Below are positions 1 to 64,000 of a DNA stretch of 64,000 nt, in pieces. The position numbers and the translations under genes were made by a program. Within the stretch, counting starts at the first letter, position 1. Every line of letters starts with the position of its first letter. The DNA comes from Devosia equisanguinis (lineage in GTDB: Bacteria > Pseudomonadota > Alphaproteobacteria > Rhizobiales > Devosiaceae): the NCBI RefSeq assembly GCF_900631955.1, contig NZ_UZWD01000022.1, positions 1-64,000 of the forward strand, given 5' to 3'. The notes under the pieces are model-generated. The model saw only the letters and a list, made by a program, of their open reading frames with translations, ran no database searches and was not told where the DNA came from.

Positions 1-1
1 C

Positions 2-733
2 CGCCCGCCCGTCTTGCTGGCCCCGGTTGCCGGCCTGCTGCGCGAACGGATCGGGGAGGCAATCATCACGCCCTCCTCCATGCGCTCCATTCTCGATTCC
101 GTCGGCAACCGGCTCGATGAAGCCAAGGACACCTCGCGCTATCTCACCGGCCTCCTGGTGTTTCTGGGCCTGATGGGCACTTTCTACGGCCTGCTCGAGA
201 CCGTGAGCTCGGTGGCCGGCGTCATCAACGCCCTCGACGTCACCTCCGCCGACAGTGCCGCGCTGTTCGGCAATCTCAAGGAAGGCCTCGCCGCCCCGCT
301 CGGCGGCATGGGCACCGCCTTCTCGTCCTCGCTGTTCGGCCTTGCCGGTTCGCTGGTGCTGGGCTTTCTCGACCTGCAGACCAGCCAGGCCCAGAACGCC
401 TTCTATACCGATCTTGAGGACTGGATGACCTCGATGACCGAGCTCGACCATCCGGTGACCGCCATGCAGGCCAATTCCATGGCGGGTGGCGGCGCCGACA
501 TGCAGGCGGCCATCGAGCGGCTGGGCGCCAATATGCAGAACCAGAATGCTTCCCAGAACGCAATCCGCGCCATGGCCGAGCTGGCGCGCGGCATTGATGG
601 CCTGGTCAAGCACATCCGCACCGAACAGGACGATCTGCGCAAATATATCAATGAACAGGGCGAGACCAATAAGCGCCTGCGCGATCTGATCGAGGCCATG
701 CTCAACGAACCCGACAACGAGCGTCGGGACTAG
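2..733 (+). CDS. MotA/TolQ/ExbB-family proton channel subunit (5' truncated)
   Basis: The reading frame is open to the left edge of the window, so the N-terminus is missing; the first possible internal start is a TTG at 14. What remains (about 243 residues) has two hydrophobic segments, near residues 45-65 and 95-120, with the small-residue-rich texture of MotA/TolQ/ExbB channels, followed by a charged, probably coiled-coil C-terminal tail of roughly 100 residues. Proteins of this family form the membrane stator that couples proton flow to work on a partner anchored in peptidoglycan. The stop is four bases before the next gene, an OmpA-domain protein with a single membrane helix, so the two form a MotA/MotB-like pair. 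The energised process is unknown. No flagellar genes or tolB are in view. Confidence 0.8.
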   Translation, partial: RPPVLLAPVAGLLRERIGEAIITPSSMRSILDSVGNRLDEAKDTSRYLTGLLVFLGLMGTFYGLLETVSSVAGVINALDVTSADSAALFGNLKEGLAAPLGGMGTAFSSSLFGLAGSLVLGFLDLQTSQAQNAFYTDLEDWMTSMTELDHPVTAMQANSMAGGGADMQAAIERLGANMQNQNASQNAIRAMAELARGIDGLVKHIRTEQDDLRKYINEQGETNKRLRDLIEAMLNEPDNERRD

Positions 734-737
734 CCGC

Positions 738-1763
738 ATGGCCCTCCCCCGGTCCCGCCGCCGACAGGAAGCCAATTACTGGCCGGGTTTCGTCGATGCC
801 CTGTCGAGCCTGCTGCTCGTCATCATCTTCATGCTCAGCCTGTTCATGCTGACGCAGTTCTTTCTCGGCCAGGAGATCCAGGGCCGCGACACCGCTCTGG
901 CTCGCCTCAACAGCCAGATCGCCGAACTGACCGAATTGCTGCAGCTCGAGCGCGCCAATTCCGACGACCTGACCAGCCAGTTGGCTACCCTGACAGCGAC
1001 ACTCGCCGGCGCCGAGGCGGAGAATGCCTCGCTCACCACCCAGCTCTCGGGCATCGGTGCCGGCTTGGGCGATCGCGACAGCACCATTGCCGGGCTGCAG
1101 CAGGACCTGATCGACGCCGAGCGCCTCTCAGACGAGGCCAATGCACAGGTGGTATTGCTCAATCAGCAGTTGGCCGCTCTGCGCACCCAGATCGCAGCAC
1201 TCGAATCCGCCCTCGAAGCCTCCGAGGCTAGGGACACCGAGAGCCGCACCCAGATCGCCGATCTTGGACGTCGGCTCAACCTGGCCTTGGCCCAGCGCGT
1301 GCAGGACCTGTCGCGCTATCGCTCCGACTTCTTCGGTCGTTTGCGCCAGATTCTGGAAACCCGTGCCGATGTGCGGGTGGTTGGCGATCGCTTCGTCTTC
1401 CAGTCCGAAGTGCTGTTCGATGCCGGCCAGGCCAATGTCTCGGCTGCCGGTTTCCCCGAACTCGATGCTCTGGCCGACGCCATCCTGCAGTTGGAGCAGG
1501 AGATTCCGCCCGATATCAACTGGGTGCTGCGCATCGACGGCCATACCGACAAGCGTCCGATTTCCAATGCCCGCTTCCCCTCCAACTGGGAGCTGTCGGC
1601 GGCCCGCGCCATCTCGGTGGCGCAATATCTGGTCTCCAAGGGCGTCGCCCCGGCCCGCCTCGTCGCCGCCGGCTTCGGCGAATTCGCCCCCCTCGACCCC
1701 GCCGACACCGACGAAGCCTACCGCCGCAACCGCCGCATAGAATTCAAGCTTACGGAGGGGTGA
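738..1763 (+). CDS. MotB/OmpA-like peptidoglycan-binding stator protein
   Basis: A 341-residue protein starting at ATG 738, four bases after the upstream channel gene. Order of parts: a basic N-terminus, one membrane helix (about residues 20-46) with an aspartate at its start (D20, in FVDALSS) where MotB and TolR carry the proton-binding Asp, a long heptad-rich coiled coil (about 50-185), then a C-terminal OmpA-like domain (about 205-338). The latter contains the expected NWELSAARA and RRNRRIEF segments that bind peptidoglycan. This is the architecture of MotB relatives. The long coiled coil is unlike flagellar MotB, suggesting a tall periplasmic spacer. Probably co-transcribed with the preceding MotA-like gene and ended by the hairpin just downstream. 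Confidence 0.85.
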   Translation: MALPRSRRRQEANYWPGFVDALSSLLLVIIFMLSLFMLTQFFLGQEIQGRDTALARLNSQIAELTELLQLERANSDDLTSQLATLTATLAGAEAENASLTTQLSGIGAGLGDRDSTIAGLQQDLIDAERLSDEANAQVVLLNQQLAALRTQIAALESALEASEARDTESRTQIADLGRRLNLALAQRVQDLSRYRSDFFGRLRQILETRADVRVVGDRFVFQSEVLFDAGQANVSAAGFPELDALADAILQLEQEIPPDINWVLRIDGHTDKRPISNARFPSNWELSAARAISVAQYLVSKGVAPARLVAAGFGEFAPLDPADTDEAYRRNRRIEFKLTEG

Positions 1764-1818
1764 TTTCCGACCCGCTTCGCGGGTAAAAACGCTCCGGTGG
1801 AGCGTTTTTAGGAAATCA
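1761..1818 (+). terminator. Rho-independent terminator after the MotA/OmpA pair
   Basis: A perfect 11-bp stem (1785-1795 with 1799-1809, arms aaaaacgctcc / ggagcgttttt) with a 3-nt loop, nested inside an outer 8-bp pairing of 1761-1768 with 1811-1818 that includes the stop codon. The A/T flanks make it work in both directions. Confidence 0.85.
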
Positions 1819-1869
1819 CGCCGTGAGCCCCGCGAACGGCCGGTGGCGAAACCCCGGTTAACTTTGATC

Positions 1870-1914
1870 CCGCATACCCCCACCTAACCTCCCCCTGTAG
1901 AAGGGGGAGGAACT
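1870..1914 (-). repeat. Dispersed palindromic repeat, family A (inverted copy)
   Basis: Read on the minus strand this matches the family core: a CCTCCCCCTTCT-ACAGGGGGAGG hairpin followed by TTAGGTGGGGGT. It is the only copy in this gap in reverse orientation. Confidence 0.75.
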
Positions 1915-1953
1915 GATCGTGTTCAAACTCGATCTCCACTAGCCACCGCCCCA

Positions 1954-2019
1954 CTCCTCCCCCTTCTTCAGGGGGAGGCTGGGAGGGGGTGCGCAGCACG
2001 CTTAAACCTATAGGCGATA
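1954..2019 (+). repeat. Dispersed palindromic repeat, family A
   Basis: Near-full copy: the CTCCTCCCCC / GGGGGAGG hairpin, the GCTGGGAGGGGGT motif, then the tail GCAGCACGCTTAAACC...GCGATA shared with copies near 14.4, 20.2 and 30.2 kb. Confidence 0.85.
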
Positions 2020-2082
2020 CCTGCCTACAGGAGAGAAGAAACACATCGCGCTCAACCTCACCGGTCACGCGCCACTGTCCTG

Positions 2083-2121
2083 CTCCTCCCCCTCCTTCAG
2101 GGGGAGGCCGGGAGGGGGTGA
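2083..2121 (+). repeat. Dispersed palindromic repeat, family A (core only)
   Basis: Contains the CTCCTCCCCCTCCTTCAGGGGGAGG-type hairpin and the GGGAGGGGGTG segment. The usual GCAGCACGCT tail is replaced by unrelated sequence. Confidence 0.8.
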
Positions 2122-2343
2122 ACCCCGCGCACCGGCGTTCTGCCGCCTGCCGACACCACCCCGCTTAACCTTAACGTGATCGCGTCAAACTGCTGTTGCA
2201 TCACAGCAACGTCACGAAAAAGCCTAGATTCCCGCCACATTCGCGCCGGAATAGGCATTGATTAACCAAACCGGCAAACCCGGTTTTAAGAATAAGCGCG
2301 GTAAATGCCGTGCTTAAGATTGTTGCCTATTCAGGAGCCTCCC

Positions 2344-2844
2344 GTGGCCATCCCCGCACCCATTTCTACCGCGTTGCGCGCTGCCGCGATGCTGCTTTTC
2401 GTCGTCGTCGTTGCCGCCTGTTCGCGCAGCGCCAATGACAATGTCGGCCTCACCGGCGTCGGCAATGTCGGTCCCGGTGGCGGTGCCCCCGGCAGCCAGC
2501 AGGAATTTCTCGTCACTGTCGGCGACCGCGTCTTCTTCACCACCGATTCCAGCTCGCTGACCGCAGAAGCCCAGGCCACGCTCGACAAGCAGGCCGCGTG
2601 GCTGAACCAGTACCAGAACTATCGCATCCTCATCGAAGGCCATGCCGACGAACGCGGCACCCGCGAATACAATATCGCGCTCGGCGCCCGCCGTGCCTCG
2701 GTCGTCGTGAATTATCTCGTGTCGCGCGGCGTCAATGGCCAGCGCATCACCAGCCAGTCCTTCGGCAAGGAACGCCCGGTCGCCATCTGTAACGACATCT
2801 CCTGCTGGAGCCAGAACCGCCGCGCCGTGACCGTGGTCCAGTAA
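2344..2844 (+). CDS. pal: Peptidoglycan-associated lipoprotein Pal
   Basis: Pal is an outer-membrane lipoprotein that binds peptidoglycan through an OmpA-like domain and works with TolB to keep the envelope together during division. I place the start at GTG 2344 rather than at 2305 upstream, because AGGAG lies six bases before it and the protein then begins with a clean lipoprotein signal ending in VVAAC (lipidated Cys26). The 166 residues match the usual Pal length. The C-terminal OmpA domain shows IEGHADERGT and the closing NRRAVTV. It is followed by cpoB, as in most tol-pal clusters, but tolQRAB are not visible upstream in this window. Confidence 0.95.
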   Translation: MAIPAPISTALRAAAMLLFVVVVAACSRSANDNVGLTGVGNVGPGGGAPGSQQEFLVTVGDRVFFTTDSSSLTAEAQATLDKQAAWLNQYQNYRILIEGHADERGTREYNIALGARRASVVVNYLVSRGVNGQRITSQSFGKERPVAICNDISCWSQNRRAVTVVQ

Positions 2845-2896
2845 AAGACACGCGCCCTTCGGGGCGTTGAAAATCCAGTGAAAACTGGAGGCAAGG

Positions 2897-2936
2897 ACGC
2901 CCGGCGCCGGATATTCTGGCCCGGGCGTTTTGTTTT
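2897..2936 (+). terminator. Terminator after pal
   Basis: An 8-bp G/C stem (acgcccgg 2897-2904 with ccgggcgt 2921-2928) followed by tttgtttt. A smaller cgccc-ttcg-gggcg hairpin sits just upstream, near 2853-2867. Confidence 0.8.
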
Positions 2937-3008
2937 GACCAAATTTGGCCTTTATCAACGGGCCCATAGCACCCATCTAGACGAGAGATTTTCGATCGGG
3001 AGACTGGC

Positions 3009-4028
3009 TTGACCCTCAGCAGACTGTCCAAATTCGGCCGGGCGGCGCTTTGTGCGCTGGGCGTCGGGCTTGTTGCCCCCGTCCCCGCCACCATGGCCCA
3101 GACCACGCTACCCCCTGCCGAGCTGGCGGGCCTGAGCTTCACCAATGGCGGCCGCGTGCTCGTGGCCCAGGCCGACCAGGCCCAGCTCATGGTGCGCATC
3201 CAGCAACTGGAAGAGCAGATCCGCCTGCTCAATGGCCAGGTCGAAGGCCTGACCTTCCAGATCACCCAGATGCAGGAAATCCTCACCCGCTTTCAGGAAG
3301 ATGCCGAGTTCCGCTTCCAGGCATTGGAAGGCGGTGCCGGGGGAAAAACTGAGGCGGCAACCCAACCGGGCGGCGTGACGCAGCCCGAGGCGTTGCCGCA
3401 GAGCCCCGGCGTAACTACCGTTCCCACCGATGCTGCTCCCTCACCCACCATCATTCCCGAACAGGGCGTGCAGCCCCTGCCGGGTGAGCAGGAGTTCGAT
3501 CCGACCTTTGACGACGGCTCCGTCGGCGAATCGGCCGATCCGCTGGTCGGCACCGGCCAGGGTGGCAGCGTCGACCTCGTCACCGGCCAGCCGCTGAACC
3601 TCAGCTACGATCCGCGCGCCGTCGATAGCGGCAATGCCGATGCCGATGCGCAGTTCGCCGCCGGCTATCAGGCAATTGTCGAGGGCGACTATGCCTTTGC
3701 TGAGGACCAGTTCAGCCAGTTCCTCGCGCTCTATCCCAACCACCCGCAGGTCACCGATGCGGCCAATTGGCTGGGCGAGGCGCTGCTGGTGCGCGGCGCC
3801 TACGATCAGGCGGCCGAAGTGCTGCTCGATGCCTATCAGAAGGCCCCGGACAGCCCACGGGCCCCGGACCTCCTGCTCAAGATCGGTGTCTCTCTTTCTG
3901 GCGCCGGCGAGCGGGAAACCGCCTGCCGCACCCTGACCGAGGTCAACCTGCGCTATCCGGATACCGCGCCAGCCTTCAAGACACGCGTTTCCGAAGAAAT
4001 GGCGCGGGCCGAATGTCCACCGGCCTGA
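3009..4028 (+). CDS. cpoB: Cell division coordinator CpoB (tol-pal protein YbgF)
   Basis: A periplasmic protein of 339 residues that in Proteobacteria links Tol-Pal function to septal peptidoglycan synthesis. It starts at TTG 3009, with GGGAG six bases upstream, and a signal peptide ending near VPATMAQ. Then follow a coiled-coil stretch (about residues 55-110, rich in Q/E/L) used for trimerisation, a Pro/Gln/Gly-rich linker (about 115-195), and C-terminal TPR repeats (about 215-335), seen as AAGYQAIVEGDYAFAEDQF and later helices. This order is diagnostic for YbgF. The stop overlaps the start of tilS by 16 bases, so translation is probably coupled. Confidence 0.93.
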   Translation: MTLSRLSKFGRAALCALGVGLVAPVPATMAQTTLPPAELAGLSFTNGGRVLVAQADQAQLMVRIQQLEEQIRLLNGQVEGLTFQITQMQEILTRFQEDAEFRFQALEGGAGGKTEAATQPGGVTQPEALPQSPGVTTVPTDAAPSPTIIPEQGVQPLPGEQEFDPTFDDGSVGESADPLVGTGQGGSVDLVTGQPLNLSYDPRAVDSGNADADAQFAAGYQAIVEGDYAFAEDQFSQFLALYPNHPQVTDAANWLGEALLVRGAYDQAAEVLLDAYQKAPDSPRAPDLLLKIGVSLSGAGERETACRTLTEVNLRYPDTAPAFKTRVSEEMARAECPPA

Positions 4029-5284
4029 CGCCCGATCTGGGCGATCCGGATGTGCTGGCGCGCCTGTTCGCGCCGGCACGCGACCACAAGATCATCGGCC
4101 TGGCCGTGTCCGGCGGTGCCGATAGCCTGGCGCTGATGCTCCTGGCCCATCGCTGGGCCGCAACGCTTGCCGAGCCCCCAAAGCTCATCGTCTATAGCCT
4201 CGACCACGCCTTGCGCCCCGAAGCCGCCGACGAGGTGGCCATGGTGCTGGCCGCGGCGGACAATCTTGGCCTTGCCGCTCGCGGCCTGGTCTGGGACGAT
4301 ATAAAGCCCGAAACCGGCCTGCAGGAAGCCGCCCGCCAGGCGCGCTACGGCCTGATCGGGGGTGCCATGGCCGAGGATGGCGCCACCCTGCTGCTGACCG
4401 CCCACCATCGCGCCGACCAGGCCGAAACCGTGTTGATGCGGCTCGCCCATGGCAGCGGCCTCGAAGGGCTCAAAGCCATGTCGCCGTTGTCCCGCGTCGA
4501 GGGCGTCCCCCTCTTCCGCCCGCTGCTCGATTGCGACCCGGCTTCGCTGGCCGCGCTGGTCGCCGAGGCCGGGCTCATCCCCGCCGCCGATCCCTCCAAT
4601 ACCGATCCGGCCTATGAGCGGGTGCGTTGGCGCCAACTGCTGCCCACGCTTGCCGCCGAGGGCCTCGACGCCGCCACCCTCTCCCGTTTCGCCACCCGCA
4701 TGGCCGAGGCCGATGCGGCCCTCACCCAGATGGCCGACGCCGCCTTCGACGAACTGGTTCGCCTCGATGGCTTTGGCGCTGCCAGCCTGCCCCGCGCCGC
4801 CTTGACCGAGCTCAGTCCCGCCATTGCCCAGCGGGTGCTCTCCCGGGTGCTCAACATCGTCGGCGGCCGCCAGAAGCCGCGCGCACTCGGGCAGGTCGAG
4901 CGCCTGCATGAGCAGATCCTGGGTGGCATCAGCAAGCCGCTGACCCTGCTCGGCGCTGTCATTCGCCCGCGCGCCGAGAGCCTCGTGATCTCGCGCGAAC
5001 CCGGTCGCATGCTGCCCGAAGCCCAGACCCTGCTCCCCGGCGCCGATCTGGTCTGGGACCAGCGCTTCCTGATTTCTAATCTCTCCGGCGAAGCCGGCAT
5101 TCAGGCCGGACCCACCGATTTCCTGCCCCGTCATCGCCTCGAGGCCTTGCTCGGCTTCAAGGTCACCAGCCCCGCCGAAGCCATCCGCACCGCCCCCATC
5201 GTCCACGACAGCGCCGGGCAATTGCTGGCGCTGGGCGGCTGGTCCTTCGATGAGCGGGTAAAAGTGGAACTGCTGATCGACTGA
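4013..5284 (+). CDS. tilS: tRNA(Ile)-lysidine synthase TilS
   Basis: TilS converts C34 of the CAU-anticodon isoleucine tRNA to lysidine using ATP and lysine, so that the tRNA reads AUA. I choose ATG 4013, which overlaps the end of cpoB; the open frame extends further upstream but only across cpoB. The 423-residue protein shows the N-type ATP-pyrophosphatase P-loop SGGADS near residue 30, the AHHRADQAET motif, and substrate-binding and C-terminal domains of normal length. In many rhizobia ftsH follows tilS. Here the next gene is argB, so the local order is rearranged. Confidence 0.95.
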   Translation: MSTGLTPDLGDPDVLARLFAPARDHKIIGLAVSGGADSLALMLLAHRWAATLAEPPKLIVYSLDHALRPEAADEVAMVLAAADNLGLAARGLVWDDIKPETGLQEAARQARYGLIGGAMAEDGATLLLTAHHRADQAETVLMRLAHGSGLEGLKAMSPLSRVEGVPLFRPLLDCDPASLAALVAEAGLIPAADPSNTDPAYERVRWRQLLPTLAAEGLDAATLSRFATRMAEADAALTQMADAAFDELVRLDGFGAASLPRAALTELSPAIAQRVLSRVLNIVGGRQKPRALGQVERLHEQILGGISKPLTLLGAVIRPRAESLVISREPGRMLPEAQTLLPGADLVWDQRFLISNLSGEAGIQAGPTDFLPRHRLEALLGFKVTSPAEAIRTAPIVHDSAGQLLALGGWSFDERVKVELLID

Positions 5285-5429
5285 GACGCTCGGCGACGCC
5301 CCTATCCAACAACTCTGCGGACAAATCCGCCCCCGCCTTGAAAATGTCGGCAAAGACGATTTCATCGCTGGTGAAAATCGACTAGACCCTTAGCCCGATT
5401 GCAGGCCTTGCCAGGGAGCCACCCCACTC

Positions 5430-6332
5430 ATGTCGACCGACGCCTCCGCTACCGAACGGTTCAGCCACGACGCTGGCATCCTCGCCCAGGCCCTGCCCTA
5501 TATGCAGCGCTATGAGGGCAAGACCGTCGTGGTCAAGTATGGTGGCCATGCCATGGGCGATCTCAAGCTCGGCCAGGCCTTTGCCCGTGACATCGCCTTG
5601 CTCAAGCAGTCCAAGGTCAATCCGATCGTGGTCCATGGCGGCGGACCCCAGATCGCCTCCATGCTGAAGAATCTCGGCATCGAATCCAAGTTTGAAGGCG
5701 GACTGCGCGTCACCGATGCCCGGACCATGGAAGTGGTCGAGATGGTGCTGGCCGGCTCCATCAACAAGGAAATCGTCGCCCTGATCAATGCCGAGGGCGA
5801 GTGGGCCATTGGCCTGTGCGGCAAGGACGGCAACATGGTCTTTGCCAAGAAGGCCGAAAAGACCGTCAAGGACCCCACCTCCAATATCGAGCGCGTGCTC
5901 GATCTCGGCTTTGTCGGCGAACCGGTCGAAGTCGACCGCACCCTGCTCGACCTCTTGGCCCGTTCGGAAATGATCCCGGTCATTGCCCCGGTGGCCCCCG
6001 GCCGCGACGGCAATACCTACAATATCAATGCCGATACCTTTGCCGGCGCCATTGCCGGCTCGCTCGGCGCCAAGCGCCTGCTGTTCCTCACCGACGTGCC
6101 CGGCGTGCTCGACAAGGACGGCAAGCTGATCCCCGAATTGAGCGTACGCGAAGCCAAGCAGCTGATCGCCGACGGCACCATTTCGGGCGGCATGATCCCC
6201 AAGGTCGAGACCTGCCTCGAAGCGCTCGACAATGGCGTCGAGGGCGTGGTCATCCTCAACGGCAAGCAGCCACACGTGGTTCTCGTCGAACTTTTCACCG
6301 AGTTCGGCGCCGGCACGCTGATCGTCCGCTGA
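5430..6332 (+). CDS. argB: Acetylglutamate kinase
   Basis: ArgB phosphorylates N-acetylglutamate, the second step of the acetylated arginine pathway, in the cytoplasm. The 300-residue protein has the amino-acid-kinase signatures: VVKYGGHAM near residue 34 for phosphate binding, VHGGGPQI near 70 for the substrate, and the C-terminal [12 protein letters not shown] segment that follows the nucleotide site. An extra N-terminal helix ahead of the core, as seen here, is typical of hexameric, arginine-inhibited enzymes, so feedback control by arginine is likely. It stands alone between tilS and a permease gene and ends in a strong hairpin. Confidence 0.97.
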
Positions 6333-6336
6333 CGGA

Positions 6337-6360
6337 ACAAAGCGCCTTCGGGCGCTTTGT
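6337..6360 (+). terminator. Terminator after argB
   Basis: A perfect 10-bp stem acaaagcgcc / ggcgctttgt closed by a ttcg tetraloop. There is only a short T-rich tail. Confidence 0.8.
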
Positions 6361-6400
6361 CTACTATTGGCAACGGTGCCGCACGGGGGCAGGGAACCGC

Positions 6401-7180
6401 TTGGGAACAGAGTTTTTCATTTTTGCGGCGATCGGTTTTTTCGCCCAGATCGTCGATGGCGCTTTGGGCATGGCCTATGGCGTCGTCAGCTCCACCATGC
6501 TGCTTTCCTTCGGTGTCTCCCCGGCCGCGGCTTCCGCCAGCGTCCACGCCGCCGAAATGTTCACCACCGCGGCCTCCGCCACCTCCCATGTCAGCCAGCG
6601 CAATGTGAACTGGCGCCTGTTCTGGCGCCTCGCCCCGGCCGGCGTGCTGGGCGGCATTCTGGGCACCTATGTGCTCACCGCCATTGACGGCGCCGTGCTA
6701 CGCCCCTTCGTCACCGTCTATCTCGGCCTCTTGGGCATCTATATTCTCTATCGCGCCTTCCGCATCCGCGCCGCCTTCAAGGAGCCCAAGACCGGCATGG
6801 TGCTGCCCCTGGGGGTCGCCGGCGGTTTCGTCGACGCGGCCGGCGGTGGCGGCTGGGGTCCCATCGTCACTTCCAGCCTGATCGGCTCGGGCGGCGCCCC
6901 GCGCTATGTCGTGGGCACGGTCAATACCGTCGAATTCTTCGTCACCACCGCCGTCTCGGTGGCCTTTATCACCGCCCTGCTCACCGGCCATTGGGAAGAG
7001 GCCGAGGGCATCGACCGCTATATCTGGTCGGTGGCGGGCCTTGTCGTCGGCGGCGTCCTCGCCGCGCCACTTGCGGGCTTTGTCGTGCGCATCATCCCTC
7101 CCCAGCGCCTGATGATGCTGGTCGGCGGGCTCGTGGTGTCGCTGGCCTGTTTCCAGACCTGGCAATTGTTGAGCGCATGA
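6401..7180 (+). CDS. TauE/SafE family sulfite/organic-anion exporter-like permease
   Basis: I take TTG 6401 as the start because GCAGGGA lies just upstream and the resulting 259-residue protein begins at the first membrane helix; the open frame upstream is only the shadow of argB. About eight hydrophobic helices are arranged as two repeats. Each starts with the family pattern of an acidic residue and glycines in a helix (FAQIVDGALGMAYG near residue 14; GGFVDAAGGGGWGP near 140). TauE/SafE (formerly DUF81) proteins move sulfite, sulfoacetate or other small anions across the inner membrane. The substrate here cannot be told, since no sulfur or taurine genes flank it. Confidence 0.88.
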   Translation: MGTEFFIFAAIGFFAQIVDGALGMAYGVVSSTMLLSFGVSPAAASASVHAAEMFTTAASATSHVSQRNVNWRLFWRLAPAGVLGGILGTYVLTAIDGAVLRPFVTVYLGLLGIYILYRAFRIRAAFKEPKTGMVLPLGVAGGFVDAAGGGGWGPIVTSSLIGSGGAPRYVVGTVNTVEFFVTTAVSVAFITALLTGHWEEAEGIDRYIWSVAGLVVGGVLAAPLAGFVVRIIPPQRLMMLVGGLVVSLACFQTWQLLSA

Positions 7181-7204
7181 AAAAGGCCGCCCGAGGGCGG
7201 CCTT
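7181..7204 (+). terminator. Terminator after the TauE-like gene
   Basis: A 10-bp inverted repeat, aaggccgccc (7183-7192) and gggcggcctt (7195-7204), begins two bases after the stop codon. Confidence 0.75.
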
Positions 7205-7244
7205 CAAACGTGTTTGACGCGGCTTGGAACAGCGTACCAATAGG

Positions 7245-7302
7245 CGCGATGCGGCTCCTCCCCCTTCTTCAGGGGGAGGCTGGGAGGGGGTCTGCAGCGC
7301 GC
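7245..7302 (+). repeat. Dispersed palindromic repeat, family A
   Basis: Near-full copy beginning GCGATGCGGCTCCTCCC, then the hairpin, GCTGGGAGGGGGT and CTGCAGCGCGCT. It ends at the stop codon of the MFS gene on the other strand, so it forms the 3' end of that transcript. Confidence 0.85.
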
Positions 7303-8792
7303 TACACCTCCACCACCGTGGCATGCTGCGCTTGGGCAGCGGCGGGGCCGGAAGGCGACTTCTTGAACACGAAGGCCATGGCCAGGACGATGCCGAACGC
7401 CACCACCTGATACCACAGCGCCAGGGCCGCAGCTTCGGCGAAGGCGATATTGGGCGTCGCGCCGCTGGCAAAGCTGCCGGCGAGATGGGTGAAGAAGATT
7501 TCGCCGACCAGCGCGATACCGAGCGCCCCACCGACCTGCTGGAAGGCCTGCAGAGCCCCCGAACCGGCACCGGCATCGCGCGGCGGCACATTGCGCAACA
7601 CCAGTTGGAACAGCGAGGAGAAGCCCAGACCCAGCCCGATGCCCGCGATCAACAGCGGCGGCAGGAAGGTCCAGCTGTCGATGGAGGTTGTGACGCCGGC
7701 AATGATGAAATGCAGCCAGCCGATACCACCGGCCAGGAGCGCCCCGGCCGCAGCCAGCCGGGCCCGCAGGTAACGTGCACCGAACCGGCCGGCAATGGCC
7801 GAGGCGATCAGCACGCCCACCGAGAACGGCGTATTGGTCAGGCCAGACTGCAGGGGCGAGAAGCCGAAGCCGGACTGCAGCAACAGCGAAATCACCATGA
7901 ACATGCCCGGAATGCCCGAGGCAAACACCGTCACCACGAAGGCGCCGAACATATAGTCCTTGTTGCGCAACAGGTCATAGTTGAGCAATTGCGGCTGCCC
8001 GGCGGCGGCGCGCTTGCCCTGCCAGATATAGAACAGCCCCAACAGCACCAGGCCGGCACCGATCATGCCGAAAGCCCAGACCGGCCAGCCATAGGCGCGG
8101 CCCTCGACAATGGGAAACACCACCGCCACGATGCCGAGGCCGAACAGAGCAATGCCGACATAGTCGTTCTTGAGCTCGGCATGACCCGGCAGGCGGGGGA
8201 TCAGCATCCAGCCGGCGATAATGGCACCAATACCGATGGGAATGTTGACGAGGAAGATGGGCTGCCAGTCGAGCCCGAACAGCTGCGCATCGATCAGCAG
8301 CCCGCCCAGGATCGGCCCGCAGACCGAGGCAAGGCCGGCGGAAAGCCCGAACAGCGAAAAGGCCTGACCGCGCTCATGCGGCGGGAATGTCACCGTGGCG
8401 ATGGCCAGGACCTGCGGCGTCATCATCGCGCCGCCAATGCCCTGCAGGACGCGGGCAAAGATCAGCATTTCGATATTATGCGCCAGGCCGCAAAGCGCCG
8501 AGGCGGCGGTGAAGGCGGCAACGCCCCAGAGGAACATCTTGGTGCGACCGACAATGTCGCCGAGCCGGCCGAAAGGCAAAAGACCCAGCGCGAAGGCCAG
8601 CACATAGGCGGCCACGACCCATTCGATCTGGTTGTCGGTGGCGCCGAGATTTTCCCGCATCGAGGGCAGCGCCACATTGACGATGGTGACGTCGATCAGA
8701 TTCATGAAATTGGCGATCAAAAGGATCACCAGCGACAGCCAGCGACGCGGATCGGGCGGCGTAGCCGCTGCTGCGGCATAGGGGGAAGACAT
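7302..8792 (-). CDS. DHA2-family multidrug MFS transporter (EmrB/QacA type)
   Basis: A 496-residue inner-membrane protein with about 14 hydrophobic helices, as in the DHA2 drug:proton antiporters. Visible marks are the acidic first helix (NLIDVTIVNVALP near residue 32), motif A (GRLGDIVGRTK near 74), and motif C in the fifth helix (LASVCGPILGGLL near 150). It probably exports amphiphilic toxins or antibiotics. Its ATG overlaps the TAA of the upstream TetR gene by one base (TAATG), which indicates a two-gene operon under TetR control. No membrane-fusion partner (EmrA-like) is present, so it probably exports only across the inner membrane. Confidence 0.93.
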   Translation of the reverse strand: MSSPYAAAAATPPDPRRWLSLVILLIANFMNLIDVTIVNVALPSMRENLGATDNQIEWVVAAYVLAFALGLLPFGRLGDIVGRTKMFLWGVAAFTAASALCGLAHNIEMLIFARVLQGIGGAMMTPQVLAIATVTFPPHERGQAFSLFGLSAGLASVCGPILGGLLIDAQLFGLDWQPIFLVNIPIGIGAIIAGWMLIPRLPGHAELKNDYVGIALFGLGIVAVVFPIVEGRAYGWPVWAFGMIGAGLVLLGLFYIWQGKRAAAGQPQLLNYDLLRNKDYMFGAFVVTVFASGIPGMFMVISLLLQSGFGFSPLQSGLTNTPFSVGVLIASAIAGRFGARYLRARLAAAGALLAGGIGWLHFIIAGVTTSIDSWTFLPPLLIAGIGLGLGFSSLFQLVLRNVPPRDAGAGSGALQAFQQVGGALGIALVGEIFFTHLAGSFASGATPNIAFAEAAALALWYQVVAFGIVLAMAFVFKKSPSGPAAAQAQHATVVEV

Positions 8793-9406
8793 TAGTTGAC
8801 CTCGGGGACGGTGTGGGGGCGAGCGGCAAAAGCGCGCTCGAATTCTGCGAAAACCGCGATCATGTGGTCGCGATTGGTCTTGATGCTGCGGGTGCCGGCA
8901 ATCATGCCGATAAAGATATGGGCCGCCGCGTCGGGGTCGATGTCAGCACGAAGCGTGCCGTCGGCGGCGCCCTGCTGAAACATCGCGGCCAGCAAGCCGT
9001 GCCAATGGGCGCGCATCGGCAGCATGATGGCGGCGATTGCCGGGTCGCGGCGGGCGCGCTCGACCAGTTCGGCCATGACCGCGATACGCTCGGGCGCCTC
9101 CTCCTGGGATTCGAGGGCGTCTTCGAATTCCATATGCAGCATTTCGATGCCGTTCTTTCCCTGCCGGGATCGTGCGAGACCCTGGGCGCGAAATTCGTCC
9201 TTGATGCTCTGCGCGACCAGCGCAATCAGCGCTTCCTTGCTCGGCACATGGTAATGCAGGGTCGCGATATTGATGCCGACGCGGGCCGCGATGTCTCGCG
9301 TGCGCAGGCCTTCGAGCCCTTTCTCGACAATCAGGTCGCGCGCTGCCGCGGCAATGGCGGCGCGCCTGTCATCGGTGCTTTCGCGTTTTTGACTATCCTG
9401 TTCCAT
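8792..9406 (-). CDS. TetR-family transcriptional repressor of the MFS efflux gene
   Basis: A 204-residue regulator. The N-terminal helix-turn-helix is recognisable (TRDIAARVGINIATLHYHVPSKEAL, about residues 39-63), followed by a helical ligand-binding domain with the shape of the TetR C-terminal family. It overlaps the MFS gene by one base and is the first gene of that operon, so it most likely represses its own promoter and is released by an efflux substrate. A perfect palindrome at 9437-9454, in the gap ahead of its ATG (9406), is the obvious operator. Confidence 0.93.
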   Translation of the reverse strand: MEQDSQKRESTDDRRAAIAAAARDLIVEKGLEGLRTRDIAARVGINIATLHYHVPSKEALIALVAQSIKDEFRAQGLARSRQGKNGIEMLHMEFEDALESQEEAPERIAVMAELVERARRDPAIAAIMLPMRAHWHGLLAAMFQQGAADGTLRADIDPDAAAHIFIGMIAGTRSIKTNRDHMIAVFAEFERAFAARPHTVPEVN

Positions 9407-9436
9407 GGCGCCCCAATACGCCTGTCACAGGAATTA

Positions 9437-9454
9437 ATCAATCACTTGATTGAT
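9437..9454. promoter_or_regulatory. Probable TetR operator
   Basis: Perfect 8-bp inverted repeat with a 2-bp centre: atcaatca-ct-tgattgat. It sits 30 bases upstream of the TetR start and 100 bases upstream of ilvA. Size and position fit a TetR-dimer operator; the assignment is by inference. Confidence 0.75.
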
Positions 9455-9553
9455 GAACTTTTGCGACAATCCCATCTATCGATGGCGTGCCACGCGCGGT
9501 TGACATTTGCTGTCAGCAGGCGTCCATCACCGCAGTTGTTTGTGGAGCGCACC

Positions 9554-11104
9554 ATGACCGATTATGTCCGCAAGATCCTGACCTCTTCCGTCTATGAGGT
9601 TGCCGAGCAGACCCCGCTCGAGCCCATGGAATTGCTCTCCGCCCGCCTCGGGCGCGGTGTGCTGGTCAAGCGCGAGGACATGCAGCCGGTCTTTTCCTTC
9701 AAGATTCGCGGCGCCCATAACCGCATCGCCCACCTCACCGCCGAGGAGCGCGCCCGCGGCGTCATCTGCGCCTCGGCCGGCAATCACGCTCAGGGCGTCG
9801 CCCTCTCTGCCACGCGGCTGGGTATCCGCGCCGTGGTGGTCATGCCCACCACCACGCCCGCCATTAAGGTCAATGCCGTGTGCCGCCTCGGCGGCGAGGT
9901 CGTCTTGTTCGGCGACGGCTTCGACGCCGCCCGCGCCCATGCGTCGGGCCTTGCCGAACGGCATGGTTATGTCTTCGTCCACCCTTTCGATGATCCCGAC
10001 GTGATTGCCGGTCAGGGCACGATCGGGCTCGAATTGCTGCGCCAGCATCCCGGCCCCATCGGCGCCATCTATGTGCCGGTCGGCGGCGGCGGCCTTGCCG
10101 CGGGAATTGCCAGCTTCGTCAAATTCCTGCGCCCGGAAATCCGCGTCATCGGCGTCGAGCCGGAGGAAGCGGCCAGTATGAAGGCCGCCATTGCCGCCGG
10201 CCATCCCGTGGCGCTCGACCAGGTGGGCCTCTTCGCTGACGGCGTCGCCGTGCGCCAGGTGGGGGACGAGACCTTCCGCCTCTGCCGCGACCTGCTCGAC
10301 GACATCGTCACCGTCAGTGCCGACGAAATCTGCGCCGCCATCAAGGACATTTTTGACGATCACCGCGCCATCACCGAACCGGCCGGCGCCCTGGCTCTGG
10401 CCGGGCTGCGTCGCGATGTCGAGAACGGCAATGCGCCCCAGGGCGCGCTTATCGCCATCAATTCGGGCGCCAATGTCAATTTCGACCGCCTGCGCTATGT
10501 CGCCGAGCGGGCCGAGATCGGCGAACGCGCCGAGGCCCTGCTCGCCGTCACCATTCCCGAGCGCCCCGGCTCCTACCGCGCCTTCATCCGCCTCGTCGGC
10601 CAGCGTGCCATCACCGAATTCAACTACCGCTATGCCCAGGGCAGTTCGGCCCGCATTTTCGTCGGCATCAAGCTGGCCGGTGGCGATGCGGAAAAGCGCG
10701 AAATCATCGACCTGCTCGAGCGCGCGGGGCTCGCCGTCACCGACATGACCGACAATGAGGTGGCAAAACTCCATGTCCGCCACATGGTGGGCGGCCGCGT
10801 CGCCGGCCTTGCCGATGAAATGGTGTTCCGCTTCCAGTTCCCCGAGCGGCCCGGGGCCCTGCTCAAATTCCTCGAGGGGCTCAACGACGCCTGGAACATC
10901 TCCCTGTTCCACTACCGCAATCACGGCGCCGATTATGGCCGGGTTCTGGTCGGCATCGAAGTTCCGCCAGAAACGCGCGCCGACTTCTTCGCCCATATCG
11001 ACGCCATCGGCTTCCCGTACTGGGACGAAACCGAAAACCCGGCCTATCGACAGTTTCTCGATATCAACGAGACCACCCCAAAACCGGGTTCGACATCAAC
11101 CTGA
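9554..11104 (+). CDS. ilvA: Threonine ammonia-lyase, biosynthetic type
   Basis: PLP enzyme that deaminates threonine to 2-oxobutanoate, the first committed step to isoleucine. Start at ATG 9554 (MTDYVRK); upstream in-frame sequence is antisense to TetR. The 516 residues match the long IlvA form of E. coli (514). The catalytic lysine is K50 in FSFKIRGAHN, the phosphate loop is GGGGLAAGIA near residue 180, and two ACT-like regulatory segments follow: ERPGSYRAF near 335 and ERPGALLKF near 430. These predict allosteric inhibition by isoleucine, unlike the short catabolic TdcB. Divergent from the TetR-MFS operon. Confidence 0.96.
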   Translation: MTDYVRKILTSSVYEVAEQTPLEPMELLSARLGRGVLVKREDMQPVFSFKIRGAHNRIAHLTAEERARGVICASAGNHAQGVALSATRLGIRAVVVMPTTTPAIKVNAVCRLGGEVVLFGDGFDAARAHASGLAERHGYVFVHPFDDPDVIAGQGTIGLELLRQHPGPIGAIYVPVGGGGLAAGIASFVKFLRPEIRVIGVEPEEAASMKAAIAAGHPVALDQVGLFADGVAVRQVGDETFRLCRDLLDDIVTVSADEICAAIKDIFDDHRAITEPAGALALAGLRRDVENGNAPQGALIAINSGANVNFDRLRYVAERAEIGERAEALLAVTIPERPGSYRAFIRLVGQRAITEFNYRYAQGSSARIFVGIKLAGGDAEKREIIDLLERAGLAVTDMTDNEVAKLHVRHMVGGRVAGLADEMVFRFQFPERPGALLKFLEGLNDAWNISLFHYRNHGADYGRVLVGIEVPPETRADFFAHIDAIGFPYWDETENPAYRQFLDINETTPKPGSTST

Positions 11105-11251
11105 AATATACCGCAACTACATCGGCTGACGTATTTCCGCCCACAAGCCATTGCAATTGAACGGGCAAGGGGCGATCTGCTGCTTTCAACGCGCGAGCCG
11201 GGGTGCATCGGGCGCGCAATTCTTGAACCATATCCGAGGGATAAAAACACG

Positions 11252-12475
11252 ATGATGAGCCTGTCCAAGACCACCAGCCTGATGCTTGCCAGCGGGCTCG
11301 CGACCCTGGCCCTGCTGCAGCCCGCCATGGCTCTGGATGCCGAGACCTTCGTCAACCGCATCGAGACCGTCTACAAGGTCATGGGCTACGACTTCAGCTT
11401 CGGCCCCGCTACCCTTGATGGCGACACCATCACCGTCGATGGCGGCACCCTGGGCATTGTCGGGCTGGGCGACGAGCCGATGAAGTTCGACACCACCCTC
11501 ACCTTCTCCGGCGTTGCCGAGACCGAAGATGGCGGCTTCACTGCCGACAGCCTGACCATTCCCGACATCGACACCGATTTCTCCGCCGACCCGGTCGGCC
11601 ACCTGTCCCTCACCGATATCCGCGTCGAGAACATCGTGCTGCCGCCCGAAGGCGTCACCGGTTCTGCCGCGCTGATGCAGACGGCCGGCGTCGTGGCCAC
11701 CGGCCCGCTGTCGGTGACCCGCGATGGCGCCGAAGTCATCTCCATCGACAGCATGGACATGACCTCCGAGTTCACCCATGACGCTGCCGGCGCGCTGGAA
11801 AGCCTCGTCACCACCACCTCGATTGCCGGCCTCTGGGCCGATCTGTCCACCGTCAAGGACGAAGAGCCCGACGCCGGTGCCATGATCGAAGCCCTCGGCC
11901 TCACCGAAATCAATGGCGACTTCAACCAGACCATGACCTGGTCGATGGGCGATGGTCACCTCGTGCTCGAAGAGTCCAAGCTCGACCTCGCCGATGCCGG
12001 CGCCATCGACTTCAAGCTCGACGTGCTCGGCTTCACCCCGGCCATCCTCGACAAGATCTACGCCATGCAGGGCGAAGGCCTCGAGGCAACCAGCGAAGAA
12101 GCCCAGGCCAAGCAGATGATGGTCGGCATGGAACTGCTCCAGGCCCTGTCCATCTCCAGCGCCTCGATCCGCTATGACGACGCTTCGCTCGCCGGCAAGC
12201 TGCTGGATGTGTTCGCCGCCCAGTCCGGCACCGACCGTGCTGCCTTCGTCGAAGGCCTCAAGGCCACCCTGCCGGGGATCGTCGCTCAAAGCGGCATTCC
12301 GGCGCTGACCGATCTGGTCGTGCCGCCGGTCTCCGCCTTCCTCGACGATCCGCAGAGCCTTGAAATCTCGGTCAAGCCGCCGCAGCCGACCAGCCTACTG
12401 GTCCTCACTGCCGCCGCCTCCAACCCGGCCGGTCTCATCTCGGCCATCGGCCTGGCCGTTACCGCCAACCAGTAA
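11252..12475 (+). CDS. Exported protein of unknown function
   Basis: I do not recognise a family. The 407-residue protein starts at ATG 11252 (a second ATG follows directly; GAGGGA lies about 11 bases upstream). It has a clear Sec signal peptide ending near PAMALDAE (cleavage about residue 28). The mature part is acidic and rich in Ala, Asp, Thr and Leu, with alternating-polarity stretches such as DGDTITVDGGTLGIVGLG near 59 that suggest repeated beta-strands, and a more helical C-terminal half. There is no lipobox and no second membrane helix, so a soluble periplasmic or secreted protein is likely. It stands alone and ends in a strong terminator. Confidence 0.85.
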   Translation: MMSLSKTTSLMLASGLATLALLQPAMALDAETFVNRIETVYKVMGYDFSFGPATLDGDTITVDGGTLGIVGLGDEPMKFDTTLTFSGVAETEDGGFTADSLTIPDIDTDFSADPVGHLSLTDIRVENIVLPPEGVTGSAALMQTAGVVATGPLSVTRDGAEVISIDSMDMTSEFTHDAAGALESLVTTTSIAGLWADLSTVKDEEPDAGAMIEALGLTEINGDFNQTMTWSMGDGHLVLEESKLDLADAGAIDFKLDVLGFTPAILDKIYAMQGEGLEATSEEAQAKQMMVGMELLQALSISSASIRYDDASLAGKLLDVFAAQSGTDRAAFVEGLKATLPGIVAQSGIPALTDLVVPPVSAFLDDPQSLEISVKPPQPTSLLVLTAAASNPAGLISAIGLAVTANQ

Positions 12476-12487
12476 TCCGAACGCCCG

Positions 12488-12516
12488 AAAGGCCCCTCTC
12501 CGGAGGGGCCTTTTTT
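12488..12516 (+). terminator. Rho-independent terminator
   Basis: An 11-bp stem aaaggcccctc / gaggggccttt with a tccg loop, continued by a T run (12511-12516). It ends the unknown exported-protein gene. Confidence 0.92.
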
Positions 12517-12594
12517 ATGCCTGCCTATCTCCCGCCAGGAACTGTCCCCAAAAGGTGGGATGAAGCATCAACGCTTTTCTGCGATACTGCCGCC

Positions 12595-13299
12595 ATGACC
12601 CTTCCTGCTTCGATCCCGCCGAAAAATCTCGACCACGTCACCGACTGGGTGTTTGACCTCGACAACACCCTCTATCCGCGCGAATGCAATCTCTTCGCGC
12701 AGATCGATGTGCGCATCACCCGCTATGTCATGGATGTGACGCAGCTCGAATTCGACGCCGCGCGGACCCTGCAGAAGGAATACTATCGGGATTTCGGCAC
12801 CACACTGAACGGGCTGATGACCCGCCATCGCATCGATCCCGACCATTTCCTCAACACCGTGCACGCCATCGACTATAGCCCGGTGACAGCTCATCCCGAG
12901 TTGGTGGCTGCCATCCGCGACCTTCCCGGCCGCAAGTTCATCCTCACCAATGGCGATACCGGCCATGCCCGCGCCGTGCTGTCGCGACTGGGCGGCGATA
13001 ACCTGTTCGAGGATGTCTACGACATCCGCGCCATGACCTATGTGCCCAAGCCGCACCGCCAGGCCTATGATGGCTTCCTCGCCCGCCAGGGCATCGATCC
13101 CGCCCGCGCCATCATGTTCGACGACCTGGAAAAGAACCTCGTCGTGCCGCACGAAATCGGCATGGCCACCGTGCAGGTGGTCGCCGCCGACGACTATAGC
13201 CATGATCAGGTCGACGCCTGGGAGCTGGGCCGCACCACCGGTCCGCATGTGCATCACATCACCGGCGACCTCGCCGGCTTCCTCCGCAACCTTCCCTAA
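12595..13299 (+). CDS. HAD-superfamily pyrimidine 5'-nucleotidase
   Basis: Start chosen at ATG 12595 (MTLPASI); the longer open frame from 12517 begins inside the preceding terminator. The 234-residue protein has the HAD motifs in order: I, FDLDNTLYP near residue 20 with the nucleophile Asp; II, ILTNGD near 115; and IV, MFDDLEKN near 178, with a lysine of motif III in VPKPHRQAY. The subfamily resembles the pyrimidine 5'-nucleotidases (SDT1/YjjG-like), which remove phosphate from UMP or CMP and may clean up damaged nucleotides. Exact substrate is inferred. Not obviously in an operon with its neighbours. Confidence 0.88.
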   Translation: MTLPASIPPKNLDHVTDWVFDLDNTLYPRECNLFAQIDVRITRYVMDVTQLEFDAARTLQKEYYRDFGTTLNGLMTRHRIDPDHFLNTVHAIDYSPVTAHPELVAAIRDLPGRKFILTNGDTGHARAVLSRLGGDNLFEDVYDIRAMTYVPKPHRQAYDGFLARQGIDPARAIMFDDLEKNLVVPHEIGMATVQVVAADDYSHDQVDAWELGRTTGPHVHHITGDLAGFLRNLP

Positions 13300-13384
13300 C
13301 CCCGCGCCTTTAGCTTACGGGCCTGCCCCGGGTCGGCTCCATTCTCCTGCGGCCCTGCCGCCATGCATTACGGGAATCCCAAAC

Positions 13385-14374
13385 ATGGAATATCGTCGCC
13401 TGGGCAAATCCGGCCTCAAGGTCAGCGAAGTCTCGCTCGGCAGCTGGGTCACCTTCTCCAAGCAGGTGGACCAGTCGGACGCCATTGCGCTGATGCGCCA
13501 CGCTTATGACGCCGGCATCAATTTCTTTGACAATGCCGAGGGCTATGAAGCCGGCGAGTCCGAAGTGCTGATGGGCGAAGCGCTTAAGAAGCTCGGCTGG
13601 GGCCGCGACACCTATTCGGTGTCCTCGAAAGTCTTTTGGGGCGGCTCCAGGCCGACGCAGAAGGGTCTCAGCCGCAAGCATGTGACCGAGGCGGCGCATG
13701 CAGCGCTGAAGCGTTTGCAGGTCGATTATCTCGATCTCTATTTCTGCCATCGCCCCGACGTCGATACCCCGATCGAGGAAACCGTCTGGGCCATGCATAA
13801 CCTCGTGACCCAGGGCAAGATCCTCTATTGGGGCACGTCCGAATGGAACGCGCGGCAGTTGACCGAGGCCTGGGGCGTGGCCCGCGCCAATCACCTCACC
13901 CCGCCCACCATGGAACAGCCGCAATACAATCTGTTCGTGCGCGAAAAGGTCGAGGCCGATTATTTGCCGGTCTATGAACTGCTCGGCCTGGGCACCACCA
14001 TCTGGTCGCCGCTGGCCTCGGGCCTCTTGACCGGCAAATATAATGACGGCATCCCCGCCGACAGCCGCCTCAGCCTGCCCGGCTATGAATGGCTGCGCGA
14101 CCAGTGGACCAACGAAGCCGGCAAGGCCAAGCTCGACAAGATCCGCCAGCTGGCCACCCTTGCCGGCGATATCGGCATCTCGATCACCCACCTGGCTTTG
14201 CTCTGGTGCCTGCGCAATCCCCATGTCTCGACGGTGATCCTCGGCGCCTCCAAGCTCGACCAGCTCAAGGACAACCTCGCCGCCCTCGAGCACAAGGACA
14301 AGCTGACCCCAGAAGTGCTCGAGCAGATCGAAACCATCATGGCCAACAAACCGGCAGCTCCGCAGCGGCATTAA
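13385..14374 (+). CDS. Aldo/keto reductase, potassium-channel beta-subunit-like
   Basis: NADPH-dependent oxidoreductase of the AKR superfamily, 329 residues, starting at ATG 13385 (MEYRRLGKSGL). The catalytic tetrad is visible: Asp in FFDNAEGY (near 52), the Tyr of the same segment, Lys in SSKVFWGG (near 84) and His in YFCHRPD (near 122). The C-terminal cofactor loop GASKLDQLKDNL matches the family. The sequence resembles the Kv-beta/YghZ branch rather than the short AKRs. The physiological carbonyl substrate cannot be inferred. It is followed by a repeat cluster and no further gene on this strand for 1 kb. Confidence 0.92.
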   Translation: MEYRRLGKSGLKVSEVSLGSWVTFSKQVDQSDAIALMRHAYDAGINFFDNAEGYEAGESEVLMGEALKKLGWGRDTYSVSSKVFWGGSRPTQKGLSRKHVTEAAHAALKRLQVDYLDLYFCHRPDVDTPIEETVWAMHNLVTQGKILYWGTSEWNARQLTEAWGVARANHLTPPTMEQPQYNLFVREKVEADYLPVYELLGLGTTIWSPLASGLLTGKYNDGIPADSRLSLPGYEWLRDQWTNEAGKAKLDKIRQLATLAGDIGISITHLALLWCLRNPHVSTVILGASKLDQLKDNLAALEHKDKLTPEVLEQIETIMANKPAAPQRH

Positions 14375-14427
14375 GAGTACGAGGCCGTCCCGAACGGCCA
14401 TCGCCCTTGGCACCATCTGCCCAGAAC

Positions 14428-14503
14428 ACGATGCAGCTCCTCCCCCTCCTTCAGGGGGAGGCTGGGTGGGGGTGTGCAACACGCTCCCAACCATGTGCGA
14501 TAA
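14428..14503 (+). repeat. Dispersed palindromic repeat, family A (full length)
   Basis: ACGATGCAGCTCCTCCC start, hairpin, GCTGGGTGGGGGTGTGCAACACGCT, then CC...GTGCGATA; the same order as the copies at 1954 and 20225. Confidence 0.85.
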
Positions 14504-14542
14504 CGCTGCCGCTTGATCGCCCCCCACACCCGGCCGTCATCC

Positions 14543-14638
14543 ACCACCGGCCGTCACCCTCGGGCGAAGACCCGAGGGCTCTACACTTGCCGGCATTTCC
14601 ACAAACAAGACCGCTCGGCTCAAGGCCGAGGGTGAAAT
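14543..14638. repeat. Palindromic repeat, family B (CCCTCGGG type)
   Basis: A CCCTCGGG / CCCGAGGG inverted repeat (14557-14578) followed by CTCTACACTTGCCGG and a closing GGCCGAGGGTGA. Related cores occur near 43.7 and 47.9 kb. Confidence 0.6.
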
Positions 14639-14658
14639 AGAGTGTTTCCTGTTCTGGG

Positions 14659-14712
14659 CAATGCGGCTCCATCGCCCCCTCCCCCCTTGAGGGGGAGGGT
14701 TGGGGTGGGGTC
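14659..14712 (+). repeat. Dispersed palindromic repeat, family A (diverged)
   Basis: Begins CAATGCGGCTCC, then a CCCTCCCCCC / GGGGGAGGG hairpin with a ttga loop and TTGGGGTGGGGTC, a variant of the family core. Confidence 0.7.
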
Positions 14713-14746
14713 GTTTAGCGATCCACTGATGGACCCCCTCCCTCAT

Positions 14747-14780
14747 TCCCTCCCCTCAAGCGGGAGGGAGGCGAAGGAGC
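14747..14780. repeat. Family A half-element
   Basis: Contains CCCTCCCCTCAAGCGGGAGG and GGAGGCGAAGGAG. The same GGGAGGGAGGCGAAGGA tail occurs near 20.32 kb. Confidence 0.6.
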
Positions 14781-14843
14781 CCGGACTCCACCTCAGTTTG
14801 AAATGCTCCAGTGCCCACCGCTCGCCACACCAGACCCCAAAAC

Positions 14844-15275
14844 CTAAGCCGCCTCGCCGTGATATTGGCACTGGCCGTGGTCGGCGAGGATCTCGATGAC
14901 CCGGCAGCTTTCGACCCGGCCGTGGGAGCAGCCTTCCACCATCCGCTCCAGCTCGTGCTGCAGGGCCTGCAGGCTGGCGATCTTGGCCTTGACGGCCACC
15001 AGATGTTCCCTGGCGATACCGTCGGCCCGCTCGCAGGATTGCTCGGGCTGGTCCTGCAGTTTCAGCAGCGTCTTGATCTCGTCGATCTCGAAACCCAGCT
15101 CGCGCGAATGGCGGATGAAGGTCAGTCGCTCCATGTCCTTGCGATCATAGCTGCGGCGCCCGCCATCGGTGCGCGGCGGCACCGGCAGCAATCCGATCTG
15201 CTCGTAATAGCGGATGGTGGGCACCTTGACCCCACTGGCCTGTGACACTTTGCCGATAGCGACACCAATGCTCAT
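14844..15275 (-). CDS. MerR-family metal-responsive regulator (ZntR/CadR/PbrR-like)
   Basis: A 143-residue regulator with the MerR N-terminal helix-turn-helix (IGKVSQASGVKVPTIRYYEQ near residues 7-26), a long dimerisation helix, and a C-terminal tail with cysteines and histidines (one Cys near 80; CSHGRVESC near 115-123; CQYH at the end). That pattern suggests binding of Zn, Cd or Pb. It is divergent from a Zn/Cd/Pb-type P-ATPase with only 67 bases between the two starts. Such pairs act by twisting an over-long promoter spacer to switch on efflux when metal is high. Confidence 0.92.
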   Translation of the reverse strand: MSIGVAIGKVSQASGVKVPTIRYYEQIGLLPVPPRTDGGRRSYDRKDMERLTFIRHSRELGFEIDEIKTLLKLQDQPEQSCERADGIAREHLVAVKAKIASLQALQHELERMVEGCSHGRVESCRVIEILADHGQCQYHGEAA

Positions 15276-15282
15276 TTCGCTC

Positions 15283-15313
15283 TTGCTCCTCTAGTCACTA
15301 GAGAATGTAGGCC
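15283..15313 (+). promoter_or_regulatory. MerR-type promoter/operator of the metal efflux gene
   Basis: A perfect dyad ctctag-tca-ctagag (15289-15303) directly follows a TTGCTC -35 hexamer. The best -10 candidates (ATGTAG or TGTAGG) lie 18-19 bases downstream, the over-long spacing typical of MerR-activated promoters. Confidence 0.75.
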
Positions 15314-15342
15314 TGTTCCCAGAAATGCAAGGAGCAGTCGCC

Positions 15343-17574
15343 ATGTCAGCAGAAATCGAAACCACACGTTTCCGTGTCGAGGGCATGGATTGCGCCAGCT
15401 GCGCCAGCAAGATCGACATTGCCGTGCGCCGCCTGCCGGGGGTGGAAGATGTGTCTGTTTCCGTCGTCGGCGGCGCCATGACCGTGCGCCACCGCCACAC
15501 CGAGGCCGACATGATTGCCCGCAAGGTGACGAGCCTCGGCTACAAGACCGCGCCGCTCTCCGCCACGGCACCAGCCCCCATGTCGGGACCCGGCGCGCCC
15601 CATGATCACGACCATGACGGGCACGATCATGGTGCGGACAATCGCGGCAAGTCCAAGGATGCCCTGGCCGGCATGCATGGTCACGACCATAGCCTTGAAT
15701 CCGGCCCCTGGTGGCAGACGACCAAGGCCAGGCTCACGCTGCTCAGCGCGCTGGCCGTCGTCCTGGCCTTTGCCGCCGGCCAGTTTTTCCCAGCGCTGGA
15801 GCAATGGGCCTTCGTGCTGGCCATGGTGGTCGGCCTCGTGCCCATTGCCCGCCGCGCCTGGATGGGCGCGGTCAATGGCAGCCCCTTTTCCATCGAGACG
15901 CTGATGACCGTCGCGGCCATTGGCGCTGTGTTCATCAATGCCGCCGAAGAAGCGGCCATCGTCGTCCTGCTGTTCCTGATCGGCGAACTATTGGAAGGCG
16001 TAGCCACCGGCCGGGCCCGCGCCAGCATCAAGGCGCTGGCTAATCTCGTGCCGCGCATGGCCCTGCGCGAGAGCGGCGAAACCGTCGCCGAAATGCCCGC
16101 CGAGAAACTGGCCGTGGGCGATATCGTCCTGGTCCGCCCCGGCGACCGCATTCCCGCTGATGGTCTGGTGGCCTCGGGTGAAAGCGCCGTTGATGAAGCA
16201 CCGGTCACCGGCGAATCCGTGCCAAAGCGCAAGCAGGCCGACGATCCGGTCTTTGCCGGCACCATCAACCAGGACGGCGCTTTGCGCATCCGGGTGACTG
16301 CGGCCGCCGCCGACAATACCATTGCGCGCATCATTGCCCTGGTCGAGGAAGCCCAGGAATCCAAGGCGCCGACCGAGCGGTTCATCGACCGGTTTTCGCG
16401 CTATTACACCCCCGGCGTCATGGTGGTTGCCGCTCTCATTGCCATCCTGCCGCCGCTGCTGACGGGCCAGCCCTGGGACGAGTGGGTCTATAAGGGCCTC
16501 GCCGTGCTGCTGATCGGCTGCCCCTGCGCGCTGGTCATCTCAACACCCGCCGCCATTGCCGCCGCTCTGTCGGCCGGTGCACGCCGGGGGCTGTTGATGA
16601 AGGGCGGCGCGGTGCTCGAACAATTGGGCAAGATCGACATGGTGGCGCTAGACAAGACCGGCACGCTGACCGAGGGCAAGCCCAAAGTCACCGACATCAT
16701 CGCTTTCGGCAAGACCGAGGCAGAGGTCCTGTCCCTGTCTGCCGCGCTCGAAACGGGCTCCAGCCACCCGCTCGCCCTCGCCATCCTCAACCGGGCCAAG
16801 GCCGACGGGATCGTGCCGCCACAGGCCGAAAACGCCGGCGCGGTTGGCGGCAAGGGCATTGTCGGCACGGTTGCAGGCGTATCGCTCTTCCTCGGCTCGC
16901 CCAAGGCCGCCGCTGCCACGACGCCGCTTGCTCCTGAACTTTCGGCGCGCATTGCGGCCTTGAACGACGAAGGCAAGACCGTCTCGGTGCTTCTGGCTGA
17001 CAATGCCATTGCCGGGGTCATCGCCATGCGCGACGAGCCGCGTGACGACGCCCGTTCCGGCCTCGCCGAACTCAAGCGCCTCGGTGCCGACGTCATCATG
17101 CTCACCGGCGACAATGCCCGCACCGCCAAGGCCATCGCTGCCGATCTCGGCATTACCCCACGCGCCGAGCTGCTGCCACAGGACAAGCAGCGCATCGTCG
17201 GTGAGCTCAAAGCCGCGGGCAAGACCGTGGCCAAGGTCGGCGACGGCATCAATGACGCGCCCGCCCTCGCCGCCGCCGATATCGGCATCGCCATGGGGGG
17301 CGGCACCGATGTGGCGCTTGAAACCGCCGATGCCGCCGTGCTGCATGGGCGGGTTGGAGATGTCGCCAACATGATCCGTCTGTCGCGCGCCACCATGGCC
17401 AATATCGGCCAGAACATCACCATCGCGCTGGGCTTGAAGGCGGTGTTCCTCGTCACCACCATTATCGGCGTTACCGGACTATGGCCGGCCATCCTCGCCG
17501 ATACTGGCGCCACCGTGCTGGTCACCGCCAATGCCATGCGCCTCCTCGCCTGGAAGGGCAACAACCAGGCCTGA
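15343..17574 (+). CDS. Heavy-metal P1B-type ATPase (Zn/Cd/Pb exporter, ZntA-like)
   Basis: Start at ATG 15343, preceded by AAGGAG; an upstream in-frame ATG at 15325 lacks such a site. The 743-residue inner-membrane pump has an N-terminal HMA metal-binding domain (GMDCASC near residue 12), a His/Asp-rich linker ([11 protein letters not shown] near 90, HGHDH near 114), the membrane metal site CPCAL, the phosphorylation motif DKTGT, the TGES actuator loop, SSHPLA of the nucleotide domain, and GDGINDAPA. The CPC site with the ZntA-type context predicts export of Zn2+, Cd2+ or Pb2+. Controlled by the divergent MerR protein. Confidence 0.95.
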
Positions 17575-17598
17575 TGCAGTTTCGGTCGAGGCGCCGGG

Positions 17599-18474
17599 TC
17601 AGAAATACCCGCGCGCCTCGGCCACGATCTCGGACAGGAATTCCGACACCAGCGCCACCCGGCGAATAGCCCGCAAATCCTCGTGCACCACGGTCCAATA
17701 GCTGCGCGTCAGCTTGTGTTCCGGCAGGATCGGCACCAGCCGCTCGTCGCCCTTGGCCATATAGGTGTGCAAGATACCGATCCCGGCCCCCGCCCGCACC
17801 GCCTCGGCCTGTCCCATGGCCGATGAAATGGCCAGGCTCGACCGCCACTGGCGCGAGAATTCGCCGGTATAATCGAGCCAGGGCGAAAAGATCAGGTCTT
17901 CGACATAGCCCACCAGCTGGTGCTCGCCCAATTGCTCCAGCGAAGCCGGCACGCCGCGCTCGTTAAGATAATCTCGCGCCGCATAGAGCCCCAGCTGATA
18001 GTCGGTGAGCTTGCGCGCCACCAGCCGCCCCTCGCGCGGCCGCTCGATGGCCACCGCAATATCGGCCTCCCGCCGCGACAGCGAAAACGCCCGCGGCACC
18101 GGTACCAGCTCCACCCGCAGCCCCGGATGCCGCCGCGTCAACCGGCCGAGGCGCGGCGCGAGGAATGCCACCCCGAAGCCGTCCGGCGCGCCCACCCGCA
18201 CCGTGCCGGCAATCTGGCTGTCGGCGCCCGCCGCCTCCTGCGCCGCCAGCATGGCGCTTTCCATCCGCTCGGCATGGATCAGAAACCGCTCGCCCTCGCC
18301 CGACAATTCCGTGCCATTGGTGCGGCGGATGAAAAAGGTGCTGCCCAGCGCCTGTTCCAGCGCATTGAGCCGCCGCGCCACTGTCGCATGGTTGAGCCCC
18401 AGGCTCCGCGCCGCACCCAGCAATTGCCCCTGCCGCGCCACCGCCAGGAACACCCGCACGTCGTCCCAGTTCAT
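17599..18474 (-). CDS. LysR-family transcriptional regulator
   Basis: A 291-residue regulator. I choose ATG 18474 (MNWDDVRVFLAVARQ) because LysR proteins begin at the helix-turn-helix; the longer frame to 18552 adds an unlikely leader. The HTH is seen as LGAARSLGLNHATVARRLNALE near 18-39, and the rest is the two-lobed effector-binding domain (READIAVAIERP near 131). It is divergent from mmsA with about 95 bases between starts, so it probably controls that gene. The effector might be a branched-chain or inositol catabolite, by inference only. Confidence 0.92.
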   Translation of the reverse strand: MNWDDVRVFLAVARQGQLLGAARSLGLNHATVARRLNALEQALGSTFFIRRTNGTELSGEGERFLIHAERMESAMLAAQEAAGADSQIAGTVRVGAPDGFGVAFLAPRLGRLTRRHPGLRVELVPVPRAFSLSRREADIAVAIERPREGRLVARKLTDYQLGLYAARDYLNERGVPASLEQLGEHQLVGYVEDLIFSPWLDYTGEFSRQWRSSLAISSAMGQAEAVRAGAGIGILHTYMAKGDERLVPILPEHKLTRSYWTVVHEDLRAIRRVALVSEFLSEIVAEARGYF

Positions 18475-18569
18475 CCGGCTATATTCTGCGCACATCGGAT
18501 GCGATTTTTCTGCAGTTGCTTTGCATGGATTATAGCTGCATCTCGACAGCACAACAAGGAGGACGCCCC

Positions 18570-20066
18570 ATGCGCACCATCGGCCACTTCATCGACGGCA
18601 CCGAAACCACCGGCCAGAGCGGCCAGTTCCAGGACGTGTTCAACCCCGCCACCGGCGATGTCCAGGCCCGCGTCGCCCTCGCCGATGCCGCCGATCTCGA
18701 GGCCGCAGTGGCATCCGCCGCCGCTGCCCAGCCGAAATGGGCGGCCACCAATCCGCAGCGTCGCGCCCGCGTCTTCTTCAATTTCGTGGCACTGATCAAT
18801 CGCGACATGGACGAGCTGGCCCAATTGCTCAGCGCCGAACATGGCAAGACGGTCGAGGATTCCAAGGGCGACATTCAGCGCGGCCTCGAAGTCGCCGAAT
18901 TCGTCGCCGGCGCCCCGCATCTGCTCAAGGGCGAGTTCACCGATGGCGCCGGCCCGGCCATCGACATGTATTCCATGCGCCAGCCGGTCGGCATCGGCGC
19001 CGGCATCACCCCATTCAATTTCCCCGCCATGATCCCGCTCTGGATGCTGTCGCCGGCCATCGCCGCCGGCAATGCCTTCATCCTCAAGCCCTCCGAGCGC
19101 GATCCTTCAGTGCCGGTGAAACTGGCGCAGCTGGCCATCGAGGCCGGCCTGCCCAAGGGCATTCTCAACGTGGTGCATGGCGGCAAGTCGGTGGTCGACG
19201 GCATTCTCGACCATCCCGCCATTGGCGGCATCAGCTTTGTCGGCTCCACCCCGATTGCCCGCTATGTCTATGGCCGGGCTGCGGCCGAGGGCAAGCGCGT
19301 CCAGGCCTTCGGTGGCGCCAAGAACCATATGATCATCATGCCCGATGCCGACATGGACAAGGCCGCCGATGCGCTGATGGGCGCGGGCTTCGGCTCTGCC
19401 GGCGAGCGCTGCATGGCCGTGTCGGTGGCGGTGCCGGTGGGCGCCGAGACCGCCGACCGCATCATCGCCGCGCTCAAGCCGCGCATCGAAAAGCTCAAGG
19501 TCGGCCCCGCCACCGATGCGAGCTCCGAAATGGGCCCGGTGATCACCAAGGCCAGCCAGGACCGCATCAAGCACCTGATCGGCAAGGGCGTCGAGCAGGG
19601 CGCCGAACTGGTGGTCGACGGCCGCGGCTTCAGCCTCCAGGGCTATGAAAACGGCTACTTCGTCGGCCCGACCCTGTTCGACCGGGTCACCGCGGAGATG
19701 GATATCTACAAGGAAGAAATCTTTGGCCCGGTGCTGAGCGTCGTGCGCAGCCAGAGCTACGAAGAGGCGCTGAAGCTGACCATGGACAATCCCTATGGCA
19801 ATGGCACCGCCATCTTCACCCGCGATGGCGATGCCGCCCGCGATTTCGCCGCCCGCGTCAATGTCGGCATGGTGGGCATCAACGTGCCTGTGCCGGTGCC
19901 GCTGGCCTATCACAGCTTTGGCGGCTGGAAGGCCAGTGCCTTTGGCGACCTCAACCAGCACGGCATGGACGCGATCAAGTTCTGGACCCGCACCAAGACC
20001 GTCACCGCCCGCTGGCCATCCGGCATCAAGGACGGTGCCGAATTCCAGATGCCGACGATGAAGTAA
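18570..20066 (+). CDS. mmsA: Methylmalonate-semialdehyde dehydrogenase (CoA-acylating)
   Basis: MmsA oxidises methylmalonate or malonate semialdehyde with NAD+ and CoA to propionyl- or acetyl-CoA, in valine, beta-alanine and inositol breakdown. Start at ATG 18570, preceded by AAGGAGG. The 498-residue ALDH shows the family-specific ITPFNFPAMIPLWM segment near 140, NAD-binding ISFVGSTPIA near 225, and the catalytic cysteine in GSAGERCMAVS near 286. The usual ALDH glutamate position is occupied by AFGGAKNHM, characteristic of MmsA rather than of hydrolytic aldehyde dehydrogenases. No other valine or inositol genes are adjacent; the divergent LysR is the likely regulator. Confidence 0.95.
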   Translation: MRTIGHFIDGTETTGQSGQFQDVFNPATGDVQARVALADAADLEAAVASAAAAQPKWAATNPQRRARVFFNFVALINRDMDELAQLLSAEHGKTVEDSKGDIQRGLEVAEFVAGAPHLLKGEFTDGAGPAIDMYSMRQPVGIGAGITPFNFPAMIPLWMLSPAIAAGNAFILKPSERDPSVPVKLAQLAIEAGLPKGILNVVHGGKSVVDGILDHPAIGGISFVGSTPIARYVYGRAAAEGKRVQAFGGAKNHMIIMPDADMDKAADALMGAGFGSAGERCMAVSVAVPVGAETADRIIAALKPRIEKLKVGPATDASSEMGPVITKASQDRIKHLIGKGVEQGAELVVDGRGFSLQGYENGYFVGPTLFDRVTAEMDIYKEEIFGPVLSVVRSQSYEEALKLTMDNPYGNGTAIFTRDGDAARDFAARVNVGMVGINVPVPVPLAYHSFGGWKASAFGDLNQHGMDAIKFWTRTKTVTARWPSGIKDGAEFQMPTMK

Positions 20067-20154
20067 CGGGCGCCGCTGCCTGCATCCAATTGCAGCCCCC
20101 CTTGAGCGAAGTGTTCACTTTTAGCGCGTTGGGAGGCGCTTAGGCTTCGCCTCC

Positions 20155-20190
20155 TGCTTTCCCTCCCCCTTCTCCAGGGGGAGGGAGACG
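20155..20190 (+). repeat. Family A half-element
   Basis: CCCTCCCCCTTCTCCAGGGGGAGGG-like hairpin without the usual flanks. Confidence 0.65.
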
Positions 20191-20224
20191 GACCGGTTAT
20201 TTTGACCGACTCTTACCCACAACG

Positions 20225-20331
20225 CGATGCGGCTCCTCCCCCTTCTTCAGGGGGAGGTTGGGAGGGGGTGTGCAGCACGCTCAAGCCCGGATGCGATAGC
20301 CCTGCCCTCAAGGGGGAGGGAGGCGAAGGAA
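20225..20331 (+). repeat. Dispersed palindromic repeat, family A (full length plus tail)
   Basis: The best-preserved copy: GCGATGCGGCTCCTCCC, hairpin, GTTGGGAGGGGGTGTGCAGC, ACGCTCAAGCCCGG, then GCGATAGCCCTGCC, running into CTCAAGGGGGAGGGAGGCGAA, the half-element also found near 14.75 kb. Confidence 0.88.
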
Positions 20332-20377
20332 CAGAAAGTCGCAGATAATCTCAGCGCAGCAACCCGCTTGCAGCTCC

Positions 20378-20899
20378 CTAGCGCGCGAAGGGGACGCTGG
20401 CGGTCATGACCTTGCCGGAATCGTTGAATTCCACCTGGAACTCGACGATGATCGTGTCATCGACGAGGAAAATCTTGGAGCCGATCTGCACGTCATTGCC
20501 GCCGCGATCGCGCTGGCGCTCGGTGAGATCGAAACCGATCTGATTGCCGTTCTTGCGGCCCACGGCCAGGCCCGAAAAGCCGGCATTGGATGTCATCACC
20601 GCCTCATAGCGCGCATTGGCTTCCGAAAAGGCGATGGTGCCGCTGACCGACAGGTTCATGTTCACCAGCGTGCAGCGGCCGGTATAATTGATCTTGGACT
20701 GGTTGCCCTGGCTCACCGAGAGGCGGCAGCGGAAGGGCTCCGGCTTGTCGCTGCCCACCAGCGTGCTCTCGCCGCGCCAGCTGCCGATATATTGCGCCAG
20801 CAATTGCTGTTCGGCCGGGCCGGCATAGGCCGCTCCTGCGCCCATCATGCCGATGGCAAGCGCTGCTGCCCCCAAACGCGTCAACGCACCCTTCACCAC
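20378..20899 (-). CDS. Secreted protein of unknown function
   Basis: A 173-residue protein starting at GTG 20899, with GAGGAG about nine bases upstream. A signal peptide ends near GAAYAGPAE (about residue 27). The mature 146 residues look like a compact beta-rich domain: a start resembling lipocalin/DUF1579-like folds (YIGSWRGES), alternating strands, two cysteines near residues 58 and 76 that could pair, and the closing MTASVPFAR. I cannot assign a family. It stands alone, convergent with mmsA and divergent from an ABC transporter operon. Confidence 0.8.
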   Translation of the reverse strand: MVKGALTRLGAAALAIGMMGAGAAYAGPAEQQLLAQYIGSWRGESTLVGSDKPEPFRCRLSVSQGNQSKINYTGRCTLVNMNLSVSGTIAFSEANARYEAVMTSNAGFSGLAVGRKNGNQIGFDLTERQRDRGGNDVQIGSKIFLVDDTIIVEFQVEFNDSGKVMTASVPFAR

Positions 20900-21119
20900 G
20901 TCAATCCACTCCTCGTTTCAGCCGGGGCGTTCCAGCGCCGCCTGCCGTCTTGTTGCTGCCGCCCTTGGCACCGGACGGAAACGGCCGATGCAGAGGCTGT
21001 GTTCCCACCAGTTTTCATTGTCGAAATCGAATTTAGGACTTCATCCAACAATGCCATCTTAATACTGAGACTCAAATATAACGCTGTCACCGATTTCGAT
21101 ACGCAAAAGCGGAGTTCCC

Positions 21120-21887
21120 GTGCTTCCTCCTGAACACATCCCCGTCATGCAGGAAAATTCCGCGCCCCGCGCCCCCCACTCCGGGGGTTCAACGCCGATT
21201 ATTACGGTCAGCGGCGTCGACTATGTCGTCGACATGGCTGGCAAGCCGCTGCAGATCCTCAAGGGTGTCGATCTCGCTGTGACGCCGGGCGAAGTGGTGG
21301 CCATTGTCGGTCCCTCCGGTAGCGGCAAGACTTCGTTGCTGATGCTGCTGGCCGGGCTCGAACGGGCAACCGCCGGCCGCATCACTATTGGCGGCACCGA
21401 CATCACCAATCTCGATGAAGACGCCATGGCGGTATTCCGCCGCAAGACGCTCAGCATCGTCTTCCAGAGCTTCCACCTCATCCCCTCGCTCAGCGCCCTC
21501 GACAATGTCGGGCTGGCGCTCGAGATCGCCCAACCCGACCTGCCGCTGGCCAAGGTGCGCGAAGCCGCCGCCGCCGCGCTCGACACCGTGGGCCTGGGCA
21601 AGCGTCTCGATCATCGCCCCGCTGCCCTCTCGGGTGGCGAGCAGCAGCGCGTCGGCCTCGCCCGTGCCCTGGTCACCAAACCGCCCTTGCTCCTGGCCGA
21701 CGAGCCCACCGGCAATCTCGACCAGAATACCGGTGCGGTGGTGGTCGATCTGATGTTCGACCTGGCCCGGCGCAACAACACCACCGTGGTGCTGATCACG
21801 CATGATCCCAATCTCGCTGCCCGCGCCGATCGCAGCTTTACCATGACGCAGGGCCGGCTCAGCGAAAACACCGGCGGAGCGCATTGA
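21120..21887 (+). CDS. ABC transporter ATP-binding protein (LolD/YbbA/MacB type)
   Basis: A 255-residue ATPase, probably starting at GTG 21120; ATG 21147 is an alternative. Walker A is GPSGSGKTS near residue 62, the signature LSGGEQQRVGLARAL near 165, and Walker B LLLADEPTGNLD near 190. The closest types are LolD, YbbA and MacB ATPases, which power FtsX-like permeases that extract lipids, lipoproteins or peptides from the membrane rather than importing solutes. Its TGA overlaps the ATG of the following permease by one base, so the two are translated together. Confidence 0.93.
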   Translation: MLPPEHIPVMQENSAPRAPHSGGSTPIITVSGVDYVVDMAGKPLQILKGVDLAVTPGEVVAIVGPSGSGKTSLLMLLAGLERATAGRITIGGTDITNLDEDAMAVFRRKTLSIVFQSFHLIPSLSALDNVGLALEIAQPDLPLAKVREAAAAALDTVGLGKRLDHRPAALSGGEQQRVGLARALVTKPPLLLADEPTGNLDQNTGAVVVDLMFDLARRNNTTVVLITHDPNLAARADRSFTMTQGRLSENTGGAH

Positions 21888-24442
21888 TGCGCGCCATGAT
21901 TGCTGCAGCCCGCGTTGGGCTGATCGAAATGGCCGGCGACTGGAAGCGCTTCTGGCTGCTGATCCTGTGCCTGGCCGTCGGCACCGCGCTGATTGCCGGC
22001 GTCAGCTCGGTCAGCGGCGCCATCACCCGCGCCGTCGACCAGAATGCCGCCGTCCTGATGGGCGGCGATCTCGAGCTCACCCGCTCCGACCGCGCCGCCA
22101 ATGCCGATGAACTGGCCCTGTTCGAGCGCTTCGGCCGCGTCGCCGCCCTCACCGAAACCAATCTCAGCGCTGAATCCGACACCAGCGAAGCCTTTGTCGA
22201 TCTCGTCGCCGCCGGCCCCGGCTACCCCCTTCTCGGCCAGCTCGACACCAGCGCCACCGACGCCGCCACCACCCCCTTCGCCGCCCTGGGCGAGGTCGAG
22301 GACACCTTTGGCGCGCTGGTCGATCCGGTCATGCTCGACCAGTTAGGCCTCAGGACCGGCGACATCATCCGCATCGGCGGCACTGATTTCGAGGTGCGCG
22401 GCACGCTGGGCGCCCTGCCTGACGGTCCGGTGCGCGGTTTTCGCCTGGGGCTGACCGCCCTCATCAACAGCGATGGCTTCGCCAAGATTTCCGACCGCAC
22501 CTCGCCTTTGCCGGGCCTCGGCACCAATTTCCGCTATAAGCTGCTGCTCAGCGAATTGGCGATCGAACCGGCCCGCGCCGAACTGGTCGCCGCGCTCGAC
22601 GATGCCGGCTGGGAGATCCGGTCGGCACTGGACGGACTCGGGCCGATGCTGCGCTATTATCAGCTCTTTACCGGCTTCCTCGTCGTGGTGGGCCTGGGCT
22701 CACTGCTCATCGGCGGCGTCAGCGTCTGGAGCGTCATGTCGGCCTATGTGGCGGAGCGCTCCGGCGTTATTGCCGTGCTGCGCAGCCTCGGCGCCTCGCG
22801 CGCCCGGGTCATGGTGCATTTCCTCGTCCAGGTGCTGGCTCTGGCGCTGATCGGCGTCGGTATCGGCGTCGCCATTGGTGCCGGCATCGGCTTTCTGGTG
22901 CTGCCAGTCGTCGGCGAAGCCATTGGCGTGGCGCTTGATGGCGGGCTCGATGTCGCGGCTCTGCTGGTTGCGGCGGCGGTTGGCCTGCTGACCGCCTTTG
23001 CCTTTTCCTACCTGCCGCTGGTACAGGCGCAGATGGTCAGCCCGGCAAGCCTGTTCCGCGCCCGTGGCCTCGGCGCCCCGCCCATTCGCTGGCGTCGGCT
23101 CGTCGCCTCTCCAGCGCTCTGGCCGCTGGTCATAGCTATTGCGGCCTTCTTCTGGCTGGCCGTCATCCTCACCGGCGACGTGCTGCTGGTCCTGGCCTTC
23201 GCTGCTGCCTGCCTGCTGGCGACCCTGTTATTCCAGTTTGGCAGCCGCTTCGTCCTGCACCGCATTCCCCACACCGGCGAACCCGGCTGGATGCCGCTGC
23301 GCCAGGCCCTGCGTGCCATGTCCGGCTCGGTGCGTGCCAGCGCCGCCGTGGTCACCGCGGTGGGCCTCGCCGTGCTCATCCTGGTCGTGGTGCAGATTCT
23401 CGCCGTCAACCTGCGCAATGAATTCCTCGGCGCCTCGGTCTTCGATGCGCCAACCCTGGTCGCATCCGATCTCTTCGAGGACGAGGCGGAAAGCCTCAAT
23501 CTCCTGGTCGGCCCCGAGCACGGCATCGCCCAGGTGGTCACCACTCCGATGCTGCGCGGTGCCCTCACGGCGATCAATGACCGTCCCATCGGCCAATTGC
23601 AGGCCAATGGCCCGGAAGCTGCGTTCCTGCTGTCGGGCGAAATCCCCATGACCTATCGCAATGTCCTGCCCCCTGCCTCTCGCGTCGTCGAGGGTCAGTG
23701 GTGGGGCCCGGATTATGCCGGCGAGCCCTTGGTGTCCCTGCACCAGAACTTGCGCCAGGGCCTTGGCCTCAAGCTCGGCGACACGGTGAGCTTCGACATC
23801 TTTGGCGATACCGTCACCGCGCGCATCGCCAGTTTCCGCGACTATGCCTGGCAAGGCGGCATTGACTTCCTCGTCTCGTTCTCCCCCGGAACGCTCGATC
23901 TCTACCCCTCGACGCTGCTCGCAGCGGTGACGGCCGAGCGCGGACGTGAAGAGGAGGTGGAGCGGTTCCTCGCTGCCGAGTTCATCGACATCAAGTTCAT
24001 CGCCATCGGCGCCACGCTCGAACGCATCACCGCCGCCTTGGGCCAACTGTCCCTCGCCGTGGCCGCTGTCGGGGGCATTGCCGTCTCCAATGGCCTGCTC
24101 ATTCTCATCGGCAGCCTCGCCTCCGGTCGGCGCCAGCGCGAGACCGATGCGGTGATCACGCGCGTGCTGGGGGCCAGGCGCGGCGACATCCTCGCCACGG
24201 CGCTGCTGCAATTCCTGCTGCTCGCCGCCTTTGCCGCGCTTCTCGCCATCCCGGCCGGTCTTGCCACAGCCTGGATGCTCAGCAGCATCCTGCTCAACGT
24301 CGCCTTTACCCTCGATCCCACCACCGTTCTGCTCGTGGCCCTGGGTGTCGTCGTGGTCACTGCCATTCTCGGCGCCACCACGTTGCTGCGGGTGCTGGCG
24401 CGGCGGCCGGCGCTGCTATTGCGCGAAATGCAGAGCATTTGA
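21887..24442 (+). CDS. FtsX-like ABC permease (YbbP/LolC-like)
   Basis: An 851-residue inner-membrane protein. A first helix near 20-40 is followed by a large periplasmic domain. Then come a three- to four-helix FtsX block near 270-400, further helices near 415-450, a second periplasmic domain (about 510-705), and a final FtsX block near 720-850. The double FtsX arrangement matches YbbP, partner of YbbA, and many uncharacterised alphaproteobacterial exporters. The start ATG 21887 overlaps the ATPase stop. In other bacteria the ybbAP pair often lies next to tesA; no esterase gene is present here. Substrate unknown; lipid or lipoprotein handling is the best guess. Confidence 0.92.
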   Translation: MRAMIAAARVGLIEMAGDWKRFWLLILCLAVGTALIAGVSSVSGAITRAVDQNAAVLMGGDLELTRSDRAANADELALFERFGRVAALTETNLSAESDTSEAFVDLVAAGPGYPLLGQLDTSATDAATTPFAALGEVEDTFGALVDPVMLDQLGLRTGDIIRIGGTDFEVRGTLGALPDGPVRGFRLGLTALINSDGFAKISDRTSPLPGLGTNFRYKLLLSELAIEPARAELVAALDDAGWEIRSALDGLGPMLRYYQLFTGFLVVVGLGSLLIGGVSVWSVMSAYVAERSGVIAVLRSLGASRARVMVHFLVQVLALALIGVGIGVAIGAGIGFLVLPVVGEAIGVALDGGLDVAALLVAAAVGLLTAFAFSYLPLVQAQMVSPASLFRARGLGAPPIRWRRLVASPALWPLVIAIAAFFWLAVILTGDVLLVLAFAAACLLATLLFQFGSRFVLHRIPHTGEPGWMPLRQALRAMSGSVRASAAVVTAVGLAVLILVVVQILAVNLRNEFLGASVFDAPTLVASDLFEDEAESLNLLVGPEHGIAQVVTTPMLRGALTAINDRPIGQLQANGPEAAFLLSGEIPMTYRNVLPPASRVVEGQWWGPDYAGEPLVSLHQNLRQGLGLKLGDTVSFDIFGDTVTARIASFRDYAWQGGIDFLVSFSPGTLDLYPSTLLAAVTAERGREEEVERFLAAEFIDIKFIAIGATLERITAALGQLSLAVAAVGGIAVSNGLLILIGSLASGRRQRETDAVITRVLGARRGDILATALLQFLLLAAFAALLAIPAGLATAWMLSSILLNVAFTLDPTTVLLVALGVVVVTAILGATTLLRVLARRPALLLREMQSI

Positions 24443-24554
24443 GCCCAACTGATTCGGCGCCCGGGCTTGCCAGGGCGCCGGAATTCGGCCATCAAGCCGC
24501 CGCGATTGGCGCGTAATGCGCTCGGATTGCGACGGATTGGTCGGGGACGGATGC

Positions 24555-25136
24555 ATGACGGCACGGGTGATTGGCTTATTGGCGATGGCGCTGCTGGTTT
24601 CCGGCTGCACCTTTGCCGGCGTCAAACCCTTGCCTGGTAATGCCTCCCGCGCCGCCATCCCCGCGACCGAAGCGATTGCTGCGCTCGCCCCCGAGGCCAA
24701 TGAGAGCCGCGAGGGCTATGTGCCCAAGGCCTCCGCCGTGCCGACCGCGCCCAGCGCCATGCTGATGGGCTATACCGGCAGCCGCCATGGCGCGCTCGAT
24801 GGGCTCATCACCCATTACGCCAATGCCTATAAGGTGCCCGAAGAGCTGGTGCGCCGCATCATCGTGCGCGAAAGCAATTACAATCCCGCCGCCCGCAATG
24901 GCCCCTATTGGGGCCTGATGCAGATCAGCCACGCCACCGCCCGCGGCATGGGCTTTTCCGGCGACCCATCCGCCCTGCTCGACGCCGAAACCAATCTGCG
25001 CTTTGCCGTACGCTACCTGGCCGGCGCCTATGTCACCGCCCGCGGCAATCACGACCAGGCGGTGCAGTTCTATGCCCGCGGCTATTACTACGACGCCAAG
25101 CGCCTGGGCCTGCTGCAAAAAAGCGGCCTGCTGTAG
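24555..25136 (+). CDS. Lytic transglycosylase lipoprotein (SLT domain)
   Basis: Start chosen at ATG 24555, after GGGGACGG, giving a 193-residue protein with a lipoprotein signal (LLVSGC, lipidated Cys18) and a C-terminal SLT domain. The catalytic glutamate is E106 in VRESNYNP, followed by GLMQISHATARGMGF and the closing helix with NLRFAVRYLAGAY. The enzyme cleaves the MurNAc-GlcNAc bond of peptidoglycan to 1,6-anhydro products, here from the outer or inner membrane surface. It is smaller than Slt70 and resembles the stand-alone EmtA/SLT-type proteins. It ends at a shared terminator with a convergent small gene. Confidence 0.93.
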   Translation: MTARVIGLLAMALLVSGCTFAGVKPLPGNASRAAIPATEAIAALAPEANESREGYVPKASAVPTAPSAMLMGYTGSRHGALDGLITHYANAYKVPEELVRRIIVRESNYNPAARNGPYWGLMQISHATARGMGFSGDPSALLDAETNLRFAVRYLAGAYVTARGNHDQAVQFYARGYYYDAKRLGLLQKSGLL

Positions 25137-25162
25137 CCGTTCCCCTCAAAATCCGGGCGTGC

Positions 25163-25192
25163 AAAAGCCGGTGGACCTGCCACCGGCTTTTT
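25163..25192. terminator. Bidirectional terminator
   Basis: 9-bp stem agccggtgg (25166-25174) and ccaccggct (25180-25188), with A's on one side and T's on the other. It separates the convergent transglycosylase and small-protein genes. Confidence 0.85.
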
Positions 25193-25407
25193 CAGATCGC
25201 CTGATCGCCGCGCACGGCCTGGCTGACCGCGAAATGCGCGGTCTCGATCGAGGGGAAATGCTGTCCGTCGATCGGAAAGGCCGGCAGCTTCACCGCGAGG
25301 AAGCGGTAGCCTTCGGCATCCGGCACGACGACACCCAGGGGCTCGCCGCCGACTTCGATAACGGTTGGCCGGATCTTTTCGGCCGTCTTCAAACTTGGTT
25401 CTTGCAT
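25192..25407 (-). CDS. Small conserved-looking cytoplasmic protein, function unknown
   Basis: A 71-residue ORF starting at ATG 25407 with GGAG eight bases upstream and its stop at the shared terminator. The composition is protein-like (beta-prone segments PTVIEVGGEPLGVVVPD and YRFLAVKLPAFPIDG) with no membrane helix, cysteine cluster or signal. The ribosome-binding site, terminator and convergent layout argue for a real gene. I do not recognise it. Confidence 0.65.
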   Translation of the reverse strand: MQEPSLKTAEKIRPTVIEVGGEPLGVVVPDAEGYRFLAVKLPAFPIDGQHFPSIETAHFAVSQAVRGDQAI

Positions 25408-25916
25408 GGTGGAAGCTCCACTTCCGCACCGAATCCGCGCGCCATGAACTCAAGGCATCTGCCTTGGCTCCGGCCTCGGTCGCTGCAGGGTTTATTGATT
25501 CTGTGAGACGGTGGTGTGACGGCGGGTCACATTCGTTTGCAGAAGCAAGTCCCTTGCCAGCGTTTGGCGCCATGCTGTCGGGTTACGAGGGTCGAACACA
25601 GGGCTTGGAAATTGAAGTGTGTCGATGTCGTCATCGTCATTCCTCTCCTGAGCGAGTGTTGGACTGGTTCGTTTCACCACGCCTTTGCGGCGCAGCAAGG
25701 GCAAGATAGGGCCGGCTCGGAGATTTTTCCAGTGCCCCATCATGCGTAAATGGCCAAAAAGACGAAAAACCCTGCTCGACTTTCGGCCTATGGCAGATAA
25801 TATGAGTTTTTAGATCAGATTATAATCTCACGCGTCACCTTGAACTGGCCCCCACAATCTGGTCTTTTGATTGTCTTGGATCTGTCTCCCGTCCTCGGGA
25901 GCAAGGGGACTGTCAG
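25408..25916. other. Intergenic region, no convincing gene
   Basis: About 510 bp. On the minus strand an ATG near 25651 follows AGGAGAGGA and opens a frame of only about 37 codons with no recognisable features; a longer overlapping frame in another phase has no good start. The end nearest the LacI gene is AT-rich and contains a perfect 12-bp palindrome, agattataatct (25817-25828), with a TATAAT inside. This is a plausible promoter with operator for that gene. Confidence 0.5.
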
Positions 25917-26963
25917 GTGTCTGAAGACGAATTGCCTCCCGTCGTGCGGGGCAAGAGGGGGGCAAAGCCCTCCGGCAAGCCGACCCTCAAAACGATAGCG
26001 CAAATGACGGGGCTGGCGGTTACCACCATTTCCCGCGCGCTCAACAATGCGCCGGAACTGGCCCAGGAAACCCGTGACCGCGTGCAGAAGATCGCAGCCG
26101 AGATCGGCTACCTGCCCGATCGCGCCGCGCTGCGCCTCAAGACCGGCCGCACCAATGTCATTTCGCTGGTGCTCGAGCCGGACGAGCAGATCTACGGCTT
26201 CGGCTCCTCGCTGATGGCGGGCATCACCGAGGCCCTGCGCAACACGCCCTATCACCTCGTCATCACGCCGCTGTTCCGCGGCGTGTCGCCGATGGAGCCG
26301 ATCCGCCACATCGTGCGCAATCGCATGGCCGATGGCGTCATCTTCTCCAAGACCGAGAGTTTCGACGAGCGCATCCGCTTCCTCATCGACAATGATTTTC
26401 CCTTTGTCAGCCACGGCCGCAGCCAGTACAGCGAGCCGCACCCCTCGGTGGACTTCGACAACGAGGCCTATGCCTATGCCGCAACCAGGCGCTTGGCACA
26501 GAAAGGCTGCAAGAAGGTCAGTATCGTTCTGCCCGAAAGCGCCCTCACCTATGCCGAGCATCTGCGGGCCGGCGTGATCCGCGCCGCCAACGAGGCGGGC
26601 ATCGCCTATGAGTTCTCGACCGACGTCAACAGCTTCAGCCCCTCGGATGCGCTGCGCAATTATGTGGGCAAACGCGCCCGCCGGCCGGACGGCCCCGATG
26701 GCTGGATCTGTGTGTCGGAAGTCTCGGCCCTGGCCGTACTCGGCGCCCTCAACGACGCCGGCAAGACCGTGGGCCAGGACGTGCATGTGGTGACCAAGCA
26801 GAGCTCACCCATGTTCGATGCCTTCCAGCCCAGCGCCGAAACCGTGCACGAGGATTTCGTCGATGCCGGCTTCCATCTTGGCTCGATCCTCTTGCGCCGC
26901 ATTTCCGGCGCCACCGACGATCTTACCTATGTAGCTGCACCCAGGATCGGCTGGCGCGAGTAA
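25917..26963 (+). CDS. LacI-family transcriptional regulator (orphan)
   Basis: A 348-residue regulator starting at GTG 25917, with AAGGGG eight bases upstream. After a charged 20-residue extension comes the LacI helix-turn-helix (LKTIAQMTGLAVTTISRALNN, about residues 24-44) and the hinge, then a periplasmic-binding-protein-like sugar sensor (DGVIFSKTESFDERI near 138). The next gene is convergent and unrelated (uup) and the upstream gap has no divergent partner, so it is an orphan that probably controls a sugar operon elsewhere and perhaps itself. Confidence 0.92.
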   Translation: MSEDELPPVVRGKRGAKPSGKPTLKTIAQMTGLAVTTISRALNNAPELAQETRDRVQKIAAEIGYLPDRAALRLKTGRTNVISLVLEPDEQIYGFGSSLMAGITEALRNTPYHLVITPLFRGVSPMEPIRHIVRNRMADGVIFSKTESFDERIRFLIDNDFPFVSHGRSQYSEPHPSVDFDNEAYAYAATRRLAQKGCKKVSIVLPESALTYAEHLRAGVIRAANEAGIAYEFSTDVNSFSPSDALRNYVGKRARRPDGPDGWICVSEVSALAVLGALNDAGKTVGQDVHVVTKQSSPMFDAFQPSAETVHEDFVDAGFHLGSILLRRISGATDDLTYVAAPRIGWRE

Positions 26964-26983
26964 ACGGCTAGAGAGGCTGCCCC

Positions 26984-28795
26984 TCAGCCCTCCAGTTCCT
27001 CGCGCAGCATTTCCAGTTCCAGCCATTGCTCCTCTGCAGCCGCCTTCCTGGCTTCGGCTGCCTCCAGCGCCTTGGACTTGGCCGCAAAGCCATTGGGGTC
27101 CTTGGTGTAGAGATTGGGGTCGGACAGGGCCGCATTGATCGTGCGGATTTCTCCGTCGAGCTTGTCGATCTCCTTTGGCAAGGTTTCGAGCGCGTGCTTT
27201 TCCTTAAAGCTCAGCTTGCGCTTGGCGCTGGCCTGGGGCGCCGGCGCGTCGGCCTTTGGCTTTTCCGCCTTGGGCGCCTTGTCGACCACGCGCGCCGACA
27301 CCCCGGCGCCGCGCTGGGACACCATGTCGGAATAGCCGCCGGCATATTCGGTCCAGCGCCCATCGCCCTCCGCCATGATCACCGACGTCGCCACCCGGTC
27401 GAGAAAATCGCGGTCGTGGCTTACCACGACCACGGTGCCGGCATAGTCGGACACCATTTCCTCGAGCAGGTCGAGCGTTTCGAGGTCCAGATCGTTGGTC
27501 GGCTCGTCGAGCACCAGGAAATTGCTGGGCAAAGCCAAAGCACGCGCCAGGGCCACGCGGGCCCGCTCGCCCCCCGAAAGCTTGCCGATTGGCGTATTGG
27601 CCTGTTCGGGGGTGAACAGGAAGTCCTTCATATAGCCGACGACATGCTTGGATTCGCCATTGATCTTGAGCGTATCGCTGCCCCCGCCGGTCAGCGCATC
27701 GCGCAACCGCGTATCCGGGTCGAGCCGCGCCCGCCCCTGGTCGAGCATGGCCAGTTCCAGCGCCGAGCCCATCTTGATGCTGCCGCTATCGGGTTCCAAC
27801 AGCCCGGTCAGCATCTTGATCAGCGTCGTCTTGCCGGCCCCGTTCGGCCCGACAATCCCCACCCGGTCGCCGCGCAACACGCGGGTGGAAAATTCCTTGA
27901 CGATGGCCCGGCCGCCAAAGCTTTTCGAAACGTTCTCGGCCTCGGCCACCAAAGCGCCGGAGGTGCGGCCCTCGCTTACCGCCATGGTGACATTGCCGGT
28001 GGCGCGGCGTTGTTCGCGCCGGTCCTGTCTCAACCCCGCCAGCCGCTCCAGGCGCCCCACATTGCGCTTCCGCCTTGCGGTCACGCCATAGCGCAGCCAA
28101 TGCTCTTCGCGTACGATCTGGCGGTCGAGCTTGTGCCGGTCTTTTTCTTCCTGCTCCAACACCTCGTCACGCCAGCCTTCAAATGCAGAAAAACCCTTTT
28201 CGATGCGGCGGGTGACGCCGCGATCGAGCCAGACGGTCGAGCGGGTGAGATCGGCGAGGAACCGCCGATCATGGCTGATCAGCACCAGCGCCGAGCGGAT
28301 CTGGCTGAGCTCGTCCTGCAGCCACTCGATCACCGGCAGGTCCAGATGGTTGGTGGGCTCATCGAGCAGCAGCACGTCCGGCTGCGGCGCCAGAACCCGG
28401 GCCAGCGCCGCGCGACGCCCCTCGCCCCCCGAAAGCGTCTTGGGATCTTCCGTGCCCGTCAGCCCCAGCGCCTCGAGCAGATATTGCGCGCGATAGGGAT
28501 CATCGCCTGGCGCCAGCCCAGCTTCCACATAGGCGAGCGTCGTGGCATGTCCGGTGAGGTCGGGCTCCTGCGGCAGATAGCGGATGGTGGCGCTTGGCTC
28601 GGCGAAGCGCACCCCGGCATCGTGCTGGATCAGTCCGGCGGCGATCTTGAGCAGCGTCGACTTGCCCGAACCGTTGCGCCCGACCAGGGCAATGCGTTGC
28701 CCCGGCGAGACGATCAGTTCCGCCGCCTCGAGCAATTGCGTGCCGCCAAAGGTCAGCTGGATATTCTGGAGCGAAAGAAGCGGGGGCGCGGCCAT
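26984..28795 (-). CDS. uup: ABC-F family ATPase Uup
   Basis: A soluble protein with two ATPase cassettes and no membrane part, which binds ribosomes (ABC-F family). I choose ATG 28795 (MAAPPLLSLQNIQLTFGG), since the frame further upstream runs through a terminator. Of 603 residues, cassette 1 has GRNGSGKSTL near 35 and LSGGEGRRAALARVL near 125. Cassette 2 has GPNGAGKTTL near 318 and LSGGERARVALARAL near 406. Between them lies the charged ABC-F linker, and at the end a Lys/Glu/Ala-rich coiled coil (about 500-600) typical of Uup. Uup is implicated in ribosome rescue or assembly and in genome stability. The upstream leader is unusual (see the ncRNA entry). Confidence 0.92.
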   Translation of the reverse strand: MAAPPLLSLQNIQLTFGGTQLLEAAELIVSPGQRIALVGRNGSGKSTLLKIAAGLIQHDAGVRFAEPSATIRYLPQEPDLTGHATTLAYVEAGLAPGDDPYRAQYLLEALGLTGTEDPKTLSGGEGRRAALARVLAPQPDVLLLDEPTNHLDLPVIEWLQDELSQIRSALVLISHDRRFLADLTRSTVWLDRGVTRRIEKGFSAFEGWRDEVLEQEEKDRHKLDRQIVREEHWLRYGVTARRKRNVGRLERLAGLRQDRREQRRATGNVTMAVSEGRTSGALVAEAENVSKSFGGRAIVKEFSTRVLRGDRVGIVGPNGAGKTTLIKMLTGLLEPDSGSIKMGSALELAMLDQGRARLDPDTRLRDALTGGGSDTLKINGESKHVVGYMKDFLFTPEQANTPIGKLSGGERARVALARALALPSNFLVLDEPTNDLDLETLDLLEEMVSDYAGTVVVVSHDRDFLDRVATSVIMAEGDGRWTEYAGGYSDMVSQRGAGVSARVVDKAPKAEKPKADAPAPQASAKRKLSFKEKHALETLPKEIDKLDGEIRTINAALSDPNLYTKDPNGFAAKSKALEAAEARKAAAEEQWLELEMLREELEG

Positions 28796-28865
28796 GCATG
28801 ATCCGGGAGAAAACCTGTCCGCCGCGATAGAGCATAGCGGCCCCCGCGGATCAATCGGCAGGCCG

Positions 28866-28983
28866 ATAAAAGAAAAAGGCCGGACAGGACGTTGAGGATC
28901 CTGGCCGGCCCGGGGAGACGGCAGCAGCAAGCCCCGTCGTTACGACGCCCGACCCACAGGCCCCAAGGGGTCGGAAGCGCCAT
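28866..28983 (-). ncRNA. Candidate structured small RNA or transcription-attenuating leader of uup
   Basis: On the minus strand a near-consensus promoter (28990-29018) would start a transcript near 28983. It would fold into a ccgaccc / gggtcgg hairpin (28949-28974), a second cgtcgt-t-acgacg hairpin (28935-28947) and then a strong Rho-independent terminator. The terminator is a 12-bp stem with one mismatch (28878-28889 with 28899-28910) followed by a run of T and C (28868-28877). The product would be about 115 nt. It is either a stand-alone sRNA or the attenuated 5' leader of uup, whose ATG lies 70 bases beyond the terminator. It matches no RNA family I recognise (not 4.5S, not 6S). Confidence 0.6.
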
Positions 28984-28989
28984 GGCCCC

Positions 28990-29018
28990 TATCAACCATG
29001 GCTAAACTTGATTGTCAA
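28990..29018 (-). promoter_or_regulatory. Sigma-70-type promoter of the structured RNA / uup leader
   Basis: Minus strand: TTGACA (29018-29013), 17-bp spacer, TTGATA (28995-28990). An inverted repeat aaactca / tgagttt (29017-29034) overlaps the -35 end and could be an operator or the end of rirA. Confidence 0.65.
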
Positions 29019-29051
29019 ACTCATATTTGAGTTTTGTTGTCAGATTTTCGA

Positions 29052-29528
29052 TCAGGCTGCGGAAATCGCCGCCACGCTCTCGCTGACCGCCTCTGCCGTG
29101 GTGATGCCCAGCCGCTCGCGGATCGAGCGCTTCTTCTTGGCCAGGTCGGCAATGGTATGGCGGCTCAACACTTCGAAGAAGGCGCCCAGCGCCTCACGCA
29201 GTGCGCTATTGAGATCGCACTCCCCGATCAGCGGGCAGTCGGCCCCATCTTCGAAGCACTCGGCCAAAGCGAAGTTCTCTTCGGTCAGACGCACCGTTTC
29301 CAGCAGCGTGATCTGCTCGGCCGGCTTGCCCAGCTTGATGCCGCCATGACGTCCGCGCACGGTCTGCAGGAGCCCGTTTTCCACCAGCGGCTTGATCAGC
29401 TTGAACAGGAACAATTCGGAGATGCCATAAGCCCGCGCGATTTCGGCGACACGGCTCAGGCCCGGCTCGTTCACGGCGCAATAGACCAGCGTGCGGATGG
29501 CATAGTTGGATTGGCGGGTCAGTCTCAC
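29052..29528 (-). CDS. rirA: Iron-responsive Rrf2-family regulator RirA
   Basis: RirA is the rhizobial global iron repressor: with an Fe-S cluster it binds IRO boxes and shuts off iron uptake. The 158-residue protein has the Rrf2 winged helix at its N-terminus (MRLTRQSNYAIRTLVYCA; recognition region GISELFLFKLIKPL) and the three cluster cysteines C91, C98 and C104 in CFEDGADCPLIGEC, at nearly the spacing known for Rhizobium RirA. The segment LNSALREALGAFFEVLS is also RirA-like and separates it from IscR and NsrR. It is transcribed toward uup but separated from it by a promoter and a terminator. Confidence 0.93.
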   Translation of the reverse strand: MRLTRQSNYAIRTLVYCAVNEPGLSRVAEIARAYGISELFLFKLIKPLVENGLLQTVRGRHGGIKLGKPAEQITLLETVRLTEENFALAECFEDGADCPLIGECDLNSALREALGAFFEVLSRHTIADLAKKKRSIRERLGITTAEAVSESVAAISAA

Positions 29529-29690
29529 GAGGCAATATCCTGTTGCAGAGGGCTACGCGGCATCCGCGTTTTCGTCTTGTTGCCGTCGTAACTTATAACC
29601 ATTCTAAAAAATGTCAATTAATCCTGAAACGCCCAATCATGTTTTTCACCCCAAAAGCGGCACGCGGCACACTGGACAGCGCAATAAGTT

Positions 29691-29710
29691 CACAATATGA
29701 ATTTATTGTG
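29691..29710. promoter_or_regulatory. Inverted repeat upstream of the HU/IHF gene
   Basis: Perfect cacaata-(6 nt)-tattgtg dyad ending 14 bases before the GTG start, partly covering the ribosome-binding region. It could be an operator or an mRNA hairpin that controls translation. Confidence 0.5.
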
Positions 29711-29724
29711 GGAGAGGTGACAAG

Positions 29725-30021
29725 GTGAGCAAGACCATCACGCGCGCCGATTTGAGCGAGTCGGTAGCCCAGAGGGCGGGCCTGTCGAAGGCCGAGGCCA
29801 CACGCCTGACCGACCGAATGTTCGAGCTCATCGGCGAAGCGCTGATGTCAGGCGAGACGGTCAAGCTCACCGGCTTTGGCTCGCTTCAGGTCCGCGCCCG
29901 CGCCGAACGCATTGGCCGCAACCCGCGCACCGGCAAAGAACACATCATCTCCCCCCGCAACACAGTCGTGCTGACCCCCGGCCAGCACCTGCGCCAGACC
30001 CTCGACGACCTCAAACGGTAA
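29725..30021 (+). CDS. HU/IHF-family nucleoid protein (IHF-alpha-like)
   Basis: A 98-residue DNA-bending protein starting at GTG 29725 with GGGAGAGG about eight bases upstream. The whole protein is one HU/IHF domain: helical body (ITRADLSESVAQRAGLSKAEA), KLTGFGSLQVR, and the DNA-gripping arm with RNPRTGKEHIISPRNTV, whose proline intercalates into DNA. The N-terminal TRADLSESV resembles rhizobial IHF-alpha, but the protein lacks the long alphaproteobacterial C-terminal tail, and the gene is not next to the usual pheT/MerR partner. It may therefore be a paralogue. Its upstream region is shared with the divergent rirA. Confidence 0.88.
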   Translation: MSKTITRADLSESVAQRAGLSKAEATRLTDRMFELIGEALMSGETVKLTGFGSLQVRARAERIGRNPRTGKEHIISPRNTVVLTPGQHLRQTLDDLKR

Positions 30022-30339
30022 GCCCGTTCGCGTTCTTGCAGATCATTTCAACTGCGCCGGCAACAAGCACCCTGTCGCCCTCGGGCTCGACGCCAGGGCG
30101 TGTCGGCGAGCCACCACGCAGCACTGGAGTCTTTTGGACCAGAGGAGGCGGCCATTGCCTTTGGCAGCATCGCACCGCAAACGCGATGCGGCCCCTCCCC
30201 CTCCTTCAGGGGGAGGTTGGGTGGGGGTATACAGCGCCCTCAAGCCTAGGGGCGATGGACGTCATATCCGAACGAGGTGAGCGGCTCGGTTGGAAATGAT
30301 GCCACTTCACCAGCGGCGCAAATGCGCCACAGCCGGCCC
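30022..30339. other. Intergenic region with a family A repeat
   Basis: About 318 bp between convergent genes. Apart from the repeat at 30178-30265 and a short ccctcgggc motif near 30078 I see no gene or strong terminator. Confidence 0.6.
30178..30265 (+). repeat. Dispersed palindromic repeat, family A (full length)
   Basis: AACGCGATGCGGCCCCTCCC, hairpin, GTTGGGTGGGGGTATACAGC, GCCCTCAAGCCTAGGGGCGATGG; very similar to the copy at 20225. Confidence 0.87.
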
Positions 30340-31332
30340 TTAAGCCGTCAGGCCCGTGCCGTTTTCGGCATCGCGGTCGAACTGGCCATTGCGGCGGAAG
30401 CGCCACATATAGGTGGGCAGGACCGTGTCCATGCTCTTGGGCGCAATGCCGAAGGCATCGATCCCGCGCTTGTCCTTGATCGCCGCTTCGGAGACGACAT
30501 TGTCGACCCCGAGCAATTCGATCTGGTCGGCGGTGACAAGCGGCTTGAACGGCAGGACGCCAAGCAGTCCGGCGCCGAGCTTGGCGAGCCCGGCGGGGAC
30601 TGGGACCAGCGGGCGATTGCGGCCGGATTCGCGCAGCACGCGCTGCATCAACGCCTTGTGCGTTTCGACATCGGGACCACCCAGCTCGTAGACGCGTCCA
30701 CCCTTGACCGCACCTTCGGCGGCCTTGGCCAAAGCTTCGGCCACGTCACCGACATAGATGGGCTGCAGCAGTGTATCGCCGCCGATCAGGGGCATGAACG
30801 GCAACACGCGGGACAGTCCGCCCATGAGATTGGTGTAGCCGTCGTCCTGCCCGAAGATCAGGCTGGGACGCAGGATGATCGCATCCGCAAAGGCTGCCAG
30901 AACGGCAGCTTCGCCATCGAGCTTGCTCTTGGCATAGGCGCTGACTTCAGCCGCCTTGTCGACGCCGAGCGCCGACAGATGCACCATTCTGGTCGCGCCG
31001 GCGGCCTTGGCTGCACGTGCAACGGCACCTGCGCCCTCGACATGCACGGCTTCGAACCGCTGCTTGCCGCTTTCATGACCGATGCCAACCAGATTGATGA
31101 CGATGTCGGAACCGACAACGGCGCGCTGGATCGAGGCCTCGTTGCGCAGATTGGCCTGGATGGGCAGCACCTGGCCGACGCTGCCGAACATGCGCACGTC
31201 ACCGGCCAGATCCGGACGGCGCACCGCCACCCTGACGCGATGGCCCTGGCGCGCCAGCAGCTGCACCAATTGCGTGCCGACAAATCCCGAACCACCGAAG
31301 ACGGTAACCAGCTTGGGGGCGAGACGATCCAT
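30340..31332 (-). CDS. NAD(P)-binding protein, complex I NDUFA9-like atypical SDR
   Basis: A 330-residue protein starting at ATG 31332, GGAG seven bases upstream. The N-terminal Rossmann fold is clear (VTVFGGSGFVGTQLVQLLA near residue 10). The active-site Tyr-Lys pair survives as SAYAKSKLDGE near 133, and RPSLIFGQDDGYTN follows. This family, common in alphaproteobacteria, is the relative of mitochondrial NDUFA9, an accessory subunit of NADH dehydrogenase that binds a nucleotide and helps stabilise the quinone region. Whether the bacterial protein associates with complex I is not established here; no nuo genes are near. It is followed by a repeat-bearing gap. Confidence 0.85.
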   Translation of the reverse strand: MDRLAPKLVTVFGGSGFVGTQLVQLLARQGHRVRVAVRRPDLAGDVRMFGSVGQVLPIQANLRNEASIQRAVVGSDIVINLVGIGHESGKQRFEAVHVEGAGAVARAAKAAGATRMVHLSALGVDKAAEVSAYAKSKLDGEAAVLAAFADAIILRPSLIFGQDDGYTNLMGGLSRVLPFMPLIGGDTLLQPIYVGDVAEALAKAAEGAVKGGRVYELGGPDVETHKALMQRVLRESGRNRPLVPVPAGLAKLGAGLLGVLPFKPLVTADQIELLGVDNVVSEAAIKDKRGIDAFGIAPKSMDTVLPTYMWRFRRNGQFDRDAENGTGLTA

Positions 31333-31586
31333 GGTGGGCTCCAGGTCATGCAGTCGATATCGCCCGCTTCTAGCGCACTGGCCGCGCCGCTGTCGAGCCT
31401 TGCCGAACGGCGCTTCACTTATGTCGCGCGCGTCCTGATCGGACACGCGTTCATCTTTCGTTCATAACGCGGTCATCTCTGCGGGTTGTGCGCCGGACTG
31501 GAGGCGATATTTGGCGGCATCAGACCACTTACCCACAGGTCAATTGGTCTTGGCACAACGATTTTCACAAGACCCGCAAATCCGCA

Positions 31587-31615
31587 TTGACATTGCGGCT
31601 ATGGCCCCCTAGTTA
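31587..31615 (+). promoter_or_regulatory. Promoter of tRNA-Leu
   Basis: TTGACA (31587-31592), 17-bp spacer, TAGTTA (31610-31615); the mature tRNA begins 11 bases later. Confidence 0.75.
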
Positions 31616-31625
31616 CACGGCCGTC

Positions 31626-31710
31626 GCCCAGATGGCGGAATTGGTAGACGCGCACGGTTCAGGTCCGTGTGCCGCAAGGCGTGAAGGTTCGAGTCCTTTT
31701 CTGGGCACCA
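31626..31710 (+). tRNA. tRNA-Leu (anticodon CAG)
   Basis: 85 nt. Acceptor stem GCCCAGA (31626-31632) pairs with TCTGGGC (31700-31706). The anticodon stem CACGG/CCGTG carries the loop ttcaggt with CAG at 31660-31662. A long variable arm makes it a type II tRNA; the T-arm has GGTTCGAGTCC, the discriminator is A, and CCA is encoded. It reads CUG, which is very common in this GC-rich sequence. Confidence 0.97.
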
Positions 31711-31716
31711 ATTTTG

Positions 31717-31765
31717 CAAGAAAGCCGCGCAGCCTCAATGGCTTGCGCGGCTTTCTTGTTTTTGG
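31717..31765 (+). terminator. Terminator of tRNA-Leu
   Basis: Perfect 14-bp stem caagaaagccgcgc / gcgcggctttcttg, extended inside by agcc/ggct, followed by a T run. It may also serve the convergent lnt gene. Confidence 0.9.
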
Positions 31766-31780
31766 CGCAAGCGCCATTGC

Positions 31781-33397
31781 CTATTGCGGCAGGCGCCGCC
31801 GCCCCAGCCGCGCACCGACAAAGCCGATCAGCAGCGATGCCAGCACCGCGATCAGCAGCGGCCAGTGGCGCAGTTGCGCGAACACCGTGGTCGCCAGCTT
31901 CTGGTGCGGCCGCACATCGAGCGCCCCCATCTGCCCCGGCACCAGCTCGGCCGTAATCCGCCCCAGCGGATCGGTCGCAAAAGTCAGCCCGGTATTCGCC
32001 GCCCGCAACAGGCTCATCCCCTCTTCCACCGCCCGCAACCGCGCGTGGTGGGCATGTTGAGCCGGCCCGATCGAACCATCGAACCAGGCGTCATTGGTGA
32101 CATTAAGCAGGAATTGCGCGCCCTGCACATCGCCCAGATCGCCCGAAAAGATGATCTCGTAGCAGATCAGGACCAGCATCGCCGGGGTATTGGGCAGGCT
32201 CATCAACCGCCGCTTGGCATCGCCATGCGACCACCCGTCGGCCCCCGGCACGAACTGGGTAATACCGATCTGCTTGAGCAGGTCGGCAAAGGGCAAGAAT
32301 TCGCCGAACGGCACCAGATGCGCCTTGTCATAGCTGGCAATCACCTCGCCATCGGTGTTGACGGCGATCACAGCATTATAGGGCGGCTCGCGCTTGGTGC
32401 CGACCTCAAGACTATAGGGTTGGCGCGGCACGCCGGCGAGCAGCACGGTCTGTTCGGCCAGCATGCGGGCAATGCGCGCCAAGGCGTCCGGATAGGTGGA
32501 GAGGAAGAACGGCACGCTCGATTCCGGCCACACCAGATGCGTGATATCGGCCAAACCCTGGTCGTTCGGGTTCATGCGCATATCCGACAGCATCAGCAGT
32601 CGGTCGATCAGTGCCGCCGCATCGACATTGCCGAAATCTGCATGCTCATAGACCAGCGGCTGCACCAGCCGCAACGTTATGTCCTGCCGCTCCGTCGCGG
32701 TGATTCCCGCCAACCGGTTCCAGCCATAACCCAGTTGCGCGGCGATCACCGCCAGCGCCAGGAAGAACGGCGCCAACCGCCGGCTTAACGGCCTGTCATC
32801 GGCGGGCCACACCAGGGCGGGGGTCATGGCGAGGAGAGGCGCCAGGAATGTCAGGCCATAGACACCGACCACCGACGCCAGCTGCATCATCTCGTCGGTG
32901 CCGGTGAGCGAATAGCCCAGAAGATCGAAGGGGAAGCCGGTCAAGACATGCCCGCGCGCAAACTCGGCAACGGTGAGCCAGCCGGTCAAGGCAAAGATGC
33001 GCGCCGCGCCATGGCTCCAGGTCAGATGCGCCAGTGCCGAGGCAAGGCCCCAGAACAGCGCGATCATCGCGGCCAGCGCGGCAATGGCCGGCGGCATGGC
33101 TGCCAGGACCCAGCCGCCATCGACGAAAAAAGCCGCCCCCAACCAGTGGAAAGCCACGAGGAAATACCCCCAGCCGAAGGCAAAGCCGATGGTGAAGGCC
33201 GGCCCGAACAGGCGCCGCCACCCGCGCCGCCGTTCAGCGCCGTCAAGCGCCCAGACCCAGATCGGCATGGCGATGAACAAGGCTGGCAGAATGAAGAAGG
33301 GGGGAACCGAAAGCCCGGCGACCGCCCCCGCGACGAACAGGAGCACAAAGCGGCGCCAGCCTTGGCTAAGCATGGCGAAATTGGCCAGCCAGGTCAT
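31781..33397 (-). CDS. lnt: Apolipoprotein N-acyltransferase
   Basis: Lnt adds the third acyl chain to the N-terminal cysteine of lipoproteins at the periplasmic face of the inner membrane. The 538-residue protein has several N-terminal membrane helices (to about residue 205), a nitrilase-fold domain, and a final membrane helix (about 510-530). The catalytic triad is visible: Glu in VWPESSVPF, Lys in DKAHLVPFGEF and Cys in VLICYEIIF. It is divergent from the tsaB-rimI-fur-plsC group. Its products include Pal and the SLT lipoprotein seen elsewhere in the window. Confidence 0.96.
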   Translation of the reverse strand: MTWLANFAMLSQGWRRFVLLFVAGAVAGLSVPPFFILPALFIAMPIWVWALDGAERRRGWRRLFGPAFTIGFAFGWGYFLVAFHWLGAAFFVDGGWVLAAMPPAIAALAAMIALFWGLASALAHLTWSHGAARIFALTGWLTVAEFARGHVLTGFPFDLLGYSLTGTDEMMQLASVVGVYGLTFLAPLLAMTPALVWPADDRPLSRRLAPFFLALAVIAAQLGYGWNRLAGITATERQDITLRLVQPLVYEHADFGNVDAAALIDRLLMLSDMRMNPNDQGLADITHLVWPESSVPFFLSTYPDALARIARMLAEQTVLLAGVPRQPYSLEVGTKREPPYNAVIAVNTDGEVIASYDKAHLVPFGEFLPFADLLKQIGITQFVPGADGWSHGDAKRRLMSLPNTPAMLVLICYEIIFSGDLGDVQGAQFLLNVTNDAWFDGSIGPAQHAHHARLRAVEEGMSLLRAANTGLTFATDPLGRITAELVPGQMGALDVRPHQKLATTVFAQLRHWPLLIAVLASLLIGFVGARLGRRRLPQ

Positions 33398-33591
33398 GCG
33401 CGGATCGGGAGCGAATCAGAGGTCATGCCGCAAGGTGGTCGCGCGCGGATGAGGCGTCAAGGCGGTGGACTTGGGCCCGGTGCAGGGCTAGGAGTGCTGG
33501 ACAATATCGCAGGGCTCGTGATGGGCCCGCCGCCCCTCAAGCCCCGGCCTCACGCAAAGGCCAGTCGCCGCAGGGCCAGGGAGTTTGCGCC

Positions 33592-34218
33592 TTGAGTGAT
33601 GATGTCGTGCCGCAGCCGCTGACCCTTGCCATCGACACGGCCGCGCCGCGCCTGCAACTGGCCTTGCTGCGCTACGACGGCCGGGTTGATACGCTGGTCG
33701 AGGACATCGCCAAAGGTCATGCCGAGCTATTGTTCGCGCGCGTCGACACGCTTCTCGCGCGCAACGGCGTCATTTATGCGCAACTGCAACGCATCGCCAC
33801 CACCACCGGGCCGGGCTCGTTCACCGGCCTGCGCATCGGGCTCTCGGCAGCCCGCGGCCTGGGCCTGGCCCGCGCCATTCCGGTACTTGGCATACCCAGC
33901 CTGCTTGCACTCTCGCTCGGGGCCTCCTCGGGCCCGGTGACGGTGCTGCTCGATGCCCGCCGCGACGAAGCCTATTTCGAAGCCTTCCCGGCCCCGGGCC
34001 GACGCGCCGAGGGCCCGCGCCTGCTGCCCATGGCCGAGGCGCGCGCCGCCATTGTCCCCGACTCGACGCTCATCGAGTCCCCCTTTGTCGATATCGGCGC
34101 CATGGCCCGCTTTGCGGCCACAGCCGACCCGGCCGACTATCCACCCCACGCCGCCTATGTGCGCGATGCCGATGCCAAGCCGCAGGACGCCTCGCGCATT
34201 CCGAGGCGCCAGCCATGA
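33592..34218 (+). CDS. tsaB: tRNA N6-threonylcarbamoyladenosine system protein TsaB
   Basis: TsaB pairs with TsaD (elsewhere) to build t6A37 in tRNAs that read ANN codons. The 208-residue protein starts at TTG 33592, with GGGAG eight bases upstream. It has the ASKHA-type N-terminal fold (LTLAIDTAAPRLQLALL) and the conserved TTGPGSFTGLRIGLSAARGLG segment near 68-88. Its TGA overlaps the ATG of rimI in the ATGA pattern, so the two are coupled, an arrangement widely conserved in bacteria. Confidence 0.95.
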   Translation: MSDDVVPQPLTLAIDTAAPRLQLALLRYDGRVDTLVEDIAKGHAELLFARVDTLLARNGVIYAQLQRIATTTGPGSFTGLRIGLSAARGLGLARAIPVLGIPSLLALSLGASSGPVTVLLDARRDEAYFEAFPAPGRRAEGPRLLPMAEARAAIVPDSTLIESPFVDIGAMARFAATADPADYPPHAAYVRDADAKPQDASRIPRRQP

Positions 34219-34694
34219 TCAAGCTCTGGATGGCACCGGCGGGCCTGCATATCGAACCGGGGGAATCCCAAGATGCCAAGGACCTGGCACGCATCCATGC
34301 CCAGAGCTTCTTCCGCGGCTGGCCCTCCGAGGAGTTCACCCGCTTTCTCGACGACAAGGCGACGCCCATCTACATCGCCTGCGATGCCAAACGGCGTATG
34401 GCCGGCTTTGCTGTTATCCGCACCGTTCTCGATGAATCCGAGCTCTTGAGCATCGCCGTTGATCCCAAATGGCGCGGCAAGGGATTGGGGCGGGCACTGA
34501 TGCAGGCCGTGTTCGCCGATCTCATGCTGTCGCCGGCCCGGCGCATGTTCCTCGAGGTCGACGAACAGAACATGCCAGCCATCCGACTCTACGAAAAACT
34601 CGGCTTTGTGCGCATTTCCACACGCAAGGGCTATTATCCCCGTCCTGACGGGTCTGCAGCCACTGCGCTTGTCATGGCGCGCGATCTTGGGTAA
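34215..34694 (+). CDS. rimI: Ribosomal protein S18 alanine N-acetyltransferase RimI
   Basis: A GNAT-fold acetyltransferase of 159 residues. The acetyl-CoA pocket appears as SIAVDPKWRGKGLGRALM near residues 77-94, followed by FLEVDEQNMPAIRLYEKLGF typical of RimI, and a C-terminal ATALVMARDL strand. RimI acetylates the N-terminal alanine of S18 and possibly other substrates. It lies directly between tsaB (4-base overlap) and the fur/mur gene, the order found in rhizobia. Confidence 0.92.
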   Translation: MIKLWMAPAGLHIEPGESQDAKDLARIHAQSFFRGWPSEEFTRFLDDKATPIYIACDAKRRMAGFAVIRTVLDESELLSIAVDPKWRGKGLGRALMQAVFADLMLSPARRMFLEVDEQNMPAIRLYEKLGFVRISTRKGYYPRPDGSAATALVMARDLG

Positions 34695-34728
34695 CCCCAA
34701 GACAAATCCTCAGACAAGGAGCGATGGC

Positions 34729-35175
34729 TTGAGCCGGAACCCTTCCGAACCGACGCTCGAAGAGGCCTGCGTGCAGCGCGGCATGCGCATGACCGATCAG
34801 CGCCGCGTCATTGCCCGGGTGATCGAGGACAGCTCCGATCACCCCGACGTCGAAGAACTCTATCGACGTGCTTCCAGCATCGATGCGCGCATTTCGCTGT
34901 CGACCGTCTATCGCACGGTCAACCTCTTCGAAGAGGCAGGGCTGATCACCAAGCACGATTTCAAGGATGGTCGCGCGCGGTTCGAACTGATCCCCGACGA
35001 GCACCACGACCACCTCATCGATATCCGCACCGGCAAGGTCATCGAGTTCCGCAATGAGGAGATCGAGGCCATCCAGGAGCTGATTGCCAAGCGACTGGGC
35101 TATCGGCTGATCGATCATCGCCTCGAACTCTATGCCGTGCCCCTCAACGAACCGTCGAGTCCCAAGGCCGACTAA
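34729..35175 (+). CDS. fur: Fur-family metal regulator (rhizobial Fur/Mur)
   Basis: A 148-residue regulator starting at TTG 34729, with AAGGAG seven bases upstream; the in-frame longer form overlaps rimI. The winged helix is present (MRMTDQRRVIARVI; SLSTVYRTVNLFEEAGLI) and the regulatory metal site is DEHHDHLIDIRTGKVIEF. The CxxC pairs of classical zinc-bound Fur are absent, as in rhizobial Mur, which responds to manganese and represses Mn uptake. Together with rirA this supports the rhizobial scheme in which RirA handles iron and Fur/Mur handles manganese. It follows rimI by 34 bases and precedes plsC by 4. Confidence 0.92.
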   Translation: MSRNPSEPTLEEACVQRGMRMTDQRRVIARVIEDSSDHPDVEELYRRASSIDARISLSTVYRTVNLFEEAGLITKHDFKDGRARFELIPDEHHDHLIDIRTGKVIEFRNEEIEAIQELIAKRLGYRLIDHRLELYAVPLNEPSSPKAD

Positions 35176-35179
35176 GCCG

Positions 35180-35998
35180 ATGCTGTTTCGCTCGCTGTTT
35201 TTCATCTTCGTCCTCGTGCCGTTCCTGATCGTGGTAATCCCGCTTCAGGCATTGATCGTGGCGCTGCGGCTCCCTTTCTGGCCGATATTGCCGCGCCTCT
35301 TTCATAAGCTGGGCTGCACGTTCCTCGGCCTGCGTGTGACGCTCCTCGGCGAACCCTCAACCGGGCGCCCCACGCTGCTGGTCTCCAACCACATCTCCTG
35401 GACCGACATCGTGGCCATCGGCTCGGTGGCCGATGTCACTTTCGTGGCCAAGCGCGAAGTCGGCGACTGGCCCTTTGTCGGCCTGATGGCCAATCTGCAA
35501 AAGACCATCTATGTCGATCGCACGCGCCGCACCGATGCCGGGCGTACCGCCCAGGCCATGGGTGCGCATATGGCCAGCGGCAATGCGGTGCTGCTGTTTG
35601 CCGAGGGGCAGTCCGATATCGGCACCCACGTCCTGCCATTCCGCTCGGCGCTGGTCGGCGCTGCTCAGCACGCCATGATCGAGGCCGGTGCCACCGATGT
35701 GCTGATCCAGCCGCTCACCATTGCCTATACCAGGCTGCAGGGCCTGCCAGTCAGCCGCAATGAGCGTTCGCTGATCGCCTGGATCAAGTCGAAATCCGTC
35801 GGGCAGAATATCAGCGAAATCCTGGGGGGCCCGGTCAAGGACGTCACCGTTGCCTTCGGCACGCCGATGCCGCTTACCGCCGGCAGCGACCGCAAGGCCG
35901 TGACCAAGGCGGCGGAACAGCAGGTGCGCGCCATGCTTGTCGCCCTCAACCGCACCGGCACCCTGCCCGCGCCGACGGCACAATCGGAGCAAGTTTAG
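35180..35998 (+). CDS. plsC: 1-acyl-sn-glycerol-3-phosphate acyltransferase
   Basis: Start at ATG 35180, four bases after fur. The 272-residue protein has an N-terminal membrane helix (about 5-30). Acyltransferase block I is NHISWTD near residue 72 (the NH-x4-D motif), and block III is FAEGQSDIG near 142, where a typical enzyme has FPEG. The family makes phosphatidic acid by acylating lysophosphatidate; relatives such as OlsA acylate ornithine lipids, so that alternative is open. In many rhizobia miaB follows plsC in this cluster. Here it does not. Confidence 0.9.
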   Translation: MLFRSLFFIFVLVPFLIVVIPLQALIVALRLPFWPILPRLFHKLGCTFLGLRVTLLGEPSTGRPTLLVSNHISWTDIVAIGSVADVTFVAKREVGDWPFVGLMANLQKTIYVDRTRRTDAGRTAQAMGAHMASGNAVLLFAEGQSDIGTHVLPFRSALVGAAQHAMIEAGATDVLIQPLTIAYTRLQGLPVSRNERSLIAWIKSKSVGQNISEILGGPVKDVTVAFGTPMPLTAGSDRKAVTKAAEQQVRAMLVALNRTGTLPAPTAQSEQV

Positions 35999-36078
35999 CG
36001 GTTAAGCCTAACAGGCGACTTCGCTTTGCCGTTAACGGTTCATTATCTATGTGTGGCTCCATCGCAATGGAGCGCAAC

Positions 36079-36324
36079 ATGACTTTTCAGCTCGTCATCA
36101 TCTGGGCGTTGGTGATCTCGGTCACGGCCTGGTTCTTCCGCGACGAACGCCAACGCGCGGCCCGGCGCCTCGAAGAACGCGCGGCCCATTTCGCCTCCGC
36201 TCCGGCCTATCGCTATCACGCCCCGGTGGCGCAGACGACGTCCCCAGAGATGACCCGCCGCACCGCCGGCCTTTCGGACACCCAACGCCGCTATTTCGAG
36301 GAACTGGCCCGCCAGGGCCAATAG
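36079..36324 (+). CDS. Small single-helix membrane protein, function unknown
   Basis: 81 residues from ATG 36079, with GGAG six bases upstream. An N-terminal hydrophobic helix (MTFQLVIIWALVISVTAWFF) is followed by a basic, probably helical region (RDERQRAARRLEERAA) and a polar tail ending in a conserved-looking RRYFEELARQGQ. The membrane helix and ribosome-binding site make it more credible than the antisense frame covering the same bases. No family recognised. Confidence 0.6.
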   Translation: MTFQLVIIWALVISVTAWFFRDERQRAARRLEERAAHFASAPAYRYHAPVAQTTSPEMTRRTAGLSDTQRRYFEELARQGQ

Positions 36325-36331
36325 GCAAGGC

Positions 36332-36595
36332 TCAGGCCTCGTCTTGAGGTGGCGCCAGCCGCTGCTTCAGTCGCCCAACGATATCGGCAGCCTTGACCAA
36401 TAGCGCCAGGTCGACATCCTCATCGGTCATTGCTGCATTGCGGTCGGTCCACACCGGGACGAGTATTTCATGCTGCTGGTCGCGGCCATCTATGGTTTCG
36501 CTCAGCACCGCCCTGACTTTTCCAGTGATCCGATCCGAGAGGCTGGGGTGGGCATGGCGTTCAGCCACGGCAATATCGATGAGTTCAATAGGCAT
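36332..36595 (-). CDS. Small cytoplasmic protein, function unknown
   Basis: 87 residues from ATG 36595 (GGAG six bases upstream); a longer frame to 36646 lacks such a site. Sequence MPIELIDIAVAERHAHPSL then a region with many charges and an ending VGRLKQRLAPPQDEA. It has no signal or membrane helix. Convergent with the small membrane-protein gene, with seven bases between the stops. I do not recognise it. Confidence 0.6.
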   Translation of the reverse strand: MPIELIDIAVAERHAHPSLSDRITGKVRAVLSETIDGRDQQHEILVPVWTDRNAAMTDEDVDLALLVKAADIVGRLKQRLAPPQDEA

Positions 36596-36808
36596 ACTTG
36601 GCTCCAGTGGAGCCCCCAATGGACACAGTGGTCCGCGGAAGTTCACGGGTCGTTAACCCGCGACACCGCCAGAGGGTTCTCCACAGGCGAAAACAAAAGA
36701 CAAATCAGCCCGCCCGTTTGAGCCGGCAAGGCGGGCGAAATGAGGCGCCAATCAGACTTTCCACGATCTTGGGTGCGACGAGACGCAAAAAGTCTGCCGG
36801 CTTCACCT

Positions 36809-36833
36809 GAAAAAAGCAGGGCGCAACGCCCTG
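36809..36833 (-). terminator. Terminator after pncB
   Basis: Minus strand: cagggcg-ttg-cgccctg (36833-36817) followed by cttttttc, 18 bases past the pncB stop. Confidence 0.85.
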
Positions 36834-36851
36834 TCGCAGCGGCAGAACACT

Positions 36852-38159
36852 CTACACCCGGACGGCGTGCTCCACCCGTCCATTGTCGCCGAACACCCTG
36901 ATATAGCGCTCGATTTCGGACGTGTCGCCGGTGGCCTTCGCTGGATTGTCCGAGAGCTTTACCGCCGGGCGACCATTGGCCTCACTGACCTTGGCGACAA
37001 TGGAAATCGGCTTGAGGCCCGGATTGGGGCCAGGCGCACAATCCTCGAAATCATTGGTCAGATTGGTGCCCCAGCCGAAACTCATCCGCACCTTGCCGTC
37101 GAAATGCAGATAGGCTTCCTCGATCATGTCGACGTCGAGCCCATCGGAAAAGATCAGCAGCTTCTCCTGCGGATCGCGACCGCGCGCCCGCCAGAAATCG
37201 ATGATCTTTTCGCCGCCCTCGATGGCCGGCGCGCTGTCCGGACGGAAGCCGGTCCAGTCGGCGACCCAGTCCGGCGCGTCGCGCAGGAAGGCATCCGTGC
37301 CGAAGGCGTCGGGCAGCACGATCAGGAGATTGCCACCATAATAGCTCTTCCAGTCCTGCAATACGCGGTAGGGCGCTTCGCGCAGCTCCTCGTCTGACCG
37401 CGCCAGCGCCGCCAACACCATCGGCAGCTCATGGGCATTCGTACCCAAGGCCTCCAGATCGGTATCCATGGCCAGCTTGACATTGGACGTGCCGGTGAAG
37501 TTCTCGCCGATCCCTTCCTTCAGAGCCTCGACGCACCAGCGTTGCCAGAGGAAGGAATGCCGCCGCCGTGTTCCGAAATCGGAAATCTTGAGGTCAGGCA
37601 GCTTTTGCAGCCTTTCCACCTTCTCCCACATCTTGGCCTTGGCGCGCGCATAGAGCACGTCGAGCGCGAAGGGACCGTAATGCTTGAGGGCCGCGCGCGA
37701 ACGCAACTCGTTGATGATCGCGAGCGCCGGAATTTCCCACATCGTCGTTTCCACCCAGAGTCCGGGGAATTCGAGGATGAACTGCCCGTCGCGCTTTTCC
37801 AGCCGGTATTCGGGCAGTTGGAAATTCTCCAGCCAGCGCAGGAAGCCTGGCTGGAAGATCTGCTTGGAGCCGTAGAAGGTGTTGCCGGCCAGCCAGATCA
37901 TTTCCTTTTTCGAAAAGCGCAGGCTGCGACAATGGTCGAGCTGGGCCCGCAATTCGTCGATATCGATCTCCTCGGCCAGTCGCACAGATTTGGTGCGATT
38001 GATCAGGCTGAACGTCGCTTCGACCTTGGGATAGAGCCCCCAGATCATCTGCAACATCAGCAGTTTGTAAAAATCGGTGTCGAGCAGGCTCCGCACGATC
38101 GGGTCGAGCTTGAAGGTATGGTTGTAAACCCGCCGCGCAATATCAGTATAAGTCGCCAT
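36852..38159 (-). CDS. pncB: Nicotinate phosphoribosyltransferase
   Basis: PncB joins nicotinate to PRPP, with ATP hydrolysis, to make nicotinate mononucleotide in NAD salvage. Start at ATG 38159 (GGGGA five bases upstream). The 435 residues show the family opening [16 protein letters not shown] near 27, the [12 protein letters not shown] segment near 203 with the phosphorylated-His region, GTSNVKLA near 230, and DGLDVDMI near 345. Its length matches the proteobacterial type. It has its own terminator and no obvious operon partner. Confidence 0.96.
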
Positions 38160-38225
38160 TGCAATCCCCACGTCGCCCCGAGGTTGTAGCGCGCGCCGCC
38201 GCGCAAAGGAAAGCCGCCCCGCGCC

Positions 38226-39371
38226 TCAGGCGTCCAGTTGAAAGCGCTCGAAGCGAGTAAGTTCGCTATCGATGGCAATCCTGGTCTCCTGCCCGACCTC
38301 TTCGAGCCAGCTCCATTTCTGCACCAGCACCTTGCCCGCCTGCCGATCGGTCTTGAGATCAATTGCGGCAACGACGCGATCATCGACCACGACCGGCAGG
38401 GCGAAATAGCCATAGCGGCGCTTGGCCGCCGGCACATAGGCCTCGAAGATGTGGTCGTAGTCGAAGAACTGCTTGAGACGCTTGCGCTGGATAATAAGCG
38501 GATCGAAAGGCGAGAGGATGTGCACGCGCCCGCTCGCCTGCAGCGACGGCGCCTCGAGCGCCGCTGGCGTGGTCCAGTGCGACACGGTCTCGACACCGTC
38601 CAGCGACACTGCCACCAATTGCCGCCGTTTCACCCGGGCCTCAATGACCTCGCGCACTGCCGTCTTGGCGCGGGCATTGAGATGACAGATGGAATCAAGA
38701 CTGACGACGCCCTGACTGCGCAGCGCCCGATCAAGCAGATAGTTTGTCACCTGCCGCTCGGTGGCCGCCTTGGGGATGGTCTCCCAGCCGAAATGCCGCT
38801 CCACCAGGTCATAGGTCTTGAGCATGCCGTCGCGCCCCGAGATCGCCACCAGACCCTGATAGAACATCAGTTGCAGCACGCGCTTGGAGGGTTTGCGGCT
38901 GGCCCAGAGATGGGTCTTGTCGACCAGCTCGTCATCGTCGATATCGCGGATGGAAAGCGGCCCCTGTTCGCGCAGGCGCTTCTTCATCGCCGCAACCTCC
39001 GTCTTGGTCACCGAACCGAACCAGGCGCTCGGATTGGTGCGATAGGCCTTCATCGCCGGCACGAAGAACGGCAAATCCTCGACCGGCACGTAGCTCAGCG
39101 CATGCGTCCAATATTCGAAGATCGACTTTTCCGCCGATTGCAGCTGGCCCAGATCGGCGCGCGCATAGTCGGGAATGCGGGAAAACAGGATATGGTGGTG
39201 ACACCGTTCGATGACGTTGATGGTGTCGATCTGCACATAGCCCAGATGGGCGATGGCCTTAAGCGTCGCCTGCGGACCCGCACCGAAGGGCGCAGCCTCG
39301 TCCAGCCTTTGCGCACGCAACCAGAGCGCACGGGCCGCAGCTTTCGACAAAACAGGCGCAGGCTTTGCCAC
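38226..39371 (-). CDS. Winged-helix DNA glycosylase, AlkX/YcaQ family (HTH_42)
   Basis: Start chosen at GTG 39371 (AAGGGGA six bases upstream), because the frame further upstream crosses the infC terminator. The 381-residue protein contains the family's catalytic Q-x-D motif as YVQIDTINVIERCHHHILFSR near residues 41-61, and the C-terminal block AYVPAAKRRYGYFALPV near 313. Family members (E. coli YcaQ/AlkX, Streptomyces AlkZ) unhook interstrand crosslinks or remove bulky N7-alkylguanine adducts. E. coli YcaQ-type proteins have Q-x-D and AlkZ has Q-x-Q, so this one is YcaQ-like. It lies downstream of infC but separated by a terminator. Confidence 0.87.
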   Translation of the reverse strand: MAKPAPVLSKAAARALWLRAQRLDEAAPFGAGPQATLKAIAHLGYVQIDTINVIERCHHHILFSRIPDYARADLGQLQSAEKSIFEYWTHALSYVPVEDLPFFVPAMKAYRTNPSAWFGSVTKTEVAAMKKRLREQGPLSIRDIDDDELVDKTHLWASRKPSKRVLQLMFYQGLVAISGRDGMLKTYDLVERHFGWETIPKAATERQVTNYLLDRALRSQGVVSLDSICHLNARAKTAVREVIEARVKRRQLVAVSLDGVETVSHWTTPAALEAPSLQASGRVHILSPFDPLIIQRKRLKQFFDYDHIFEAYVPAAKRRYGYFALPVVVDDRVVAAIDLKTDRQAGKVLVQKWSWLEEVGQETRIAIDSELTRFERFQLDA

Positions 39372-39441
39372 ATTGATTCCCCTTGCAGATGCGAGAACAA
39401 TAGAGGAACGGCGCTGAGCCACCAACCCGGAAACAACCAAT

Positions 39442-39467
39442 AAAAAAGCGGGCCCGAAGACCCGCTC
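39442..39467 (-). terminator. Terminator of infC
   Basis: Minus strand: agcgggtc-ttcg-ggcccgct (one G-T pair) followed by tttttatt, 26-51 bases past the infC stop. Confidence 0.88.
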
Positions 39468-39492
39468 TTTCAAAATCTGAAAGCCTGGCGGC

Positions 39493-40029
39493 TCACTTGG
39501 GCGCCAGCACCATCACCATCTGGCGGCCTTCGGAGCGCGGCTGGCTCTCGACCTTGGCAATCGCCTCGGTCTGCTCCTTGACCTTGATCAGAAGCTGCAT
39601 GCCCAAATCCTGGTGGGCCATTTCGCGGCCACGGAAACGCATGGTGACCTTGACGCGGTCGCCTTCGTCCAGAAAACGCTGCACGGCCTTCATCTTGGTC
39701 TGGTAGTCATGGTCATCGATGTTCGGCCGCAGCTGAACTTCCTTGACCTCGATCACCTTCTGCTTCTTGCGCGCTTCGGCGGCCTTCTTCTGCGCCGCAT
39801 ATTTGTAACGCCCAAGATCGAGCATCTTGGCCACGGGCGGATTGGAATTGGCGGCGATCAGGACAAGATCAAGACCTTGTTCCTGCGCTTCGGCCAGCGC
39901 CTCGCGGGTGCGTACGATGCCCCGGTTTTCCCCTTCCGCATCGATCAGCTGAACGTCGGGGCTGGTAATATCCTCGTTGGCAAGCGGCCCATCTTTCTGG
40001 GGCGCCACGGGTCTCATGGGACGGCGAAT
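39493..40029 (-). CDS. infC: Translation initiation factor IF-3, with probable AUU start
   Basis: IF-3 binds the 30S subunit and checks the initiator tRNA and start codon. The first ATG in frame is at 40017, but four codons upstream there is an ATT (40029-40027) with AAGGA nine bases before it. The peptide then begins (M)RRPMRPVAPQKDGP, matching the MRRP... opening of rhizobial IF-3. AUU starts of infC are known from E. coli, where IF-3 represses its own translation by rejecting them. The 178-residue protein has both domains joined by the helix AAQKKAAEARKKQKV, and ends MVMVLAPK. rpmI and rplT, often next to infC, do not follow. Confidence 0.95.
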   Translation of the reverse strand: MRRPMRPVAPQKDGPLANEDITSPDVQLIDAEGENRGIVRTREALAEAQEQGLDLVLIAANSNPPVAKMLDLGRYKYAAQKKAAEARKKQKVIEVKEVQLRPNIDDHDYQTKMKAVQRFLDEGDRVKVTMRFRGREMAHQDLGMQLLIKVKEQTEAIAKVESQPRSEGRQMVMVLAPK

Positions 40030-40186
40030 GGCAAGCTTTCCTTATGCTATTGTGCCAGGGGGGTGAAATCGGCCCTAAAATCGTGGTAGCGGCAGCAGAA
40101 GTCAACTGGCGCAATCAGCGATTTTCTGAGGTCTTGCGCCCCTTATACCCTGTCTTGCTTCGCAAGGGAAATGTCACGCGCTCCTC

Positions 40187-40951
40187 ATGAGTTCCATCAA
40201 GCGATTTTCCATAGAATTGGGCAGTGGACCGGCGGCGCGCAGCATTGCCGTAGAACAACGCCCCGGCGCGACGCCTGGCCTCTTCTGGCTCAATGGCTTC
40301 CGCTCGGTCATGGGTGGCGCCAAGGCCAAGGCGCTCGATGCTCTGGGGGCGGAACGGAGTCTTGCCGTCACCCGCTTCGACTATTCCGGCCATGGGGCGT
40401 CGGGCGGCGCCTTCGATGACGGCACCATCAGCCGCTGGCTGGAAGAAGCAGAGGCCGTGTTCGCAACGACTGCGGGCCCGCAGATCGTCTGCGGTTCATC
40501 CATGGGCGGCTGGATCGCGCTACTCCTCGCCCGCCGGCAATTGGCGCGCGGCACCCCACTCAAGGGCCTGGTGCTGATCGCCCCGGCCGTGGACGCCACA
40601 TCGACCCTGATCCCTGCCCGCATGTCCGCAAAGCAGCAGGCCGATCTCGAGCAAGTGGGCTATTTTGACCGAGAGAGTGCCTATGGCGACGGCCCCTATC
40701 GCTACACCGCCGGACTGATCGCCGATGGCGCCAACCACAGCCTTTTCGGCAGCGTCATCGAAACCGGCTGTCCCATCCACATCCTGCAGGGCGGCAAGGA
40801 CCCGGACGTTCCGCCTGCCCATGCCGAAAAGCTCCTGACCCATCTGCTGCACGATCCTGCCACACTCACCCGCATCCCAGATGGCGACCACCGTCTGAGC
40901 CGAGAGGAAGACCTTGCAGTGTTGCGCAAAGCGGTCCTGGAGCTGGTCTAG
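40187..40951 (+). CDS. Alpha/beta hydrolase
   Basis: A 254-residue serine hydrolase starting at ATG 40187. The nucleophile elbow is CGSSMGGW (Ser105); the acid is probably the Asp in GGKDPDVPP (about 200) and the base the His in DGDHRLSRE (about 233). The fold opening PGLFWLNGFRS and DYSGHGAS resemble the ABHD10-like family of small acyl-protein or acyl-glucuronide esterases. It is divergent from infC. The substrate is unknown. Confidence 0.88.
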   Translation: MSSIKRFSIELGSGPAARSIAVEQRPGATPGLFWLNGFRSVMGGAKAKALDALGAERSLAVTRFDYSGHGASGGAFDDGTISRWLEEAEAVFATTAGPQIVCGSSMGGWIALLLARRQLARGTPLKGLVLIAPAVDATSTLIPARMSAKQQADLEQVGYFDRESAYGDGPYRYTAGLIADGANHSLFGSVIETGCPIHILQGGKDPDVPPAHAEKLLTHLLHDPATLTRIPDGDHRLSREEDLAVLRKAVLELV

Positions 40952-40966
40952 CAGCGCAATAGCGAC

Positions 40967-41620
40967 CTATTGCCTTATCGCCAGCTTGGTCTTCTGCTGC
41001 CCCGCTGCGTCAAAATTCTCTGGCGATAGCCAGCGCTCATATTCGGCGCGCAGTGCGGGCCATTCGCCATCCAGAATGGAGAACCATGCCGTGTCGCGGC
41101 TCTCGCCCTTGAGGATCATATCCTGGCGGAAAATGCCCTCGAACACGAAGCCGAAACGCGTCGCCGCAGCCTTGGACGGTTCGTTGCGGACATTGCATTT
41201 CCACTCGAACCGGCGATAGCCGAGATCATCGAAGGCGTGACGCGCAAACAGATACAGCGCTTCGGTGGCCATGCGGGTGCGTGACATTGGCAGGCCCCAA
41301 TAGACCCCGCCGATTTCGATCGAGCCATGTTCGGGACGAATACGCATCCAGGCCTGCTGGCCCACAGCCTTGCCGCTGGACTTGTCGACGATGGCCACGA
41401 ACCGGTCCGCCCCGGCATTGACCTGTTCGATTCGCGCCTTCATCTCGGCCAGGGATGCCGGGGCGTCGCTAAAAAGCCAGCGATAGCGCTCCGGCCCACC
41501 CGGCAGGCTCGAGACGGCATAAAGATCGGCGGCGTGCCGATCCTCGATGGGTTCCAGCCGCACATAGCGACCATCCAGCACGACGCGCTGGGGTGCTGAT
41601 TTGGCGGGCGTGAGGCTCAT
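40967..41620 (-). CDS. GNAT-family N-acetyltransferase (RimJ/RimL type)
   Basis: A 217-residue acetyltransferase with the RimJ/RimL-like layout: an N-terminal VRLEPIEDRHA segment, the strand GSIEIGGVYWGLPMSRTRMATEA, where Arg/Thr replace the usual glycine-rich loop, and the YRRFEWKCNVRNEPSKAAATRFGF motif near 150. The target is not predictable. Its ATG overlaps the TGA of the upstream SDR gene in ATGA fashion, making it the third gene of a queG-SDR-GNAT operon. Confidence 0.9.
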   Translation of the reverse strand: MSLTPAKSAPQRVVLDGRYVRLEPIEDRHAADLYAVSSLPGGPERYRWLFSDAPASLAEMKARIEQVNAGADRFVAIVDKSSGKAVGQQAWMRIRPEHGSIEIGGVYWGLPMSRTRMATEALYLFARHAFDDLGYRRFEWKCNVRNEPSKAAATRFGFVFEGIFRQDMILKGESRDTAWFSILDGEWPALRAEYERWLSPENFDAAGQQKTKLAIRQ

Positions 41621-42492
41621 TGTTCACTCTCCAGGATCTGGGCAAGGCCGGCGCGATAGTTGGGATAGAGCATTTCAATGCCCAGGGCCGTCTTGATGGC
41701 GCGGTTGGAAACCCGCTTATTGTCGCGGTAAAAGCTCTTCTGCATCGGCGTCATCTCCGCCGTCTCGAAGGGCAGGTCGGGCGGCACATCCATCCCGATC
41801 AAGTCGGCAGCATAGGCGATTACGTCCTGGGGCGGCGCCGGTTCGTCATCGGCCATGTTGAAAGTCCCAGCGAGGCGCTTCTGTGCTGCCAGCGTGGTGA
41901 CGCGGGCGATATCCTCGACATGAATGCGGTTGAATACCTGTCCCGGCTTTATGATCCGCCGCGCTGTTCGGTCTCGAAGCTTGTCGAAGCTCGAGCGGCC
42001 CGGACCATAAATCCCTGCCAAACGCAGGATGCAAAGCGGCACACCGCGTTCGGCGGCATAGTCACGCCACTGCTGCTCGGCCACGACACGATAATCCGAG
42101 CGCATATTGCGCGGCACCAGTTCAGCACTCTCGTCGATCCACGCGCCGCCAAAATCGCCATAGACCCCGACCGTCGAATAATAGCAGAGCCATTCCAGCG
42201 CGCTATCCGCATCGAGATCGGCGCGATGCTCGCGCAACACGGGATCGCCATCGGCATCGGGCGCGATGGAGAGCACCACATGACCAACCGTGCCGCCCCG
42301 CAATACCTCACTCACCTCACGCGAGGCCTGGGCGCCATCGAACACCAGCCCGGTGACCCCTTCCCCGGTCAGCGCTATGGCTTTTTCCGGTGTGCGTACC
42401 GTGCCGTAGATCGGCGCGAAACCGCCGGAAGCGCGCATGGCTCTGGCGCTGGCCTGCGAGGAAAAACCAAGGCCGAAAAACAAGGTCGCCAT
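41617..42492 (-). CDS. NAD(P)-binding SDR-like protein (YeeZ type)
   Basis: A 291-residue protein from ATG 42492, which overlaps the queG stop by one base (TGATG). The N-terminal Rossmann segment is altered (ATLFFGLGFSSQASARAM). Downstream features are YYSTVGVYGDFGGAWIDE with the SDR tyrosine-like position, LRLAGIYGPGRSSFD near 155, and NRIHVEDIARV near 190, all shared with YeeZ-like extended SDRs. The reaction is unknown. The conserved association with queG in rhizobia is my inference from memory of that locus. Confidence 0.87.
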   Translation of the reverse strand: MATLFFGLGFSSQASARAMRASGGFAPIYGTVRTPEKAIALTGEGVTGLVFDGAQASREVSEVLRGGTVGHVVLSIAPDADGDPVLREHRADLDADSALEWLCYYSTVGVYGDFGGAWIDESAELVPRNMRSDYRVVAEQQWRDYAAERGVPLCILRLAGIYGPGRSSFDKLRDRTARRIIKPGQVFNRIHVEDIARVTTLAAQKRLAGTFNMADDEPAPPQDVIAYAADLIGMDVPPDLPFETAEMTPMQKSFYRDNKRVSNRAIKTALGIEMLYPNYRAGLAQILESEQ

Positions 42493-43625
42493 CACACCGC
42501 TCCGTTCCATTCTTCGCGCACGTCGGCGTCGCTTTCCTGCGCCAACCACTCCTGCCTTACCGCATCGGCCCCTTGCGGGTCGAGCCGGCGCAGTGCCCAG
42601 ATCGCGGCACCACGTACCAGCGGCGACGCATCATCCAAACGTGCCACAACGGCGGGGACATGTGCGGCATTGTCAGAATTGCCGATACAGATCAGCACAT
42701 TGCGCAAAAACCGGGCATGGCCTATGCGCTTGACCGGCGAGCCTGCAAACAGGTCGCGGAACCCTGCATCGTCGAGCAATGCAAGCGCGGCCAGCGCCGG
42801 TCGCTCGAATTCAGCCCGGCTGCGCAATTTGGCTTCGCGGCTGACGCTGGCAAATTTGTTCCATGGGCACACGGCCAGACAATCATCGCAACCATAGACA
42901 CGATTGCCCATGGCCACACGAAATTCACGCGGAATGGGCCCTTTGTGCTCGACCGAATAATAGGCGAGGCACTTTCGCGCATCCAGCCGGAAGGGAGCGG
43001 GAAAGGCATCGGTTGGGCAGATATCGAGGCAACGCGTGCAAGAGCCGCAGCTTTCGGCGCCAGGCGTGTCAGGGGGCAGTTCTGCATCGGTCAGAATGGC
43101 GCCCAGAAACAGCCAGGAACCGAACTGCCGGCTGACCAGCACGGAATGCTTGCCCTGCCAGCCCAGCCCCGCGGCCTCTGCGAGAGGCTTTTCCATCAGC
43201 GGGGCGGTATCGACGAACACCTTGACATCTGAGCCCAGACGCCGCGCCATCAGCCCGGCAAGCTCCTTGAGCCGACCCTTGATGATGTCATGATAGTCGC
43301 GATTGCGGGCATAGGCCGAAATGATGCCGATATTCTTTTCCGCAAGGAGCGCCATCGGGTCAGTTTCTGGCCCATAATTGACGCCCAGAAGGATCACCGA
43401 GCGCGCTTCCGCCCAAAGTCGGCGCGGGTCGCCGCGCCTTTCCTCGGTCTCGGCCATCCATTCCATGTCGGCGTGCCAGCCCTCGGCCAGCGCATGAGCA
43501 AGTTTCTCCGGCAGATCTGGCCGCGCATCGGCGCGCGCAATGCCGAAGGCGTCAAAGCCCAAGGCTTCTGCACGGGCCCTAACCTCGGCGATCAGTTTTT
43601 GCGGATCAAGCAAGGGAACGCGCAA
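42492..43625 (-). CDS. queG: Epoxyqueuosine reductase
   Basis: QueG carries out the last step of queuosine synthesis, reducing epoxyqueuosine in tRNA with a cobalamin cofactor and two 4Fe-4S clusters. The 377 residues are near the normal length. The cluster motifs are CGSCTRCLDICP near 195-206 and CDDCLAVCPW near 245-254. The N-terminal part carries the reductive-dehalogenase-like domain (SVILLGVNYGPE near 75), and a C-terminal HEAT-like tail holds the ASPLVRGAAIWALRRL repeat. Start at TTG 43625, GGGAG eight bases upstream. First gene of the queG-SDR-GNAT operon. Confidence 0.96.
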   Translation of the reverse strand: MRVPLLDPQKLIAEVRARAEALGFDAFGIARADARPDLPEKLAHALAEGWHADMEWMAETEERRGDPRRLWAEARSVILLGVNYGPETDPMALLAEKNIGIISAYARNRDYHDIIKGRLKELAGLMARRLGSDVKVFVDTAPLMEKPLAEAAGLGWQGKHSVLVSRQFGSWLFLGAILTDAELPPDTPGAESCGSCTRCLDICPTDAFPAPFRLDARKCLAYYSVEHKGPIPREFRVAMGNRVYGCDDCLAVCPWNKFASVSREAKLRSRAEFERPALAALALLDDAGFRDLFAGSPVKRIGHARFLRNVLICIGNSDNAAHVPAVVARLDDASPLVRGAAIWALRRLDPQGADAVRQEWLAQESDADVREEWNGAV

Positions 43626-43688
43626 CCTTCACACTCCCAGATCGTCATTCTCAGGCTTGGCCGGAAGGCTTTTCCATCATCGCAAACG

Positions 43689-43709
43689 CCCTCGGGTCAG
43701 GCCCGAGGG
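43689..43709. repeat. Palindromic repeat, family B
   Basis: ccctcggg (43689-43696) and cccgaggg (43702-43709) with a 5-nt loop, between the GST and queG genes. Confidence 0.65.
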
Positions 43710-43743
43710 TGACGAGCCGGTGTAGGGGACATATTGCAGACGA

Positions 43744-44421
43744 TCAGAAATCCAGGTCTGCATAGCCCTTGGACGGCGGCATGGCTACGACGCGGTCGTT
43801 GAGCAGGGTGCGAAAGGCCGGGCGCGACTTGAGCCGGGCATACCAGTCCCGGCTCTCGGGCGACTTTGACCAGTCGATATCACCCATATAGTCGAGCGTC
43901 GAAAGATGGGCAGCAAGCGCAAAATCGGCGAGGCTCATATCGTCACCCGCCAGCCAGTTGCGACTGGCGAGGAGCCAGTTGAAATAGAGCATGTGCTCGC
44001 CCAGATTGGCCTTGGCCGCGCGCAGCACCGACGGCTCCGGAGTGGCGCCGCGCTGGTCGCGCTTGGCAATCTTTTCCTCGAGCAGATAGCGCGTCACTTC
44101 GTCATTGAGCTTGATCAGCACCCATTCGACCAGTCGCCACATCTCGGCGCGCACATAGGGGTCGGCGGGGAACAGGCCCTGCACCGCAGTCGGCGTGTAA
44201 AAATCTTCCACCGCATGGATCGAGGCCATGATCCCCACGATCGGCGTGTCGGCATCGCCGAACAGGATCGGCAAGGTCGCGGCCGGATTGAGCTCCAGCA
44301 GATTTTCGTCGCGCAACCAGGGACGCACCTCCTCGACATCCAGGGGCACGCCATATTCGGCACACATCAGCCGAATGAGGCGGGACGCCGGATCAAGGGG
44401 ATAATGCACGAGTGTTGGCAT
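43744..44421 (-). CDS. Glutathione S-transferase family protein
   Basis: A 225-residue protein from ATG 44421 (MPTLVHYPLDPASRL). The thioredoxin-like N-terminal domain has a Ser-rich loop (DPASRLIRLMCAEYG) and the cis-proline region ATLPILFGDADTPI; the C-terminal domain is all helix, with the conserved N-capping DMSLADFALAAHLS near 168. Function is not predictable beyond glutathione binding or conjugation. It lies between queG and the divergent uppP, as in many rhizobia. Confidence 0.9.
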   Translation of the reverse strand: MPTLVHYPLDPASRLIRLMCAEYGVPLDVEEVRPWLRDENLLELNPAATLPILFGDADTPIVGIMASIHAVEDFYTPTAVQGLFPADPYVRAEMWRLVEWVLIKLNDEVTRYLLEEKIAKRDQRGATPEPSVLRAAKANLGEHMLYFNWLLASRNWLAGDDMSLADFALAAHLSTLDYMGDIDWSKSPESRDWYARLKSRPAFRTLLNDRVVAMPPSKGYADLDF

Positions 44422-44527
44422 GAAATGACGCTCTGCTGGCTGTTGATCGCCGCCGCCTTGGCGCCCATTGCGAACAGGACTAAGAGCAGGTGGCAATGCG
44501 ATCCGAAAAAACGAGTTAGGGGATCAG

Positions 44528-45340
44528 ATGAACGTCGATCAAGGTCTTTTTGTGCCGCTGGTGCTGGGAATTATCGAAGGGCTTACCGAATTCCTTCCAG
44601 TCAGCTCAACCGGGCACCTGCTGCTGGCCGGACATTTCTTCGGCCTCAGCCAGCCGGCCACCTTTATCGTACTGATCCAGCTGGGGGCGATCCTGGCGGT
44701 TCTGACCATCTATTTCGCCAAATTGGGCGTGCTGATCCGCGACGCGCTGACCGGCAAAGCCTATGCCTGGCACTTTGCGGTCGCGGTAATCATCGCCTGT
44801 ATTCCTGCGGTAATCATCGGCGTCCTGTTCCGCGAATACATCCAGCAGGTGATCTATGAATCGCCTTTGGTGATCTGCATTTCCCTCTTGCTCGGCGGCA
44901 TCGTTCTTCTCGCGGTGGACCGCATGCCGAAGACGGTGCGCTACGACGATATCTATCAGTTCCCCTGGTATCTGGCGCTGGTCGTCGGCCTGTTTCAGGT
45001 GCTCAGCCTCATCCCCGGCGTGTCGCGCTCCGGCTCCACCGTAGTCGGCGCCATGCTATTCGGCGCCTCCAAACGTTCGGCGGCCGAGTTCACCTTCTTT
45101 GTCGCCCTGCCGATCATGATCGGCGCCTTCGGCTATGATCTCTATAAAAGCCGCGAGCTGATCGACATGAGCCTAGGGCTCAACATCGCCATCGGCTTCG
45201 CCGCCTCCTTCGTGGTCGGCGCCCTGGTAGTCAAATACCTGCTCGATTTCGTGTCACGACATGGCTTCGCCCCCTTCGCCTGGTGGCGCATCCTGGTGGG
45301 TGGCGCCGGGCTCATCGCCATCCTGGTTTTCGGCCTCTGA
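44528..45340 (+). CDS. uppP: Undecaprenyl-diphosphatase UppP/BacA
   Basis: An inner-membrane enzyme that recycles the undecaprenyl carrier of peptidoglycan and O-antigen synthesis; its loss causes bacitracin sensitivity. Start at ATG 44528, after AGGGGA. The 270-residue protein has about eight helices and both signature motifs, EGLTEFLPVSSTGHL near residues 14-28 and PGVSRSGST near 162-170, which form the phosphate site. It is followed by a hairpin terminator. Confidence 0.96.
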   Translation: MNVDQGLFVPLVLGIIEGLTEFLPVSSTGHLLLAGHFFGLSQPATFIVLIQLGAILAVLTIYFAKLGVLIRDALTGKAYAWHFAVAVIIACIPAVIIGVLFREYIQQVIYESPLVICISLLLGGIVLLAVDRMPKTVRYDDIYQFPWYLALVVGLFQVLSLIPGVSRSGSTVVGAMLFGASKRSAAEFTFFVALPIMIGAFGYDLYKSRELIDMSLGLNIAIGFAASFVVGALVVKYLLDFVSRHGFAPFAWWRILVGGAGLIAILVFGL

Positions 45341-45341
45341 C

Positions 45342-45368
45342 AAAAAAGGCGCCCCTTTTGGGGGCGCC
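45342..45368 (-). terminator. Terminator between uppP and DUF2852 genes
   Basis: Stem ggcgcccc (45348-45355) / ggggcgcc (45361-45368). The A run on the left makes a T tail only on the minus strand, so it mainly ends the DUF2852 gene, though uppP also stops here. Confidence 0.85.
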
Positions 45369-45408
45369 AGTCATTCGTCAGGAGGAGGTCGGAGAAATTG
45401 GGGCCGGC

Positions 45409-45864
45409 TTAGCCGTTATGGCCCCAATTGTTGTTCTGCTCGCCATTGTCGCCATAACCCTGGCGATTGCCGCGACGCTCGCTCATGAAGCGGTCGAACT
45501 CTTCACGATCCTTGGCCTTGTTGAGGTTGGCCATATATTCGTGGAAGGCGTCGATTTCGGCATCGAGCCGCGCACGCTCTTCCTCGAGACGACGCATCTG
45601 TTCGGCGCGGTAGTCGTCGAAGGCGGCATTGCCGGACGAGGCGTGGCGAGCCGGGCCGAAGCCCTGGCGCTTGTTGTTGTTGCGCATATAGCTGCATCCC
45701 TTGTTCCAGTAGGCCTGCGCCTTTTCGGCAGAGCCACCAAATTTCTCGCCCCACAGGATGTAGGCGAGCATGGCCAGGCCCAGCGGCCAGAACAGGATGA
45801 AGCCGATGACCATAAGAGCGATGGTCAGAGGGGACCATTGCGGTTTGATAAGTGCTGTGTTCAT
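45409..45864 (-). CDS. DUF2852 family membrane protein
   Basis: A 151-residue protein from ATG 45864 (MNTALIKPQWSPL). It has a membrane segment made of one or two helices (about 13-38, LTIALMVIGFILFWPLGLAMLAYILW), then the WGEKFGG motif typical of the alphaproteobacterial DUF2852 family. A basic Asn/Arg-rich linker follows, then a coiled coil (AEQMRRLEEERARLDAEIDAF within about 80-100) and a Gly/Asn-rich tail. No function is known. Divergent from regB. Confidence 0.85.
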   Translation of the reverse strand: MNTALIKPQWSPLTIALMVIGFILFWPLGLAMLAYILWGEKFGGSAEKAQAYWNKGCSYMRNNNKRQGFGPARHASSGNAAFDDYRAEQMRRLEEERARLDAEIDAFHEYMANLNKAKDREEFDRFMSERRGNRQGYGDNGEQNNNWGHNG

Positions 45865-46006
45865 GTCGTTTCGTCTCCCAGTCACGATGCTTGATAGGTG
45901 GTCCTCAAGGGGGTGGGATCAAGCCTGTGCCTATGGAGTTTTTTGACTTGAAATGGGCCCCGGCATTTCCTATGCGCCGGCCCGTTGAGCCGAGTGGGAG
46001 GCCATA

Positions 46007-47335
46007 TTGACCGATCAACCCGATCTCGCCCGCCCGCCCGGCTGGCGTCCCCTGCGGTTGCAATCGCTGGTGCTGCTGCGTTGGCTGGCTGTCGCCGGGC
46101 AAACCATCGGCGTGCTATTCGTGCAATGGGGCCTGGGCTTTCCATTGCCTCTCTGGCAGTGCCTGGCGCTGATCGCCCTCTCGGCCGCACTCAATATTGG
46201 TTTAGTGCTGCGCCATGGCAATTCGCTGCGCCTCTCCGCGCGCTTCGCCGCCCTGTTGCTGGCCTTCGACCTCTGCCAACTCGGTGGCCTTCTGGCGCTG
46301 ACCGGGGGTCTACAAAATCCATTCTCGCTGCTGCTGCTGGCGCCGGTTTCGGTGTCGGCAACCACTCTGCCGCAACGCCCGGCACTGCTGATCGCCGTCC
46401 TCGCGGCGACCATTGCCTCCCTTATATCGGTGCTGCACTTGCCCCTGCCCTGGGCTCCCGGCGAGATCATCGTCTTCAACCGCATCTATGTCATCGGCAT
46501 CTGGGTGTCGATCATCTGCGGCGTGGTCTTCATCTCCGCCTATACCAATCGCGTGGCCCATGATTCGCGCCAGATCGCCGACGCGCTGGCGGCTACCGAA
46601 CTGGCCCTGTCGCGCAAGGAGCAGCTTTCGGCGCTGGACGGCCTCGCCGCCGCCGCCGCGCACGAACTGGGCACGCCGCTTTCCACCATTGCGCTGGCCG
46701 CCAAGGAAATGCGGGCCGAAGCCGAGGAAGGCAGCCCTCTGGCCGAAGACGTCGAGCTCATCATCGCGCAGACCGCGCGCTGCCGCGCCATCCTCGCCAA
46801 ATTGCGCAATCTGGGTAGCGATCCCGCCGACCCGTTTGCCGAGGCGCCACTGACCGACATTCTTGCCGAAGTGGCGCGCCCGCATGAGGGGCGCGGCAAG
46901 GTCATTCTTTTCTATTCGGAAAAGGCCGCCGGTCTGCCGCCGGTGCTGCCGCGCAGCGTCGGCTTGCTCTATGGACTGGGCAATCTCATCGAGAACGCCA
47001 CCGATTTCGCCCGCCAGACAGTCCGTATCGAAAGTGGCTGGGACCAGAGCACTATCAGCGTCTCGATCACCGACGATGGTCCGGGCTTTGCCCCCGAGCT
47101 TATCGCGCGGCTGGGCGAGCCCTATCTCACCAGCCGCCCACGCGACCCGGCGGGCAGCGATTCTCACAAGCCCGGCGGCCTGGGGCTCGGCATCTTCATC
47201 GCCAAAACTCTGCTCGAGCGCACCGGCGCGCGGCTCAAATTCGACAATGACCAGCCCGCGGGCAATGCGCGGGTAACCATCACCTGGCCCCGCAGCGCTT
47301 TTGCCGCACAATCTGACAGTCGCGTTTTGACGTAG
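46007..47335 (+). CDS. regB: Redox-sensing histidine kinase RegB/ActS
   Basis: A membrane sensor kinase of 442 residues that, in Rhodobacter (RegB/PrrB) and rhizobia (ActS), controls energy and redox genes. Six hydrophobic helices occupy about residues 20-180. The ubiquinone-site motif GGLQNPF is at 100-106, the phosphorylated H219 lies in HELGTPLST, and a cysteine at 259 in TARCRAIL stands 40 residues later. That is the same spacing as His225 and the redox-active Cys265 of RegB. ATP-binding boxes follow (NLIENATDFA, DDGPGF, GGLGLGIFIAKTLL). The response-regulator gene follows 26 bases on; senC is not between them, as in rhizobia. Confidence 0.95.
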   Translation: MTDQPDLARPPGWRPLRLQSLVLLRWLAVAGQTIGVLFVQWGLGFPLPLWQCLALIALSAALNIGLVLRHGNSLRLSARFAALLLAFDLCQLGGLLALTGGLQNPFSLLLLAPVSVSATTLPQRPALLIAVLAATIASLISVLHLPLPWAPGEIIVFNRIYVIGIWVSIICGVVFISAYTNRVAHDSRQIADALAATELALSRKEQLSALDGLAAAAAHELGTPLSTIALAAKEMRAEAEEGSPLAEDVELIIAQTARCRAILAKLRNLGSDPADPFAEAPLTDILAEVARPHEGRGKVILFYSEKAAGLPPVLPRSVGLLYGLGNLIENATDFARQTVRIESGWDQSTISVSITDDGPGFAPELIARLGEPYLTSRPRDPAGSDSHKPGGLGLGIFIAKTLLERTGARLKFDNDQPAGNARVTITWPRSAFAAQSDSRVLT

Positions 47336-47361
47336 AGCCGGCAACAGCATATGGAGAAGCC

Positions 47362-47913
47362 ATGAGTACGATCGAAGATCTTCTGGCTGCCGACCCGAGC
47401 CTCCTGCTCGTCGACGACGACGCGGCCTTTCTGACCCGCCTCGAGCGCGCCATGGCGCGCCGCGGCTTTGAAGTGCGTATCGCCGGCACAGTGGCGGCAG
47501 GCTTGGCGGCCGTCAGCGAACGTCCCCCTGCTTATGCGGTGGTGGATCTGCGCCTGGAAGACGGCAATGGCCTCGACGTGGTCTCGGCCCTGCACCAGAA
47601 GCGCCCCGAGGCGCGCGCCGTTGTCCTCACCGGCTATGGCAACATCGCCACCGCGGTGACCGCCGTCAAACTCGGCGCCATGGATTATCTCAGCAAGCCA
47701 GCGGACGCCGACGACGTCATCAACGCGCTGCTGGCCACGGGCGAAGACAAGCCGGAGCCGCCGGAAAATCCGATGTCGGCCGACCGGGTCCGCTGGGAGC
47801 ATATCCAGCGCGTCTACGAACTTTGTGACCGCAATGTTTCGGAAACCGCGCGCCGGCTCAACATGCACCGCCGCACCCTGCAGCGCATTCTGGCCAAGCG
47901 CGCGCCGCGCTGA
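47362..47913 (+). CDS. regA: Response regulator RegA/ActR
   Basis: A 183-residue partner of RegB. The receiver domain has the acidic pocket LLVDDDAAF, the phosphorylation Asp in VVDLRLEDGNG (about residue 57), and the switch residues TGYG and the lysine of YLSKPAD. A proline-rich linker (DKPEPPENP) leads to a Fis-type helix-turn-helix (NVSETARRLNMHRRTLQRIL), characteristic of RegA/PrrA/ActR. It probably controls respiration, nitrogen and carbon genes elsewhere in the genome. Confidence 0.95.
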   Translation: MSTIEDLLAADPSLLLVDDDAAFLTRLERAMARRGFEVRIAGTVAAGLAAVSERPPAYAVVDLRLEDGNGLDVVSALHQKRPEARAVVLTGYGNIATAVTAVKLGAMDYLSKPADADDVINALLATGEDKPEPPENPMSADRVRWEHIQRVYELCDRNVSETARRLNMHRRTLQRILAKRAPR

Positions 47914-47925
47914 CACTACGCCAAC

Positions 47926-47950
47926 TTCCCCTCGGGCGACCCGAGGGGAA
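47926..47950. terminator. Perfect inverted repeat between convergent regA and flavoprotein genes
   Basis: 11-bp arms ttcccctcggg (47926-47936) and cccgaggggaa (47940-47950) with a cga loop. Its position suggests a bidirectional terminator, and its core is also that of family B repeats. Confidence 0.65.
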
Positions 47951-47964
47951 CAGTCAACGTCGAC

Positions 47965-49173
47965 CTACGCCCGGATGTAACGCGCCGCCGCAAGCCCTGC
48001 CGCGCGGCCGGTGGCGAAGCACGCCGTGAGCAGATAGCCGCCGGTCGGCGCTTCCCAATCCAGCATTTCCCCGGCGACGAACACGCCCGGCATTTGTCGA
48101 AGCATGAAATTTTCGTCGATACCGGCAAGGTCGACGCCGCCAGCAACGGAAATCGCCTCTTCCATCGGCCGTGTCGACGCCAGCACCAGCGGCACCGCTT
48201 TGATCAGGTTGGCCAGGGCCTCGGGCGGCAGGCTGGCTGCCTCAGGCGCCACTTCGCGCAAGAGGCCAGCCTTGACAGCATCAAGCCCCGCCCCCTTGCG
48301 CAAGCGGTTGGCAAAGCTGGCCTTGGCGGGCTGTCGGGAAAGATCACGCGCCAGTCGCTCGACATCGCGCCCCGGCACCAGATCGAGTGTCAGGGTCGCA
48401 GCGCCGTCCCGCGCGATAGCATCGCGCAGCGCCGCCGCATGGGCATAGACGAGGCTGCCCTCGACGCCCCAGCGGCTGATCACGAATTCCCCCGGCACGC
48501 TGCCGATGGCGCTGGTGGCGACCACCGGCTTGATCGGTTGTCCGGCAAAACGCTCAATGAAAATCGAGCTCCAAGCGCGCTCGAAGGCGCAATTGGCGGG
48601 GCGGAAGGGCGTCAGCGGCACGCCACTGTCGGCGAGAATGCCGGTCCAGCGTCCATCCGAGCCCAGGCGCGGCCAACTCGCGCCACCCAGCGCCAGGACC
48701 AGCGCATCAAAGCGCTCGACCTGCCGCCCGTCGGACGTTTCGAAGACAACGGCGTTGCCGTCGAACCCCACCCAGCGATGCCGGGTTCTGAGGCTCACAC
48801 CCTGCCCCGCCAGCCTGGCCAGCCACCCCCGCAACAGCGGCGACGCCTTCATCACCTCGGGAAACACCCGCCCTGATGATCCGACAAAAGTCTTGATCCC
48901 CAGCCCCTCACACCAGACGCGCAAGGCGGGGCCGCCGAACTCCGCAAGCGCCGTCGACAGCCGCGCACTGGCGGCACCATAGCGGCCAGTGAATGCCGGT
49001 TCGGCCTCGGAATGGGTGATGTTGAGACCCGACTTGCCGGCCATCAGCAGCTTGCGACCAAGGGTCGGCATCGCCTCGAACACCACCACCTCGGCGCCCT
49101 GCCCGGCCGCGGCCTCCGCCGCCATCAGCCCGGCCGGGCCGCCTCCGATAATGCCGATTCTGGCGCCTGCCAT
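47965..49173 (-). CDS. FAD-dependent oxidoreductase, HI0933/YhiN family
   Basis: A 402-residue flavoprotein. The FAD-binding Rossmann motif opens the protein (IGIIGGGPAGLMAAEAA), followed by GRKLLMAGKSGLNITH near 38-53, which is typical of this family, a middle insertion domain, and the closing FAD segment GVFVAGEMLDWEAPTGGYLL near 362-381. The family (formerly called BaiN-like or aminoacetone oxidases) has no secure physiological role; DNA-related and thiol-related functions have been suggested. Alone on the minus strand. Confidence 0.88.
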   Translation of the reverse strand: MAGARIGIIGGGPAGLMAAEAAAGQGAEVVVFEAMPTLGRKLLMAGKSGLNITHSEAEPAFTGRYGAASARLSTALAEFGGPALRVWCEGLGIKTFVGSSGRVFPEVMKASPLLRGWLARLAGQGVSLRTRHRWVGFDGNAVVFETSDGRQVERFDALVLALGGASWPRLGSDGRWTGILADSGVPLTPFRPANCAFERAWSSIFIERFAGQPIKPVVATSAIGSVPGEFVISRWGVEGSLVYAHAAALRDAIARDGAATLTLDLVPGRDVERLARDLSRQPAKASFANRLRKGAGLDAVKAGLLREVAPEAASLPPEALANLIKAVPLVLASTRPMEEAISVAGGVDLAGIDENFMLRQMPGVFVAGEMLDWEAPTGGYLLTACFATGRAAGLAAARYIRA

Positions 49174-49287
49174 GCTGCGTCCCGTGCGTGGATCTATTCA
49201 CGCCTCTCTTGGCACAGCGGCCAGGAAAGGCAAAGGGCGGGCCGCGTCAGCAGCCTGCCCCCGCACTGAGATCGTAAAACGCAGCGC

Positions 49288-50196
49288 TTACTGCGCCGCC
49301 TGCATCATGGGCTGCAGTCCAGCCAGCGCCCGGGCGCGCTCAAGGCTGGCCGGCTGCTCGGCGCGATAGCGGCGACCGATTTCCATCATCAGCACCGTAT
49401 CGGGCAAGAAGGTGAGTTCGGAGAAAATGCGCTCCCAATCGATATCACCCCATCCCAGCGGCATATGCAGATCGCCAATGCCCAGCGCGGTGTTTTCCTG
49501 CACGTGGTAGCCGCGGAAGAACCCCTGCGGACGACCGAAGCTGTCGTGAACATGCAGATGTCCGGTGACCGGAGCCATGGCGGCAATCTCGGCGAAGAAA
49601 TCGAGGCCGCGATAGGTGCTTTCGATATAGGCGTGACTGAAGTCGATCAGCGCCACCACATTGGGGTGGTTGACCGCCTTAACCGTCTCGGCCACCTGCG
49701 CCGGGGTCTGGCGATACTGGCCCGGCTCGGTGGTAAAGATGTTCTCGAGCGCAATATGCACGCCATAGGGACGGGCAAATTCGGCCAGTTCGGTCAGCGC
49801 TTCGCGTTCCCGCGCATCGGCGCCGGCACGTTCATCGATCTGGTCGGCGCGCAGATTGCCGCCATGCTGCACCAGCACTCGGGCGCCGACGCGGTCGCAG
49901 AGTTCAACCAGCGCCTTGGCAGCGTCGAGCTGGTAACGCTGCGTCACCGGGTCCATGAAGTTGGAAGAGACCAGGCCATGGACAGTGTAGCGGAAATCGA
50001 ACTGGCTGGTGCTGGAAAGCAGACGCTGCAGGCGTTCGGGAATGATGCGACCGCCGGCGATGATGTCGACGCCGGTAATACCGAGCTCGACTGTATCGAC
50101 GCCCATCTCAGCCAGCGCCCGCAGATCCTGGTGCATACTGTCGATTTCGCCATCAGCCGACGACACGTTGAAACCGGTTCCGATGATATTGCCCAT
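49288..50196 (-). CDS. Sugar phosphate isomerase/epimerase (xylose-isomerase-like TIM barrel)
   Basis: Start chosen at ATG 50196 (AAGGA nine bases upstream), giving 302 residues. The AP-endonuclease-2 TIM-barrel fold is recognised by ALENIFTTEPGQYR near 148, with a metal-ligand Glu, then VALIDFSHAYIES near 182 (Asp and His ligands), HLHVHDSFGRP near 212 and LMMEIGRRY near 280 (final Glu). Relatives include hydroxypyruvate isomerase, IolE and L-ribulose epimerases. It is the last gene of the ugpBAEC operon, 16 bases after ugpC, so its substrate is probably what that transporter brings in or a product of it. Confidence 0.87.
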   Translation of the reverse strand: MGNIIGTGFNVSSADGEIDSMHQDLRALAEMGVDTVELGITGVDIIAGGRIIPERLQRLLSSTSQFDFRYTVHGLVSSNFMDPVTQRYQLDAAKALVELCDRVGARVLVQHGGNLRADQIDERAGADAREREALTELAEFARPYGVHIALENIFTTEPGQYRQTPAQVAETVKAVNHPNVVALIDFSHAYIESTYRGLDFFAEIAAMAPVTGHLHVHDSFGRPQGFFRGYHVQENTALGIGDLHMPLGWGDIDWERIFSELTFLPDTVLMMEIGRRYRAEQPASLERARALAGLQPMMQAAQ

Positions 50197-50212
50197 GATG
50201 GGGGTTCCTTGA

Positions 50213-51325
50213 TTAGGCATTGATGGGGGTGTGCAGGGGCTGGCTCTGGAGCGCCCGGTCGATTCGACGGCCGGTGTCGTGGCTGAAGACATGCAGATCG
50301 TCTTCGGCAAATGCGAACTGAACAGGCATGCCGGTGGTGAGCGGATCCTTCGCGGCATCGACGGCGATGATCGGGCTGCCATCGGCGCGGGCATAGATCA
50401 GGCGGGATGCGCCGAGCTCCTCGGTATAGTCCACAACTGCCGAAATGGCGTCCTTGTGGCCGGCATCGACGCGACGCACCAATTCGGGGCGGATGCCGAT
50501 CGAGACTTCCCGGCTCACATGATGTGGCGCCAGGGTCGGCAGGCGGATCATGCCCGCCTGGCCATGGCGGAAATAGCCGTCCGCGCCGAAAAATCCCCGG
50601 ATCAGGTTCATGGCAGGCGAACCGATGAAGTCGGCGACGAAGAGGCTTGCCGGACGGTGATAGACCTCCGAAGGCGTGCCAACCTGTTCGACAATACCCG
50701 CATTCATGACGATCAGCCGGTCGGCCAGGGTCATGGCCTCCGTCTGGTCGTGGGTGACGAAGACCGAGGTAACGCCCAGGCTCCGGTGCAGGCTGCGCAC
50801 TTCCGCCCGCATGGCGACGCGCAGCTTGGCATCGAGGTTGGAGAAGGGCTCGTCGAACAGGAACACCTTGGGCTCGCGCACCATGGCGCGGGCCATGGCG
50901 ACACGTTGGCGCTGCCCGCCGGACAATTCGCCCGGCTTGCGGTCGAGATAGGGCTCGAGGCTCACCGACTTGGCGACCTTGAGCACCTTGGCGTCCCGCT
51001 CGGCGCGTTTCATGCCAGCGACCTTGAGCGCATAGCCGATATTCTGGCGCACGCTCATATGCGGATAAAGCGCATAGTTCTGGAACACCATGGCGCAGCC
51101 ACGTTCGCGCGGCTCGAGCGCGTTGACCACCCGGCCATCAATGGCGATGGTTCCCGCGGAGATCGCCTCGAGCCCCGCAATCATCCGCAGCAGGGTGGAC
51201 TTGCCGCAACCCGAAGGGCCGAGGATAACGACGAATTCGCCGGTTTCGATCTCCACATTCACGCCATGGATCACGTCGTTTTTCTGATAGCGCTTGCGCA
51301 CATCGGTGAAGCTGATGGCAGCCAT
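50213..51325 (-). CDS. ugpC: ABC importer ATPase (UgpC/MalK type)
   Basis: A 370-residue cytoplasmic ATPase from ATG 51325. Walker A is [10 protein letters not shown] near 37-46, the signature [15 protein letters not shown] near 134, Walker [16 protein letters not shown] near 156, and the H-loop [12 protein letters not shown]-terminal TOBE-like domain (SIGIRPELV near 280) is typical of the MalK/UgpC group and can receive regulatory signals. It is 7 bases from ugpE and forms the motor of the UgpABE-type importer. Confidence 0.93.
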
Positions 51326-51332
51326 GGGATAC

Positions 51333-52250
51333 TCACTTGTCTCGGGTAATGAGGCCGCGCACGAACCAGCGCTGCATGAAGGCAACGACCAGAAGCGGCG
51401 GCAGCATGATGATGAGGGCGCCGGCCATGGTGACATTCCAGTCCGGCGTGCCGTTTTGGGCTGGGATCAGCGCCTTGAGCTGCATGACCACGGTTCCGTA
51501 GGTGGCGCGATCGGTGGTGATCAGCAGTGGCCAGAGATACTGGTTCCAGCTCGACACGAACATGATGGTGGCCAGCGCCAGCATATTGGTGCGGCTCAAG
51601 GGCAGCAGCACATCGAAGAAGAAGCGGACGGGGCTGGCACCGTCCATCTTGGAGGCCTCGACCAGTTCATCTGGAATGGTCATGAAGAACTGGCGATAGA
51701 GGAAGGTGCCGGTGGCTGTGGCGACCAGCGGCAGGATGAGGCCGGTATAGGAATTGAGCAGGTTCCATTCGAGGCTGATGCGCACGCTCGACACCGCCTC
51801 GACCAGCCCGGTGATGCCAAGCGTATCGAGGATCACCTGGAACGGCAGGAAGGCGTTCGCAGCGATGGCATAGGTGGGCACGATGCGCACTTCGAGCGGC
51901 AACATCAGGGTGATGAAGATCAACCAGAAGCTGATCATCCGCCCGCGGAAGTTGAAGAAGACGATGGCAAAGGCCGAGAGCGAGGCCAGCACGATCTTGC
52001 CTACCGTCACCCCGACGGCGACGATGAAGCTGTTGATCATCTTGGGCCCGAGATCGGCCCGCGCCCAGGCCACCTGCAAATTCTCCCAGAGGTGGGACGA
52101 TGGCAGCAGGTTGATGGGCACCTGGCTCACTTCCTGCAGCGACTGGCTGCCGGCGACCAGCGTGATCCAGAACGGCACGACCACGAGAAAGGCCCCGATG
52201 GCCATGGCCAGGTAAGTGACGGCGTCGAAAATGGGGGAGCGTTCGATCAT
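51333..52250 (-). CDS. ugpE: ABC importer permease (UgpE type)
   Basis: A 305-residue permease with six membrane helices, beginning [21 protein letters not shown]. The EAA loop that contacts the ATPase is seen as [23 protein letters not shown] near 199-221. It follows ugpA by 10 bases. It resembles UgpE of the glycerol-3-phosphate importer more than the MalG group, by overall sequence texture (for example [16 protein letters not shown]). Confidence 0.9.
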
Positions 52251-52260
52251 CTCTGACGCC

Positions 52261-53145
52261 TCAATTGTAATGGACGCGCCGTTCGACCCATTTGAACTGG
52301 ACGAAGGTCAGCGCGATGACGATGAGCATGAGGACGATCGACTGAGCCGCAGCGCCGGAGTAATCGAGCGTTTTGAAGCCGTCGAAATAGATCTTGTAGA
52401 CCATCACCTCGGTCTGCCCGAAGGGGCCGCCTTCGGTCATCACATCGATGAGCCCGAAACTGTCGGTGAAGCTCGAGATCAGGTTCATGATCATGAGGAA
52501 AAAGACAGTCGGCGCGATCAGCGGCAGCTGCAGGTCGAACAGACGCCGCACCGGGCGCGCGCCATCCATGGCGCCGGCCTCGCTGATCGAGCGCGGGATC
52601 ATCTGCAGGGCGGCGAGGAAGAAGATGAAATTGTAGCCGATGCCGAGCCAGGCATGGCACACCATGACCATCAGCAGCGCCTGGCCACCATTGATGGCCG
52701 GATTCCACAGGCCCGGCCAGATGGTGTTGAGCGCGCCGATCAGCCCGGATTCGGGGGCAAAGATAAAGCGGAAGGCGACCCCGGCCGCCGGCGCTGCAAT
52801 GGCATAGGGCCAGACATAGACGGACTGGAAGAACTTCGTGCCCTTGAGCGAGCGGTCGACAAACGACGCCAGCACCAGCGCGATAGACATCGAAATGCCT
52901 GTTGTCACCGCCGCATAAAGGCCCGAACGCAGCACGGTTGACCAATAGGACTTGTCGCCGAAAATGCTGATGAAGTTTTGCAACCCCACCCAGCTATTGC
53001 CACCACCCCAAGGCTGCTCGAGCGTGAAGGCCCAGTAAAGCGCCTGCGATGTCGGCCAGTAGAAGAACACCAGCACCAGGATCAGCTGCGGGGCCAGGAG
53101 CAGCCAGGGCAGCACCCGGTTGCGGTAATAGGCGGATCGTTCCAA
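52261..53145 (-). CDS. ugpA: ABC importer permease (UgpA type)
   Basis: A 294-residue permease with six helices. The N-terminal FYWPTSQALYWAFTLEQPWGGGNSWVG region is characteristic of UgpA, and its EAA loop is SISEAGAMDGARPVRRLFDLQLPLI near 191-215. It is the first permease after the binding-protein gene, separated by a hairpin-bearing gap of 71 bases. Confidence 0.9.
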   Translation of the reverse strand: MERSAYYRNRVLPWLLLAPQLILVLVFFYWPTSQALYWAFTLEQPWGGGNSWVGLQNFISIFGDKSYWSTVLRSGLYAAVTTGISMSIALVLASFVDRSLKGTKFFQSVYVWPYAIAAPAAGVAFRFIFAPESGLIGALNTIWPGLWNPAINGGQALLMVMVCHAWLGIGYNFIFFLAALQMIPRSISEAGAMDGARPVRRLFDLQLPLIAPTVFFLMIMNLISSFTDSFGLIDVMTEGGPFGQTEVMVYKIYFDGFKTLDYSGAAAQSIVLMLIVIALTFVQFKWVERRVHYN

Positions 53146-53175
53146 CTGAAGTCTCCTGAAAGATCGGAACAGGAC

Positions 53176-53199
53176 TGCGGGCGGCCAAAGCCGCCCGCA
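53176..53199 (-). terminator. Intercistronic hairpin between ugpB and ugpA
   Basis: Perfect 10-bp stem tgcgggcggc / gccgcccgca with a 4-nt loop and no T tract. This kind of structure usually protects or partly terminates mRNA, so that more binding protein than permease is made. Confidence 0.75.
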
Positions 53200-53216
53200 T
53201 GCAAGCGTTCAAGCGA

Positions 53217-54554
53217 TCAGGGGAGCGTCTTGCCGGCGTAGGTCTGCTCGAAGCGGCGGAGCATTTCATTGCCCTTGGCGTCGAAATCGGCCAGCGCCTC
53301 GGGAACCGGGGTATTGTTGAACAGCACCGACTGGATGGTCTTGACCATTTCGGCGCGGATCGAGGCATAGCCGCCCAGACGAATGCCGCGGGTGTTTTCA
53401 CCGGCCGGCATGGTCAGGGATTCGATAGCCAGTTCACGGCCCTTATAGGGAGCACCGTCATAGAAGCCGGCGGCTTTCATGGCCTCGAAACCGGAATTGG
53501 TGACCGGGATATAGCCGGTAACGGTGGACCACCACTGGGTCTGCTCGGGGGTGGCGAGGAAGTTGTAGAAGGCGGCAGCGCCCTTATATTCCTCGGCCGA
53601 TTTGCCCTTGAGGGTCCAGAGCGAAGCCCCGCCCACGAAGGAATTGTGGCGCTCGAAGCCTTCCAGCATCGGCAGCATGGCGACGGTCCAGTGCACGCCT
53701 TCGGCGGCCTGCTTGCCAAAGGTGCCGTGGTCGGCGATCGAGGACGAGGTGATCTGGCACTTGCCGTTGACGAAGGCGTCGTTGGCGGTCTCGCCGGTAT
53801 CCTTGGACTTGAGGACGAACAGACCTTCGTCATACATCGCCTTGATCCAGGTCAGCTGGTCGACGAACTTGCCCTTGGACACGGCCATTTCGGCATTGAG
53901 GCCACCAAAGCCATTGCCCAAAGTGGCGATCGGCTGGTCGTGAATGGCGGAGAACTGCTCGAACCACTGCCAGGCACCAGCCGGATCGAACGCGACCGGG
54001 CAGTCATAGCCGGCGGCCTTCATCTTGCGCGCGACGTCTTCGACCTCAGTCCAGGTCGAGGGTGTGCCCTCAAAGCCGACCTTGGCCAGCGCATCGGTAT
54101 TGTAATAGATCACCGCAGTCGAGGAATTGAAGGGCATCGACAGCAGTTCGCCGGTCGAAGTGGAATAATAGGAACCGACACCGGCGAAATAATTCGACCA
54201 ATCGATGTCGTAGCCGTTTTCTTCCATCAGCTGACGCACCGGCACATAGGCCTCGGACAACATCAGGTCGAGCGTGCCTGCGTCGAAGATCTGGGTGACG
54301 GTCGGCTGCTTGTTGGCGCGGAACGCGGCAATCGTGTTCTGCAGGTTGTTGTCGTAATTGTCCTGGCTGACGCAGACGATCTCATAGTCCGACTGGGACT
54401 CGTTGAAGGTCTTGCACATGTCCTGGATACGCTCGCTGAGATCGCCGGACAGGCCGTACCAGAACTCGAACTTGGTCTGGGCCATGGCAGGGGCGGTAAC
54501 GAGCGCAAGCGCGGTAAGGGTGGTCGCTGCGCCGAGCAGCCGGGTGCGTGTCAT
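53217..54554 (-). CDS. ugpB: ABC importer periplasmic binding protein (UgpB type)
   Basis: A 445-residue solute-binding protein with a signal peptide ending TAPAMAQTK (about residue 26). The mature start KFEFWYGLSGDLSERIQDMC resembles UgpB, which binds sn-glycerol-3-phosphate and glycerophosphodiesters; LLSMPFNSSTAVIYYN near 137 and the WWSTVTGYIPVT segment near 342 are shared with the family. The four ugp-type genes lie in the order B-A-E-C, followed by an isomerase instead of the phosphodiesterase gene ugpQ. The true ligand may therefore be a sugar or polyol rather than glycerol phosphate. Confidence 0.88.
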   Translation of the reverse strand: MTRTRLLGAATTLTALALVTAPAMAQTKFEFWYGLSGDLSERIQDMCKTFNESQSDYEIVCVSQDNYDNNLQNTIAAFRANKQPTVTQIFDAGTLDLMLSEAYVPVRQLMEENGYDIDWSNYFAGVGSYYSTSTGELLSMPFNSSTAVIYYNTDALAKVGFEGTPSTWTEVEDVARKMKAAGYDCPVAFDPAGAWQWFEQFSAIHDQPIATLGNGFGGLNAEMAVSKGKFVDQLTWIKAMYDEGLFVLKSKDTGETANDAFVNGKCQITSSSIADHGTFGKQAAEGVHWTVAMLPMLEGFERHNSFVGGASLWTLKGKSAEEYKGAAAFYNFLATPEQTQWWSTVTGYIPVTNSGFEAMKAAGFYDGAPYKGRELAIESLTMPAGENTRGIRLGGYASIRAEMVKTIQSVLFNNTPVPEALADFDAKGNEMLRRFEQTYAGKTLP

Positions 54555-54677
54555 TTGAGCGTCTCTCCGATGGGTCGCCTTGAGGCGCGAGTCATCTAGG
54601 AGCGCAAAATGACAGCCGGTTTTCGATGCAGTGACCTTTACCCGACAATTCGATGACGAAATGACGAAATCCGAAAA

Positions 54678-54715
54678 CGAAACGAACGGCGGGACCAGCC
54701 CAGCCGTTCGTTTCG
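54678..54715 (-). terminator. Terminator of the frcBCA operon
   Basis: 13-bp perfect stem cgaaacgaacggc (54678-54690) / gccgttcgtttcg (54703-54715), just past the frcA stop, with gttttc following on the minus strand. Confidence 0.88.
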
Positions 54716-54719
54716 CGGA

Positions 54720-55505
54720 TCAGGCAGCGCTGGCCGCTGTCGCACCGGGAGCGAGCTTGGCCCCGGTCATGAAGGCCACCGCATCGGACATGGTGTAGTC
54801 CTTGGGATCGATGACGCAGAGGCGGCGGCCCAGCCGATGCACATGGATGCGGTTGGCCACTTCGAACACGTGCGGCATGTTGTGGCTGATGAGGATGATC
54901 GGGATGCCGCGGGCGCGCACATCCTGGATCAGGTCGAGCACGCGGCGGGATTCCTTGACGCCCAATGCAGCGGTGGGCTCATCGAGGATGATGACCTTGG
55001 AGCCGAAAGCCGCCGCCCGCGCCACCGCCACGCCCTGCCGCTGACCACCCGAGAGGGTTTCGACCGCCTGGTTGATGTTCTGAATGGTCATCAGACCCAG
55101 TTCGGTCAGCTTTTCGCGCGCAATGCGCTCCATGGCCGGCCGATCGAGCTGGCGCAGCACAGTGCCCATGAAGCCGGGCTTGCGCAATTCGCGCCCCATG
55201 AACATGTTGTCGGCGATCGACAGGGCCGGCGACATGGCCAGCGTCTGGTACACCGTCTCCACCCCGGCATTGCGGGCATCGATGGGCGAGGTGAACGCCA
55301 CCTTCTCTCCCTCGAGGAAGATATCGCCGCTGTCCGGAGTGATGGCACCGGACAGCGCCTTGATCAGCGACGACTTGCCCGCACCATTGTCCCCGATCAC
55401 CGCCAGGATTTCGCCCGGCATCAGATCGAAGTCGCAATTGTCGAGCGCGGTCACCCGCCCATAGCGCTTGTTGAGGCCGCGGGCCGAAAGAATAGGATTG
55501 GTCAT
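54720..55505 (-). CDS. frcA: Sugar ABC importer ATPase (FrcA)
   Basis: A 261-residue single-cassette ATPase of the CUT2 class. Walker A is GDNGAGKSSLIKAL, the signature LSGGQRQGVAVARAA and Walker B VIILDEPTAALG. CUT2 ATPases such as RbsA and AraG have two cassettes, so the single cassette points to the Frc type (fructose, mannose, ribose) of Sinorhizobium. Start at ATG 55505, overlapping the stop of frcC as ATGA. Confidence 0.92.
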   Translation of the reverse strand: MTNPILSARGLNKRYGRVTALDNCDFDLMPGEILAVIGDNGAGKSSLIKALSGAITPDSGDIFLEGEKVAFTSPIDARNAGVETVYQTLAMSPALSIADNMFMGRELRKPGFMGTVLRQLDRPAMERIAREKLTELGLMTIQNINQAVETLSGGQRQGVAVARAAAFGSKVIILDEPTAALGVKESRRVLDLIQDVRARGIPIILISHNMPHVFEVANRIHVHRLGRRLCVIDPKDYTMSDAVAFMTGAKLAPGATAASAA

Positions 55506-56560
55506 GCCGACACCTTTCTGATCCACTGGTCCACCGCAACGGCACCGATGATGAGCACGCCGATCAGCAGATAGGTCCACTGTGCATCCGCGCCGAGGAG
55601 GCGCAGTCCGAGCGAGAACACGCCAACGATCAGCGCCCCGAAGAACATGCCCAGGATCGAGCCCCGGCCGCCGAACAGCGAGATGCCCCCGATCACCACG
55701 GCGGTGATGGATTCGATATTGGCCGATTGCCCGGAGGTGGGCGACACCGAACCGATGCGCCCGATCAGCACCCAGCCGGCAAAGGCGCAGATGAGGCCGG
55801 AGAGCATGTAGACGGAAATCAGGATGCGCTTGGTGTTGACGCCGGAAAGCTCGGCGGCATCCGGATCGTCGCCCACCGCATAGACGTGCCGGCCCCAGGC
55901 GGTGTGGCGCAACACATAGGCCAGCACCAGGACCAGCAGGATGAAGAAGATCACCCCATAGGTGAAAACCGCCCCACCCAGGGTAAAGGACTTGCCGAAG
56001 AACTGCAGCAGCGGCGCCAGGGTCTCGATCTCCTGAGCCCGGATGGTCTCGTTGCCGGAATAGAGGAAGTTACTGGCGAGCGCGATCTGCCAGATGCCCA
56101 GCGTCACGATGAAGGGCGGCAGCTTTACCCGCGCGATCAGCCAGCCATTGATAAAACCGATAAAGGTGCCGACCACCAGCCCGCAGGCGATGGCAACGGC
56201 AGGGGGCATGCCCAGCTTGAAGGTGAACTGCCCCATGATCACCGAGCTCAGCACCATGATGGCGCCGACCGACAGGTCGATGCCGGCGGTGAGGATGACC
56301 AGCGACTGCGCCGCCCCCACGATGCCAACGATCGCCACCTGTTGCAGGATCAGCGTCATGGCGAAGGACGAGAAGAACTTGCCGCCCAAAAGGGCGCCGA
56401 AGACGATCACTGACAGCACCAGCACGATCAACGGAACAAGCGCCGGATTGGAATGCAGCGCATGCTGGATGCGCGAGAGCAGCGTCACTTGATGCTCGAA
56501 GCTGGCAACGCTTTCGGTGCGTTTGACAAGGCCCTGTTCGGCCTCGGACGGGTTCGACAT
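55502..56560 (-). CDS. frcC: Sugar ABC importer permease (FrcC)
   Basis: A 352-residue CUT2 permease with eight to ten helices, starting at ATG 56560 with GGGAGG upstream. Family marks are VILTAGIDLSVGAIMVLSSVIMG near 108-130, and GWLIARVKLPPFIVTLG near 159, then GGISLFGGRGSILGMFFGA near 297. Second gene of the operon, after a hairpin that separates it from frcB, and coupled to frcA by a 4-base overlap. Confidence 0.92.
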   Translation of the reverse strand: MSNPSEAEQGLVKRTESVASFEHQVTLLSRIQHALHSNPALVPLIVLVLSVIVFGALLGGKFFSSFAMTLILQQVAIVGIVGAAQSLVILTAGIDLSVGAIMVLSSVIMGQFTFKLGMPPAVAIACGLVVGTFIGFINGWLIARVKLPPFIVTLGIWQIALASNFLYSGNETIRAQEIETLAPLLQFFGKSFTLGGAVFTYGVIFFILLVLVLAYVLRHTAWGRHVYAVGDDPDAAELSGVNTKRILISVYMLSGLICAFAGWVLIGRIGSVSPTSGQSANIESITAVVIGGISLFGGRGSILGMFFGALIVGVFSLGLRLLGADAQWTYLLIGVLIIGAVAVDQWIRKVSA

Positions 56561-56588
56561 GGGCCTACCTCCCCGGTTCCCAATCGAT

Positions 56589-56618
56589 GGCAGGGTCGGG
56601 TACGTGCCCGACCCTGCC
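56589..56618 (-). terminator. Intercistronic hairpin between frcB and frcC
   Basis: 12-bp perfect stem ggcagggtcggg / cccgaccctgcc with a 6-nt loop and no T tract. It sits at the same position as the ugpB-ugpA hairpin and probably raises the binding-protein level relative to the membrane parts. Confidence 0.75.
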
Positions 56619-56641
56619 ATCAGTATAGACGAAAAGGCCGA

Positions 56642-57655
56642 TCAGCCCCAGCAGAGTTCGGCACCCTTGGTGGTGTCGATGGAGTCGAGACCAGCCACCG
56701 GCTCGTCGGTCACCAGCGTCACGCCGGTATCGAAGAAGTCCTTGCCTTCGGTCGGGGTCGGCTTGGTGCCGCCATCAGCCCAGGCCTTGATTGCCTCGAC
56801 GCCGAGAGCGGCCATCTGCAGCGGATATTGCTGAGAGGTGGCACCGATGACGCCATCCTTCACATTGGCCACGCCCGGGCAGCCGCCGTCGACGGAAACG
56901 ATCAGCACGTCCTTTTCACGGCCGAAGGATTTCAGCGCCTCATAGGCACCGGCGGCGGAGGGCTCGTTGATCGTGTAGACGACGTTGATAGCCGGATCCT
57001 TGGTCAGGAGGTTCTCCATGGCCTTGCGGCCGCCTTCCTCGTTACCAGCGGTCACGTCCTGCCCGACAATGCGCGGATCGGTCTCGTCACCCCACTTGTT
57101 GGGATCGCCCAGTTCGATACCGAAGCCCTGGAGGAAGCCCTGATTGCGCAGCACGTCGACTGTAGGCTGGCTGATACCCAGATTGAGCATGGCGATCTTG
57201 GCGTTGGCGGCATCGGCGCCCAGCTTGCCGGCCGCCCATTTGCCGATCAGCTCGCCGGCCACGAAGTTGTCGGTGGCAAAGGTGGCGTCGGCCGCGTCGG
57301 TCGGGGTGAGCGGGGTATCAAGCGCGATAACGACAAGACCGGCATCACGGGCCTGCTGCACCGACTGTACGATGGCCGAGGTGTCAGAGGCAGTGATCAA
57401 AATACCCTTGGCGCCATCGGCGATACAGGTTTCGATGGCCGCGACCTGCGTTTCATGGTCGCCGTCGACCTTGCCGGCATAGGCCTTGAGGGTCACGCCC
57501 AGTTCTGCAGCCTTGGCTTCGGCGCCTTCCTTCATCTTGACGAAGAATGGGTTGGTATCGGTCTTAGTGATGAGGCAGGCGGTGACGTCCTGAGCGAGCG
57601 CGGCGGACGACATTGCGGCAAGGCACACGGCCGTGCCAATCAGCAGCTTCTTCAC
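56642..57655 (-). CDS. frcB: Sugar ABC importer periplasmic binding protein (FrcB)
   Basis: A 337-residue periplasmic protein with a signal peptide ending SSAALAQDV (about residue 21). The mature N-terminus [20 protein letters not shown] and the later [22 protein letters not shown] and terminal AELCWG are features of Sinorhizobium FrcB, which binds fructose, ribose and mannose. First gene of frcBCA. In this context, next to a GH127 beta-L-arabinofuranosidase, L-arabinose or another pentose is also possible. Confidence 0.92.
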
Positions 57656-57840
57656 GATGGTTCTCCCTTTTCCGATCCCGCCGCAGCGGCTCCTCCACGC
57701 GACTTGGACCGGTTGTGTGTGCTTTCACCCTGTTATCGTGGCGAGTTCCAAACCGCCCGTCAATATGTAAATCACTTTTATTTATTTATTCGATTGTACC
57801 CATCTTCCGCTTCCTCATGCCACCCACTATGGTGCCGGCC

Positions 57841-59034
57841 ATGAGTTCGGCAATCATCAGAACCGTCAGTACCGGTGTGAACCAAAGTGGAGTTCGTGAT
57901 CACAACGAACGCCTGCTTTTGACGCTTCTGCAACGCCATGGCGCCATGGCCGGCAGCGATCTCGCACGCCTGGCCAACCTCTCGCCGCAGACCGTCTCGA
58001 TCATTCTGCGCGAGATGGAAGCGGAGGGCCTGTTGTCGCGCGGCAAGCCCGTCAAGGGCAAGGTTGGCAAGCCATCGATCCCGATGAGCCTGGCTGATGG
58101 CGGGGTTTTGTCCCTCGGCTGCAAGATCGGCCGCCGCAGCGCCGTATTGCTGCTCGCCGACTTCCGCGGCGTCGTCCGCCAACAACTGCAGATCACGTAC
58201 AAATATCCTCTGCCCGAACCGATCTTCGCCTTCCTCAAGCAGGGCATTGAAACCATCCTCGCCCAATGCTCGGCCCGTGACCGGCAGCGTGTCTGCGGCA
58301 TCGGTATCGGCGTACCCTTCGAGCTCTGGCGCTGGAACGAACTGGTCGGCGCTCCCTCTCAAGCGTTCGCCGCCTGGAAGGATATGGACTTCGCCCGAGA
58401 ACTGGCTGGGATCACCGATCTACCGGTCAGCGTCGTCAACGACGCAACCGCCGGTTGCCAGGCCGAGCACGTCTATGGCCGGGGCAAGGAGTTCCAGGAC
58501 TACGCCTACTTCTTCATCGGTGCCTTTATTGGTGGCGGCATCGTGCTCAATCACGCCGTCTACCAGGGCCACAAGGGCAATGCCGGGGCGCTGGGATCGC
58601 TGCGCAGTTTTGGCCCGCAGGGCGAAAGCCAGCAATTGATCGACACCGCCTCGATCCACCTGCTCGAAGCGCGCCTCCTCGAACATGGCCACGATCCGCA
58701 GGAATTATGGGACCTGCCACAGGACTGGAGCCGCTTCTCGCGCTTCGTCGAACCCTGGATCGGCCGCACCGCCCAGGAGCTGGCGCGCGCCAGTCTCTCG
58801 GTCTGCGCGGTTATCGATTTCGAAGCCATTCTGATCGACGGCGCCTTCCCCGATACGATCAAGCACGAACTGGTGGAACGCACGCGGCGCTATCTCGTCA
58901 ACCAGGACATCCGCGGTCTGATCGCGCCGCGGATCGAGGCCGGCACGGTGGGCTTCAATGCCCGCGCCATCGGCGCCGCCACCAGCCCGCTCTTCGAGCG
59001 CTATTTCATGAACGGCGCCACGCGCTGGCAATAG
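57841..59034 (+). CDS. ROK-family transcriptional regulator of the frc operon
   Basis: A 397-residue protein divergent from frcB. ATG 57841 is my choice; in-frame ATGs at 57817 and 57829 are alternatives and none has a strong ribosome-binding site. An N-terminal winged helix (GSDLARLANLSPQTVSIILREME) is followed by a ROK sugar-kinase-like domain (GIGIGVPFEL, FIGAFIGGGIVLN). The cysteine-rich zinc motif of many ROK kinases is absent, as is usual in regulators. It probably represses frcBCA until the sugar or its phosphate binds. The AT-rich stretch 57755-57795 between the genes is the likely operator region. Confidence 0.9.
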   Translation: MSSAIIRTVSTGVNQSGVRDHNERLLLTLLQRHGAMAGSDLARLANLSPQTVSIILREMEAEGLLSRGKPVKGKVGKPSIPMSLADGGVLSLGCKIGRRSAVLLLADFRGVVRQQLQITYKYPLPEPIFAFLKQGIETILAQCSARDRQRVCGIGIGVPFELWRWNELVGAPSQAFAAWKDMDFARELAGITDLPVSVVNDATAGCQAEHVYGRGKEFQDYAYFFIGAFIGGGIVLNHAVYQGHKGNAGALGSLRSFGPQGESQQLIDTASIHLLEARLLEHGHDPQELWDLPQDWSRFSRFVEPWIGRTAQELARASLSVCAVIDFEAILIDGAFPDTIKHELVERTRRYLVNQDIRGLIAPRIEAGTVGFNARAIGAATSPLFERYFMNGATRWQ

Positions 59035-59099
59035 CCCCTCAACACAAGGAGGCCGCCCAGCGGGCGACCTCGATAGCGCGCGCCACTAACAGGTCCGCA

Positions 59100-61004
59100 T
59101 CAGGCCTGACGCATCCAGACCAGCATTTCCCCCGGCGCCCGGTTGTCCCAAAGGTGGTAGGGCACCAGCCGCGCCGTATCTTCCCGAACGGCGGGCGCCC
59201 GGTCGGCATAGAGCGCATCGCCCCATTCCTCGGCCAGTTCGCGCAGTACAGGCAGCTCGATGGCGATCGCCCCGCGCAGATCCGGCACCGGCGCCGTCTG
59301 CGCTGCACCCAGCCCCGTCTTGAGCAGAATGGAATTGAGCCCGGCCCCATTGTCGACGCCTTCGAGGCAATAGACCAGCGGACCGCGCATGATCGCCGTT
59401 CGCCCGGCATCCTGCCGAACCTTGGGATGCGCCCGCACCGCCCGGGGTTCGAGCGGCAATGACAGGGCCAGGCGGTCGCCCGGAGCCCAATCCCGCTCCA
59501 GCCTTATGTAACCGCCCTCCAGAGCCTCAAGCGGCACCTGCATTCCGTTAAGGCTGAGTGTCGCTCCACGCGCCCAGGCTGGAATACGCAGCGACACGGC
59601 GAAACGCGCAGATTGCTCCGGGGAAACGCTGATGGCGACATCGCCGCTCCAGGGATAATCGGTTTCCTGCCGCAGCGTGAACCTGGCGCCATTGGCCAGC
59701 TCCACCCGCGCCTCGCTTTGCGCATAGAGATGGACGGCAATCTCGTCATCGGCGACCCCATAGATATAGGAGCCGAGGGAAGTCACGAGCCGCGCAATAT
59801 TGGGTGGGCAACAGGGACAGGCATGCCAGGTCCAGCGGTGGTGCTTGCCGGTGCTTTCAAGCGGATTGTCGTAAAAGAAGGTCTTGCCGTCGGTCGACAG
59901 GCCAGTGATGGCCCCATTATAGAGCGCCTGCTCCATGATATCGGCATATTCGCGATCCGGACGCCGCCCCAGCATGCGCGAGGCCCAGAACACCAGGCCC
60001 ACCGAAGCGCAGGTTTCGGCATAGGCGCTGTCATTGGGCAGGTCGTAATAGTCGGTAAAGCCTTCATTGGCTTCCGCCGGGCCGATGCCGCCAGTCACAT
60101 ACATCTGCTTGCGCGTGAGATCCGCCCAGAGCGTTTCCAGCGCTCCGGTCAACGTGTCGTCATTGTATTCGGTGGCCAGGTCGGCCATCGCCGAATAGAG
60201 ATACATCGCCCGCACCGCATGGCCGACCACCTTGGTTTGCTCGCGGACCGGAAGATGGGACTGATTGTATTCGAAGGTCTTTTTCTGCACGCCGCCGGGG
60301 CTGCGATTGTGCGCAATAGCCTCTTCAACGAAGAAGTTGGGCGCCTGACCCCGCTCATCAATGAAGAACTTGGCAAGCTCCATATAGTCCTGGTTGCCGG
60401 TGACACGAGCCAGCCGCACCAGCGCCAATTCGATCTCCTCATGGCCGCAATAGCCGCGCATCTGCCCCGGGCCGCGCCCGAATTTACGCACGCAGTAATC
60501 GGCCATACGGCACATGACGTCGAGAAATTTGCGCTTTCCGGTCGCCTGATAATAGGCCACCGCCCCCTCGATCATGTGGCCGGCGCAATATAGCTCGTGA
60601 AAATCGCGCAGATTGGTCCATCTCCATTCGGGACGGATGCGCTGGAAGAAGGAATTGAGATAGCCATCCGCGTCTTGCAGACGCGCATACATGTCGATGA
60701 TGGCATCGGCCCTCGCCTCGAGCGCGGGATTGGGCTTGCGATAGAGCGAATAGGCAATGGTCTCGATGCTCTTGCCCAGATCGCTGTCCCAGAACATCTG
60801 CGGCGTGCCCAGCCAATGGATGATGGGAATGACGATTCCCGGGCTCGGCGCCTCCGGATTGATCTGCTCGATCATCCCGGCCTCGACGCAACGATCGAGA
60901 AGAATGGCGGCGGTATGGTCGCACACCGCGTCCTGCCAGTCGCCCCAATAGCCGGAAACACTGACGGAAGGCACGGGAAGCGGTCTAAATTGGCGCTTGG
61001 TCAT
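59100..61004 (-). CDS. GH127 beta-L-arabinofuranosidase-like glycosidase
   Basis: A 634-residue glycosidase, start ATG 61004 (a GTG at 61013 is an alternative). The (alpha/alpha)6 barrel holds the zinc/catalytic set known from HypBA1: E330 and C332 in AYAETCAS, and C398/C399 in HACPCCPPN, where the second-to-last cysteine is the nucleophile. Upstream the WGDWQDAV and HELYCAGHMIEGA segments fit the family, and C-terminal beta domains follow. There is no signal peptide, so it acts in the cytoplasm on imported short beta-arabinosides such as hydroxyproline-linked oligosaccharides. Next to it lies its probable LacI regulator. Confidence 0.92.
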   Translation of the reverse strand: MTKRQFRPLPVPSVSVSGYWGDWQDAVCDHTAAILLDRCVEAGMIEQINPEAPSPGIVIPIIHWLGTPQMFWDSDLGKSIETIAYSLYRKPNPALEARADAIIDMYARLQDADGYLNSFFQRIRPEWRWTNLRDFHELYCAGHMIEGAVAYYQATGKRKFLDVMCRMADYCVRKFGRGPGQMRGYCGHEEIELALVRLARVTGNQDYMELAKFFIDERGQAPNFFVEEAIAHNRSPGGVQKKTFEYNQSHLPVREQTKVVGHAVRAMYLYSAMADLATEYNDDTLTGALETLWADLTRKQMYVTGGIGPAEANEGFTDYYDLPNDSAYAETCASVGLVFWASRMLGRRPDREYADIMEQALYNGAITGLSTDGKTFFYDNPLESTGKHHRWTWHACPCCPPNIARLVTSLGSYIYGVADDEIAVHLYAQSEARVELANGARFTLRQETDYPWSGDVAISVSPEQSARFAVSLRIPAWARGATLSLNGMQVPLEALEGGYIRLERDWAPGDRLALSLPLEPRAVRAHPKVRQDAGRTAIMRGPLVYCLEGVDNGAGLNSILLKTGLGAAQTAPVPDLRGAIAIELPVLRELAEEWGDALYADRAPAVREDTARLVPYHLWDNRAPGEMLVWMRQA

Positions 61005-61180
61005 GACGGTCACTCATAAAGGCGAAAATTCAACGCATACGAGCGCAAGCAAAAATGCGGGGCGCAGTGCGATCGGGATTGGCGGCAGCGTTCAAAAAGG
61101 CGGCCTCAAGGCGGCGCCGCATTGGACACGATCATCGTCCAGTCCTCCCTCGGGCCAAGCCTCAATAAGGCCAATTTCAT

Positions 61181-62188
61181 CTACGTGACGCCGCCGCCGC
61201 AGGATTGGCGCACCACCAACTGGCAGGCCAGCTTGCGCAGGCCGGGCGTCACCGCCTCCCCGCGCGCCAGCGCCAGGACCAGCCGCCCAGCCTCCCGCCC
61301 CAGCTGCTTGAGATTCATGTCGACCGTGGTCAAAGGCGGGCGTGTCGCCGCTGCCACGATCTCCCAATTGTCGAATCCGACCACGGAAACCTCCGCGGGC
61401 ACGCTGACGCCCCGCTCGCGCAGCGCATCGCAGACGCCTCGGGCAATCTGGTCATTGCCGCAAAATATCGCGTCCGGCTGGCTGGCGCTGGCTTGCCACA
61501 GGCGCCGGACCGCCTCATGCCCCCAAGCCTCGGACCAGTTTCCAAACAGCACCTGGCCATCGGGCCCAACGACCTCGCGAAAAGCCCCTGTCCGCTCCTG
61601 CACGGAAGCGAAGCTGCCCGGCCCCGTCACATGCACAATGCGCCGACGGCCCAGACCACGCAGCCACTGCACCGCCTCGCGCGCACCCTGCGCATCGTCC
61701 GAGACCAAACGCACCGCATCATCAGGTCCTTCGGTGAAGGCATAAACCACCGGGATACTGAGATTGGTCAGATCCACCTGCAGGCGCCGATCGATTCTTT
61801 TGCCCGAGGCGATAATGCCATCGACCTGTTTGTCGAGCAGCGCATCGACATGAACGCGCGCCAATTGGGGATCGTCCTCGATCGTGCACAAAAACACCGA
61901 GACTCCCTCATCCACCAGTGCTTCCGACACGCCCGCCATCAGCGGCAGCGTAAAACGCCCATAGGTGTCATTGGTCAAAAGCCCGATCGTAAAACTGCGC
62001 TTGCTCAAAAGCGCCCGCGCCATGGCATTGGGCCGAAAACCCAGCTCCGCCGCCACTTGGCGAACGCGCTGCCGCGTTTCCTCCGCCATGCGGCCGGTAT
62101 CGTTCAATGCCTTCGAAGCGGTCGCAATACTGACCCCTGCGGCCTGCGCCACTTCATAAATCCGCACCCGAGCAGGAGACAAAGCCAC
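61181..62188 (-). CDS. LacI-family regulator of the glycosidase locus
   Basis: I choose GTG 62188 (MALSPARVRIYEVAQ), with AAAAGG nine bases upstream, rather than the longer frame to 62275. The 335-residue protein has the LacI helix-turn-helix YEVAQAAGVSIATASKALN and hinge, and a sugar-sensing core (SFTIGLLTNDTYGRF near 65; DAIFCGNDQIARGVC near 238; VVGFDNWEIVAA near 267). It lies upstream of the GH127 gene on the same strand, 176 bases away, so it may share its transcript or regulate it. Palindromes just ahead of its start are likely self-operators. Confidence 0.92.
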   Translation of the reverse strand: MALSPARVRIYEVAQAAGVSIATASKALNDTGRMAEETRQRVRQVAAELGFRPNAMARALLSKRSFTIGLLTNDTYGRFTLPLMAGVSEALVDEGVSVFLCTIEDDPQLARVHVDALLDKQVDGIIASGKRIDRRLQVDLTNLSIPVVYAFTEGPDDAVRLVSDDAQGAREAVQWLRGLGRRRIVHVTGPGSFASVQERTGAFREVVGPDGQVLFGNWSEAWGHEAVRRLWQASASQPDAIFCGNDQIARGVCDALRERGVSVPAEVSVVGFDNWEIVAAATRPPLTTVDMNLKQLGREAGRLVLALARGEAVTPGLRKLACQLVVRQSCGGGVT

Positions 62189-62190
62189 TT

Positions 62191-62227
62191 GAGAAAACCT
62201 TTTCTCATTTTGGGTAAAGCTTTTCTC
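62191..62227 (-). promoter_or_regulatory. Probable LacI-type operators
   Basis: gagaaaa-cc-ttttctc (62191-62206) is a perfect 7-bp dyad, and 62212-62227 holds a related, less symmetric copy (gggtaaagcttttctc). Both precede the LacI start and suggest autoregulation. Confidence 0.65.
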
Positions 62228-62325
62228 CACTTCCGTCAATGGTTGGCAGATGTGCCCGATCGAATGGGGCAACAAGCAACCGTGCCAAGACGGCCGACCC
62301 GTGACAGCAATGTTCTGGAAAAGAC

Positions 62326-62402
62326 TGGTAGCGGAGGAGGGATTTGAACCCCCGACACACGGATTATGATTCCGCTGCTCTAACCAACTGAGCTACTCCG
62401 CC
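62326..62402 (-). tRNA. tRNA-Met (anticodon CAT), elongator type; Ile2 possible
   Basis: 77 nt. The acceptor arms GGCGGAG and CTCCGCT pair with one G-U at the end; the D-arm is AGCTCAGTTGGTTAGAGC; the anticodon loop atcataa has CAT (plus-strand complement 62366-62368); the T-arm is GGGGGTTCAAATCCC; CCA is encoded. The CAT anticodon also occurs in the lysidine-modified isoleucine tRNA; the stem bases look more like elongator methionine. It lacks the GGG/CCC anticodon stem of the initiator. Confidence 0.93.
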
Positions 62403-62438
62403 CCAAGGGCTTGTCGATCTGACGACCGATGCGGGCCT

Positions 62439-62467
62439 TACTAAGTTTATGCGCCTTGCCGTGTCAA
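62439..62467 (-). promoter_or_regulatory. Promoter of tRNA-Met, overlapping the udgX stop
   Basis: Minus strand TTGACA (62467-62462), 17-bp spacer, TTAGTA (62444-62439). The -35 box lies across the last codons of the upstream udgX gene. Confidence 0.65.
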
Positions 62468-63927
62468 GCGCCATGCACGGCGCGAGCCGAATTTTCCAGC
62501 GCTTCGATCATCTCGCGCACCACGGCGAGATCGGCTTCGAACTTGGCACGTTCGCGCTGGCGACTTTCCACGTCTGGGATGCGCAGGAGATAGGAAGGGT
62601 GATTGGTGATAAAGAGAACGGAGCCATCCGGCAAAGTCATGGGCTGGCCGCGCATCTTGCTGATGGTGACGCTGGCCTTGCCCAGCAGGCTCTGCGCCGC
62701 AGTGGCGCCCAATGCCACGATCACCTTGGGCCGCACAAAGTCTCGCTCGAGATTGAGCCAGAATTTGCAGGCCTGCACTTCCCCACCGTCCGGGCGCTGG
62801 TGAATGCGCCGCTTGCCGCGCGGCTCGAACTTGAAGTGCTTTACGGCATTGGTGACATAAACCTTGTTGCGATCGATCCCGACTTTTTCGATGACCTCGT
62901 CGAGCACCTGACCCGCCGGGCCCACAAACGGCCTGCCCTGCAAATCCTCCTGGTCGCCGGGCTGTTCGCCGACAAACATCACCTCGGCACGCTCCGGACC
63001 TTGGCCGAACACCGCCTGGGTGGCATGTTCATAAAGTGGGCAACGCTTGCATGCCTGGACGGCTGCCCCAGCATCGCCCAGCGAATGCACACTATCCACC
63101 GGCTCGACAGTTTCGAGCTTGCGGCGCAGGTGTCGGGCAGGCGGCTGGGTGGCGGCGCGGGCGATCATCTCCTCCTCCATCGCCTTGGCGTTGCGGACGA
63201 GAGGTTCAATGAGCGCCGCTTCGGGAAGGTTGCGCCAATATTTCACCGGCATTTCGCTCTTCATCATCGCGACCTTGAGCCGGGCCGGGTTGAAAATCGA
63301 GGCATAATAGGTCTTCCAATCCTCTTCGACCGCATCTTCGGCCGGCACGTCAGTCTTCGTGCCACCCGGCCCGAAAGCGAGCCTGTCGGTATCCCACCAG
63401 GCGCTGGCATAGGGTGTGACAATGCCCCAATGCATGCCGGCAAAACGCCGGGCGAAAAATGGTGCGGTTGCCTCCAGCACATAGTGATCGGGCTCGAACC
63501 AGGCGACGAAACGCTCGGCGCCGGCATCGTTGCGCAGTTCGCGGAAGCGCACGAAAGCCTTCATCTTGTGGGCATCGCGACGCACTGCCGACGCCATGCG
63601 GGACAGGGCGCTGATATCCCGATCAGCGGCATCGGCCAGCAATTGCGGTGCTGACTGCAGTCGCCAGAGCAGGCGGTAGAGCAGCGCAAACCGCTCGGGC
63701 TCAGCATGCTGTAACACCGAGGAAGCCAGCTCGATAAAGCCCCGTGGCACCGTCCCCACCGCACCTTCGGCCACCGCCGGCAACGCGTCGTCACCGAACA
63801 GTTCCCCCACCGCGTCGCCCTGTTGCCAGACCACATCTTCCGGCGCGACACCTGCCGCGAGGAGGCGCCGGGCGTGGCTACGCCATTCCCCGAGATCATT
63901 GGGGCGCTCAAGCCGGACGCGATACAT
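62464..63927 (-). CDS. DUF4130-UdgX fusion: uracil-DNA-binding glycosylase with DUF4130 domain
   Basis: A 487-residue fusion. The N-terminal part (about 1-260) is the DUF4130-type domain (TIGR03915-like) that normally pairs with a radical-SAM protein. The C-terminal part (about 285-480) is a UdgX domain: GEQPGDQED at 320-328 (family motif A), the KRRIH loop at 372-376 whose His376 forms a covalent bond with uracil-containing DNA in MsmUdgX, and NHPSYLL near 433. Iron-sulfur cysteines C293 and C296 and C387 are present; at the fourth family-4 position there is a His in VKHFKF. The TGA of the upstream gene overlaps its ATG (TGATG). Confidence 0.93.
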   Translation of the reverse strand: MYRVRLERPNDLGEWRSHARRLLAAGVAPEDVVWQQGDAVGELFGDDALPAVAEGAVGTVPRGFIELASSVLQHAEPERFALLYRLLWRLQSAPQLLADAADRDISALSRMASAVRRDAHKMKAFVRFRELRNDAGAERFVAWFEPDHYVLEATAPFFARRFAGMHWGIVTPYASAWWDTDRLAFGPGGTKTDVPAEDAVEEDWKTYYASIFNPARLKVAMMKSEMPVKYWRNLPEAALIEPLVRNAKAMEEEMIARAATQPPARHLRRKLETVEPVDSVHSLGDAGAAVQACKRCPLYEHATQAVFGQGPERAEVMFVGEQPGDQEDLQGRPFVGPAGQVLDEVIEKVGIDRNKVYVTNAVKHFKFEPRGKRRIHQRPDGGEVQACKFWLNLERDFVRPKVIVALGATAAQSLLGKASVTISKMRGQPMTLPDGSVLFITNHPSYLLRIPDVESRQRERAKFEADLAVVREMIEALENSARAVHGA

Positions 63928-64000
63928 CAGAACAACACCAATTGCTCGGGCGGCGGCGCCAGTTTCTGGCGCAGCTTGGCGTCGTCGGTGAGCCCGCCGG
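63927..64000 (-). CDS. Upstream partner gene, C-terminal end only (probably radical-SAM repair protein)
   Basis: The minus strand has an open frame from the window's right edge ending at TGA 63929-63927, whose last 24 codons encode GGLTDDAKLRQKLAPPPEQLVLF. The stop overlaps the udgX start by one base. Known DUF4130-UdgX genes are preceded by a SplB-like radical-SAM protein (TIGR03916), and this tail fits its C-terminus, but only 24 residues are visible, so the product is inferred from context. Confidence 0.5.
   Translation of the reverse strand, partial: GGLTDDAKLRQKLAPPPEQLVLF

Follow-up and report, generated by a model that had tools for sequence, protein, structure and literature searches.

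A LexA-boxed radical-SAM/DUF4130 operon with an optional UdgX domain and a candidate clamp-docking peptide in Devosia equisanguinis

Introduction

Two published systems are among the closest to the locus described here. According to the available text of PMC8565304, a two-gene operon of COG1573, a uracil-DNA glycosylase COG, and COG4277 is a predicted SOS target in Bacteroidetes, earlier SOS reports from Verrucomicrobia and Alphaproteobacteria being cited there; SOS control of this operon is, on that account, already published. The same text describes SplB as SOS regulated in several species. DUF4130 is predicted, in the accessible part of PMC3765255, to be a mutagenesis-related enzyme that goes together with SplB-like radical-SAM (rSAM) proteins and uracil DNA glycosylases (UDG), an association that ‘might modify thymines’. 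The precise physiological role of UdgX is called largely unknown in the portion of PMC10359453 available.

We analysed a 64,000-nucleotide stretch of Devosia equisanguinis DNA (hereafter the window), at the end of which lies a member of the known three-family TIGR03914/15/16 system, as the first-pass annotation of the sequence had stated. NCBIfam names TIGR03916, the rSAM family, a putative DNA modification/repair protein. The locus shares with the COG1573–COG4277 operon a two-gene layout that includes a uracil-DNA glycosylase COG, and predicted SOS control (PMC8565304, available text), and with the second system the same three-way association of DUF4130, rSAM and UDG (PMC3765255, accessible part). 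Neither a clamp motif nor the separability of UdgX figures in the accessible part of the latter account, and the available text of the former does not mention a clamp motif.

Results

Gene content of the operon

The 487-aa reading frame with GEQPGDQED and KRRIH, which the first-pass annotation had read as a DUF4130–UdgX fusion, is present and is indeed such a fusion (Table 1), with TIGR03915 and PF13566 in its N-terminal half and TIGR03914 behind them, all above the curated cut-offs. The TIGR03915 match covers residues 9–237 (211 bits; cut-off 112.25), the DUF4130 match (PF13566) residues 77–236 (134.1 bits; cut-off 27) and the TIGR03914 match residues 239–470 (330.9 bits; cut-off 189.95). The stop codon of the upstream gene shares one base with the start of the fusion gene (TGATG), the overlap having been correctly noted.

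A model of the fusion protein has a mean pLDDT of 90.9 and a pTM of 0.58. Among the 50 PDB matches listed by Foldseek, nearly all belong by description to the UDG superfamily, the exceptions being 9qhs, which is a family-A polymerase, and the uncharacterised 3ikb; the structure matches listed in the VIA search span residues ∼267–484 only, and those listed from the viral structure library are mostly UDG, polymerase or unnamed proteins.

Table 1. Positions of the operon's features within the window.
Feature	Position	Strand	Basis
TIGR03916 radical-SAM/HhH gene, 3' end	63927..64000 in window; likely start codon at contig 65165	minus	profile match
rSAM C-terminal QLVLF codons, candidate beta-clamp-binding motif	63930..63944	minus	family comparison
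DUF4130–UdgX fusion gene, 487 aa	62464..63927	minus	ORF and profile matches
TIGR03915 domain, constant companion of the rSAM enzyme	63217..63903	minus	profile match
Pfam DUF4130 (PF13566), inside the TIGR03915 domain	63220–63699	minus	profile match
TIGR03914 UdgX domain	62518..63213	minus	profile match and fold match
Motif A GEQPG, residues 320–324	62956..62970	minus	62/62 fused UdgX compared
R-loop KRRIH, residues 372–376	62800..62814	minus	R374 and H376 in 62/62 fused UdgX
Motif B HPSYLLR, residues 443–449	62581..62601	minus	alignment of fused UdgX
Cys293, Fe-S ligand position 1	63049..63051	minus	alignment
Cys296, Fe-S ligand position 2	63040..63042	minus	alignment
His364, third family-4 cysteine position, candidate ligand 3	62836..62838	minus	alignment
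Cys387, Fe-S ligand position 4	62767..62769	minus	alignment

Residues and class of the UdgX domain

When the window's copy was aligned with 61 of the 69 fused loci, GEQPG, R374, H376, H443 and R449 were kept in all 62 sequences. His376 falls opposite His109, the cross-linking residue of Mycobacterium smegmatis UdgX (MsmUdgX; PMC10359453), and the domain carries the UdgX signature of GEQPG, KRRIH with the cross-linking histidine and an HPSxLLR-type motif B (aligned with 6AJO). It matches MsmUdgX with a phmmer E-value of 5.9e-49 and superposes on the MsmUdgX structures (6AJO, 6IOD) at Z 28.8–30.5 and rmsd 1.5–3.3 over 197–204 residues, the likeness extending in the alignment to the Cys-Cys-His-Cys positions. 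Unlike MsmUdgX, the domain here is fused behind DUF4130, in a LexA-boxed operon with an rSAM gene.

Family 4 UDGs have a four-cysteine Fe-S site. The third of these positions is His364 here (in KHFKF), as in MsmUdgX, and the earlier suggestion that this histidine may be a cluster ligand is plausible: it is kept in 55/55 fused UdgX that have all three cysteines, and the four of 62 sequences that have lost it lack the three cysteines too. Membership of family 4 was rejected, given this histidine and GEQPG as motif A, where family 4 has GE(A/G)PG (PMC10359453, available portion). The protein nevertheless scores above the cut-off of TIGR00758 (147.4 bits; cut-off 125.3), and with NF040953 it stays under the cut-off (140.9; cut-off 250).

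The radical-SAM partner

The contig (179,981 bases, the window being positions 1–64000) continues beyond the window, and its longest reading frame for the upstream gene runs from 63927 to 65216; a start behind the LexA box, at 65165, gives 412 aa. The first-pass annotation had predicted an rSAM partner, and the frame read past 64000 bears this out, with matches to TIGR03916 (E 3.8e-167, 556.6 bits; cut-off 343.5) and to PF04055 Radical_SAM (36.2 bits; cut-off 29.5); a helix-hairpin-helix (HhH) match of 25.3 falls slightly below its cut-off of 27. The CxxxCxxC cysteines (C86/C90/C93) are invariant in 68/68 compared sequences (67 of 80 loci plus L143), which speaks for catalysis. The N-terminus holds three more conserved cysteines and one histidine, absent within a 13-sequence set only from the Gemmatimonadota homologue.

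A specific likeness to SplB was looked for and not seen. Sequence searches with the rSAM protein yielded neither an SplB model with E ≤ 0.1 nor an SplB structure. SplB is also not among the listed fold matches of the rSAM model, which does not speak against such a fold; the best of those listed are HydE, lipoyl synthase and biotin synthase (Z ∼16–17); as judged from the model, these matches reflect the general radical-SAM barrel. The two proteins share the radical-SAM superfamily and differ in the three extra conserved N-terminal cysteines and the HhH domain found here.

UdgX is an optional part of the system

TIGR03916 exceeded its cut-off in 53 of 299 genomes from this phylum. DUF4130 was found in all 53, on the same contig and strand and downstream of the rSAM gene, with ≤250 bp between the profile matches in 46. 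UdgX was present in 40 of the 53 and missing from 13, and stand-alone UdgX occurred in nine genomes, without rSAM and without a LexA box. The loci of the contig collection show the same arrangement: DUF4130 lies downstream of rSAM in 80/80, fused to UdgX in 69, without UdgX in 10 and split in one, and the genomes of those 10 UdgX-less loci gave no TIGR03914 match above cut-off elsewhere. The same holds at greater distance for ten loci from Bacteroidota (two), Clostridia (two), Acinetobacter (one) and faecal scaffolds (five), which carry DUF4130 beside rSAM without a UDG. Other phyla were covered by ten plasmid/phage-collection loci (two Bacteroidota, two Clostridia, one Gemmatimonadota, five faecal scaffolds), among which the 9.1-kb locus of the Gemmatimonadota rSAM homologue yielded no DUF4130. 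A quick rSAM tree has seven changes of UdgX presence, the split locus (L080) being left out of the tree states. Inserts between rSAM and DUF4130 in four loci (L176, L177, L030, L009) look unrelated when read by eye.

UdgX is therefore optional within the rSAM–DUF4130 system. The first-pass annotation had placed the operon in DNA repair, which we judge to be right, and had proposed that UdgX marks the site on which the rSAM enzyme acts; since rSAM–DUF4130 persists without UdgX (10/80 loci), this marking is not supported as a general mechanism.

Matches to TIGR03916 were obtained in the control genomes of Caulobacter vibrioides, Bacteroides ihuae and Thermotoga maritima, and no archaeal TIGR03916 homologue with a PIP box was found among the control genomes. 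The Caulobacter vibrioides and Bacteroides ihuae genomes match TIGR03915 as well, the latter with no match to TIGR03914. COG4277 is a family that we take to be TIGR03916, and in contrast to the COG1573–COG4277 operon the Bacteroidota loci L130 and L131 have a DUF4130 partner without a UDG domain. Because these two loci and Bacteroides ihuae lack TIGR03914/UDG, the label ‘UDG-based base excision repair’ may not be true of all Bacteroidota versions.

A LexA box before the radical-SAM gene

The LexA box, GAACAAAGGATGAAC, lies outside the window, at contig 65169–65183, directly before the likely rSAM start. An exact alphaproteobacterial LexA box occurs ≤350 bp before rSAM in 106 of 117 proteobacterial loci, where ∼0.011 would be expected for each; among the 11 without an exact box, five have nothing similar and one has a far one-mismatch match only. 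The box precedes 9/10 rSAM–DUF4130 loci that lack UdgX and 0/12 stand-alone UdgX loci. Two boxes of the same type belong to the genome's own lexA, and there is no exact box upstream of its recA. The patterns tried gave no box ahead of rSAM in the loci from Bacteroidota, Clostridia, Gemmatimonadota and Acinetobacter. The promoter box suggests that the rSAM operon of this genome belongs to the LexA/SOS regulon.

A clamp-type peptide at the radical-SAM C-terminus

The beta-clamp consensus is given as QL[S/D]LF or QxxLF, and PolC ends in QLSLF (PMC12309361, available text). The rSAM C-terminal peptide looks like this consensus and is a candidate docking motif; the window's own QLVLF fits QxxLF and fails the strict QL[S/D]LF. 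A loose clamp-type pattern is found in the last 60 aa of 128/128 rSAM proteins against 46/1477 other ORFs, a count that is post hoc because the pattern was relaxed with the sequences already in view (an earlier pattern gave 127/130, with misses in L015, L092 (QMALAL) and L122 (QGSLF)). The QxxLF type (L or M, then F or L) is present in 106/128 against 29/1477, and the strict QL[SD]L[FL] in 64/128 against 1/1477, where 80 of the 128 are nearest relatives from one collection and not independent, and the 1477 controls are mechanical ORFs, many surely not genes. Not among the 128 are L015, which lies at a contig end, and L141, whose frame is split.

In a 13-sequence alignment reaching down to 34% identity, the Q and L of the motif are invariant and the tails otherwise poorly aligned. 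Neither Q407 nor L410 varies across 68 sequences of closer relatives, with the adjacent linker columns 399–406 at 0.7–2.4 bits. The motif's position shifts between homologues while its letters stay, and the Gemmatimonadota homologue keeps it as QLSLW. In the rSAM model the tail is coil, with a mean pLDDT of 70 for residues 401–410 and 43 for residue 411, after 92–96 just before; it is not strongly disordered. The likeness to clamp-binding proteins such as PolC is a terminal or near-terminal QLSLF-type peptide, carried here by a radical-SAM protein and no polymerase. We found no literature report of a clamp-type peptide or of clamp binding for this radical-SAM protein.

Proposed function and alternatives

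We think it probable that the operon encodes an SOS-induced, clamp-tethered rSAM/DUF4130 enzyme for DNA lesions, to which UdgX is an accessory that covalently traps uracil or abasic sites. As a DNA-damage-inducible, replication-associated repair module, it would be repressed by LexA through a predicted operator, GAACN7GAAC, immediately ahead of the rSAM start codon. The rSAM protein would bind DNA through its HhH domain and dock on the beta sliding clamp by its C-terminal QLxLF peptide, where, with DUF4130 as its constant partner, it would use a 5'-deoxyadenosyl radical to attack a damaged base; the family assignment and the partnership rest on profile and genome evidence. UdgX, which most of the proteobacterial loci examined carry as a fusion to DUF4130, would be an accessory: its conserved residues predict that it should excise uracil and stay covalently bound to the abasic site, and it would shield uracil or abasic sites that arise where the same forks stall. 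The core rSAM–DUF4130 reaction would proceed independently of it.

A broader version, tentative though close to an even chance, takes TIGR03916 as a whole to be an SOS-induced, clamp-tethered rSAM class that brings adenosyl-radical chemistry to the replication fork via the beta clamp. DUF4130 would be its obligate partner, perhaps the damage-recognising subunit, UdgX a covalent shield of abasic sites acquired later on the proteobacterial branch, and the extra N-terminal cysteines and histidine might hold a second metal site for the DUF4130-dependent reaction.

Other readings explain parts of these data. Were UdgX to find and covalently mark uracil or abasic sites, with rSAM then acting on the marked site or resolving the cross-link, its linkage to rSAM–DUF4130 in 69/80 loci and its strong co-occurrence with rSAM (40/53 of the rSAM genomes among 299) would be expected; the pair without UdgX (13/53 genomes, 10/80 loci, ten distant loci), the seven presence changes on the quick tree and the nine genomes with UdgX alone, lacking rSAM and LexA box, make this quite unlikely. 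LexA boxes and clamp-type motifs are features common to translesion polymerases, and both are found here. They invite comparison with a mutagenic or tolerance cassette like ImuA–ImuB–DnaE2, in which a clamp-bound rSAM aids lesion bypass and UdgX caps leftover abasic sites, as does the mutagenesis-related prediction for DUF4130 (PMC3765255, accessible part). We consider such a cassette unlikely: the two genes here have no polymerase gene between them or as an immediate neighbour, the inserts in four loci look unrelated, and the invariance of the rSAM cysteines points to catalysis.

Very improbable, in our estimate, is a DNA base-modification system that installs a modified base while UdgX edits mistakes. 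The NCBIfam name allows for one, but a LexA-type operator suits damage-induced repair better than standing modification, PADLOC gave no match and scanning the viral collection by pattern gave two confirmed relatives. The tail itself could instead be a structural or partner-binding element, for DUF4130 for example, since the motif is short, its pLDDT is middling rather than very low, and it is conserved in the same organisms where DUF4130 is the partner. Against this, it fits the published clamp consensus (PMC12309361, available text), its position shifts while its letters stay, and QLSLW persists in the homologue from Gemmatimonadota, whose 9.1-kb locus yielded no DUF4130; we regard a non-clamp tail as improbable.

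If the clamp-tethered reading is true, the clamp peptide and the LexA operator place the system at damaged replication forks, and the peptide offers a direct handle, since it can be assayed and mutated. With UdgX dispensable, the function is to be sought in the rSAM–DUF4130 pair rather than in uracil, and the operon offers a setting for a UdgX role. The TIGR03914/15/16 system is widespread (TIGR03916 in 53/299 genomes), and we found no lesion or reaction assigned to it in the literature.

Minor observations

A phage or defence origin was rejected (no PADLOC match; two confirmed relatives in the viral-collection pattern scan). The phage collection contributed ten records, eight ‘Bacteriophage sp.’ from human faeces, of which the five opened were all marked UNVERIFIED, and two of a 240-kb ‘Acinetobacter phage’. 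Other LexA-type boxes in the window, at 6394, 31449 and 39395, are at about chance level (background 1.9 per 64 kb), and the ORFs near the latter two are not obviously repair genes. The QLVLF codons lie inside the window and are conspicuous only through comparison. The second piece of the split frame L141 ends in QLSLFDQVG.

The operon and its genes

Profile searches placed TIGR03915 at residues 9-237 of the fusion protein (211 bits), Pfam DUF4130 at residues 77-236 (134.1 bits) and, behind this part, the TIGR03914 UdgX profile at residues 239-470 (330.9 bits), so that the DUF4130-UdgX fusion reported in the first-pass annotation was correctly observed. The gene shares its start with the end of the upstream gene in the sequence TGATG. 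Reading that gene beyond the window end, in a contig of 179,981 bases, identified it as a TIGR03916 radical-SAM protein (556.6 bits), which is the partner that the annotation had guessed. Its helix-hairpin-helix scored slightly below the Pfam cut-off, and the modelled fold is the usual radical-SAM barrel, with a general likeness to HydE, lipoyl synthase and biotin synthase (Z about 16-17). The closest loci in the contig scan were those of other Devosia (L023-L025, 75-87% identity), which group with the window copy on the tree. The operon is an ordinary member of an already known, unsolved system.

Features of the operon and its surroundings on contig NZ_UZWD01000022.1
Feature	Position	Strand	Remark
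DUF4130-UdgX fusion gene	62464-63927	minus	487 residues
tRNA-Met (cat)	62326-62402	minus	directly 3' of operon
LexA box GAACAAAGGATGAAC	65169-65183		directly ahead of ATG at 65165

A constant radical-SAM-DUF4130 pair with an optional UdgX

In a set of 299 genomes from the phylum, TIGR03916, TIGR03915 and TIGR03914 exceeded their cut-offs in 53, 56 and 52 genomes respectively. DUF4130 was present in all 53 radical-SAM genomes, always downstream of the radical-SAM gene and sharing its contig and strand, with a gap of at most 250 bp between profile matches in 46 of them; UdgX was present in 40. In the contig collection DUF4130 likewise followed the radical-SAM gene in 80/80 loci (the best 80 of 587 confirmed), comprising 69 DUF4130-UdgX fusions, one split frame and 10 loci lacking UdgX. 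No TIGR03914 match exceeded the cut-off in the genomes of these 10; nine held a weaker match of 50-132 bits that probably reflects a different UDG, and the tenth reached only 21.8 bits. A quick radical-SAM tree (85 rows, 84 counted) required seven changes in UdgX presence, and its well-supported branches alone force seven. The fusion is found in the two beta-proteobacterial members (L137, L138) of a divergent set of 13 loci (L130-L142), while ten others (L130-L134, L136, L139-L142) have a separate DUF4130 gene after the radical-SAM gene and no UDG in the locus, the DUF4130 of L136 being detected with a refined model only. The Bacteroides ihuae control genome also matched TIGR03916 and TIGR03915, and not TIGR03914. 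Judged by gene content, UdgX is an optional accessory to a constant pair and not part of the core.

The remaining divergent locus, the Gemmatimonadota homologue L135 on a Gemmatirosa plasmid, had no DUF4130 within its 9.1 kb. Its radical-SAM-HhH protein falls below the TIGR03916 cut-off (302.7 versus 343.5 bits) and is possibly a sister subfamily. The CxxxCxxC motif (C86, C90, C93) is invariant in 13/13 radical-SAM proteins of an alignment reaching down to 34% identity and in 68/68 closer ones. C40, C65, H66 and C74 are likewise invariant in the 68 and present in 12/13 of the first set, L135 alone lacking these additional N-terminal cysteines, yet retaining a QLSLW tail. They may form a second metal site tied to DUF4130, a possibility that hangs on this single outlier.

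A LexA operator belonging to the pair

Of 117 proteobacterial loci, 106 carry an exact GAACN7GAAC, or the GTTCN7GTTC complementary to it, no more than 350 bp before the radical-SAM start and in most cases 17-50 bases ahead of the inferred start, against a background in the same loci of 33 per 1,113,826 bp (0.011 per tested stretch). Three papers give GTTCN7GTTC as the alphaproteobacterial/Caulobacter box (PMC8565304, PMC12700426, PMC9578287). Two boxes of the same type precede lexA in the Devosia equisanguinis genome, and no exact box lies upstream of its recA. Among the 11 loci without the exact box, L126 and L129 carry CTGTN8ACAG, as do both beta-proteobacterial plasmid loci (outside the 117); L060, L064 and L092 have, 52-61 bases upstream, a box with a single mismatch; L103 has its sole match, also one-mismatch, 359 bases upstream; and L083, L098, L102, L107 and L122 lack all three forms. 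In L005 the longest radical-SAM frame (3928-5217, minus strand, 429 aa) passes through the box, and translation more likely begins at the ATG that immediately follows the box (412 aa); automatic TIGR03916 start calls may therefore lie too far upstream.

The exact box was found in 9/10 radical-SAM-DUF4130 loci without UdgX, whereas either box was present in 0/12 stand-alone UdgX loci. A box is also kept near the start in four natural remnants that have lost the radical-SAM gene and hold a whole, shortened or nearly deleted DUF4130 (L172 in G389, L173 in G458, L174 in G373 and L175 in G250); G373, G389 and G458 are the three of the 299 genomes with DUF4130 over cut-off and no radical-SAM match. 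From these three observations, the operator belongs with the radical-SAM-DUF4130 unit.

COG4277 is presumably the same family as TIGR03916. In Bacteroidetes, a COG1573-COG4277 operon has been predicted to be under SOS control, in a report that cites earlier ones from Verrucomicrobia and Alphaproteobacteria (PMC8565304), so that SOS control as such was already known. That report reads the operon as uracil-based repair, whereas the partner in Bacteroidota loci L130 and L131 is a DUF4130 without a UDG; the reading may thus not cover all members. Neither of the two Bacteroidetes-type boxes was found before L130, L131 or L139 (short upstream stretch).

Catalytic residues and cluster ligands of UdgX

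The UdgX half aligns with M. smegmatis UdgX (E 5.9e-49), and the model of the fusion superimposes on MsmUdgX crystal structures (Z 28.8-30.5, rmsd 1.5-3.3, 197-204 residues). GEQPG, R374, H376, H443, P444 and R449 are each conserved in all 62 fused proteins compared (the window copy and 61 of the 69 fused loci). Since His109 of MsmUdgX, the counterpart of His376, bonds covalently to the abasic sugar according to PMC10359453, covalent trapping is also expected here.

His364 occupies the third iron-sulfur cysteine position of family 4 enzymes, as does the aligned residue of MsmUdgX. The CCHC pattern is intact in 55/62; three proteins (L085, L090, L091) keep the histidine with two or three cysteines altered, and four (L029, L047, L086, L097) have all four positions altered together. 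The absence of His364 is confined to proteins in which none of the three cysteines remains, which supports the earlier suggestion that it is a cluster ligand. The four represent about two events, given that L047, L086 and L097 lie near one another in the tree; they retain motif A and the R-loop Arg and His, and are apparently cluster-free UdgX proteins.

A clamp-type tail and a proposed model at the replication fork

The radical-SAM protein ends in QLVLF. The bacterial clamp-binding consensus is QL[S/D]LF, more generally QxxLF, in PMC12309361, which also gives QLSLF as the C-terminus of PolC; QLVLF fits QxxLF and departs from the stricter form. Within the last 60 residues, a loose clamp pattern, set post hoc and broadened once an earlier version had matched 127/130, occurred in 128/128 radical-SAM proteins and 46/1477 control frames (mechanical, at least 200 aa, from the same loci). 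The corresponding counts were 106/128 and 29/1477 for QxxLF-type and 64/128 and 1/1477 for strict QL[SD]L[FL]. Q425 and L426 are invariant in a 13-sequence alignment reaching down to 34% identity, in which the rest of the tail aligned poorly; across the 128 proteins this leucine is at times replaced by M, A or G, and variants include QLSLGF, QLILEF, QLRFDF, QLSLW and QADLF. The tail is modelled as coil (mean pLDDT 70 at 401-410 and 43 at 411, after 92-96 before). In the open literature searched, no mention of a clamp motif in these proteins was found.

Family memberships, gene order, the pairing, the optional UdgX and the conserved operator, tail and catalytic residues are all read from sequence. 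We propose that LexA would control the operon in this strain, that the radical-SAM protein would dock on the replication clamp, that it and DUF4130 would act at replication forks on a damaged base, and that UdgX would covalently shield uracil or abasic sites arising there. We regard this statement as a whole as moderately probable, most of the doubt attaching to clamp docking and to the choice between repair and bypass; that TIGR03916 proteins form a class of radical-SAM DNA enzymes tethered to the clamp is a more tentative idea, to which we give slightly less than even credence. The proposal offers a concrete, testable placement of the operon at the replication clamp, of which we found none in print, and shifts UdgX from actor to accessory.

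Plasmid copies and an insertion

Matches to the radical-SAM gene came from 158 plasmid records; 142 of these are typed as non-mobilizable, 58 of them from Phaeobacter. In the Fulvimarina locus L030 a deaminase-like frame (7883-8524; HPE...PMCAAA, recognized by eye) lies between the radical-SAM and DUF4130-UdgX genes, a position likely due to chance.
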